From the NCBI GenBank assembly GCA_027307325.1, contig DAHUXE010000158.1:1-40436 (forward strand): DNA of 40,436 bases, written 5' to 3'. This document shows, piece after piece, positions 1-40,436 of this stretch (positions are counted from its first letter, which is position 1; every line of letters starts with the position of its first letter). Position numbers and translations under genes: made by a program. The stretch comes from Gammaproteobacteria bacterium (lineage in GTDB: Bacteria > Pseudomonadota > Gammaproteobacteria > Steroidobacterales > Steroidobacteraceae). The notes under the pieces are model-generated. The model did not search any database and was not told where the DNA came from. It saw nothing but the letters and a program-made list of their open reading frames with translations.

Positions 1-516
1 CGCCATCTTGGCGGCGTTCTCGGTGGCGGAAGCGATCTGCTTGGACTGGGCGCCCGAGGCCTTGGCGAGGTGCGCCGACAGCGCCTGCGTCTGACGCGTC
101 GCGGAGTCGAGCTGGATCGCGGAGGCGTTGATGGTGGTGACCAGACCGCGCAGCGCATCGACCGCGTAGTTGATGGAATCGGCGATCGCGCCGGTGATGT
201 CCTCGGTGACGGTCGCCTGCACGGTGAGATCCCCGTCGGCGAGGCTCGACAGCTCATCCAGCAGCCGCAGGATCGCCTGCTGGTTGCGGTCGTTCTCCTG
301 CAGCCGGGCGTCGGCCGAGGCGCGCTGGCGCTCGACCGTGCGCCGCGTGCGCAGCGCCGCGGCCAGCGCGCTGACCAGCACCGCGAGCGCCGCGAGCGAC
401 AGGATCAGCGGCACCCACGAGACGGGCGCGTGGGTCGGCGGGTACACGAGGTACCCGGTGACGGCGCCGGCCGCGACCAGCAGCGCCGCCAGCGCCAGCA
501 GAGGTGCGAGGCTCAC
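1..516 (-). CDS. pilJ: PilJ-like methyl-accepting chemotaxis protein, partial (N-terminal part; gene runs off the window start)
   Basis: Manual minus-strand translation from GTG at 516: MSLAPLLALAALLVAAGAVTGYLVYP...NDRNQQAILRLLDELSSLADGDLTVQATVTEDITGAIADSINYAVDALRGLVTTINASA...; HAMP/PilJ-like. Starts 9 bp after the pilI stop. Missed by the ORF track because it is partial with a GTG start. Confidence 0.82.
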   Translation of the reverse strand, partial: MSLAPLLALAALLVAAGAVTGYLVYPPTHAPVSWVPLILSLAALAVLVSALAAALRTRRTVERQRASADARLQENDRNQQAILRLLDELSSLADGDLTVQATVTEDITGAIADSINYAVDALRGLVTTINASAIQLDSATRQTQALSAHLAKASGAQSKQIASATENAAKMA

Positions 517-524
517 GCCGCCGC

Positions 525-1091
525 CTACGCGAACGCGGCACTCTCGAGCACCGAACGCAGCGACATTACCGGCCACTGCTCCTGCGCACGGCGGAAGGCG
601 CCGGCCAGGTAGCGCTCGCAGCGCGCCACCGTCGGCGGCGCATCGCCCGAGAACTCGCTCTCGGCGAAGCGGCGGAACCCGAGCACCTCGTCGACCAGCA
701 GTCCCGCGGGGATCTCGCGGTGATTCACCACCACCACGCGGGTGTTGCGCGTCACCGGCGTGACGCCGCTGCCGAGGAACTGCCGCAGGTCGACGATCGG
801 CAGCAGCTGGCCGCGCACGTTGGCGAGGCCGCGGATCCAGGGCTTGGCGCCCGGCACGCGCGTGGTGGCCGCGGGGACGCCGAGCACTTCACGCGTCTCT
901 TCGCGCGCCACCAGGTACAGGTCGCCCGCCATGCGCAGCGCCACCCCGACCCACTCGCGCCCGCCGGCGGTCTGCTCGTTCGCCTGCGCCGAGACCGCAC
1001 GTCCGCGGCGCTCGAGCTCGGCGAGCAGCTCGAACGGCCGGTCCCTGAGGGACTTCAGGTCGATTTCGGAGTTGCTCGGCGGCTCGGACAT
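525..1091 (-). CDS. pilI: CheW-like chemotaxis protein PilI
   Basis: 188 aa with CheW-type core (IRGLANVRGQLLPIVDLRQFLG, LLVDEVLGFRRF); position in the pilGHIJ order. Confidence 0.9.
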   Translation of the reverse strand: MSEPPSNSEIDLKSLRDRPFELLAELERRGRAVSAQANEQTAGGREWVGVALRMAGDLYLVAREETREVLGVPAATTRVPGAKPWIRGLANVRGQLLPIVDLRQFLGSGVTPVTRNTRVVVVNHREIPAGLLVDEVLGFRRFAESEFSGDAPPTVARCERYLAGAFRRAQEQWPVMSLRSVLESAAFA

Positions 1092-1120
1092 GGTTGTGGT
1101 TACGCGGGGGCGCGCGCCGC

Positions 1121-1486
1121 TCAGGCGGCGAGCGTCGCCTGCGCCTTGGCGACCAGCTGGTCGGGAGAGACGGGCTTCACCATGTAGTCGACCGCACCCT
1201 GGCGCAGACCCCAGATGCGATCAGTCTCCTGGCCCTTGGAAGTGACCATGATGATGGGGATGGCGCGGGTGCGCGGATCGTTCGCCAGCGCACGGGTGGC
1301 CTGGTAGCCGTTCATGCCCGGCATGACGATATCCATGAAGATCAGGTCGGGACTCATCTCGCGTGCCAGGCGCACGCCCTCCGCGCCGTCGGCCGCCGCC
1401 GCCGTGCGGTAACCGTGTTTCTCGAGGGCCTTCTGCATGACGTGCACCTCGGTCGGTGAGTCGTCGACGATCAGGATCAGGGGCAT
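1121..1486 (-). CDS. pilH: Twitching motility response regulator PilH (CheY-like)
   Basis: MPLILIVDDSPTEVHVMQKALEKHGY...DLIFMDIVMPGMNGYQATRAL...MVTSKGQETDRIWGLRQGAVDYMVKPV; start trimmed to ATG at 1486. Confidence 0.92.
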   Translation of the reverse strand: MPLILIVDDSPTEVHVMQKALEKHGYRTAAAADGAEGVRLAREMSPDLIFMDIVMPGMNGYQATRALANDPRTRAIPIIMVTSKGQETDRIWGLRQGAVDYMVKPVSPDQLVAKAQATLAA

Positions 1487-1490
1487 GCCT

Positions 1491-1883
1491 TCATCTCCCG
1501 ATATGAGTCTCGATCGCGGAGAGCAGCTCGTCCTTGGTGAAGGGCTTGGTGAGGTAGTGCTCGGAGCCGACGATGCGGCCGCGCGCACGGTCGAAGAGAC
1601 CGTCCTTGGAGGACAACATGATCACCGGGATGGCGCGGAACACCTTGTTGTGCTTGATGAGCGAGCAGGTCTGATAGCCGTCCAGGCGCGGCATCATGAT
1701 GTCGACGAAAACTATGTCGGGCTGATGGTCGGCGATCTTGGCGAGGGCATCGAAGCCGTCGATCGCCGTGAACACTTCGCAGCCTTCCTTGGCAAGCAGC
1801 GTCTCGGCGGTCCGCCGGATCGTCTTGCTGTCGTCGATGACCAGTACTTTCAGTCCCTGGAGCTTCGCGTTGCTGCCGTTCAC
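1491..1883 (-). CDS. pilG: Twitching motility response regulator PilG (CheY-like)
   Basis: LKVLVIDDSKTIRRTAETLLAKEGCEVFTAIDGFDALAKIADHQPDIVFVDIMMPRLDGYQTCSLIK...SEHYLTKPFTKDELL. Confidence 0.92.
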   Translation of the reverse strand: MNGSNAKLQGLKVLVIDDSKTIRRTAETLLAKEGCEVFTAIDGFDALAKIADHQPDIVFVDIMMPRLDGYQTCSLIKHNKVFRAIPVIMLSSKDGLFDRARGRIVGSEHYLTKPFTKDELLSAIETHIGR

Positions 1884-1908
1884 GGTCAGGCAACTCCTTC
1901 ACTTACAG

Positions 1909-1928
1909 GCCATACCGCAGGGTATGGC
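1909..1928. promoter_or_regulatory. 8-bp-arm inverted repeat in the pilG upstream region (gccatacc-gcag-ggtatggc)
   Basis: Perfect inverted repeat read directly, about 26 bp upstream of the pilG start; function unknown. Confidence 0.35.
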
Positions 1929-2201
1929 GGCCAGAGAGATCGCCGCGAAGTCCGGGCAGAAACGGGGCAAAAACAGCCACCGGCGGCGCACCTCCACACA
2001 CAGCGGCCGTAGTTTCACGGCCTCCTCGACGCTGAGGCAAGCGCAGCGGGGTTTTAACATATCGGTATACCCCCTGCTATGCCACGCGCGTCACGTTTTT
2101 CGAAGGTCGGGACGGGGCGGGCGGGCTCCCCGGCGGCAGACGGCGCGGAAGCGGCACGGGGCAGACAGATTCGCGCCTCACTGAGCATAATCGGGACACC
2201 G

Positions 2202-3179
2202 ATGAGCACGGCCAGACGACTCGGCGTGGTGATGGATCCGATCGGCGCCATCGCCTATGCGAAAGACTCGACGCTCGCGATGCTGCTCGCCGCCGAGCGG
2301 CGCGGCTTCGCCCTGAGCTACCTCGAGCTCGGGGACCTCATGTTGCGCGACGGCGTCGCCTTCGGCCGTACCCGGCCGCTCACCGTGCGGGCCGATCCCG
2401 AGGCCTGGTTCACCCTCGGGGAGCCGGTGACCGAGCCCCTCGGGCGGCTCGACTGCATCCTGATGCGCAAGGACCCGCCCTTCGACACCGAGTACATCTA
2501 CAGCACCTACATCCTCGAGCGCGCCGAGAACCAAGGGGCGCTGGTGGTCAACCGGCCGCAGGGCCTGCGCGACATGAACGAGAAGGTCTACACGGCCTGG
2601 TTCCCGCAATGCTGCGCCGCGACGGTGGTGACGCGCGACATGGGCGAGATGGCAGCGTTCCTGCGCGAGCACGGCCGCATCGTCGTGAAGCCGCTCGAGG
2701 GCATGGGCGGGCGCTCGATCTTCGTGCTCAAGTCCGGCGACCCCAATGCGCGCGTGGTCTTCGAGACGCTCACCAGCTACGGGCAGCGCTTCGCGATCGT
2801 GCAGCGCTACATCCCCGAGATCGCCACCTCGGGGGACTCGCGCGTGCTGCTGGTGGACGGGGAGCCGGTGCCCTGCGCGCTCGCCCGCATGCCCTCGGGG
2901 GAGGATCACCGCGGCAACCTCGCCGCCGGCGCCAGGGGTGTCGGCCGGGCGCTCGACGACCGCGACCGCTGGCTGGCGCGCGAGATCGGGCCGTCGATGG
3001 CCGCGCGCGGCATGATGTTCGTCGGCCTCGACGTGATCGGCGGCTTCGTCACCGAGATCAACGTCACGAGCCCCACCGGCATCCGCGAGCTCGACAAGCA
3101 GTTCGGCACCGACATCGGTGCCCTGCTCATCGAGGCGATCGCGCGGCGGCTCGACGCCGCGCAGCGCCGGAGCGCCTGA
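2202..3179 (+). CDS. gshB: Glutathione synthetase
   Basis: MSTARRLGVVMDPIGAIAYAKDSTLAMLLAAERRG...LMRKDPPFDTEYIYSTYILERAE...VKPLEGMGGRSIF...NVTSPTGIRELD; ATG at 2202 preferred over the longer ORF. Confidence 0.95.
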   Translation: MSTARRLGVVMDPIGAIAYAKDSTLAMLLAAERRGFALSYLELGDLMLRDGVAFGRTRPLTVRADPEAWFTLGEPVTEPLGRLDCILMRKDPPFDTEYIYSTYILERAENQGALVVNRPQGLRDMNEKVYTAWFPQCCAATVVTRDMGEMAAFLREHGRIVVKPLEGMGGRSIFVLKSGDPNARVVFETLTSYGQRFAIVQRYIPEIATSGDSRVLLVDGEPVPCALARMPSGEDHRGNLAAGARGVGRALDDRDRWLAREIGPSMAARGMMFVGLDVIGGFVTEINVTSPTGIRELDKQFGTDIGALLIEAIARRLDAAQRRSA

Positions 3180-3181
3180 GA

Positions 3182-4096
3182 GTGGCACGGCGGGGGATCG
3201 CACAGCGGGCGCTCGCGCTGCGCGAAGGCCGGCCCCCCGCGTGGGACCGCCTGCTCGCCATGGTGTTCTTCGTCGCGCTGCTGCACGGGCTCGTCATCCT
3301 CGGCATCACCTTCAACGCCCAGGCGGGCGACTCGGGCGGCGCGCCGGGGCTCAAGGTCCTCCTGGTGTCGGACGAGCTGCCCGAGGCGGCCGCCAACGCA
3401 TCCGCCAGCTATCTCGCGCAACGCACCCAGCTCGGCTCCGGCAACACGCGCGCGGACGTCGCCCCCCACAGCCCGCCGACGGCGCTGCCGGCGCTGAAGC
3501 ACCCCGGCTCCGCGCGGGGCGATTCGCTCGCGCCACGCGGCGACATGAAGGGCGCCGACGCCGAGCGCGTCCTCACGACCACCGCCTGGGTGACCGACGT
3601 GCGCTACCTCGCGGACCTCGGCACCACCGGCTCGCAGCGCGACCGGCCTCTGCTCATCGACGAGCCGCGGGTCGCGCAGCCGGCGCCGGCGGAAGAGCCC
3701 GGGCCCGCCGAGCTCACGGGACCGAAGCGCGACGAGCTGTGGGTTACGGCCGACACTCGCGCCGCCTCGCTCGCGCCGTATCTCGACGGCTGGCGGCGCA
3801 AGGTCGAGCGGATCGGCACGCTCAACTTCCCGGCCGCTGCCCGCAGTGCCCTCGGCGACAGAAGCCCGGTGCTCGAGGTGGGCATCAACGCCAACGGCAC
3901 GCTCGACCGCGCCGTCATCCGCCGCTCGAGCGGCAACCCCGAGCTCGACCAGGCGGCGCTCGCGATCCTGAAGCTCGCGGCGCCCTTCGACCCCTTCCCG
4001 CCCGAGCTGGCGGCCGAGCACGGCGTGTTGCGTTTTGCCTACGAATGGCAGTTTGTAGGTGGCCGCGCACAGCGGGGCAGCGTATCGGTTCCTTGA
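3182..4096 (+). CDS. TonB-family C-terminal domain protein (energy transducer TonB)
   Basis: Frame of ORF 2609..4096, start GTG 3182 or ATG 3260: N-terminal TM segment (LLAMVFFVALLHGLVILGITF), Pro/Ala spacer, C-terminal TonB-like LEVGINANGTLDRAVIRRSSGNPELDQAALAILKLAAPFDPFPPEL. Confidence 0.85.
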   Translation: MARRGIAQRALALREGRPPAWDRLLAMVFFVALLHGLVILGITFNAQAGDSGGAPGLKVLLVSDELPEAAANASASYLAQRTQLGSGNTRADVAPHSPPTALPALKHPGSARGDSLAPRGDMKGADAERVLTTTAWVTDVRYLADLGTTGSQRDRPLLIDEPRVAQPAPAEEPGPAELTGPKRDELWVTADTRAASLAPYLDGWRRKVERIGTLNFPAAARSALGDRSPVLEVGINANGTLDRAVIRRSSGNPELDQAALAILKLAAPFDPFPPELAAEHGVLRFAYEWQFVGGRAQRGSVSVP

Positions 4097-4127
4097 GACT
4101 CGGGGCCCCCGTGCCCATACTTGCTGC

Positions 4128-4781
4128 ATGGTCCGAAAGCAAGCAGCGAGCGGCGGCGCCACTCCTCCCGAAGGCGGCTCGGGGAGCGAGCCCCGCAGCA
4201 GTTCCCCGGTGTTCGCCGACGGCGCCATCGGCAGTCTGACCAATCACCTGCTGATCGCCATGCCGCAGCTCAACGACCCGAACTTCGCGCAGACCGTGGC
4301 CCTCATCTGCGAGCACACGGACAAGGGCGCGCTCGGCATCGTGCTCAACAAGCCGCTGCCGATGAAGCTCTCGGACGTGCTCTCGCAGATGAAGCTCGAG
4401 CCCACCAGCGAGCACATCGGCGAGATGCCGGTGCTGCGCGGCGGCCCGGTGCACACCGATCGCGGCTTCGTGCTGCACCGCCCCGGCGGGCAGTGGGACC
4501 ATACGCACAAGGTCTCCGACACCATCCAGGTGACGACCTCGCGCGATGTGCTCGCCGCCATGGCGCGCGGCGAAGGCCCCTCGGACGCCTTCATCGCGCT
4601 CGGCTACGCCGGCTGGGAGTCCGGCCAGCTCGAGCGCGAGCTTAAGGAGAATGCCTGGGCGTCGATGCCGGTGGACGCGCGCGTCGTGTTCGATCTGCCC
4701 TTCGAGGAGCGCTGGGCGGGAGCCTGGCGGCTGATGGGGGTCGACGTCGAGCGCTTGAGCCCCGAGGCGGGTCATGCCTGA
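4128..4781 (+). CDS. yqgE: YqgE/AlgH family protein
   Basis: LTNHLLIAMPQLNDPNFAQTVALICEHTDKGALGIVLNKPL...VLRGGPVHTDRGFVLH...ALGYAGWESGQLERELKENAW. Confidence 0.93.
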   Translation: MVRKQAASGGATPPEGGSGSEPRSSSPVFADGAIGSLTNHLLIAMPQLNDPNFAQTVALICEHTDKGALGIVLNKPLPMKLSDVLSQMKLEPTSEHIGEMPVLRGGPVHTDRGFVLHRPGGQWDHTHKVSDTIQVTTSRDVLAAMARGEGPSDAFIALGYAGWESGQLERELKENAWASMPVDARVVFDLPFEERWAGAWRLMGVDVERLSPEAGHA

Positions 4782-4793
4782 GCCGCTGCCCCG

Positions 4794-5261
4794 GTGCGCC
4801 GCCCGCCGACCGCAGCGGGCATGACGGCGGCCAGGACCGTCCTCGCCTTCGATTTCGGACTCAGACGTATCGGCATCGCTTCCGGCGACACGCTCACCCG
4901 CAGCACCGCGCCGCGGCCCGCGGCCCGCGCGGGCAGCTCGGGCCCCGACTGGGAGGCGATAGAGCGCGAGGTACGCGCGCTCGCACCCGCAGAGCTGGTA
5001 GTCGGCGCCCCGTATAATGCCGACGGGAGCGAGGGGGCGCTCGCCACGGCGGTGCGCCGCTTCGCCGCCGAGCTCGAACGCCGCTTCGCACTGCCCGTCC
5101 ACCTGGTCGATGAGCGCTTCTCCTCCCTCGAGGCGGGCGCTGAGCTCACGGCGCGGCGCGCGAGCGGTGCGCGCCGGCGGCGCGTGCGCCGCGCCGACGT
5201 CGATAGCGCCGCCGCCGCGGTGATTCTCGGGCGCTACTTCGCGGGCGAGGGGAAGCGATGA
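4794..5261 (+). CDS. ruvX: Putative pre-16S rRNA nuclease / Holliday junction resolvase-like RuvX (YqgF)
   Basis: TVLAFDFGLRRIGIASGDTLT...VVGAPYNADGSEG...LPVHLVDERFSSLEA...DVDSAAAAVIL. Start GTG 4794 or ATG 4821. Confidence 0.9.
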   Translation: MRRPPTAAGMTAARTVLAFDFGLRRIGIASGDTLTRSTAPRPAARAGSSGPDWEAIEREVRALAPAELVVGAPYNADGSEGALATAVRRFAAELERRFALPVHLVDERFSSLEAGAELTARRASGARRRRVRRADVDSAAAAVILGRYFAGEGKR

Positions 5262-6211
5262 CCGAACAGCTGCGGCCCGATGGGTCGCTCCGCCACCTGC
5301 TGACACTCGAGACGCTGTCGCGCGCGCAGCTCGAGCGGCTGCTCGATCGCGCGCAGACCTTCGTCCGCCCGCTCGGCGAGAGGCCGCCGCGCACCCAGGC
5401 GCTCGCCGGCCTCACGGTCGCCAATCTCTTCACCGAGCCCTCGACCCGCACCCGCGTCAGCTTCGAGCTCGCCGCCAAGCGGCTCGGCGCCGAGGTCGTC
5501 AACCTCGAGGTGCAGCTCTCCTCGCGCGTCAAGGGCGAGAGCATGCTCGACACCGTGTACACGCTGCAGTCGCTACACGTCGATGCGCTCGTTATCCGCG
5601 ACGCCGAGGCGGGCGTGCCGGGGTTGGTCGCCGGGCACGTCGCGCCGCACGTGAGCGTGCTGTCGGCGGGCGAGGCGCACGTCTCGCATCCGACGCAGGG
5701 CCTGCTCGATACGCTCACCATCTATCAGCGCAAGCAGCGCTTCGCCGGCCTCGCGGTGGCGATCGTCGGCGACGTGCGCCACTCGCGCGTGGCGCGCTCG
5801 GCGTGGCACGCGCTGCGCGCCCTCGGCGTGGCCGATGTGCGCCTCGTCGGCCCCGCGGCGCTCATGCCCGCCGCGAACGAGTTCGAGGGCTGCGCGCGCT
5901 TCAGATCGATCGGCAGGGGCCTCGAGGGCGTCGATGTCATCATGATGCTGCGCATCCAGAAGGAGCGCTTCGGCGATGCCGACGTGCCGGACGGCGAGAA
6001 GTATTTCGCCGCCTGGGGTCTCACCCCCGAGCGCCTGGCGCTGGCGCGCCCCGATGCGATCGTGATGCACCCGCAGCCGATGAACCGTGGCATCGAGATC
6101 GCCTCCGAGGTGGCCGACGGCGCGCAGTCCGTGATCCGCGATCAGGTGCGTAACGGCGTCGCGGTGCGCATGGCGGTGCTGGCGGAGGTGCTGGGGGCGC
6201 GGAGGGCATGA
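5258..6211 (+). CDS. pyrB: Aspartate carbamoyltransferase catalytic chain
   Basis: LFTEPSTRTRVSFELAAKRLGAEVVNL...KGESMLDT...SHPTQGLLDTLTIYQ...VAIVGDVRHSRVARS...MHPQPMNRGIEI; ATGA overlap with ruvX. Confidence 0.94.
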   Translation: MTEQLRPDGSLRHLLTLETLSRAQLERLLDRAQTFVRPLGERPPRTQALAGLTVANLFTEPSTRTRVSFELAAKRLGAEVVNLEVQLSSRVKGESMLDTVYTLQSLHVDALVIRDAEAGVPGLVAGHVAPHVSVLSAGEAHVSHPTQGLLDTLTIYQRKQRFAGLAVAIVGDVRHSRVARSAWHALRALGVADVRLVGPAALMPAANEFEGCARFRSIGRGLEGVDVIMMLRIQKERFGDADVPDGEKYFAAWGLTPERLALARPDAIVMHPQPMNRGIEIASEVADGAQSVIRDQVRNGVAVRMAVLAEVLGARRA

Positions 6212-7128
6212 GCGATTCGCAGCGCAGCAGCGCGCCCCCGAGCTCCGCTCAGCGCGGCAGCATCTTCCTCGAGCAGGCGCGCGTCATTTCGCAGCTGGCC
6301 TACGACGCCGAGCAGTTCGTGCTGCGCGTCGCCGCGCCCCGCTGCGCCGCGCATGCCGCGCCCGGCAGCTTCGCGCACCTGACCTGCGATGCGGCCATCC
6401 CCATGCGCCGGCCGCTGTCGATCATGCGCGCCGACGCGCGCGCCGGCTGGATCGAGATGCTCTACAAGGTGGTGGGCCGCGGACTGCACGCGCTCGCCGC
6501 GCGCAAGCCGGGCGACACCGTGAGCGTGCTCGGGCCGATCGGCCGCCCCTTCGAGCCGCATCCCGGGCGGCCGCGGACGCTCCTCATCGGCGGCGGCGTC
6601 GGCATTCCGCCCATGGTGTTCCTCGCCGAGCGGCTGCACGAGGCCGCCGCGGCCGGAGGTGCCGCAGGCGCCTGGAAGCCGCTGGTCCTCATGGGCTCCG
6701 AGATCCCGTTTCCGTTCCGGCCCAGGCCCTCGACCCTCATCGTTCCCGGCATCCCGGACGGCGCGATCGCCGCAATGCCGCTGCTCGAGGAGTGGGGCGT
6801 GCCGAGCCGGCTCGCGAGCCGCTCGGACTTTCCGGGATGCTTCCCGGGCTTCGTCACGCAGCTCGCCGACGCCTGGCTGAAGTCCTTGGGTTCGCGCGAG
6901 CTCGGTGAGGTCGAGATCTTCGCCTGCGGGCCGACGCCTATGCTGGAAGTGACCGCGCAGCTCGCGCGGCGCTTTCATCTGCCCTGCCAGGTGTCGCTCG
7001 AGGAGTTCATGGCGTGCGGGGTGGGTGGCTGCGCCGGCTGCACGGTGCGGGTGCGCACGCCGGCAGGTCCCGCGATGAAGCGCGTGTGCGTCGACGGGCC
7101 GGTGTTCGACGCCGATGCGGTGTTCTGA
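6208..7128 (+). CDS. Dihydroorotate dehydrogenase electron-transfer subunit-like protein (PyrK-like FAD/NAD/2Fe-2S)
   Basis: FNR-like fold with C-terminal 2Fe-2S signature EEFMACGVGGCAGCTVRV and VFACGPTPMLEVTAQLA; ATGA overlap with pyrB. Confidence 0.82.
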   Translation: MSDSQRSSAPPSSAQRGSIFLEQARVISQLAYDAEQFVLRVAAPRCAAHAAPGSFAHLTCDAAIPMRRPLSIMRADARAGWIEMLYKVVGRGLHALAARKPGDTVSVLGPIGRPFEPHPGRPRTLLIGGGVGIPPMVFLAERLHEAAAAGGAAGAWKPLVLMGSEIPFPFRPRPSTLIVPGIPDGAIAAMPLLEEWGVPSRLASRSDFPGCFPGFVTQLADAWLKSLGSRELGEVEIFACGPTPMLEVTAQLARRFHLPCQVSLEEFMACGVGGCAGCTVRVRTPAGPAMKRVCVDGPVFDADAVF

Positions 7129-7146
7129 GGCGCCCCGGTCAAACAG

Positions 7147-7680
7147 CTAATTTGCGTAAGTCGTCGTGGCCTGCGTGAAGTAGAAACGCAAGGATTCCTG
7201 GAGTGCAGTTGGGCCAGGGGAAAGAGATTTCGAAACGAGAATGGCCTGGACAAAGCTCGTCGTCGCGTACGCCATTCCCGCCTTGTACTCCGTTAGTGTC
7301 ATCGAGGTGAGTGGAGTCTGCGGGGGAATGACGGGCGCGGGCGAGCCGTTGCCCACACTGACGGTCATGTCGATGTAATTCCCTGTCGCGCCTGGCCGCC
7401 CCACCGCAGTCTGGGTCCCGGCTTGCGTAATCGACCAGGAGCTCGGGGCGAACGACGTCGCAGCGGTCGGCGGGTTCTGGCCCGGCACCGGATACGAGAT
7501 CGCGACCATGTATGGCACCGTTACGACGGCGGTCGGTCTCAGCGCGGGCGCAGTGATCGGCGGCTTGAGAGTGGGAGGAGCCGTAGCGACCTGCGCGTGC
7601 GCAGATGCCCCGAGCGCGATACATGCCGCGACCCATGCGCTGCGAAACGCATTGCGACGACCGACGATTCTGATGCTCAT
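7147..7680 (-). CDS. Hypothetical exported protein (177 aa)
   Basis: Signal peptide (SAWVAACIALGASAHAQ), beta-rich, ends ...LQESLRFYFTQATTTYAN; last gene of the minus-strand WD40/caspase cluster. Confidence 0.7.
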   Translation of the reverse strand: MSIRIVGRRNAFRSAWVAACIALGASAHAQVATAPPTLKPPITAPALRPTAVVTVPYMVAISYPVPGQNPPTAATSFAPSSWSITQAGTQTAVGRPGATGNYIDMTVSVGNGSPAPVIPPQTPLTSMTLTEYKAGMAYATTSFVQAILVSKSLSPGPTALQESLRFYFTQATTTYAN

Positions 7681-7721
7681 TCGGCTCTCCCCAAAGTGGC
7701 CGGAGCGGGCAACTCCTCTCC

Positions 7722-8909
7722 CTAACGATGGTGAATCCCGATGGTCGTCTCGCGTGGCGTCAGGCGCCCGGTGGCGAGCTCCTGGCTGTTGACCGGATCG
7801 AGTGCGAAACCTGTGCTGCCATCCATTGTAGTCTTCACGATGTTGCGTGTCCCAACACCTGCCGCCGGCAGTGCGGCGGTTGGACAGGAGCCGAGTGTCA
7901 GATCGGACCCGGACCCGGGAGCGCTATCCGTCGCTTTGACGATGTTGCGCGTTGCAGCAACGAGCTCGGGTGAGGAGCACGGTTCCAACACCAGGCGCAG
8001 CGCCTCGTCGCCCGCCGGGTCGGTGAGCTGGTAAGGACCGAGCTTGGCCAGCTGCGCGCCCGCCAGCGTGAGCGTCTCGATCGGGATCACCTCTCCCGTG
8101 GGGCTGACGTTGAACACGTGCACCCTTCCCGGCAGGGAGGGGCGGTAGTACACCAGGAAGCGCTCGCCCGAATGAAACACGTAGGAGCCCGGGTCGACCG
8201 TCGTCTCGGTCCCGCCCGCTGCAAGCACGTGCACTTCGAACGCGATCCCGGCATAGAGCGTCGGGGCCGGCGCGGGCGGTAACGGCGAACTCATCGATGT
8301 TGGCGCAGCGACCGGCGGCGCGTTGCCCAACTCCGGGGCTGGCATGATCGGGGCCGCTGCCGCCGTCATCGGAGCACCGGTCATCGGTGTGCCCGTCGTC
8401 GGAAATGGGGCCGCTGGCATCCCGGGAGGGCCTGGGTTCGTGGGCGGCAGCGAACCTGGGAGCGGCGTGCCCGGGGGCATCGCTCCGGGCACTGGCTGCG
8501 GATAGCCCATCGGCTGCTGAGGCAGCGTGCCCGGATAGGCCATGGCGCCCATCATGGGGGGCGGCACGGCCCACTGCGTGCCTGGCTGAGCGCCGGTGCC
8601 GCTGCGGTTGAACCAGTTGACGATGCCCTGGCTCAAGCTGCCCACCAGGCTGACGCCGACGTTCTTCGCAACCATCGCCAGAGCGCTGGCGAACAGGAAC
8701 CGCGGCGAGGTGCCGGCGGGGTTGTTCGGGTCGAAGGCCGTTGGCTGCGCCGGCAGCTGTTGGGTCGGCAGCGGCAGGACGCTTGCTGGCCCGACCGGAA
8801 GCTGCGGCGCCTGAGGCGCGGATGGCAAGCCCTGCGCGAGGGCTTCGAAGGACAACGCCCAGGTCAACAGCCAGAGCCATCGATGGCTGCGAATCGTCTG
8901 AGGCTTCAT
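7722..8909 (-). CDS. Exported Pro-rich protein with a DUF4384-like domain
   Basis: Signal peptide (WLWLLTWALSFEALAQ), long Pro/Gly/Met/Ala linker, then EVHVLAAGGTETTVDPGSYVFHSGERFLVYYRPSLPGRVHVFNVSPTGEVIPI (DUF4384-like), two TRNIVK motifs in the C-terminal tail. Confidence 0.75.
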   Translation of the reverse strand: MKPQTIRSHRWLWLLTWALSFEALAQGLPSAPQAPQLPVGPASVLPLPTQQLPAQPTAFDPNNPAGTSPRFLFASALAMVAKNVGVSLVGSLSQGIVNWFNRSGTGAQPGTQWAVPPPMMGAMAYPGTLPQQPMGYPQPVPGAMPPGTPLPGSLPPTNPGPPGMPAAPFPTTGTPMTGAPMTAAAAPIMPAPELGNAPPVAAPTSMSSPLPPAPAPTLYAGIAFEVHVLAAGGTETTVDPGSYVFHSGERFLVYYRPSLPGRVHVFNVSPTGEVIPIETLTLAGAQLAKLGPYQLTDPAGDEALRLVLEPCSSPELVAATRNIVKATDSAPGSGSDLTLGSCPTAALPAAGVGTRNIVKTTMDGSTGFALDPVNSQELATGRLTPRETTIGIHHR

Positions 8910-8964
8910 GTTGGGTTCCCTGCGCCGGGTGCTTTCGACGCGATACGCGGGCGTAGCGACGGCG

Positions 8965-9549
8965 CTAGAGGAGGCGGCTGATTGACTCGCATTGGAAATT
9001 CAGCTGCTCGTCGAGTTGACGCTGGGCATCGAAGATGGCGCTCACCGACTTCACCCGCGAGTTCCCATAGGCGATGACTCCTATGCCTTGGCCGCTGGGA
9101 CCGTAAATGGTGACCTTAAGCGTGAAGGGCCATCCGTTATTCATCAGGGCCTTGAGATCGTTTGAGGCGGCATCCGGACGCCGCACGATCGATACAGAAC
9201 ACGGCTTCGGGGGCGCGGGGAGGCGTTTGGAGGGCGTGGGTGCGCTCGCGACCACATCGGCAGCCTGTTGCGGCCCCGTGATGCTGAGGGCGGGAAACGC
9301 GCCGCTGCTCGGCAGGCTCCAGTTCGCGCCATTCGAGTTCACACCCTGCATCGAAAAGCTATACCGAGTCGGAGCCGGGGCGGCGGGAGTGGTCGCCAGA
9401 AGCGGAGTCGGTGGTGTGACCGGTTGTACGGTCACGGGTGCCGCCGGTTGTACGGTCGCAGGTGCCGTCACCGTCTGCGAGCGCGCGCTGAGGATCAGGC
9501 AGGAGATGGCCGCGATTGCCGTGCAAGCGCGGAGAACTTTTTTCTTCAT
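8965..9549 (-). CDS. Hypothetical exported protein (194 aa)
   Basis: MKKKVLRACTAIAAISCLILSARSQ signal peptide, TVQP-rich region, C-terminal globular part; ATG at 9549, 49 bp after the caspase gene. Confidence 0.7.
   Translation of the reverse strand: MKKKVLRACTAIAAISCLILSARSQTVTAPATVQPAAPVTVQPVTPPTPLLATTPAAPAPTRYSFSMQGVNSNGANWSLPSSGAFPALSITGPQQAADVVASAPTPSKRLPAPPKPCSVSIVRRPDAASNDLKALMNNGWPFTLKVTIYGPSGQGIGVIAYGNSRVKSVSAIFDAQRQLDEQLNFQCESISRLL
9420..9467. repeat. Two tandem 24-bp units (ccggttgtacggtcRcRggtgccg) inside the exported protein gene
   Basis: Units 9420-9443 and 9444-9467 differ at 2 positions; encode the TVQP-type repeats. Confidence 0.8.
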
Positions 9550-9598
9550 CGGTCCTCCCCTCGGGACGTTGTATATGTCAATACGGCCGTGCCGGGAA

Positions 9599-12500
9599 TC
9601 AGTATACGTCGAAGTCGAAATCCAGATTCTCGCGGCGCACGGTCGGATTCTGCGCACCGCGCGTCAGCTGCCGTACCTGGTCGATCACGTAGGACTGGAG
9701 CTCCGACACCGTGACGGAGGCATCGCCGTCCCGGTCGGCCCGCCCCGCGGTGAGCCCCTGGAGGAGCGCGTAGGTAAAGACGCCGTTGCCCCACTGGGCC
9801 CCCTCCAGGCTGAACTCGCTGCCGCTCGAGCTCGAGATCACTACTGCACCGGTGCCGCGGCGCAAGTCGGCGAACAGGTCCTGTTGCACCGTGAGGGCGG
9901 CGAGCGGCTCGGAGGCGGCGGTGGGCGCTGCAGAGGCGGCAGCGAGCGATACGATGTTGCGAGCCGCCTTGTATTCGCGCACGGTCACGCGCGTACCGCC
10001 CTCGGCCGGCGCGAGCGTGTGCACCTCTTCCTTGTCGATCTCGCCCGAGAAACAAGTGTCGACCAGCAGCACCTTGCGCAGCGGCTCGATTCCGTCGAGC
10101 AGATCCTCGAAGTCCTCGAACGGCAGGCCCGCCGCGCCCGGGTGGTCGGCGTCGATGTCCCAGGTGCCGTAGAAATAGTTCTGTCCGTCGTCGACGATCC
10201 CGTGGCCGGCGGCGAACACCACCGCCAGGTCCTGGCGGTGCGCCTGTTGCAGCCACTGTTTCGCCGCACGGATGCCCGCGCTGGTCGCCTCCTGATCGGT
10301 GATCACCCGCACGTGCACCGTACGCTGTATTCCCGCGCGCCCCTCGAGCGCGCGGAAAGCCTGTGCCAGGTCCGCAGCATCCTTGGCGGCAAAGCGCAGC
10401 GCGTAGCGCGGATTGCGGTAGGTGCTCACGCCGATCGCGACGACCCATACGTCCCAGGGCTCGCGGCTTGCGGTGGAGGTCGTGTAGAGGGTGCGACGCA
10501 ACGACTCCGCACCCTGGACATTGAGGGCCGACACCTGGATCTTGTTGTGGCCCGCGACCAGTGGCACTTCGAGCTCGCGTTCCGCCGCCTGCGCGGCGGG
10601 CGCGAGACTGAGTCCCGCCGTGCCGTACACCGGCACGTCGTTGACGTAGAGATTGATGCGATCGAGCGCCACGGCGGCGTCGGTCGCGCGCACGCGGATC
10701 TTCACGCTGGTGGCGGGCGTGCTGACCGGCAGGGCATCGCCGACGACCTCGACGGCGGGCAGATGCAGCTCCGTGCCGAGCGCGCCGGTAGCGAAGCCGG
10801 ATTTCCTCACGCGCTTCTCGTACGCGCGCTCGTACGCGGCAATCAGCGCGGGCGGCGCGAGTCCGAGCCGCTGCATCACCACGTCCGGCCGGTTGAAGCG
10901 CAGATCGAACTGCTCGAACGGGAAGAGCTGCTCGCCGACGCGGAAGGCAACGCCGTGCAGCTGATGGCGCGAGACGCGGTAGTAGCGGTCGGGCGTGACG
11001 CTGACGAAGTCCTCGCGTCCCACCGCGTAGAGCGCCGCCGCCTCGCGGCCGTCGGTGAGCGACCAGACTCGCACGGCGCCGTCGCGACCGCTGCTCACCA
11101 GCCGCCGGCCGTCGGCCGAGAACGCCAGGGCGGTCACGCCGCTCGTGTGGCCCGCGAGGTCGGCGAGCTGACTACCGGTCGCGAGGTCGACGAGTCGGAT
11201 CGCATTGCCGTAGGCGCGCGCTGCGACGCGCCCGTCGGGACTCAGGGCGGCGGCCGGAGAGGCCGCCATCTCCATCTGCCCGAGCATCGCCATCGGATCC
11301 TGAGCTGAGGCCGGGGCACGGGTGCGGGGAGCGCCCGCAAGGCGGATCTCCTTGCCGCTCTGCAGGTCCCACAGTCGCTGGCCGTAGCTGCCCGAGGCGA
11401 GCAGCACGCGGCCGTCGCGGCTGAAGGCGAGGCCCGTGGCGCCGTTGCGCTGCGGGTTGAAGGCCTGAAACACACCGCTGAGATCGAACCCCGACGCCCC
11501 GCCCATCATGGCCGCGAAGGCGGCGGGATTGGCCGATGCTCCGCCGCCCCCGGGCATCGCAGGCGCCGGTGGCGCGAGGCGTCCCAGCAGACGTCTGGAG
11601 GTGAGATCCCAGACACTGAGCTCCGTGGCACGCCCGACGGCCGCGAGCCCGCCGTCGGCGCGCACCGCGAGCGCCTGCACGCGATCGGGCGAACTCATCG
11701 CGGCGAGCTCGCTGGTGGCGGACGGCCCCGCCGCGAGGCCCGGCGGGAATCCGCTGCGTGCACCGGCCGAGCCGAAACCCGGCACGGCCGGGGGCGGAGG
11801 CGCGGGCGGGAGTGTGAGGCGCTGGACCGCCTGACCGGAGGCCACATCCCACACCGCGAGCTCGTCCTCGACGACGGTTACGAGCCGCCGTCCTTCGCCG
11901 TCGAAGCGCACGAGCGCATTCAGAAATGCGTTGGTCGCGACGTGCTTTGGATCCGTCGGCCGCAGCAGTCGGCTCGCGTAGGGCGGTGCGAGCTCGGTGA
12001 GTGCCACCGAGCCGTCGGCACAGCCGAGCGCCACGAGCGGTTGCGTGGGACTTGCCGCGACCGAGCGCGCGCTCGCCGAGTCGTGGCAGGGGAGCGAGGC
12101 GAGGAGCTGTCCGGTCGCCAGGTCCCACACTCTCGCGCCGCCCGGACCGCTCGCCGTCACGGCGGCCGCGCCGCCGGCAATCAGCGCGAGGTCGATCACT
12201 TCGGACGCGCCCGCAGCGATCGGCGTCTCGCGCCCGCTCGCGATGTCGTAGGTCACCGGCGCTCCGCCTTCGGGCTTGCCGAGGACCAGCTGCTGTCCGT
12301 CCGCGGAAAAACCCAGGGCGGACGCGGCGGGGCTGGCGAGGAGCGCGTAGTCCGGAAGGCGCCACAGCCGCGCCACGCCATCGAGCGAGGCAAAGGCAAG
12401 CGCCGCTCCGCTCGGGCTGAAGGCGAGCGTCGACTTCGCCGACGGATGCGCCGCAGCGCCCGTGGCGAGGGTCGTGACGAGCGCGCCATTCGTCACCTCG

Positions 12501-13366
12501 TAGACCTGCAGATTTCCGTCGCCTACTTCGACTGCCAGCAGGCGGCCGTCGGGGCTGAGCGCCATGGACAGGGCGACGTCGCTGCGTTGTTGCACCTCGA
12601 GCCGGGTCCGCAGGCGCCGTCCGGCGAGGTCCCACAGCTGCACGGCATAGCGACCCGGTTGGCTATCGCGCGCCTTAGGCCGCGCCGCGTTGGCCGGCCG
12701 CACGGCGAGCAGCGTCCCGTCGTCGCTCAGCGCCAGCTGCTCGAGTGGCTCGCCGCCTCCCACGGACCACAGCACGCCGCCGCTCCCGGGGTCGATGAGC
12801 GCGATGCCGCCCGATGCCAGTTGTACGCTCGCGGCCCGACCGCTCGAAGTGACAAGCAGCGGTCTCATGCTGCCTCCCTCGAGGCGGGCACGCACGGCAC
12901 CCGAGGCCGTATCGAGCAGCTCGGTGGATTCTCCGTAGCCGATCAGGGCTCGTGCACCCCCGGAACTGAAGCCGAGCGCGAGCGCGGGAGCGGGGCTGGG
13001 GCTTGCGATGCTGCGCACCTCCTGGCCCGCAGCCGTGTCCCAGAGGCGGGTCGTGTCGTCGAAGCCGGCCGTGAGCACATAGCGTGCGTCGCCGCTGACC
13101 GCGACCGTCAGGATCGGCGCCGTGTGACCGGTCCCGACGACGACCCCGATGCCGCCCGGCACCGGACGCGGCTGCGGAGCGGGACTGCGCCCCATCATGC
13201 GCGAGATCGCCTCTTCGACCTGCTGCCGGTCGACTTGCGGCGGCGGTTGCTGCGCCGCGGCGCTGCCCATGAGGCTGAGGAAGAGCGCGCACAGCACGCC
13301 CACACGCCCCGTGCCGATCCCGACAGGCTGCGGCGAGAGCGGGATGCGCCGGGTACGGCCAGGCAT
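9599..13366 (-). CDS. Exported multi-blade WD40 repeat protein with C-terminal caspase-like (peptidase C14) domain
   Basis: Signal peptide (MPGRTRRIPLSPQPVGIGTGRVGVLCALFLSLMGSAAAQ); WD40 blades (TGHTAPILTVAVSGDARYVLTAGFDDTTRLWDTAAG ... AGHTSGVTALAFSADGRRLVSSGRDGAVRVWSLTDG); caspase-like dyad motifs VVFAAGHGI (His) and VLLVDTCFSGEID (Cys). ATG at 13366 preferred over the 1291-aa ORF. Confidence 0.9.
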   Translation of the reverse strand: MPGRTRRIPLSPQPVGIGTGRVGVLCALFLSLMGSAAAQQPPPQVDRQQVEEAISRMMGRSPAPQPRPVPGGIGVVVGTGHTAPILTVAVSGDARYVLTAGFDDTTRLWDTAAGQEVRSIASPSPAPALALGFSSGGARALIGYGESTELLDTASGAVRARLEGGSMRPLLVTSSGRAASVQLASGGIALIDPGSGGVLWSVGGGEPLEQLALSDDGTLLAVRPANAARPKARDSQPGRYAVQLWDLAGRRLRTRLEVQQRSDVALSMALSPDGRLLAVEVGDGNLQVYEVTNGALVTTLATGAAAHPSAKSTLAFSPSGAALAFASLDGVARLWRLPDYALLASPAASALGFSADGQQLVLGKPEGGAPVTYDIASGRETPIAAGASEVIDLALIAGGAAAVTASGPGGARVWDLATGQLLASLPCHDSASARSVAASPTQPLVALGCADGSVALTELAPPYASRLLRPTDPKHVATNAFLNALVRFDGEGRRLVTVVEDELAVWDVASGQAVQRLTLPPAPPPPAVPGFGSAGARSGFPPGLAAGPSATSELAAMSSPDRVQALAVRADGGLAAVGRATELSVWDLTSRRLLGRLAPPAPAMPGGGGASANPAAFAAMMGGASGFDLSGVFQAFNPQRNGATGLAFSRDGRVLLASGSYGQRLWDLQSGKEIRLAGAPRTRAPASAQDPMAMLGQMEMAASPAAALSPDGRVAARAYGNAIRLVDLATGSQLADLAGHTSGVTALAFSADGRRLVSSGRDGAVRVWSLTDGREAAALYAVGREDFVSVTPDRYYRVSRHQLHGVAFRVGEQLFPFEQFDLRFNRPDVVMQRLGLAPPALIAAYERAYEKRVRKSGFATGALGTELHLPAVEVVGDALPVSTPATSVKIRVRATDAAVALDRINLYVNDVPVYGTAGLSLAPAAQAAERELEVPLVAGHNKIQVSALNVQGAESLRRTLYTTSTASREPWDVWVVAIGVSTYRNPRYALRFAAKDAADLAQAFRALEGRAGIQRTVHVRVITDQEATSAGIRAAKQWLQQAHRQDLAVVFAAGHGIVDDGQNYFYGTWDIDADHPGAAGLPFEDFEDLLDGIEPLRKVLLVDTCFSGEIDKEEVHTLAPAEGGTRVTVREYKAARNIVSLAAASAAPTAASEPLAALTVQQDLFADLRRGTGAVVISSSSGSEFSLEGAQWGNGVFTYALLQGLTAGRADRDGDASVTVSELQSYVIDQVRQLTRGAQNPTVRRENLDFDFDVY

Positions 13367-13500
13367 GAGGGTCCGCCGTTGTTGTTTATCCGGTCGGTAT
13401 TCGCCTGCACCGACCGCTTGGCGCCGGGCGCAGGAGGCGAGCGGATTGTAGGCCCGGCGGAAACGGGCCCGCAACGCCGCCCGCAGCGGCGGCTGCGGGG

Positions 13501-14670
13501 CTAGCCGAAGTTGATCTTCGCCTCGAGGTTGGCGCGCGAGTCGGCGTTGGTGAGCGCCTCCTCGAGCGGCACGCGGCCGGCGCGGTAGAGGTTGAAGAGC
13601 GCCAGATCGAAGCTCTGGATGCCGCGCTCGCCGCTCGCGCTGATCGCCTCCTTGATCGCCACCACGTCGCCCTTCTTGACCAGCGTCTGGATGTGCGGGG
13701 TGTTGATCATCACCTCGAGCGCGGCGAGGCGCTTGCTATCCATGCCGATGATGAGGCGCTGCGCCATGATGGCGCGCAGGTACTGCGACAGGTCGAGGAA
13801 GATCTGGTTGTGCTGCTCGCGCGGGAACATGTTGATGATGCGGTCGAGCGACTCGGCGCAGTTGTTGGCGTGCATGGTGGCGAGCACCAGGTGGCCGGTG
13901 CCGGCGAGATTGATGGCCGCCTCCATGCTCTCGCGGTCGCGGATCTCGCCGATCAGGATCACGTCGGGAGCCGCGCGCACCACGCCGCGCAGCGCGCGCG
14001 CGTACGACTTGGTGTCGAGCCCCACCTCGCGCTGATTGACGATGGAGCGCTTGTTGGTGTGCAGGAACTCGATCGGGTCCTCGATGGTGACGATGTGGTC
14101 GGAGGAGCTCTCGTTGCGGTGGTTGATCATCGCCGCGAGCGTGGTCGACTTGCCGGAGCCGGTGGCGCCCACCATGAGGACGAGCCCGCGTTTCAGCAGC
14201 ACCAGGTCGGCGCACACCTCGGGGAGTCCCAGCGCATCGAGCCGCGGCATGTCGGCGGTGATGTAGCGCATGACCATCGCCGGGTAGCCGCGCTGCAGGA
14301 AGACGTTGACGCGGAAGCGCCCGAGGCCGGGCTCGGACACCGCGAAGTCGAGCTCGAACTCCTGCGTGAAGTGCTCGCGCTGCTCGGCCGACATGAGGGC
14401 GAAGGCCGTCTGCCTCACGGTCTCGGGAGTCAGCACCTGGCGGTTGACGGGCAGGATCTGCCCCTCGATCTTGATCTTGATGGGTGCGTTGGGGGTGAAG
14501 AACAGATCGGAGGCCTTCTTCTCCACCATCAGCTTGAAGAGCGGCTTGGTGTTGAGCGTCGCGTGCCCGGGGCTCGCCGTGACCGCCGCCAGGGCGTCGG
14601 CGCCCGTGAGGGCCGCCTGCGTCCCCGTGGTGGTCTCGAGCGGCTGGGCCTTCGCTTCCTTGGCCGCCAT
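13501..14670 (-). CDS. PilT/PilU-family twitching motility ATPase (first of three)
   Basis: Walker A GATGSGKST, IGEIRDRESMEAAINLAGTGHLVLATMHAN, Asp/His box motifs; ATGA overlap with the next pil gene. Confidence 0.93.
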   Translation of the reverse strand: MAAKEAKAQPLETTTGTQAALTGADALAAVTASPGHATLNTKPLFKLMVEKKASDLFFTPNAPIKIKIEGQILPVNRQVLTPETVRQTAFALMSAEQREHFTQEFELDFAVSEPGLGRFRVNVFLQRGYPAMVMRYITADMPRLDALGLPEVCADLVLLKRGLVLMVGATGSGKSTTLAAMINHRNESSSDHIVTIEDPIEFLHTNKRSIVNQREVGLDTKSYARALRGVVRAAPDVILIGEIRDRESMEAAINLAGTGHLVLATMHANNCAESLDRIINMFPREQHNQIFLDLSQYLRAIMAQRLIIGMDSKRLAALEVMINTPHIQTLVKKGDVVAIKEAISASGERGIQSFDLALFNLYRAGRVPLEEALTNADSRANLEAKINFG

Positions 14671-15824
14671 CAGATGCTACGCCCTTGATCTTCCTCGACG
14701 ACCTGCAGCGCCGCGCCGTCCTCGACGGTCTTCACTTCGCGCTTGCCCTCGAGCTTGATGCGCAGCCGCAGCTCGTTCTTCGAATCGGCGTTGCGCAGCG
14801 CGTCCTCGTAGGAGATGAAGCCGGTCTCGTACAGCTCGAACAGCGCCTGATCGAAGGTCTTCATGCCGAGCCTGGTGGAGCGCGACATCACATCCTTGAT
14901 CTTGGCGACTTCGCCCTTGAAGATCAGGTCCTGGATCAGCGGCGAGTTCAGCATGATCTCCATCGCCGCGATGCGCCCGACCCCGGCTTCGCGCGGCACC
15001 AGCCGCTGCGACACCATGGCGCGGATATTGAGCGACAGGTCCATGAGCAGCTGATCGCGCCGCTCGTCCGGGAAGAAGTTGACGATGCGGTCGAGCGCCT
15101 GGTTGGCGCTGTTGGCGTGCAGCGTGGCGAGCACCAGGTGGCCGGTCTCGGAGAACTGGATGCCGTACTCCATGGTCTCGCGGTCGCGGATCTCGCCGAT
15201 CAGGATCACGTCCGGGGCCTGGCGCAGGGTGTTCTTGAGCGCGTTGTGCCACGACTCGGTGTCGACACCCACCTCGCGGTGCGTGATGACGCAGCCCTTG
15301 TGGGTGTGGACGTACTCGACCGGGTCCTCGATGGTGACGATGTGGCCGCGGGTCTTCTCGTTGCGATAGCCGACCATGGTCGCGAGCGTGGTGGACTTGC
15401 CCGAGCCGGTGCCGCCCACGACGATGACCAGCCCGCGCTTGGAGAGCACGACCTCCTTCAGGATCGGCGGCAGGTCGAGCTCCTCGAAGCTCGGGATCTT
15501 GGCGTTGATCAGGCGGATGACGCAGCCGACGGCCGCCTGCTGCACGAAGGCGCTGACGCGGAAGCGGCCGATGCCGGGCGGCGCGATCGCGAAGTTGCAC
15601 TCCTTGGTGGCGTCGAATTCCTTGGTCTGGCGGTCGTTCATGATGGCGCGCACCAGGATGGCCGACTGCTCGGCGGTGAGCGCGCGCTCGGACTGCGGGC
15701 GGATCTCGCCGTCGAGCTTGATCGCCGGCGGGAAACCCGCGGTGATGAAGAGGTCCGATGCCTTCTTCTCGGTGACCCGCCGCAGCAGGTCCTGCATCAG
15801 CTTGATGGCCTGATCACGATCCAT
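14670..15824 (-). CDS. pilU: PilU-like twitching motility ATPase (second of three)
   Basis: GGTGSGKSTTLATMVGYRNEKTRGHIVTIEDPVEYVH...GEIRDRETMEYGIQFSETGHLVLATLHANSANQALDRIVNFF. Confidence 0.88.
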   Translation of the reverse strand: MDRDQAIKLMQDLLRRVTEKKASDLFITAGFPPAIKLDGEIRPQSERALTAEQSAILVRAIMNDRQTKEFDATKECNFAIAPPGIGRFRVSAFVQQAAVGCVIRLINAKIPSFEELDLPPILKEVVLSKRGLVIVVGGTGSGKSTTLATMVGYRNEKTRGHIVTIEDPVEYVHTHKGCVITHREVGVDTESWHNALKNTLRQAPDVILIGEIRDRETMEYGIQFSETGHLVLATLHANSANQALDRIVNFFPDERRDQLLMDLSLNIRAMVSQRLVPREAGVGRIAAMEIMLNSPLIQDLIFKGEVAKIKDVMSRSTRLGMKTFDQALFELYETGFISYEDALRNADSKNELRLRIKLEGKREVKTVEDGAALQVVEEDQGRSI

Positions 15825-15893
15825 TGATGTCTACCTGCCGGTGCCTCGGGTCTTCAAGTCTGCGCAGCATGCTCGGGGTTCGCCGCGCAGCGC

Positions 15894-16934
15894 CTAGAGA
15901 GCGTCCTTGTTCTGCGCCTTGTAGCGCGCCTCTTCCTTGCTCACCTGTCCCTTGGCCACGAGATCGGTGAGGCACTGGTCGAGGGTCTGCATGCCCTGGG
16001 CGCCGCCGGTCTGGATGGACGAGTACATCTGCGCGATCTTGCCCTCGCGGATGAGGTTCCGGATCGCCGGCGTGCCGATCATGATCTCGTGGGCCGCGAT
16101 CCGGCCGCCGCCGTTCTTCTTCAGCAGCGTCTGCGAGATGACCGCGCGCAGCGACTCCGACAGCATCGAGCGCACCATCTCCTTCTCCTCGCCGGGAAAA
16201 ACGTCGACGATGCGGTCGATGGTCTTGGCGGCGGAGCTGGTATGCAGCGTCCCGAACACCAGGTGGCCGGTCTCGGCCGCGGTGAGCGCCAGGCGGATGG
16301 TCTCGAGGTCGCGCATTTCGCCGACCAGGATGACGTCCGGGTCCTCGCGCAGCGCCGAGCGCAACGCCTCGCTGAAGCCGAGCGTGTCGCGGTGCACCTC
16401 GCGCTGGTTGACCAGGCAGCGCTTGGACTCGTGCACGAACTCGATCGGGTCCTCGACGGTGATGATGTGGTCGGGCCGGTTGTCGTTGCAGTGATTGACC
16501 ATGCCGGCGAGCGTGGTCGATTTACCCGAGCCCGTCGGGCCGGTGACCAGCACCAGTCCGCGCGGCAGCATGCACAGGTCGCGGAAGATCTTCGGCGCGC
16601 TCAGGTCGTCCAGCGAGAGGATGACCGAGGGAATGTTGCGGAACACCGCGCCCGCGCCGCGGTTCTGGTTGAAGGCGTTGACGCGGAAGCGCGCCAGCTT
16701 TGGAATCTCGAAGGAGAAGTCGGTCTCGAAGAATTCCTCGTAGGCCTTGCGCTGCTTGTCGTTCATGATGTCGTACACCATGGAGTGCACTTCCTTGTGC
16801 GACAGCGGCGGCATGTTGATGCGCTTCATGTCGCCGTCGACGCGGATCATCGGCGGCACACCCGAGGACAGATGCAGGTCCGAGGCATTGTTCTTGACGG
16901 CGAACGCCAGGAGTTGCGCGATGTCGACGGCCAT
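15894..16934 (-). CDS. pilT: PilT twitching motility ATPase (third of three)
   Basis: MAVDIAQLLAFAVKNNASDLHLSSGVPPMIRVDGDMKRI...GPTGSGKSTTLAGMVNH...GEMRDLETIRLALTAAETGHLVFGTLHTSSAAKTIDRIVDVFP; ATG at 16934. Confidence 0.94.
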   Translation of the reverse strand: MAVDIAQLLAFAVKNNASDLHLSSGVPPMIRVDGDMKRINMPPLSHKEVHSMVYDIMNDKQRKAYEEFFETDFSFEIPKLARFRVNAFNQNRGAGAVFRNIPSVILSLDDLSAPKIFRDLCMLPRGLVLVTGPTGSGKSTTLAGMVNHCNDNRPDHIITVEDPIEFVHESKRCLVNQREVHRDTLGFSEALRSALREDPDVILVGEMRDLETIRLALTAAETGHLVFGTLHTSSAAKTIDRIVDVFPGEEKEMVRSMLSESLRAVISQTLLKKNGGGRIAAHEIMIGTPAIRNLIREGKIAQMYSSIQTGGAQGMQTLDQCLTDLVAKGQVSKEEARYKAQNKDAL

Positions 16935-17036
16935 TGAAGCTCCCTGGGGACCCACGCCTCCGGTGCGATGAAAACAGGCGAAATGCTCTTGAGCGCCGGA
17001 GCCGCGGCAGTATAGCGGAGGGGTTACACGTCCAAT

Positions 17037-17735
17037 ATGTTACGGGGTCCGCAGAATTTACCCGAACGCGTGCTCGCAGTGCGCGAGCGCATGGCGCAGG
17101 CGGCCGCCCGGGCCGGCCGGAATGCGCAGTCGGTCACACTCCTTGCCGTGACCAAGGCCCAGCCGGCCGAAGTGGTGCGCGCCGCCGCCGATTGCGGCCT
17201 CGAGCACTTCGGCGAGAGCTACCTGCAGGAAGCGCTCGAAAAGCTTGATGCGCTGCAGGATCGCGCCCTCACCTGGCACTTTGTCGGGCGGATCCAGGCC
17301 AACAAGACGCGCGCGATCGCCGAGCGCTTCGCCTGGGTGCACGCCGTCGATCGCCTGAAGGTCGCCGCGCGGCTCTCCGCGCAGCGCCCGCACCACGCGC
17401 CGCCGCTCAACGTGTGTCTCGAGGTCCGCCTCGCGGACGAGGCCGCCAAGGGCGGCATCGCCGCGGGCGAGCTGCCCGCGCTGGCGCGCGCCGTGGCCGT
17501 GCTGCCGCGCCTCAGGCTCCGGGGCCTGATGTGCGTTCCGCCGGAAGAGACGCAGCGTGAGCGCCAGCACGCCTGGTTTCGCGAGCTGCGGCGCCTCTTC
17601 GAGGCACTGAACGCCGGCGGCGCCGCGCTCGACACCCTGTCGATGGGCATGAGCGGGGACTTCGAGGCTGCGATCGAGGAAGGCGCCACCATGGTGCGCG
17701 TCGGCACGGCCTTGTTCGGCCCGCGGCCGCCTTGA
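17037..17735 (+). CDS. YggS family pyridoxal phosphate-dependent / PLP homeostasis protein
   Basis: VTLLAVTKAQPAEVVRAAADCGLEHFGESYLQEALEKLDAL...WHFVGRIQANKTRAIAERFAWVHAVDRLK...LSMGMSGDFEAAIEEGATMVRVGTALFG. Confidence 0.94.
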   Translation: MLRGPQNLPERVLAVRERMAQAAARAGRNAQSVTLLAVTKAQPAEVVRAAADCGLEHFGESYLQEALEKLDALQDRALTWHFVGRIQANKTRAIAERFAWVHAVDRLKVAARLSAQRPHHAPPLNVCLEVRLADEAAKGGIAAGELPALARAVAVLPRLRLRGLMCVPPEETQRERQHAWFRELRRLFEALNAGGAALDTLSMGMSGDFEAAIEEGATMVRVGTALFGPRPP

Positions 17736-17761
17736 GACTGCCTCAAGCTACAATCGCATCC

Positions 17762-18580
17762 ATGTCCGGACAGCACGTCAGCGTCCTCGGCGGCGGCCAC
17801 ATGGGCCGCGCGCTCCTCTCGGGCCTGCTGCGCTCGGGCACGCGCCCCGAGTGCCTCAGCGTCGGCGAAGCTTCCGAGGCCGCGCGCCTCGCGCTCATGC
17901 GCGAGCTCGGCGTGAGCGCGACCGCGGACAACGCCCGCGCCGTGGACGGCGCCGCGGTGGTCGTGCTGGCGGTGAAGCCGCAGCAGGCGCGCGCGGCCGT
18001 CACCGCCCTCGCTCCGCTGCTGCGCGCACAGCGCCCGCTGCTGCTCTCGGTGGCCGCCGGGGTCCGCAGCGCAACGCTCGAGTCCTGGTGCGGCCCGGGA
18101 GTGCCGGTGGTACGCGCCATGCCGAACCGGCCGGCGCTGCTCGGCGCCGGCGCCACTGCGCTCTACGCCCCGCCCTCCGTCGGTACGGAGCTCCGGGGCG
18201 CCGCCGAGCGGATCGCGCGCGCCGTCGGCGAGGCAGTGTGGGTGAGCGATGAGGATCTGCTCGACGTCGTCACCGCGCTCTCGGGCAGCGGACCTGCGTA
18301 TTTCTTCCTGCTCGCCGAGCTCATGGCCGAGGCGGCCGCGCGGCTCGGGCTCCCGGCGCCGCTGGCGCAGCGGCTCGCCGCCGCGACGCTCCACGGGGCC
18401 GGCCTCATGGCCGCCGCGGGCGATGCGGACCTCGCACGGCTGCGGGCCGAGGTGGCGTCGCCGGGCGGCACCACGGAAGCGGCGCTCGGGGTGTTCGCTG
18501 CTGACGATCTTCGGGGAACGGTCGAGCGGGTGCTCGCCGCCGCCGCCCGGCGCGGCCGCGAGCTCGGCACCCTGGCCTGA
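17762..18580 (+). CDS. proC: Pyrroline-5-carboxylate reductase
   Basis: VSVLGGGHMGRALLSGLL...VVVLAVKPQQ...AMPNRPALLGAGATAL...LSGSGPAYFFLLAELMAEAA...SPGGTTEAALG. Confidence 0.94.
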   Translation: MSGQHVSVLGGGHMGRALLSGLLRSGTRPECLSVGEASEAARLALMRELGVSATADNARAVDGAAVVVLAVKPQQARAAVTALAPLLRAQRPLLLSVAAGVRSATLESWCGPGVPVVRAMPNRPALLGAGATALYAPPSVGTELRGAAERIARAVGEAVWVSDEDLLDVVTALSGSGPAYFFLLAELMAEAAARLGLPAPLAQRLAAATLHGAGLMAAAGDADLARLRAEVASPGGTTEAALGVFAADDLRGTVERVLAAAARRGRELGTLA

Positions 18581-18602
18581 GGCCGCCCGTGAGAGCTGCA
18601 CC

Positions 18603-19130
18603 ATGAACGCTGTCGTCTATATCGTCGAGACACTGTTGTCGCTGGCGCTGTTCGTGGTGCTGGCGCGGCTGCTGCTGCAGCTGACGCGCGCCGACTTCCG
18701 CAACCCGATATGCCAGGCGATCGTGCAGCTCACCAATCCGCTCATCGTGCCGCTGCGGCGCGTGCTGCCGCCGATCGGCAAGGTCGACACCGCCTCGGTG
18801 GTGGCCGTGCTGCTGGTGGCCGGCGTCGAGGTGGCGGTGCTCGCGGCACTGCGCGGCGCGGGACTGCCCGACTGGCTCGGCTGGCTGGATGCGCTCGCGC
18901 TCGAGATCGCGCACACGCTGCTGTGGACCTACTGCTACGCCATCCTCATCTACTGGCTGCTGAGCTTCATCGCGCCTGGCGGCTATTCGCCGCTGCAGGC
19001 GGTGCTCACCTCGTTGTGCGAGCCGGTGCTGCGGCCCTTCCGGCGCTTCATTCCCTCGGTGGCCGGGCTCGATCTGTCGCCGCTCTGGGCGACCATCGCG
19101 ATACAAGCGATCCTCATCCTCATTCGCTGA
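18603..19130 (+). CDS. YggT family integral membrane protein
   Basis: Two repeats of hydrophobic YggT architecture (LARLLLQLTRADFRNPICQAIVQLTNPLIVPLRRVLPP ... LSFIAPGGYSPLQAVLTSLCEPVLRPFRRFIPSVAGLDLSPL). Confidence 0.9.
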   Translation: MNAVVYIVETLLSLALFVVLARLLLQLTRADFRNPICQAIVQLTNPLIVPLRRVLPPIGKVDTASVVAVLLVAGVEVAVLAALRGAGLPDWLGWLDALALEIAHTLLWTYCYAILIYWLLSFIAPGGYSPLQAVLTSLCEPVLRPFRRFIPSVAGLDLSPLWATIAIQAILILIR

Positions 19131-19289
19131 AGGCACGGCCTGCGCTCTGACGGAACACGCGCTTAGCGCGTACTTCGCACCGTAAGTCGCAGCATCGCGC
19201 CTGCGGTCCGTGACCCGCGCGGACCGCCCGCGAAGCCGAAAACCCTAGGAAAAAAGGCATTTCCGCAACAGGCCAGGAAAAAAAACCGC

Positions 19290-19317
19290 TTGCCAAAGCG
19301 CGCGCATGTGCTATTTT
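19290..19317 (+). promoter_or_regulatory. Candidate sigma70 promoter (TTGCCA-16-TATTTT, extended TG) for the HU-like gene
   Basis: Read directly: ttgcca aagcgcgcgcatgtgc tatttt, about 75 bp upstream of the start codon. Confidence 0.5.
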
Positions 19318-19392
19318 CCGCGCCGATTCTCTGCGCGCGACGTTGAACGACGCGCATCTCAACCAACCAAAATCCTCGAGGAGTACCGCAAA

Positions 19393-19707
19393 ATGGCGAA
19401 AAAGGGTGGCGCACCGACGAAATCGGAAGTCCTGACACAGATCTCCAAGGAGACGGGGCTGTCCCGCAAGCAGGTCGGAAGCGTCTTCGATTCGCTCAGC
19501 GGCGTGATCAAGAAGAGCCTGCGTGGTGGCGGGCTGTTCACCCTGCCGGGGCTTCTGAAGATGAAGGTCGTGAAGAAGCCGGCCACCAAGGCCCGCGAGG
19601 GTATCAACCCCTTCACCGGCGAGAAGATGATGTTCAAGGCCAAGCCGGCGAGCAAGAAGGTCCGCTGCCTGCCGCTGAAGAGCCTGAAGGCGATGGTCAA
19701 CTCGTAA
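19393..19707 (+). CDS. HU-family DNA-binding protein
   Basis: MAKKGGAPTKSEVLTQISKETGLSRKQVGSVFDSLSGVIKKSLRGGGLFTLPGLLKMKVVKKPATKAREGINPFTGEKMMFKAKPASKKVRCLPLKSLK. Confidence 0.88.
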   Translation: MAKKGGAPTKSEVLTQISKETGLSRKQVGSVFDSLSGVIKKSLRGGGLFTLPGLLKMKVVKKPATKAREGINPFTGEKMMFKAKPASKKVRCLPLKSLKAMVNS

Positions 19708-19743
19708 GCCGCGGCCCTGGCGCGCGGTAAGGCGCGAGGCCTG

Positions 19744-19783
19744 AGCCCGGGCGGTAGCTGAGCTCCGCCCGGGCTTTGCTTTT
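19744..19783 (+). terminator. Intrinsic terminator after the HU-like gene
   Basis: agcccgggcgg-tagctgagct-ccgcccgggct hairpin (11-bp stem) followed by T-rich tail ttgctttt. Confidence 0.85.
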
Positions 19784-20501
19784 ACGGGGCGCGCCGCGGC
19801 GCTAAGCCGCGCGCGCCCGGATCGCTCCTCAGGAACGCGAGCACCGCCTCGCGCAGTTCGTTGATGCGTCCGTGAAAGAAGTGGCCCGCCTCGGGCAGGA
19901 CCGCCACCTCGGGCCGGGCGACTCCGGGCAGCGGCCGCCGCCCGGCCGCCCACGCGAGTACCGCCGGCGCCGGCACGACGTCGTCCGCCTCGCCCTGCAC
20001 GATCAGCCACGGGCACGCGGGCTCGGCGGCACGTGCGGCATCGAAGTCGGCGCGCTCGAGGCGCGTGATGCCGGGCGCCACCAACACCACTCGGTCGGGC
20101 GCGGCAAGCTGCGCGATGCGCAACGCCACCGCGGCGCCGAAGGAGAATCCGGCGAGCCATAGCGGCGTACCGGGGAAGCGCTGCCGGCCCCAGGCGATGA
20201 CCGCGAGCGCATCTTCACCCTCGCCGCGCCCTTCGTCGTAGCTGCCGGTGCTCCCCGCCACGCCGCGGAAGTTGAAGCGGATCGCCGGCGCTCCGAGCTG
20301 CTCGAAGGCGCGCGCGACCGTGTACACGACCTTGTTGTCCATGGTGCCGCCGTAGAGCGGATGCGGATGACAGACGACCGCGAAGGCGGGGACGGCCAGC
20401 GCCTCGCCGTGCCCGGTCACCGGCGTCTCGAGGAGCGCCTGCAGCATGCCGGCCGGGCCTTCGATCGTGAGACGTTCGGCGCGCGGCGGCTTCAGCACCA
20501 T
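19782..20501 (-). CDS. Alpha/beta hydrolase
   Basis: CHPHPLYGGTMDNKVVYTVARAFEQLGAPAIRFNFRGVAGSTGSYDEGRGEGEDALAVI...AGFSFGAAVALRIA...QGEADDVVP. Confidence 0.88.
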   Translation of the reverse strand: MVLKPPRAERLTIEGPAGMLQALLETPVTGHGEALAVPAFAVVCHPHPLYGGTMDNKVVYTVARAFEQLGAPAIRFNFRGVAGSTGSYDEGRGEGEDALAVIAWGRQRFPGTPLWLAGFSFGAAVALRIAQLAAPDRVVLVAPGITRLERADFDAARAAEPACPWLIVQGEADDVVPAPAVLAWAAGRRPLPGVARPEVAVLPEAGHFFHGRINELREAVLAFLRSDPGARGLAPRRAP

Positions 20502-20510
20502 GCGCCCATT

Positions 20511-22436
20511 CTAAGCGGACGGGCCCTGGCCCTTCGGTGCGGCGAGCCGCACCAGCAGCCGGTTGAGGCGCAGCACGAAGTCGGGCGGATTGGCGAGCGT
20601 CGCTCCTTCCGCGAGCTGCGCCTGCTCGCAGAGGAGCAGCGCGAGCTCACCGAACTCGTCCCGGTCCGCGAGCGTATCGAGATACCTCACCAGCGCGTGG
20701 GTCACGTTGACCTCGAGGAGCGGCTTCGCCTCGGGGACCTTCTGGCCGGCGGCGCTCAACATCCGCCGCAGGCGCTCGCCGAGGTCGTGCTCCCCCAGCA
20801 CCAGCAGCGCCGGGGAATCCTTCAGGCGGTCGCTCACCCGCACCTCGGTCACGCGCTCGCCGAGCGCGTCCTTGATGCGCTTCAGGAGCCCCTTGCTCTC
20901 CTTGAGCTCGTCGTCGTGGCGCGCCTTGTCGGCCTGGCTCGCGAGCGCGCCGAGCTCGAGGTCGCCGCGCGCGGCGTCCTTGAAGCGCTTGCCCTCGTAA
21001 GCCTTCAGCTGTCCCATCACCCACTCGTCGATGCGCTCGCAGAGCAGCAGCACCTCGAGCCCCCGCTCCTTCAGGCGCTCGATGGCGGGATGGGCGCGGG
21101 CGGCAGCGAGCGACTCGGCGATCACGTAGTAGATGCGGTCCTGACCCGGCTGCATGCGGGCGAGGTATTCGGCCAGGCTCACCGACGGGGTGTCGTCGCC
21201 CGCTCTCGTGCTCGCGAAGCGCAGCAGCGGCAGCAACGCCGCCTCGTTGGACTGATCCTGGGCGATGCCTTCCTTCAGCACCGCGCCGAACTCCTTCCAG
21301 AAGCTGGTGTACTTCTCCGGCTCGTCCCTGGCGAGCCGCGCGAGCATGTCCAGCACCCGCCTGGTGAGGCCCGAGCGGATTGCCTCTACCTCCGGCTCCT
21401 GCTGCAGGAGCTCCCGCGAAACATTGAGCGGCAGGTCGCTCGAGTCCACCACTCCCTTCACGAAGCGCAGGTACAGCGGCAGGAACTGCTCGGCGTCGTC
21501 CATGATGAACACGCGCCGCACGTAGAGCTTCAGGCCCCGCACCGCGTCGCGCTGGTACAGATCGAAGGGCGCGCGCGCCGGCAGGTACAGGAGACTCGTG
21601 TACTCGCGCTTGCCTTCGACCTTGTTGTGGCTCCAGGCGAGGGGGTCGGTGAAGTCGTGGGCGAGGTACTGGTAGAACTGCCGGTACTCCTCGTCCGAGA
21701 CCTGCGTGCGCGGCAGCGTCCACAGCGCCCTCGCCTGGTTCACGACCTCGTAGTCGAGCGTCGCCTCGCCTTCCTTGGGCATGCGCACCGGGAAGCCGAT
21801 GTGGTCGGAGTAGCGGCGTATGAGGCCCCGCAGGCGCAGCGCGTCGGCGAATTCGCGCGCATCCTCCTTCAGGTGCAGCGTCACCGCCGTGCCGCGCCTG
21901 GCGAGCTGGACGTTCTCGACCGTGAACTCGCCGTCGGCGCGCGACTCCCAGCGCACGCCCGCCTCGGGCGGAGTACCGGCGCGGCGTGTATGCACCTCGA
22001 CGCGCTCGGAGACGATGAACGCCGAATAGAACCCCACGCCGAACTGACCGATGAGCTGCGAGGCCTGCTGCTCGTCTCCGGGGAGCGAGCGGAAGAACTC
22101 GGCGGTGCCCGAGCGGGCGATGGTGCCGAGGTTGGCGACCGCCTCCTCGCGCGTCATGCCGATGCCGTTGTCGCTGATGGTGACCGTGCCGGCTTGTCGG
22201 TCGGCGTGGATGCGGATACCGAGCTCGGGGTCGTCGGCGGTGAGCGCGCTGTCGGCGATGGCGAGGAAGCGCAGCCGGTCGCAGGCATCGGAGGCGTTGG
22301 AGATGAGCTCGCGGAGGAAGATCTCCCGGTGGCTGTAGAGCGAGTGGATCATGAGCTTCAGGAGCTCACGAACCTCCGCCTGGAAGCCGTGGGTCTGCCG
22401 GGCCGTGCCGGCCTGTGCTTTCTCTGTGGTCTGCAT
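20511..22436 (-). CDS. htpG: Molecular chaperone HtpG (Hsp90)
   Basis: HGFQAEVRELLKLMIHSLYSHREIFLRELISNASDACDRLRFLA...ISDNGIGMTREEAVANLGTIARSGTAEFF...GQFGVGFYSAFIVSERVEV; 641 aa. Confidence 0.97.
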   Translation of the reverse strand: MQTTEKAQAGTARQTHGFQAEVRELLKLMIHSLYSHREIFLRELISNASDACDRLRFLAIADSALTADDPELGIRIHADRQAGTVTISDNGIGMTREEAVANLGTIARSGTAEFFRSLPGDEQQASQLIGQFGVGFYSAFIVSERVEVHTRRAGTPPEAGVRWESRADGEFTVENVQLARRGTAVTLHLKEDAREFADALRLRGLIRRYSDHIGFPVRMPKEGEATLDYEVVNQARALWTLPRTQVSDEEYRQFYQYLAHDFTDPLAWSHNKVEGKREYTSLLYLPARAPFDLYQRDAVRGLKLYVRRVFIMDDAEQFLPLYLRFVKGVVDSSDLPLNVSRELLQQEPEVEAIRSGLTRRVLDMLARLARDEPEKYTSFWKEFGAVLKEGIAQDQSNEAALLPLLRFASTRAGDDTPSVSLAEYLARMQPGQDRIYYVIAESLAAARAHPAIERLKERGLEVLLLCERIDEWVMGQLKAYEGKRFKDAARGDLELGALASQADKARHDDELKESKGLLKRIKDALGERVTEVRVSDRLKDSPALLVLGEHDLGERLRRMLSAAGQKVPEAKPLLEVNVTHALVRYLDTLADRDEFGELALLLCEQAQLAEGATLANPPDFVLRLNRLLVRLAAPKGQGPSA

Positions 22437-22551
22437 GAGTCGCCGTCCGCCGCCTTCGGGTGCGGCTGTCCTGTGCGGCGATCTTGGGAGTCAGCGGGAA
22501 TTTTTCAAGGCATGCGCGCGTGAACGCGCGCCGGGGCCGCCCCGCAGGGGG

Positions 22552-22734
22552 TCAGGCCGAGAGGCGCAGCAGCTGTCGATAGAGGCCGTCGAGCACCCAG
22601 ACGCCGGCCGCGGAGGCCGCCGCGGCCACGGGAGCCGCGCCTTCGAGGAGCTCCGCGGCCGCGGAAACCGCCAGGTGGCGGCACGCGGCGGCCAGGTCGT
22701 CGAGCTCGTCCCAGAGATGCAGAAAGACTTCCAT
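22552..22734 (-). CDS. Small hypothetical protein (60 aa)
   Basis: MEVFLHLWDELDDLAAACRHLAVSAAAELLEGAAPVAAAASAAGVWVLDGLYRQLLRLSA; in the intergenic space, amphipathic/hydrophobic, no recognised family. Confidence 0.45.
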   Translation of the reverse strand: MEVFLHLWDELDDLAAACRHLAVSAAAELLEGAAPVAAAASAAGVWVLDGLYRQLLRLSA

Positions 22735-22857
22735 CGCAAGCAGACTGTACGGCGCCGCGGTGCACGATGGCGTGCGCGCGCTCACAATCACGCAGCGGCT
22801 TGCAGCCGCCGGAGGCGGTGCGTAGGCTTGGCTGAGACACCCGTCCGGCCCACATAA

Positions 22858-23739
<882 letters not shown>

Positions 23740-23787
23740 CCATCTCGTCCAGGGCTTCGAAAGCGCACCGCGAGCGCGGCGCGTGAG

Positions 23788-24057
23788 CTACTTCTTCGAG
23801 GCCTTCGGCGCGGCGCCCGCGCCCTTCAGACCGCTGTCGGCACCCTGCCAGGAATCGCGCACCTGATCCGCCCAGCTCTTGTAATTCGACCAGGTGTAGA
23901 GGTTGCGCGTGATCGCCGCCTGCCGCGCGCGTGCGCGCTGCATCCGGTCGAGCCACGTGGCATAGGCGTCCGCGCCTCCTGGAGAATTGACGCCGCTCGG
24001 CACCGCCGGCTCGTGGCCCGCGGGGAGGTCGTCCCGGCTCCTGTTCGATGAGCTCAT
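23788..24057 (-). CDS. Hypothetical protein (89 aa)
   Basis: MSSSNRSRDDLPAGHEPAVPSGVNSPGGADAYATWLDRMQRARARQAAITRNLYTWSNYKSWADQVRDSWQGADSGLKGAGAAPKASKK; convergent with the parA-like gene. Confidence 0.6.
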   Translation of the reverse strand: MSSSNRSRDDLPAGHEPAVPSGVNSPGGADAYATWLDRMQRARARQAAITRNLYTWSNYKSWADQVRDSWQGADSGLKGAGAAPKASKK

Positions 24058-24231
24058 GGAAGGCTCCTGAATACTCTTGGCTTGCAGCGTACGGCCTTCG
24101 CCACTCAAGCGCAGGACCTGGTTCACAGCTGAACCCGCGCGTGCTGCGCTGCGGACGCGGCTATGACACAGCTCTCGCCCGCCGCTCGTGAAGTGTGCGG
24201 CACGCGGAGCGTTATGTAAGGGGACGTGGCT

Positions 24232-25611
24232 TCAGGCCACGAGCCGGTAGACGGGCCGATAAGTGCTGCCCGGCAGCCGCATGCGCTTCTGCGCCACGAA
24301 CGCCGCCAGCAGCTCGTCGAGCAGCTGCATGACTGCCGGATCGCCGGCGAGCTCGTAGGGCCCGAGGCGCTCGATCGCCTGGATGCCGAAGTCCTTGACG
24401 TTGCCGGTGACGACGCCCGAGAAGGCGCGCCGCAGGTTGGCGGCCAGCTCGTGCGCGGGCTGCTCGCGCCTGAGCTCCAGCGCCCGCATCGACTCGTGGG
24501 TGACCTCGAAGGGCCGCTGGAAATCGGCCGGCACCTGCAGCAACCAGTTGAAGTTGTAGGAGTCGTTGCGCTTGCGGCGGAATTCGCGCACCTCCTGCAT
24601 GCCGCGCACCATGCGCCGCGCGACTTCCGGCGGGTCGTCGACGATCACCGTGAAGCGCTCGAGCGCCCCGGCGCCGAGCGTGCCGCCGATGAAGCGGCAA
24701 ATCTGCTCGAAATACGGGGCGCTGTCGCTGGGTCCCGTGAGCACGATCGGGAACGGCTGCTCGCGGTTCGCCGGCCCGAGCAGCACCCCGCACAGATAGA
24801 GGATTTCCTCGGCGGTCCCGGCGCCGCCCGGGAATACCACGATCCCGTGGGCGAGCCGCACGAACGCCTCGAGCCGCTTCTCGATGTCCGGCATGATGGC
24901 GAGCTGGGTGACGATCGCGTTGGGGGGCTCCGCGGCGATGATGCCGGGCTCAGTGATGCCGATGTAGCGGCCGCCCTCGATGCGCTGCTTGGCATGGCCG
25001 ATGGTGGCACCCTTCATCGGGCCCTTCATGGCCCCGGGGCCGCAGCCGGTGCACACGTCGAGGCTGCGCAGCCCGAGCTCATAGCCGACGTCCTTGGTGT
25101 ACTGGTATTCCTCGCGCGTGATCGAGTGCCCGCCCCAGCACACCACCAGATTGGGACGCACCTTGTGCTCGAGGATGCGCGCGTTGCGCAGCACGTGGAA
25201 CACCGCGTTGGTGATCGCGGCGGAGTCGCTGAGGTCGAAGCGGCCGCTGGCGACGATCTCGTTCGAGGTGAACACCACGTCGCGCAGCACCGCGAACAGG
25301 TGCTCCTTGATGCCGCGGATCATCTGCCCGTCGACGAACGCGGTCGCCGGCGCATTGTGCAGCTCGAGCTTCACGCCCCAGGCGTGGCGCACGATGCGGA
25401 CGTCGAAGTCGCGATAGCGGTCGAAGATCTCCTTGGCGTTGTCGGTGCGCGCTCCGGAGTTCAGCACGGCGAGCGCGCAGCGGCGGAACAGCGGATAGAG
25501 CCCCGCCTCGCCGGCATCGAGCAGCCGGTCGATCTCCGCCTGGGAAAGGTTCTCGAGGCTGCCACGCGGACCGACGCGCGCGTCGACGAATGCTGAAAGG
25601 TCGCTGGCCAC
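24232..25611 (-). CDS. ppnN: LOG-family nucleotide 5'-monophosphate nucleosidase PpnN (YgdH)
   Basis: 459 aa matching YgdH architecture: CWGGHSITREEYQYTKDVGYELGLRSLDVCTGCGPGAMKGPMKGATIGHAKQR...VFPGGAGTAEEILYL...RRAFSGVVTGNVKDFGIQAIERLGPYELAGD. Confidence 0.93.
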   Translation of the reverse strand: MASDLSAFVDARVGPRGSLENLSQAEIDRLLDAGEAGLYPLFRRCALAVLNSGARTDNAKEIFDRYRDFDVRIVRHAWGVKLELHNAPATAFVDGQMIRGIKEHLFAVLRDVVFTSNEIVASGRFDLSDSAAITNAVFHVLRNARILEHKVRPNLVVCWGGHSITREEYQYTKDVGYELGLRSLDVCTGCGPGAMKGPMKGATIGHAKQRIEGGRYIGITEPGIIAAEPPNAIVTQLAIMPDIEKRLEAFVRLAHGIVVFPGGAGTAEEILYLCGVLLGPANREQPFPIVLTGPSDSAPYFEQICRFIGGTLGAGALERFTVIVDDPPEVARRMVRGMQEVREFRRKRNDSYNFNWLLQVPADFQRPFEVTHESMRALELRREQPAHELAANLRRAFSGVVTGNVKDFGIQAIERLGPYELAGDPAVMQLLDELLAAFVAQKRMRLPGSTYRPVYRLVA

Positions 25612-25700
25612 TTAAGGGACGTTATGTTACGCGGCGGGAGAGTGCGCGGCGATGCCGCGACTGCCCCGCATCGAGGGGGCGCGGCCAGCCTGGCGCTTCC

Positions 25701-26237
25701 TTAGGGATCGATGTCGATCGGTACCGCGTCGGGAACCAGCATCCAGATCTCCACCATATCCGCGTTGGAGACGGCGATGCAGCCGTCCGTCCAGTCGTGG
25801 CTCAGGTAGTAGTCCGGATCGTGCTTCATGAGATTCGGCAGCCCGTGGATCATGATCGAGCCACCGGTATCCCAGTGACGCGCGCGGGCGCGCTTCAGGT
25901 CCGTCGGGTTGGGGTATGACACCTTGATCGACAGGAAGTAGTCGCTGCGCGGGTTGCGCGCATCGAGTCGATAGCTCCCCTCGGGCGTGCGGAAGTCGCC
26001 CGAGCGCTCCTTCTGGCCGACCGGAAAGAGCCCCAGCGCCACGTGGTAGGAGCGCACGACGTTGCCGCCGTGCATGAGGTACAGCCGCCGCTCGGTCTTC
26101 TTCACCACGACGTGATCCACCGGGGGCAGCGTATCGCTGGTGAGCGCTACCGGCTGGCTCACCCCCAGCGAGTCCCCGTGCGCGGCCACCGCCGCACAGG
26201 CGAGAAGGAGCATCGCAGCCAAGTTCCTGAAAATCAT
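25701..26237 (-). CDS. L,D-transpeptidase (YkuD domain), exported
   Basis: Signal peptide MIFRNLAAMLLLACAAVAAHG; catalytic HG...DWTDGCIAVSNADM motif. Confidence 0.9.
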   Translation of the reverse strand: MIFRNLAAMLLLACAAVAAHGDSLGVSQPVALTSDTLPPVDHVVVKKTERRLYLMHGGNVVRSYHVALGLFPVGQKERSGDFRTPEGSYRLDARNPRSDYFLSIKVSYPNPTDLKRARARHWDTGGSIMIHGLPNLMKHDPDYYLSHDWTDGCIAVSNADMVEIWMLVPDAVPIDIDP

Positions 26238-26318
26238 GGCATTCCGTATGACGTCAGGGAGCTTGCAACGATTATAGCCAGCATACGGCGCTGCGCCATG
26301 GGCCTGGATCACACCTCG

Positions 26319-28301
26319 TCATCCGCTGTTCCCCACCTCTTCCACGCGGGGTATGACGATCTGCATCCCGGCACGCAGGTCGCTGAAATCGACGTCCGGG
26401 TTGTACTGGACGAGCAGCCATTCGGGCAACTGCCGGGCGTGCCTGGTAACCGTCCACAACGAATCCCCGGGACGCGCGATGTAGATCTCGGTGCCGGAGA
26501 TGCGGTGCGCGGCGAAGTACGCCGCCTGCAGCTCGCGGTGATACTCGCGCCGGTGCTGCTCGAAGACATCGTGAGACACCTTATGGAAATCGAGCCTGAG
26601 GTGATGCCCGACCAGCACCGGCTTCGTCCTGCTCATGTGATTGAGCTCGCGCAGGTGCTGCGCGCTCACGCCGAGCCAGTCGGCGTAGTGCCCGAGCGTC
26701 TCCTCGGCGGCGACCCGGATCGAGTCATCGTGAGCCACGCTGTAGTCGGTGGGGTCGGCGCTCTGCTGCGTATCCGCGCCGGGCCCAAGCGCCGGGCTGA
26801 GGGCCTCGGCCTGTGCGGCCGACACCGGCTGCTCGCGGCTCGCGGTCACGGTGATGGTGGCGACGGCGGCGGCATCCTCGGCGCTCTCGCGCTGTGCGAC
26901 CGCGGCGGTCACCGCGCCGAGGTCCGGCGCAGCCCCGGCGGCCGGCGCGGCGGCGGAGGCCACCTGCACGGTCGCGCCCTCCGGCAGCTCGATGGTGCGG
27001 CCGACCCTGAGAGCCGCGCTCACTCGCAGGCGGTTCATGCGCGCCAGCGTATCGATCGGCACACCGTAGCGTTCGGCGAGCCTCGCGAGCGTGTCGCCCT
27101 GCTGCACCCGGTAGCGCTTCGGTTGCGGCTGTCCGGCGTATAGCTCGTGCGGGTTGAGCTGATGCGCGAGCAGCTCCGTGGTCCACTGCTCCGCCTCCCC
27201 CGGCAGCCGCAGGTGGTAGTCGCGCGGCACGCGCAGCTGTCCGTCCCATACCGGGCGCAGCAGCGCCGGGTTCAGCGCCCGCAGCTCGTCGGTGCGGACG
27301 TGCAGTACCCGCTCGAGGGTCGCCATCGGCACGTAGCCCGGCACCGAAACCACCTGGAACTTCGCCTCGCTCTGCTTCTGCACCGCGCCGAAGTACTTCT
27401 CGGGGTTGTGATCGATATCGAGCGCGGCGAGGAACGATACGTAGAAGTTGCGCGAGGCGAAGCCGAAGGTGCGGCTGGTGTAATGGCGCACGATGGTGAC
27501 GATGTCGTCGGTGCCGAGCGTCTCCTTGGCGCGCAGCATCCCGGCGGTGCCGTGGTTGTAGGCGGTGATCGCGAGCGGCCAGGTGCCGAGCACCCGGTAG
27601 TTGTAACCGAGCAGCTGCGCCGCCGCTTCCGTGGAGCGGAACGGATCGAGCCGGTCGTCGACTGAGCGGTCGATGCGCATGTAACGCCTTCCGGTCGAGC
27701 GCATGAACTGCCACAAGCCCGCCGCGCCGACCTTGGAGTAGGCGGCCGGGTTGAACGAGGACTCGACGTGCGGCAGCACCGCGAGCTCGGGCGGGAGTCC
27801 GCGGTTGGCGAGCGCCTCGGCGATGTGGGTTTCCCAGGCGCCGGCGCGGTTCAGGCCCGCCCGGAAGCGGTACGCCTGCCCGAGCTGGAAGCGGATGTCT
27901 TCCACCGCCTCGCGCAGCCGCGCGGGGCTCGCCGCACCCCACAGGTCCTTGATGCGCTGATCCTCCGGCGAAAGCGGCGCGTCGCCTGCGGCGGCGATGC
28001 GGCGCAGCGCGGCTGCCAACGCCTCGCGGTGCTGGTCCACCTCGTGCTCGCGCGCGCTTTGCGAGGCATCGGGCGCGAAATGCAGCGTCTCGTATACGAC
28101 CGAAAGGTTGTACTGGTCGTGCAGAAAGCCCGCGTTGGTATCGATCTGTGTATAGACGCGGACCCAGAAGCGGACGTCGGGCTCGAGCGCGGCGGGCTCC
28201 GGCATCGCGCCCACGGCAGCCGGCAGCGGCGTCGTGCCGAGGACGCACGCCGAGGTGAGCAGCAGCGCGTGTATGCGCGCCTTGCGGGGTGTCGATTTCA
28301 T
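26319..28301 (-). CDS. LysM-containing lytic murein transglycosylase (MltD-like)
   Basis: SLT domain (LPPELAVLPHVESSFNPAAYSKVGAAGLWQFMRSTGRRYM ... AITAYNHGTAGM) plus LysM repeats (YRVQQGDTLARLAERYGVPIDTLARMNRL; IARPGDSLWTVTRHARQLPEWLLVQYNP). Confidence 0.92.
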   Translation of the reverse strand: MKSTPRKARIHALLLTSACVLGTTPLPAAVGAMPEPAALEPDVRFWVRVYTQIDTNAGFLHDQYNLSVVYETLHFAPDASQSAREHEVDQHREALAAALRRIAAAGDAPLSPEDQRIKDLWGAASPARLREAVEDIRFQLGQAYRFRAGLNRAGAWETHIAEALANRGLPPELAVLPHVESSFNPAAYSKVGAAGLWQFMRSTGRRYMRIDRSVDDRLDPFRSTEAAAQLLGYNYRVLGTWPLAITAYNHGTAGMLRAKETLGTDDIVTIVRHYTSRTFGFASRNFYVSFLAALDIDHNPEKYFGAVQKQSEAKFQVVSVPGYVPMATLERVLHVRTDELRALNPALLRPVWDGQLRVPRDYHLRLPGEAEQWTTELLAHQLNPHELYAGQPQPKRYRVQQGDTLARLAERYGVPIDTLARMNRLRVSAALRVGRTIELPEGATVQVASAAAPAAGAAPDLGAVTAAVAQRESAEDAAAVATITVTASREQPVSAAQAEALSPALGPGADTQQSADPTDYSVAHDDSIRVAAEETLGHYADWLGVSAQHLRELNHMSRTKPVLVGHHLRLDFHKVSHDVFEQHRREYHRELQAAYFAAHRISGTEIYIARPGDSLWTVTRHARQLPEWLLVQYNPDVDFSDLRAGMQIVIPRVEEVGNSG

Positions 28302-28737
28302 TTACACCCCACGAACACGAGCCTTCGCAATTGAATTCAATGTCTTGCGACTCATCTAGCCTCCCTGCCGAGAAACATGCGCCGCCGAAAGCGTCGGATA
28401 TTCTGACACTATGGCTGCTTCCGGCCCGGATTGCAGGTCGGTCGCCTCTTCCGGCACGGTAGGGTTAGACCCCAAGAAGCGGGCGCGGATCGTGCGGCGC
28501 GTCACATTTGGACGGCGTGCGGCGGCCAAATGCCCGCGGCGCCGGGCCGCCCGCGTCCCCTGGCACGGGTGTTGCTCATATCCACTCATCAGCGGCGCTG
28601 CCGCATCTTCGGGAAGCAAGGCGAGCCAGGGGACATCCACAAAGAACATACCGGGTCCGGAACAATAACAATCCGCCGGACACCGGGACACCGGATAACA
28701 ACGAGAAGACGCTCCTCCACACAAGCAAGCGACCGAC

Positions 28738-28762
28738 AACCCCGCGCAAGCGGGGTTTTTTT
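28738..28762 (+). terminator. Intrinsic terminator oriented + with no annotated + strand gene upstream
   Basis: aaccccgc-gcaa-gcggggtt followed by ttttttt on + strand; no T-tract in the minus orientation. Confidence 0.85.
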
Positions 28763-28770
28763 CGTCCGGC

Positions 28771-28799
28771 AAAAAAAGAGGCAGCCATATGGCTGCCTC
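28771..28799 (-). terminator. Intrinsic terminator for the nrdJa-nrdJb operon
   Basis: Perfect 22-bp palindrome gaggcagccat/atggctgcctc; minus-strand reading is followed by ttttttt. Confidence 0.88.
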
Positions 28800-28852
28800 A
28801 TGGACCTAACGCACTGTCAGCCGGTCTGGTTGGTCGGTCGTACTAGAGTCGC

Positions 28853-29593
28853 TCAGCCACACTTGGAATCGCCGCAATTGAGGCACGTCATGCAGCCGTC
28901 CATCATGACCACGGCCGCCGTGCTGCACCGGCCGCACAGCTGCGCCCCGTCGGGGAAGTGCGGTTTGGCAAAGGCGTCGGCCTGCTTGGCGCGCGCCTCG
29001 TACTCGGCGCGCTTCTCGTCGACGAGCTTGCGCTGGTGGACGTCCAGCTCCGGCTTCCTCATGAGCCCGATGGCCTGCAGGTGCTTCTCGATGACGTGGC
29101 CGAGCTCGGCGATGATCGAGGGCATGAACTTCCCGCCCGGCTGCCAGTAGCCGCCGCGCGGATCGAACACCGCCTTCAGCTCGTCCACCAGGAAGGTGAC
29201 GTCGCCGCCCTTCCTGAACACCGCGGAAATGATGCGCGTGAGCGCCACGATCCACTGGTAGTGGTCGAGATTCTTCGAGTTGATGAAGATCTCGAAGGGC
29301 CGGCGCTGCTCGTACTCGGTGCCTTCGTTGAGCAGGATGTCGTTGATGGTCACGTACATCGCGTGATCGGAGATCGGTGTCTTGATCTTGTAGGTCTGCC
29401 CGATCAGCATCTCCGGCCGCTCGAGCTTCTCGTGCATGCGGATGACCTTGGCGGTGCGCCCGCTGCGGTCGCGCACCTCCTCGGACTCGGCCGCCGCCGC
29501 CAGCGGCCTGGCGTCCGGCGCCTTCCCCGCTGCCTTGTCCTCGGGCTTCTGTACCTGATACTTGACGATCTTGCGCTCGATCTTGATAGCCAT
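28853..29593 (-). CDS. nrdJb: Class II ribonucleotide reductase small component NrdJb (TSCPD-like domain, C-terminal zinc ribbon)
   Basis: MAIKIERKIVKYQVQ...LERPEMLIGQTYKIKTPISDHAMYVTINDILL...PFEIFINSKNLDHYQWIVALTRIISAVFRKGGD... with C-terminal CGRCSTAAVVMMDGCMTCLNCGDSKCG. Confidence 0.9.
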   Translation of the reverse strand: MAIKIERKIVKYQVQKPEDKAAGKAPDARPLAAAAESEEVRDRSGRTAKVIRMHEKLERPEMLIGQTYKIKTPISDHAMYVTINDILLNEGTEYEQRRPFEIFINSKNLDHYQWIVALTRIISAVFRKGGDVTFLVDELKAVFDPRGGYWQPGGKFMPSIIAELGHVIEKHLQAIGLMRKPELDVHQRKLVDEKRAEYEARAKQADAFAKPHFPDGAQLCGRCSTAAVVMMDGCMTCLNCGDSKCG

Positions 29594-29621
29594 GGCCTCT
29601 TGTCCCGCTGCGGCAGGCAGC

Positions 29622-31769
29622 TCAGTACCTGCCGAAATAACCCTCTTTGATCGCATCGTACAAGTTCGCGGCGGTATGGAGCTCGCCGTCGTAGTCGATC
29701 TCCTCGTCGCCGCGCACCTCGACCACCGTGCCGTCGTCGAGCGTGAATTTGTAGACGGTGTTCTTGAGGTCCTGCTCCTTCACCAGCACGCCCTGGAACG
29801 CCTCGGGGTTGAAGCGGAAGGTGGTGCAGCCCTTGAGTCCCTGCTCGTGTGCATACAGATAGATGTCCTTGAATCCCTCGTAGGGGAAATTCGTAGGCAC
29901 GTTCGCCGTCTTAGAAATCGATGAATCGACCCACTTCTGGGCCGCAGCCTGCACTTCGACATGCTCCTTGGGGGTGATGTCTTCGGAGGCGATGAAGTAG
30001 TCGGGTAGTCTCTCAGCATCGGTCGTGCCCCCTGGCGTGGCGTTCGGATTGACGAGCTCGCGGAAGGCGAGCAACTCGAACGAGTAAACGTCGATCTTCT
30101 CTTTGGACTTCTTCCCCTCGCGGATGACGTTGCGGAAGTAGTGATGCGCGAACGACGGCTCTATGCCGTTCGAGGCGTTGTTGGCGAGCGACAGCGAGAT
30201 GGTGCCGGTGGGCGCGATCGAGCTGTGGTGGGTGAAACGCGCGCCGGTCTCGGCCAGCTCGTGCACCAGGCGCGGCGCCACCTCGGCGACGCGCTGCATG
30301 TAGCGGCTGTAGCGGGCGTGCAGCAGCCGTCCGGCGATCTTTGCGCCCGGCCGCCAGCCGTCGCGCGCCATTTCCGGGCGCTTGCGCAGCATCTCCTTGG
30401 TGACCGTGAACTCCTCGTTCATGATCGGCGCCGGACCCTTCTCGCGGGCGAGCTCCAGCCCCGCCTCCCAGCCGGCGAGCGCCATCTCGCGCGACACGTC
30501 CTCGGTGAACTGCACAGCATCGGCCGAGCCGTACTTCAGGCGCAGCAGCGTCATGGTGCTGCCGAGCCCTAAGAAGCCCATGCCGTGACGGCGCTTGCGC
30601 AGGATCTCCTCGCGCTGCTTCTCGAGCGGCAGGCCGTTGACCTCCACCACGTTGTCGAGCATGCGCGTGAAGACCTTCACCACCTCGCGGTACTCGTGCC
30701 AGTCGAACTCGGCGAAATCGGTGAACGGGTGGCGCACGAAGCGCGTCAGGTTTACCGAGCCGAGCAGGCACGAGCCGTAGGGCGGCAAATTCTGCTCACC
30801 GCAGGGGTTGGTAGCGCGGATGTTCTCGCACCACCAGTTGTTGTTCATCTCGTTCGAGCGATCGATGAGCACGAACCCTGGCTCGGCGAAATCGTAGGTG
30901 GACGACATGATGACGTCCCATACGCGCCGTGCCGGCAGCGTCTTGTAGATCTTGCAGGCGACGAGCCCCTCGTCGTTCACGACGTAGCCGTCGTGCACCG
31001 GCCACTCGCGCCACAGGAACTTGTGCGTGTCGCCGAGGTCGTGCTTCTCCGACTCGAACTCCCTGCGCGTGATCGGGAAGGCGAGCTTCCACTCGCTGTC
31101 TTCGCGTACCGCCCGGATGAACTCGTCGGTGATCAGCAGCGACAGATTGAACTGGCGCAGCCGGCCGTTCTCGCGCTTGGCGCGGATGAACTCCATGACG
31201 TCCGGGTGGCCGACGTCGAAGGTGCCCATCTGTGCTCCGCGCCGGCCGCCCGCGGAGGAGACGGTGAAGCACATCTTGTCGAAGATATCCATGAACGAGA
31301 GCGGGCCGGAGGTGTAGGCACCGGCGCCCGACACGTACGCGCCGCGCGGACGGAGCGTCGAGAACTCATAACCGATGCCGCAGCCGGCCTTGAGCGTCAG
31401 CCCCGCCTCGTGCACCTTCTTCAGGATGTCGTCCATCGAGTCGCGGATCGTCCCCGACACCGTGCAGTTGATGGTGGAGGTCGCCGGCTTGTGCTCGAGC
31501 GCACCGGCGTTGGAAGTCACGCGCCCCGCGGGAATCGCTCCGCGGCGCAGCGCCCACAGAAAACGCTCGTACCAGTGCTCGCGCACCTCGAGGGTCTCGA
31601 CATCGGCGAGCGCGCGCGCAACGCGCTTGTAGGTGTCGTCCATCGTCTTGTCGATGGGCGTGCCGTCCTTGGCCGTCAGCCGATACTTCTTGTCCCAGAT
31701 ATCGAGCGACGCCTCTTGGAAGGGAATCGCATCGATATCCTTGGGTTCGACCTTCACTACGGTGTTCAT
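29622..31769 (-). CDS. nrdJa: Adenosylcobalamin-dependent ribonucleoside-diphosphate reductase NrdJa
   Basis: AGRVTSNAGALEHKPATSTINCTVSGTIRDSMDDILKKVHEAGLTLKAGCGIGYEFSTLRPRGAYVSG...NPCGEQNLPPYGSCLLGSVNL...APTGTISLSLANNASNGIEPSF. Confidence 0.95.
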   Translation of the reverse strand: MNTVVKVEPKDIDAIPFQEASLDIWDKKYRLTAKDGTPIDKTMDDTYKRVARALADVETLEVREHWYERFLWALRRGAIPAGRVTSNAGALEHKPATSTINCTVSGTIRDSMDDILKKVHEAGLTLKAGCGIGYEFSTLRPRGAYVSGAGAYTSGPLSFMDIFDKMCFTVSSAGGRRGAQMGTFDVGHPDVMEFIRAKRENGRLRQFNLSLLITDEFIRAVREDSEWKLAFPITRREFESEKHDLGDTHKFLWREWPVHDGYVVNDEGLVACKIYKTLPARRVWDVIMSSTYDFAEPGFVLIDRSNEMNNNWWCENIRATNPCGEQNLPPYGSCLLGSVNLTRFVRHPFTDFAEFDWHEYREVVKVFTRMLDNVVEVNGLPLEKQREEILRKRRHGMGFLGLGSTMTLLRLKYGSADAVQFTEDVSREMALAGWEAGLELAREKGPAPIMNEEFTVTKEMLRKRPEMARDGWRPGAKIAGRLLHARYSRYMQRVAEVAPRLVHELAETGARFTHHSSIAPTGTISLSLANNASNGIEPSFAHHYFRNVIREGKKSKEKIDVYSFELLAFRELVNPNATPGGTTDAERLPDYFIASEDITPKEHVEVQAAAQKWVDSSISKTANVPTNFPYEGFKDIYLYAHEQGLKGCTTFRFNPEAFQGVLVKEQDLKNTVYKFTLDDGTVVEVRGDEEIDYDGELHTAANLYDAIKEGYFGRY

Positions 31770-31967
31770 GGAATCCGCGGCGCTCCGGAAATCTCTTCTT
31801 TAGACGCCTAGTCCAACGGATTGCAGGGAAAAACCAGCCAGACGCGCGTTGCGGCGCTCAAGGAACCGCGAGCCTGACCGGTACCTGACTGTCCTCGAAT
31901 TCAGTGGAACAGTTCAGGGCCCTGAAATCTCCCCCCGACTGCGTGACCCTCGTCGCTCTGGTCGCGA

Positions 31968-31983
31968 ACACAAGATCTTGTGT
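31968..31983. promoter_or_regulatory. NrdR-box-like palindrome acacaagatcttgtgt upstream of nrdJa
   Basis: Perfect 16-bp palindrome matching the ACAC-(AT-rich)-GTGT NrdR box style, 198 bp upstream of the nrdJa start. Confidence 0.65.
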
Positions 31984-32145
31984 CGGGGTCAAAAGCCTAA
32001 TGAGCGTGCAGGGGTGCGTCAAGATTCAGAATCATATTTTGTCGTGTCATTTTTATGCAGATATTTCATAGTCTTATGACATTCTCCGCAGTAAAGTGCA
32101 CGATAAATTTCTGGCCGGCCGTGGGTCCGGGGAAGTCGACCAGGA

Positions 32146-32161
32146 CCCCAATATATTGTGC
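32146..32161. promoter_or_regulatory. Second NrdR-box-like site ccccaatatattgtgc
   Basis: Core caatatattg is a perfect palindrome and fits the NrdR core WATATATW; in the nrdJa/hsp20 intergenic region. Confidence 0.5.
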
Positions 32162-32177
32162 CCAGGCCAAGCACAGG

Positions 32178-32186
32178 TTTTCCACA
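32178..32186 (+). promoter_or_regulatory. DnaA-box-like 9-mer TTTTCCACA
   Basis: Matches TTWTNCACA exactly; a looser copy (ttgcccaca) lies at 32190-32198. Confidence 0.35.
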
Positions 32187-32226
32187 GAATTGCCCACAGC
32201 CGGGGTATGTGAGGGTGATTTTCCCG

Positions 32227-32250
32227 ATAGTTAGGCACTTACCTAACTAT
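32227..32250. promoter_or_regulatory. 9-bp-arm inverted repeat atagttagg-cactta-cctaactat, candidate operator
   Basis: Perfect inverted repeat read directly, in the nrdJa/hsp20 intergenic region. Confidence 0.45.
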
Positions 32251-32415
32251 TGCGGAAAGACCCCTCAACCGCCGGCCGGCCGGGGGCTCGCAGCACGGTT
32301 TCGTTTCCACCTGCCGCGCACGCCCTTGAAACCCCGATCGCCCATCCGCACATCGGGAATCAAGCGCACTTGCGCAGCGGTTTTTCCAACTTCAGTTCCG
32401 AGAGGAGACGTTTCA

Positions 32416-32838
32416 ATGACTATCGTTCGTTACGAGCCGTGGGCGCTCTTCGGGCGTCTGCAGCACCAGCTCGATCAGGCTTTCAGCGGCACCGAGGCTG
32501 CGAACGTCAGCTGGCTCCCGCGCGTCGACGTCCGCGAAGAGAATGAGCGCTTCGTGGTCACGGCCGACCTGCCGGGTGTCGAGGGCAAGGACATCGAGAT
32601 CACGGCCGACGAGGGCGTGCTCACGATCCGCGGCCAGCGCGGCTCCGGGAAGCAGACCGCGGGCGAGGGCTACGAGCGCGTCGAGCGCGCGAGCGGCACC
32701 TTCCAGCGCCGCTTCACCCTTCCCGAGAGTGCCGACGCCCAGGCCATCAAGGCGACCCACGCGAACGGCGTGCTCGAGGTGAGCATTCCGAAGCGTCCGC
32801 AGGCCCAGCCGCGGCGCATCGAAGTCCAGGCTGCCTGA
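32416..32838 (+). CDS. Hsp20/alpha-crystallin family small heat shock protein
   Basis: WLPRVDVREENERFVVTADLPGVEGKDIEITADEGVLTIRGQR...GTFQRRFTLPESADAQAIKATHANGVLEVSIPKRP. Confidence 0.94.
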   Translation: MTIVRYEPWALFGRLQHQLDQAFSGTEAANVSWLPRVDVREENERFVVTADLPGVEGKDIEITADEGVLTIRGQRGSGKQTAGEGYERVERASGTFQRRFTLPESADAQAIKATHANGVLEVSIPKRPQAQPRRIEVQAA

Positions 32839-32945
32839 ACTCAAGCCCCCGCGCTCAGCCGGCGGCGCCTGAAGGGCGCCGCCGGGCCTGAGTTTCCAAG
32901 AGGCTCGAGCCCCGCAGCGCGGCGCGGGCTAGAATTCCCCTCAGC

Positions 32946-34046
32946 ATGAGAGCCGCGTTTCTCGCCTTCGGACTGTGCGCGCTCGCGCTCCTCGCGCCTG
33001 CCGCCGCCGGCGTTCCTCCGGCGGTCGGCGACACACCGCTGCCGACGCTCGCGCCCATGATCCGCAAGGTCTCGCCCGCGGTGGTGAACGTCGCCACGCG
33101 GGGTACCGTGCGCGACAGCGGCGCGCAGAGCCCGCTGCTGCAGGATCCCTTCTTCCGCCGCTTCTTCGAAGGGCCGCGGGGACGGGCACCGCGCGAGCAC
33201 CTGTTCCGCAGCGCGGGCTCGGGAGTCATCTTCGACGCGCGCCAGGGCTACATCGTCACCAACGCGCACGTCATCCAGAACGCCAGCGAGATCACCGTGA
33301 CGCTGCAGGACGGGCGCGACCTCAAGGCCGAGGTCGTCGGGAGCGATCAGCCCTCGGACGTCGCGGTGCTCAAGGTGAGCGCCGGGGGGCTCGCGCAGAT
33401 GCCACTCGGCGACTCCTCGCACCTCGAGGTCGGGGACTTCGTCGTGGCCATCGGCAATCCCTTCGGCCTGCAGCACACCGTCACTTCGGGAATCGTGAGC
33501 GGGCTGTCGCGCACCGGTATCAATCCCGACGGCTACGAGGACTTCATCCAGACCGACGCCTCCATCAATCCCGGCAACTCCGGCGGCGCGCTCGTCAATC
33601 TGCGCGGCGAGCTGATCGGCATCAATACCGAGATCATCTCCAGCAACGGCGGCAACGTCGGCATCGGCTTCGCCATTCCGGTCAACATGGCGCGCACCGT
33701 CACGGACCAGCTCATCAAGTACGGCGCGGTCAAGCGCGGCCAACTCGGGGTCTCCATGTACACCGTCACCCCCGACATCGCCCACTCCCTCGGGCTCACG
33801 AGCGCGGTCGGCGCGCTGGTGTCGCAGGTGGTCGAGGGCTCGGCGGCCGACAAGGCCGGGCTGCGTGTCGGGGATGTCATTACGTCGGTGAACAGCCAGC
33901 CGGTAAAATCCAACAGCGAGCTGCGCAATGCGATCGGCCTGCTGCGCGTCGGCGACCGCATGGACATCGGGCTGATGCGCGACGGCAAGCCCATGCAGGT
34001 GACGGCGGTGATCGCCGCCGTGCCGACACTGAAGGAAGTGCCGTGA
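32946..34046 (+). CDS. DegQ/HtrA-like periplasmic serine protease with one PDZ domain
   Basis: Signal peptide; TNAHVIQNA (His), SDVAVLKV (Asp), GNSGGALVNLRGELIGINT (Ser); single C-terminal PDZ. Confidence 0.93.
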   Translation: MRAAFLAFGLCALALLAPAAAGVPPAVGDTPLPTLAPMIRKVSPAVVNVATRGTVRDSGAQSPLLQDPFFRRFFEGPRGRAPREHLFRSAGSGVIFDARQGYIVTNAHVIQNASEITVTLQDGRDLKAEVVGSDQPSDVAVLKVSAGGLAQMPLGDSSHLEVGDFVVAIGNPFGLQHTVTSGIVSGLSRTGINPDGYEDFIQTDASINPGNSGGALVNLRGELIGINTEIISSNGGNVGIGFAIPVNMARTVTDQLIKYGAVKRGQLGVSMYTVTPDIAHSLGLTSAVGALVSQVVEGSAADKAGLRVGDVITSVNSQPVKSNSELRNAIGLLRVGDRMDIGLMRDGKPMQVTAVIAAVPTLKEVP

Positions 34047-34999
34047 ATATCTGTGTGCTCGGCGGAACCGGCTTCGTGGGCACCGAGCTCGTCGCCCGCC
34101 TGGCACTCGACGGCCACTGGGTGCGGGTGCCGACCCGCAACCTGGCACGGGCCGAGCGCCTGCGGGTGCTCGAGACCATCGAGCTGCGCGTCGCGGACGT
34201 GCACGCACCCTCGGCGCTCAGCCAGCTGTTCACCGACTGCGATGCCGTGATCAATCTCGTCGGCATTCTCAACCAGCGGCGGGCGGCGAGCTTCCAGGCG
34301 GTGCACGCCGAGCTGCCGGCCAAGATCATCGCGGCGGCGCGCGGCGCCGGGGTACGCCAGGTGCTGCACATGAGCGCCCTCGGGGCCGACGAGCGCGCAC
34401 CGAGCCAGTACCTGCGCACCAAGGCCGCGGGTGAGGCGCAGCTGCGCGCCGCGGCGCCCTCTGCCGCGCAGACGCAGCCGGCGGTCACTATCTTCCGGCC
34501 GTCGGTGATCTTCGGCGCCGGGGACTCGCTCACCAACCGCTTCGCGAGGCTGCTGCGCCTAACCGCCGGCCTCCTGCCGCTGGCGCGCGCCCGTGCCCGC
34601 TTCGCGCCCATCCACGTGGCCGACGTCGCGGAGGCCTTCCGGCGCGCACTCGGTGTGCGCGCGAGCTTCGGCCAGACTTATCAGCTGTGCGGACCCGAGG
34701 TAATGACACTCAGGGAGATCGTGCGTGCCAGCGCGCGCGTCGCCCGCCTCCCCTGCCATATCGTGCCGCTGCCCGACGTGGCGGCGCGCATCCAGGGACT
34801 CGTGATGGGGCTCCTGCCCGGCAAGCCCTTCTCGCTCGACAACTTCCGCTCGCTGACCGTCGACTGCGTGTGCCAGGAGGACGGCTGCGCGCGGCTCGGA
34901 ATCCACCCGCAGCACATGTTGGCGGTGCTGCCCACCTACCTCGGCGAGGACGACATCGAGACGCAGCTCGCGCTGCTGCGCCGGACCGCGGACCGTTAG
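34043..34999 (+). CDS. NDUFA9-like NAD(P)-binding (complex I-associated / SDR-like) protein
   Basis: GTG start overlapping the protease stop; NICVLGGTGFVGTELVARLALDGHWVRVPTRN...VLHMSALGADERAPSQYLRTKAAGEAQLR...FRPSVIFGAGDSLTNRFA. Confidence 0.88.
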   Translation: MNICVLGGTGFVGTELVARLALDGHWVRVPTRNLARAERLRVLETIELRVADVHAPSALSQLFTDCDAVINLVGILNQRRAASFQAVHAELPAKIIAAARGAGVRQVLHMSALGADERAPSQYLRTKAAGEAQLRAAAPSAAQTQPAVTIFRPSVIFGAGDSLTNRFARLLRLTAGLLPLARARARFAPIHVADVAEAFRRALGVRASFGQTYQLCGPEVMTLREIVRASARVARLPCHIVPLPDVAARIQGLVMGLLPGKPFSLDNFRSLTVDCVCQEDGCARLGIHPQHMLAVLPTYLGEDDIETQLALLRRTADR

Positions 35000-36108
35000 C
35001 CCGCCTGCACCCCGCACAGCTGCGCGTGCCGCTCGGCGCGCGGCTCCTTCGCGAGGGCGCGCACCGCGCCGAAGAAGCGGGCCAGGTCGCCGTTGCCGGC
35101 GGCGAGCAGCCGTTTGAATCCCGGCACGCACTGGTAGTAAGTCGCCACCGCCGCGAGCTGCGCGTTGTTGAGTCCGGCGACGATCCACTGGTCATACAGC
35201 GGATAGTGCACGCCCTGGCGCCGCTCGAGCGCGCCGATGTCCGCGGCCAGCTCGCCGAGGATGCGCCGCTTGCCGGCCCGCAGCTCCGCGGGGGGCGCGG
35301 CCGTCGCGTACAGCGCAGCGAGCTGCGTGCGCGCGGCCAGGAGCCGCGCCAGCAGCGCCGCCTCCTGCTCCTGCTCGGTGTAGAAGCGGCCGATGCGCCC
35401 GGCCGCCCCCTGGTGCTCGAGCCAGCGCTCGAGCCCGGCCTCCTCGACCGTGGTCGCGAACGCCTCGTTGAACTCCGAATCGTCACGCACGTAGATCAGC
35501 TGATGGGCGAGCTCGTGAAAGATGGTCGCGGCGAGCTCGTCGTCGTCGTAGCGCAGCATGCTCGAGAGCACCGGATCGGCGAACTTGCCGAGCGTCGAGT
35601 AGGCCGGCACGCCCTCGACCACCACGTCGAAGCCGCGTGCCTCGAGCTCGAGCGCCAGATCGCGCGCGCGCCGCTCGCGGAAGTAGCCGCGGTAGGCGAC
35701 GCAGCCGGCCACCGGGAAGCACAAGCGCTTCGGCTGCAGCGAGAACTGCGGCGCCGCCACCACGTTCCACACGACGAACTCGCGGCCGATGTCGGCGTAG
35801 CTGCGGTAGCTCTCGTTGTCGGGCAGCCCGAGCTCGCGCGCGGCGAAATCGCGCGCCGCGCGCACCTCGCCGAGGCGGGCGCGGAGTTGGGGCTGCGTCC
35901 TGGGATCGTCGATCAGCGCCGCGATCGGCACCCGCGCGTGCAACAGCCGGTACTCGCCGTCGGCCGCCTGCATGAGATAACAGCCGCCGAGCAGCAGACA
36001 CAGAGCGCCCGCGAGCAGGGCGCGCGCCGTCCCCGCCGCGCTGCACGCGCCGCGCGCGCACCGCGGCAACAGGCTGCCGCCCGGGGTCTCGGTTAACATG
36101 GGCACCAT
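34996..36108 (-). CDS. PF10023-type putative zinc aminopeptidase, lipoprotein
   Basis: Lipobox LLLGGC; HELAHQ zinc motif; [47 protein letters not shown]. Confidence 0.88.
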
Positions 36109-37339
36109 GCGAGTCTACTTGGTCGGTGGCGCAGTACGGGACCGCCTGCTCGGACTCGCGGCGCGCGAGCGCGACTGGGTCGTGGTCGGCGCCCTGCCCG
36201 AGGAGCTCGAAGCCCAGGGTTATGTGCCGGTGGGGCGCGAGTTTCCGGTGTTCCTCCATCCCACGACTCACGAGGAGTACGCGCTGGCGCGCCTCGAGCG
36301 CAAGGTGGCGCCCGGCTACCACGGATTCACCACCCGCTTCTCCCCCGAGGTGACGCTCGAGGAGGACCTGAAGCGCCGCGACCTGACCATCAACGCCATG
36401 GCCGAGAGCGACACCGGCGAGCTCATCGACCCCTACGGCGGCCGGGCCGACCTCGCGGCGCACCTGCTGCGCCACGTATCGGAGAGCTTCGCCGAGGACC
36501 CGGTGCGCGTGCTGCGCGCGGCGCGCTTCGCGGCGCGCTTCGCCGACCGCGGCTTCCGCATCGCGGACGAGACGCTCGAGCTCATGCGCCGCATGACCGC
36601 CTCCGGCGAGGTGAGCGCGCTCACCCCCGAGCGGGTGTGGCAGGAAACCGAGCGCGCGCTCGCCGAGGACCGCCCGGAAGTGTTCTTCGCGACGCTGCGC
36701 GAATGCGGCGCGCTCAAAGTCATCTACCCCGAGATCGACGCGCTCTACGGCGTGCCGCAGCCGCCTAAGTGGCATCCGGAAATCGACACCGGCGTGCACG
36801 TCATGCTGGCGCTTGGCAGCGCGGCGCGCAGCCGCGCCTCCACCGCGGTGCGCTTCGCGGTGCTTCTGCACGACCTCGGCTAGGCGCGCACGCCACCCGA
36901 GCGCTGGCCGAAGCATCACGGCCACGAGGAAGGGGGCGTGCCGCTGGTCGAGGCCGTGGCCGACCGGCTCCGGGTCCCGGGCACGCACCGCGAGCTCGCC
37001 ATCCTGGCGGCGCGCGAGCATACGCTGGTGCACCGCGCGCTCGAGCTGCGCCCGGAGACCGTGCTCAAGCTCCTGCAGGAGTGCGACGCGTTCCGCCGCC
37101 CCGAGCGCTTCGCGGAGCTCCTCGCGGCGTGCGAGGCGGACGCCCGCGGCCGCACCGGGTTCGAGGCGCAGCCGTACCCGCAGGCGGCCTACCTCAGGGC
37201 GGCGCTCGCCGCGGCGGCGGCGGTGAGCATCCCGGAGGCCGAGCGGCGGGGCTTCAAGGGCCCGGCCATCGGCGCCGAGATGAGGCGGCGGCGGCTCGCG
37301 GCCGTCAGCGCCGTGAAGACAGCCGCGCCCGCGGCCTGA
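36107..37339 (+). pseudogene. cca: Multifunctional CCA tRNA nucleotidyltransferase interrupted by an in-frame TAG at 36881-36883
   Basis: N-terminal part (to 36883) [66 protein letters not shown]...FAVLLHDLG*; same frame continues ARTPPERWPKHHGHEEGGVPLVEAVADRLRVP...GRTGFEAQPYPQAAYLR...GFKGPAIGAEMRRRRLAAV to 37339. Whether this is a true pseudogene, a readthrough or a sequence error is undecided. Confidence 0.88.
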
Positions 37340-37349
37340 GGCCTTGGCG

Positions 37350-38144
37350 CTAGCGCATCGTCCCCATCGCCACCGGCACGAGCAGCGCCGCTCCGAGCGC
37401 GATGCGGTACCAGGCAAACAGCGTGAAGCGGTGCGACTGCACGTAGCGCAGCAGCCACTTCACCGCGATGAACGCCACCACCAGCGAGACCGCGAAGCCG
37501 ATCGCGACCGCGTTCCAGTCCTCGCTGCCCGCTTGCCCGCGCACCTTCAGGAGTTCGTAGCCGGTGGCGGCGAACATGGTGGGGATCCCCACGAGGAAGG
37601 CGAATTCGGTGGCCGCAGGCCGCAGCGTGAGTCCGGCGAGCATGGCCGCGAAGATCGTCGACGCCGAGCGCGACGTGCCGGGAAACACCGCCGCGAGGAT
37701 CTGACACAGGCCGACCCAGATGGCGACGTTCCAGGTGACCGCCGAGCTTTGCGGGCGGCGCGCGACGTAGGCCTCGATGACGAGGATCAGTATGCCGCCG
37801 ATGAGCGTGGCGAGCGCGATCGGCAGCACCGATTCGGGCAGCTTCCATCCGAGGCGCGTCGCAATGAAACCGCCGGTCGCGGTGATGAGGAAGGCGACGA
37901 CGAGCTTGGCGAGGTAGTCGCGCTGCGCCGGCTGGTTGAAGTGCATCAGCAGATCCACCAGGCGGCGCCAGTAGATCAGCACGATCGCGAGGATGGCGCC
38001 CGCCTGGATCGAGACGTTGAAGAGCTCGGAGCGCGCGCCCAGCCAGCGCTCGGCAATGAGCAGATGCCCGGTGCTCGAAATCGGCAGAAATTCGGTGATG
38101 CCTTCGATGATCCCGAGGATCACGGTGCTGAGGGTATCGGACAC
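37350..38144 (-). CDS. uppP: Undecaprenyl-diphosphatase UppP (BacA)
   Basis: ILGIIEGITEFLPISSTGHLLIAERWLG...IWVGLCQILAAVFPGTSRSASTIFAAMLAGL. Confidence 0.96.
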   Translation of the reverse strand: MSDTLSTVILGIIEGITEFLPISSTGHLLIAERWLGARSELFNVSIQAGAILAIVLIYWRRLVDLLMHFNQPAQRDYLAKLVVAFLITATGGFIATRLGWKLPESVLPIALATLIGGILILVIEAYVARRPQSSAVTWNVAIWVGLCQILAAVFPGTSRSASTIFAAMLAGLTLRPAATEFAFLVGIPTMFAATGYELLKVRGQAGSEDWNAVAIGFAVSLVVAFIAVKWLLRYVQSHRFTLFAWYRIALGAALLVPVAMGTMR

Positions 38145-38216
38145 GGGGTGGGACTTCCTGGTCGGATCGGGGGCGCCATCTTAACCGCCGCAGGCGCGCG
38201 CGGCGCGCGCCGCGAG

Positions 38217-39401
38217 TCACAACGAGCGCCGCAGGTCCTGCAAGGCGAAGCCCTCGAGCGGCGCCCCGCAGCCGCGCGCGAGCGCCATGACCTTGAAGGC
38301 TTCGCCCATTTCCTCCGGCATGACGAGGCGGCGCGCCTCCCCGGCGAGGCGCGCCCGGCTCACGGCATCCGCTGCCGCGGCCACCGCCTGCTCGATTCCG
38401 AGCGCGAGCAGAAACGCGGCCTGGGTGGCGAAGCCCGACACCTCGAGCCCGGCGCGCGAGGCAGCCTCGGCGAGGCGCGTGAAGTCGACCCACGCCGTAA
38501 TGTCCTGGACGCCCAGGTTGATCAGCGGCTCGTCGTGGGCGCGCTGACGGAAGTGACAGCGCAGCGTCCCGGCGATGCGTTGCGCGTGATAGTAGTGAGA
38601 GCGCGGCAGGCCGTAGTCGAAGAGCAGCACGACCCCGCGCTCGAGGCATCCGCCGAGCGCGGCGATCCAGGGCCCGAGCCGCAGATTCACCTCCGAGGTG
38701 TAGCCCTCGGGAAGCGAATGCGGCGGCGTGCCGAACATCGCCGCACAGGCCTCGGCCAGCGCCGCATCGGGCGGACCCTCGGCCGCCTGCAGCGCGCCGC
38801 TGGCGCTCAGCGCGACGCCGAGCTCGCGCACCGCGCCGCCGCGCAGGCTGAAGCGCCGCACCGGCAGCGCGTCCGCCACCTCGTTGGCGAGGATCACGCC
38901 GCAGAGCGGTGCCTGCGGTAGTCGCTCGAGCCACACGACGCGCGTGCGCAGGTGCGGCGCGAGCGCCTCGAGGCGTGCACGCTGGCGCGCCGCGAGATCG
39001 CCCGACACCTCGAGGATCGCATAGCGCTCCGGCAGGACACCCTCGGCATCGAGCGCGGCGAGGATCGTGGCGCTAAGCGCTCCGGTGCCGGCGCCGAGCT
39101 CGAGGATCTCCCCGCCGGTGGCACGCAGCACCTGCGCGCACTGCGCCGCAACGCAGCGGCCGAAGAGCTCCGAAACCTCCGGGGCGGTGACGAAATCCCC
39201 GCCGCCGCCGAGCTTCCAGCTGCCGGCGCTGTAGTAGCCGAGTCCCGGCGCATAGAGCGCGAGCTCCATGAAACGCTCGAAGGACAGCCAGCCGCCGCGG
39301 GCGGCCAGCTCGGCGCGGATCAGCGCGGCCACCGCCTCGCTGTGGCGCTGCTCGTCGGCGCTGAGAGCGGGAAGCATTGAGCGCGCGGCCGTTGGGGTCA
39401 T
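38217..39401 (-). CDS. Class I SAM-dependent methyltransferase, MidA/NDUFAF7-like (COG1565)
   Basis: GWLSFERFMELALYAPGLGYYSAGSWKLGGGGDFVTAPEVSELFGRCVAAQ...ILELGAGTGALSATIL...ILANEVADALPV...LLFDYGLPRSHYYH; ATG at 39401 preferred. Confidence 0.92.
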   Translation of the reverse strand: MTPTAARSMLPALSADEQRHSEAVAALIRAELAARGGWLSFERFMELALYAPGLGYYSAGSWKLGGGGDFVTAPEVSELFGRCVAAQCAQVLRATGGEILELGAGTGALSATILAALDAEGVLPERYAILEVSGDLAARQRARLEALAPHLRTRVVWLERLPQAPLCGVILANEVADALPVRRFSLRGGAVRELGVALSASGALQAAEGPPDAALAEACAAMFGTPPHSLPEGYTSEVNLRLGPWIAALGGCLERGVVLLFDYGLPRSHYYHAQRIAGTLRCHFRQRAHDEPLINLGVQDITAWVDFTRLAEAASRAGLEVSGFATQAAFLLALGIEQAVAAAADAVSRARLAGEARRLVMPEEMGEAFKVMALARGCGAPLEGFALQDLRRSL

Positions 39402-39412
39402 AATCGGCGTCC

Positions 39413-40201
39413 ATGGCACGAGCTGATCCCGAGCCCGTTGAGGCGCTGCCGCCGCCGAGCGACGTGCTCGCCGGCAAGACGGCGCTCGTCACCGGCGCGG
39501 CGCGCCGCGTCGGCGCGACGATCGTGCGCGTGCTGCACGGGGCCGGCGCCAACGTCGTGGCTCATTACCGCAGCTCCGCCGAGGATGCCGCACGGCTCGC
39601 CGCCGAGCTCAACGCGGCGCGCGGGCGCTCCGTGAGCCTCGCCGAATGCGACCTGCTCGACGTGACGCAGCACTCCTGGCTCATCGACAGCGCGGTCGAG
39701 ACCTTCGGCGGGCTCGATATCCTCGTCAACAATGCCTCGACCTTCTACCCCACTCCGGTCGGCGACATCACGCCGATCGACTGGGACGATCTCGTCGGCA
39801 CCAACCTGAAGGCGCCGCTGTTCCTCGCACAGGCCGCCGCCCCCGCGCTCCACGAGCGCGGCGGACTCATTATTAATCTCGCCGATATCCACGGCATGCG
39901 GCCGCTGCGGCGCTACCCGGTCTACAGCCTCGCCAAGGCCGGCGTCATCATGCTGACCCTGTCGCTGGCGCGCGAGCTCGGCCCGCACGTGCGGGTGAAC
40001 GCCATCGCGCCGGGTCCCGTCATGTGGCCGGAGGACGGGATGGATCCGTCCCTCAGGGCCAGGATCGTGGCGCGCACCGCGCTGAAGCGTCCCGGCTCCG
40101 CGGTCGACGTGGCGCGCGCGTGCCTGTTCTTCGCGACCGAGGCGCCGTACGTCACCGGCCAGATCCTCGCGGTCGACGGCGGGCGCAGCATCGGCTGGTG
40201 A
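39413..40201 (+). CDS. Pteridine reductase / FolM-like short-chain dehydrogenase
   Basis: KTALVTGAARRVGATIVRVLHGAGANVVAHYRSS...DILVNNASTFYPTPVGDIT...YSLAKAGVIMLTLSLARELGPHVRVNAIAPGPV; TGxxxRxG with Arg (pteridine reductase type). Confidence 0.9.
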   Translation: MARADPEPVEALPPPSDVLAGKTALVTGAARRVGATIVRVLHGAGANVVAHYRSSAEDAARLAAELNAARGRSVSLAECDLLDVTQHSWLIDSAVETFGGLDILVNNASTFYPTPVGDITPIDWDDLVGTNLKAPLFLAQAAAPALHERGGLIINLADIHGMRPLRRYPVYSLAKAGVIMLTLSLARELGPHVRVNAIAPGPVMWPEDGMDPSLRARIVARTALKRPGSAVDVARACLFFATEAPYVTGQILAVDGGRSIGW

Positions 40202-40207
40202 CACGGC

Positions 40208-40436
40208 TCAAGCCAGCCGTTCGAGGGGGTGGGCCCCCTGATCGAAGCCGCGCCACAGCTCGCCGACGGTGAGACCCGCGGTCGGGTGCACGACCGCGGG
40301 GGCGAGCTCGGCGAGCGGACCCAGCATGTAGGCCCGCTTCACCAGGTCCGGGCGTGGCAGCTTCAGTCCCGGCTCCTCGCACACCAGGTCGCCGTACAGC
40401 AGCACGTCGAGGTCCATGGAGCGCGGCGCCGGGACG
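40208..40436 (-). CDS. folK: 2-amino-4-hydroxy-6-hydroxymethyldihydropteridine pyrophosphokinase, partial (C-terminal)
   Basis: Minus-strand reading from the window edge: ...PAPRSMDLDVLLYGDLVCEEPGLKLPRPDLVKRAYMLGPLAELAPAVVHPTAGLTVGELWRGFDQ; 5' end outside the window. Confidence 0.9.
   Translation of the reverse strand, partial: VPAPRSMDLDVLLYGDLVCEEPGLKLPRPDLVKRAYMLGPLAELAPAVVHPTAGLTVGELWRGFDQGAHPLERLA

Follow-up and report, generated by a model that had tools for sequence, protein, structure and literature searches.

The locus and its setting

To our knowledge, few bacterial caspase homologues have known natural substrates. What would such an enzyme cleave outside the cytoplasm, and could its targets be encoded beside it? 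This question is raised by a four-gene cluster in a gammaproteobacterial window (the whole stretch of DNA analysed, 40,436 nucleotides). The original prediction described four colinear minus-strand genes separated by 41–55 bp, and we recovered these open reading frames, running from gene 1 to gene 4 with gaps of 49, 55 and 41 bp (Table 1). Segments resembling the proposed signal peptides were likewise evident. Each N-terminus begins with basic residues, continues as a hydrophobic stretch and closes with an AxA-like motif, and the four proteins are apparently exported. The two small proteins for which no family had been recognised, those of genes 2 and 4, indeed had no match that passed the thresholds of Pfam, NCBIfam, PADLOC or PHROGs.

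Table 1 Coordinates of the cluster and its features (arrows mark predicted scissile bonds)
Feature	Position	Strand	Description	Evidence
Gene 1	9599..13366	-	Apparently exported WD40-Peptidase_C14 protease, 1255 aa	Translation, Pfam, alignment A2, AlphaFold2 model (780-1255), Foldseek
Gene 2	8965..9549	-	Predicted exported 194-aa protein, without family	
Shine-Dalgarno-like GGGGAGGA	9553-9560		Listed with gene 2	
Gene 3	7722..8909	-	Predicted exported 395-aa protein	
Gene 4	7147..7680	-	Predicted exported 177-aa protein, without family	
Catalytic dyad region, gene 1	10050..10204	-	His1055 (AGHG), Cys1105 (VDTCFSGE), S1 acid Asp1103 at C-2	
Activation-linker sites, gene 1	9942..9981	-	VTVR1130↓EYKAAR1136↓NIVSL, between p20- and p10-like halves	
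Candidate cleavage site 1, gene 3	7939..7952	-	VAATR321↓NIVKATD	Genome-wide motif search, in-frame check
Candidate cleavage site 2, gene 3	7837..7850	-	GVGTR355↓NIVKTTM	Genome-wide motif search, in-frame check
6.4-kb insertion	7129..13500	.	Stop codon to stop codon, between convergent pyrK and pilT-like gene	

The cluster is flanked by pilT/pilU-like and pyrK/pyrB genes. In at least three relatives the pyrK and pilT-like genes are directly adjacent (31, 68 and 88 bp apart in three of them), and in some genus-mates the junction is filled by other genes; no close protease homologue was found in the genus-mates. The cluster probably arrived by horizontal transfer as one module. The insertion ends show no direct repeats of at least 8 bp, and a consensus scan of the cluster borders revealed neither promoter nor terminator.

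Gene 1 is predicted to cleave after arginine

The WD40 protein with a caspase-like domain stood up to scrutiny. Gene 1 is a genuine WD40 and Peptidase_C14 protein, matching Pfam WD40 (E 4.8e-31) and Peptidase_C14 (E 2e-13, residues 974-1252) and clearing the gathering score of PF00656 (Peptidase C14, caspase clan CD) with 51 versus 21.4 bits. A signal region (~1-38) is followed by WD40 repeats (~79-780), a linking beta domain and the caspase domain (974-1252). Across 25 homologues (alignment A2), the dyad His1055 and Cys1105 (columns H276 and C326) is invariant, as are Asp1103 (D324), Asp996 and Glu1188. In our mapping, Asp996, Asp1103 and Glu1188 correspond to Asp365, Asp462 and Glu500, the S1 acidic residues of MALT1 (PMC4357240), and Foldseek with the AlphaFold2 model of residues 780-1255 placed the Arg-specific MALT1 (3v4o) first and metacaspases next. 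In its acidic S1 pocket, gene 1 resembles C14B enzymes (orthocaspases, metacaspases and paracaspases). The intact dyad, the three acidic S1 residues and the MALT1/metacaspase fold matches together predict cleavage after Arg. Its score for the NCBIfam EACC1-associated caspase model (NF047832) was below the curated cut-off (87.4 versus 140 bits), and the PADLOC defence profiles gave no strong match, the caspase profile aligning partially at E 2.2e-5.

The linker of gene 1 is disordered in the AlphaFold2 model (pLDDT < 50) and contains two candidate autoprocessing residues, R1130 and AAR1136↓N. R1130 (A2 R351) is the sole linker residue kept in at least 90% of the 25 homologues. Among 33 family proteins, the pattern [AST]R[GNA]phi is about 16-fold denser in linkers (0.0097 versus 0.0006 elsewhere), with linker sites in 15 of them. 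Bacteroidota homologues also have a linker Arg, but no partner set was seen beside them. Linker [ST]R↓G sites occur as well in paralogues from a deltaproteobacterial MAG, the complete loci of which were retrieved once the motif had been named. Once activated, the protease would cut its own linker at AAR↓NIV, at VTVR↓, which is conserved more widely, or at both. Recognition of partners or of a trigger is the probable role of the WD40 propeller.

Known enzymes share parts of this design. Orthocaspases of the C14B type have a similar His-Cys dyad, acidic S1 pocket and predicted basic P1, and MaOC1 of Microcystis self-cleaves after an Arg (PMC7475262). Gene 1 differs in combining an N-terminal WD40 region with a C-terminal protease, and the portion of the literature available to us contains no description of MaOC1-type enzymes as exported with co-encoded substrates. 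MALT1, despite being the top structural match with three acidic S1 residues, is a eukaryotic signalling scaffold with 17% identity, and its activation does not require L4 loop cleavage (PMC4357240). C14 and WD40 are also combined in the WD40-metacaspases covered by the 2012 survey of Asplund-Samuelsson et al. (PMC3501461). The available part of that survey names metacaspase-NACHT-WD40 as the widely distributed form, suggests that the N-terminal helices of WD40-metacaspases may be signal peptides, leaves 70 of 217 metacaspase operons without assigned function and contains no dedicated exported substrates.

Gene 3 repeats the site of the activation linker

The new element of our analysis is a match between protease and partner: the linker's AAR↓NIV recurs as TR↓NIVK twice in the apparently exported gene 3 protein. 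The motif [AGST]RNIV occurs eight times on both strands of the 2.98-Mb genome (reversed control, one), and three of these fall within the 6.2-kb cluster, one in the gene 1 linker and two in gene 3. Only one of the other five was found in an open reading frame, that of a non-exported protein. A permutation test for Arg-containing 4-mers common to linker and gene 3 gave P values of 0.003 (two shared) and 0.045 (one shared), most motif P values being post hoc because the motifs were noticed before being tested. Genes 2 and 4 have no shared Arg site; gene 4 and the linker have four-letter words in common, such as EYKA, which we dismissed as too short.

Gene 3 appears to comprise a signal, a hydrophobic helical hairpin (~69-102), a Pro/Ala-rich stretch, a beta-rich domain (~227-306) and a disordered tail, a layout read from the translation and from a single-sequence AlphaFold2 model whose confidence (pLDDT 39) is too low for use. 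Residues 27-215 consist of 24% Pro, 15% Ala and 11% Gly, and R321 lies between Cys311 and Cys342. The DUF4384-like domain originally ascribed to this protein was not confirmed: PF14326 gave no Pfam match at E<=1, the HMMER signal was not above shuffles, and hhalign against a Nitrospirota DUF4384 alignment returned P=0.012 with a probability of 3.5%. Since it holds twice the arginine site of the protease's activation loop, gene 3 is probably the dedicated target of gene 1. We infer that these sites are cut, by the gene 1 enzyme and outside the cytoplasm; cleavage at the two copies would release the C-terminal tail or open a possible disulphide loop.

The original prediction also held that the small proteins might co-occur with WD40-C14 genes as a conserved set, and this found no support. 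No relatives were found for genes 3 and 4 in 60 genomes, for gene 3 in 274 genomes of its class (weak matches at E 0.004-0.009 in two class-mates were chance, lying inside heparinase genes), or for genes 2-4 in 72,556 plasmid records or beside WD40-C14 homologues retrieved from other genomes. The plasmid records matched the protease at the WD40 level only, and scanning viral contigs with the full protease gave no match. Judged from these sequences, the four-gene set is not conserved as a system; the recurring element is the protease accompanied by exported proteins with sites like its own.

A richer arrangement in Nitrospirota

The nearest relatives of gene 1 are Nitrospirota proteins (clade support 100/100), which are 54-58% identical to it across the last 476 aa. 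This kinship is established at the level of sequence, as are the domains, the dyad and S1 residues, the sites in common with their local enrichment, and the insertion. We found no literature on Nitrospirota exported WD40-C14 proteins, which we compared in G756-G759, G910, G914, G916 and G1096. They share with gene 1 the full-length architecture, an MMG-type motif after the signal, the linker Arg site (AAR↓G[VI]) and exported neighbours, and differ in their lipobox-like signal ends (for example, LLGGC and LPSGC). Where our cluster has three small orphans, their loci place several exported proteins with [ST]R↓[GA] sites near the protease; some also have an adjacent ECF sigma/zf-HC2/C14-DUF4384/DUF4384-lipoprotein module, whereas ECF sigma and anti-sigma genes are absent beside our cluster.

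In three unrelated exported families near the Nitrospirota protease, nearly all members carry an [ST]R↓[GA] site at a domain junction. One family of the three is present in 6 of 342 genomes. Among these are all five with the WD40-C14 ortholog; in the sixth (G847), a different exported C14 occupies the same position. These counts are not independent because the genomes are related. In G910, [VIL][EGAD][ST]R[GA] follows soon after the signal peptide in 5/35 nearby exported ORFs versus 0/171 elsewhere. The tail site of the Nitrospirota DUF4384 lipoprotein is present in 8 of 15 genomes, but it is missing from G910, a genome with the protease. These loci may show the arrangement of our cluster in a richer form, an orthologous protease among several exported site-bearing proteins.

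Weighing the explanations

We favour, at roughly 60%, an exported Arg-specific C14B-like caspase homologue that cuts both itself and substrates exported alongside it. Of the original interpretation, an exported caspase homologue rather than a cytoplasmic abortive-infection caspase is supported, as is protease action on exported partners, which the shared sites now back; the conserved set is not.

It is unlikely that the protease acts instead on different proteins, external or of the envelope, that gene 3 shares RNIV with it by coincidence and that the three small proteins are unrelated passengers of an insertion hot spot. Such a history would suit genes 2-4, which have no relatives or proven domains, a pilT/pyrK junction that holds other genes in some genus-mates, and the P of 0.045 for one shared 4-mer; it sits poorly with three of eight genome-wide motifs in 6.2 kb, the close packing of the genes on one strand, with a ribosome-binding site, and the independent Nitrospirota pattern. 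More improbable is a self-contained regulated cell-death or envelope-defence unit in which gene 3 cleavage frees the hydrophobic hairpin to harm the cell's own membrane, loosely gasdermin-like from outside the cytoplasm. The predicted hairpin, the protease-partner pairing and the patchy horizontal distribution would fit, but the sites lie C-terminal to the beta domain rather than between it and the hairpin, the likeness to defence caspases is a weak domain similarity, and every part appears exported. A cytoplasmic caspase system with N-terminal helices misread as signals is very improbable: the moderate hydropathy of the gene 3 start (1.46) favours it, and the AxA-like ends in all four genes and the lipobox-like ends of the Nitrospirota orthologs speak against it.

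Beyond the favoured reading of self-processing and co-exported substrates, we propose more tentatively an undescribed exported processing system, in which an Arg-specific WD40-caspase homologue would mature a set of proteins, exported with it but unrelated to one another, at a short common site by a domain boundary that is matched in its own linker. This site reads [VI][EG][ST]R↓[GA] in Nitrospirota and [AT]R↓NIV in the genome of the cluster. If this is true, bacteria would be using the caspase fold outside the cytoplasm in the manner of a convertase. A candidate enzyme, its candidate substrates and the exact bonds can all be read from the genome, which turns the question into one for a simple cleavage assay. 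The cluster points to roles for caspase homologues outside cell death and outside the cytoplasm.

Cluster organisation and genomic setting

The original prediction described four colinear minus-strand genes with narrow gaps, and this arrangement was recovered (49, 55 and 41 bp from gene 1 to gene 4). Pfam WD40 and Peptidase_C14 both matched gene 1, in agreement with its proposed WD40 and caspase-like nature, and all four N-termini were signal-like as predicted, by a crude hydropathy rule rather than SignalP. Genes 2–4 matched no family above threshold, and the DUF4384 label given to gene 3 could not be confirmed.

Coordinates of the cluster, its surroundings and compared loci (L, loci from other genomes)
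Feature	Location	Strand	Annotation
Gene 1	9599–13366	minus	ORF; Pfam WD40 + Peptidase_C14
Gene 2	8965–9549	minus	ORF; no family above threshold
Gene 3	7722–8909	minus	ORF; no family above threshold
Gene 4	7147–7680	minus	ORF; no family above threshold
PilT/PilU-type tandem	13501–16955	minus	three genes
Third pilT-like gene	13501–14670		conserved extra copy
pilT/pyrK junction	7129–13500		convergent
C14-DUF4384 proteases	L096:16188–18473; L200:3827–6106; L208:13257–15512		Nitrospirota
G847 C14 protein	L199:14579–16126		515 aa, exported, no WD40 repeats
C14-DUF900 protein	L044:276–3470		signal-bearing; weak DUF4384 match
Short ORF	L090:11888–12178		96 aa

Three PilT/PilU-type ATPase genes lie upstream on the same strand, and pyrK and pyrB (names read off translations) lie downstream and convergent. 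The third pilT-like gene adjoins pyrK in genus-mates, at 88 bp in G006, 31 bp in G026 and 68 bp in G011; since the two nearly touch there, the cluster is an insertion. Other genes occupy this junction in other genus-mates (L148, L149, L152, L158), and because gene content differs among them, the junction may be an insertion hot spot. The G+C content of the cluster (0.693) resembles that of its flanks (0.711 and 0.685), and therefore the transfer would be old or its source G+C-rich.

Origin and catalytic features of the protease

Among 100 relatives searched, no genus-mate carried a close protease homologue, the best match (E 1.9e-16) being a different WD40-C14 protein. Genes 3 and 4 had no relatives among 60 related genomes, and the four genes are not the conserved system originally proposed. 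A phylum-wide search revealed two full-length protease homologues (34–37%), and scanning 85,488 species genomes located the closest ones in Nitrospirota (53–58%). In a tree of 25 homologues, the protease grouped with nine Nitrospirota sequences (support 100/100). Horizontal acquisition is the simplest reading. Separately, a WD40-C14 protein on a contig binned as Thermoplasmatota (L051) was placed among Bacteroidota sequences, probably through mis-binning or transfer.

His1055 and Cys1105 are invariant across the 25 homologues, as are Asp996, Asp1103 (two before the Cys) and Glu1188, which by our residue mapping occupy the positions of MALT1 Asp365, Asp462 and Glu500, residues to which P1-Arg recognition has been assigned (PMC4357240). 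The AlphaFold2 model had a mean pLDDT of 77, with most of the core at about 90 or higher and the disordered activation linker, between the p20- and p10-like halves, below 50. Foldseek ranked the Arg-specific MALT1 first, followed by metacaspases and GSU0716. Basic P1 specificity is given as the rule for orthocaspases (PMC6426788), and MaOC1 cleaves itself after Arg219 (PMC7475262).

A candidate substrate within the cluster

The linker reads VTVR↓EYKAAR↓NIVSL (arrows, candidate cleavage positions after Arg), and of its residues only R1130 reaches 90% conservation across the homologues. Gene 3 contains two candidate sites, VAATR↓NIVKATD and GVGTR↓NIVKTTM. Because linker and gene 3 have the [AGST]RNIV motif in common, we infer that gene 3 is a substrate of the protease. 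As a DNA pattern, this motif occurs eight times on both strands of the 3.0-Mb genome (reversed-pattern control, one), three of them in the cluster; of the remaining five, a single one fell within an ORF, which encodes a non-exported protein. Permutation of shared Arg-containing 4-mers, performed after the motif had been seen, gave P=0.003 for a pair of shared 4-mers and 0.045 for a single one, and the count lies between one and two events, as the gene 3 copies may stem from one duplication. Genes 2 and 4, which lack such an Arg site, may be inhibitors, receptors or passengers.

Related sites in Nitrospirota

Nitrospirota orthologs carry FKAAR↓G[VI][TS] in the linker, and across 33 family proteins, including paralogues from a deltaproteobacterial MAG (linkers SR↓GIVKK, TR↓GIKAK and TR↓GMRSK), [AST]R[GNA]phi is about 16-fold denser in the linker than elsewhere. 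This MAG (G761, L193–L198) encodes nine WD40-C14 paralogues, and [ST]R↓G occurs in the linker of several of them; no exported partner set was seen at these loci.

In the Nitrospirota genome G910, [VIL][EGAD][ST]R[GA] shortly follows the signal peptide in 5/35 exported ORFs near the protease versus 0/171 elsewhere (720-kb sample; Fisher P 1e-4, motif seen first and tested afterwards). A domain junction is where the site lies in three sequence-unrelated exported families, several of whose loci were collected after motif definition. In a TIG-associated family it was present in 13 of the 14 members listed; an ‘AVHF’ family has it in nearly every member, with PR↓G, SR↓S and PR↓N among the forms seen, and a 278-aa family has it in all. 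The TIG-associated family was found in 6/342 Nitrospirota genomes, which are not independent, namely all five WD40-C14 ortholog carriers and G847, where a shorter exported C14 protein stands at the usual place of the WD40-C14 gene.

A second exported Nitrospirota protease, C14-DUF4384, comes with genes for an ECF sigma factor and an anti-sigma-like zf-HC2 protein, and in several genomes faces a DUF4384 lipoprotein. In both proteins TR↓G[IV] is often found next to the DUF4384 domain, and in the three tabulated proteases such sites flank it. The parts of gene 3 and of the lipoprotein come in a similar order: the signal is followed by a hydrophobic helix, a Pro/Gly-rich stretch, a beta domain and finally a tail of the pattern ...GVG..TR↓[GN]I[VI]K... 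(for example GSVQTR↓GIVKVQ in G916). Their homology is not significant, and the likeness is a lead rather than membership. The lipoprotein tail site is present in 8/15 genomes and absent in G910; the site rule therefore has exceptions.

Two further observations concern the compared loci. The C14-DUF900 hydrolase protein lies near a distant WD40-C14 homologue, and the short ORF joins a signal-like start to the p10-like end of a neighbouring caspase, possibly as a duplication remnant.

Proposed function

The cluster protease is a real caspase homologue, apparently exported and horizontally acquired, with a credible co-encoded putative substrate. No description of such an exported protease–substrate set was found in the open-licence literature. 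Most likely, the protease would cut its own linker and gene 3 after Arg, with the WD40 propeller mediating its triggering or docking. If Cys311 and Cys342 form a disulphide, a cut at R321 would open the stretch between them. Cleavage at R355 would remove 40 residues from gene 3. One possible outcome is that an envelope protein is matured, another that a signal is released.
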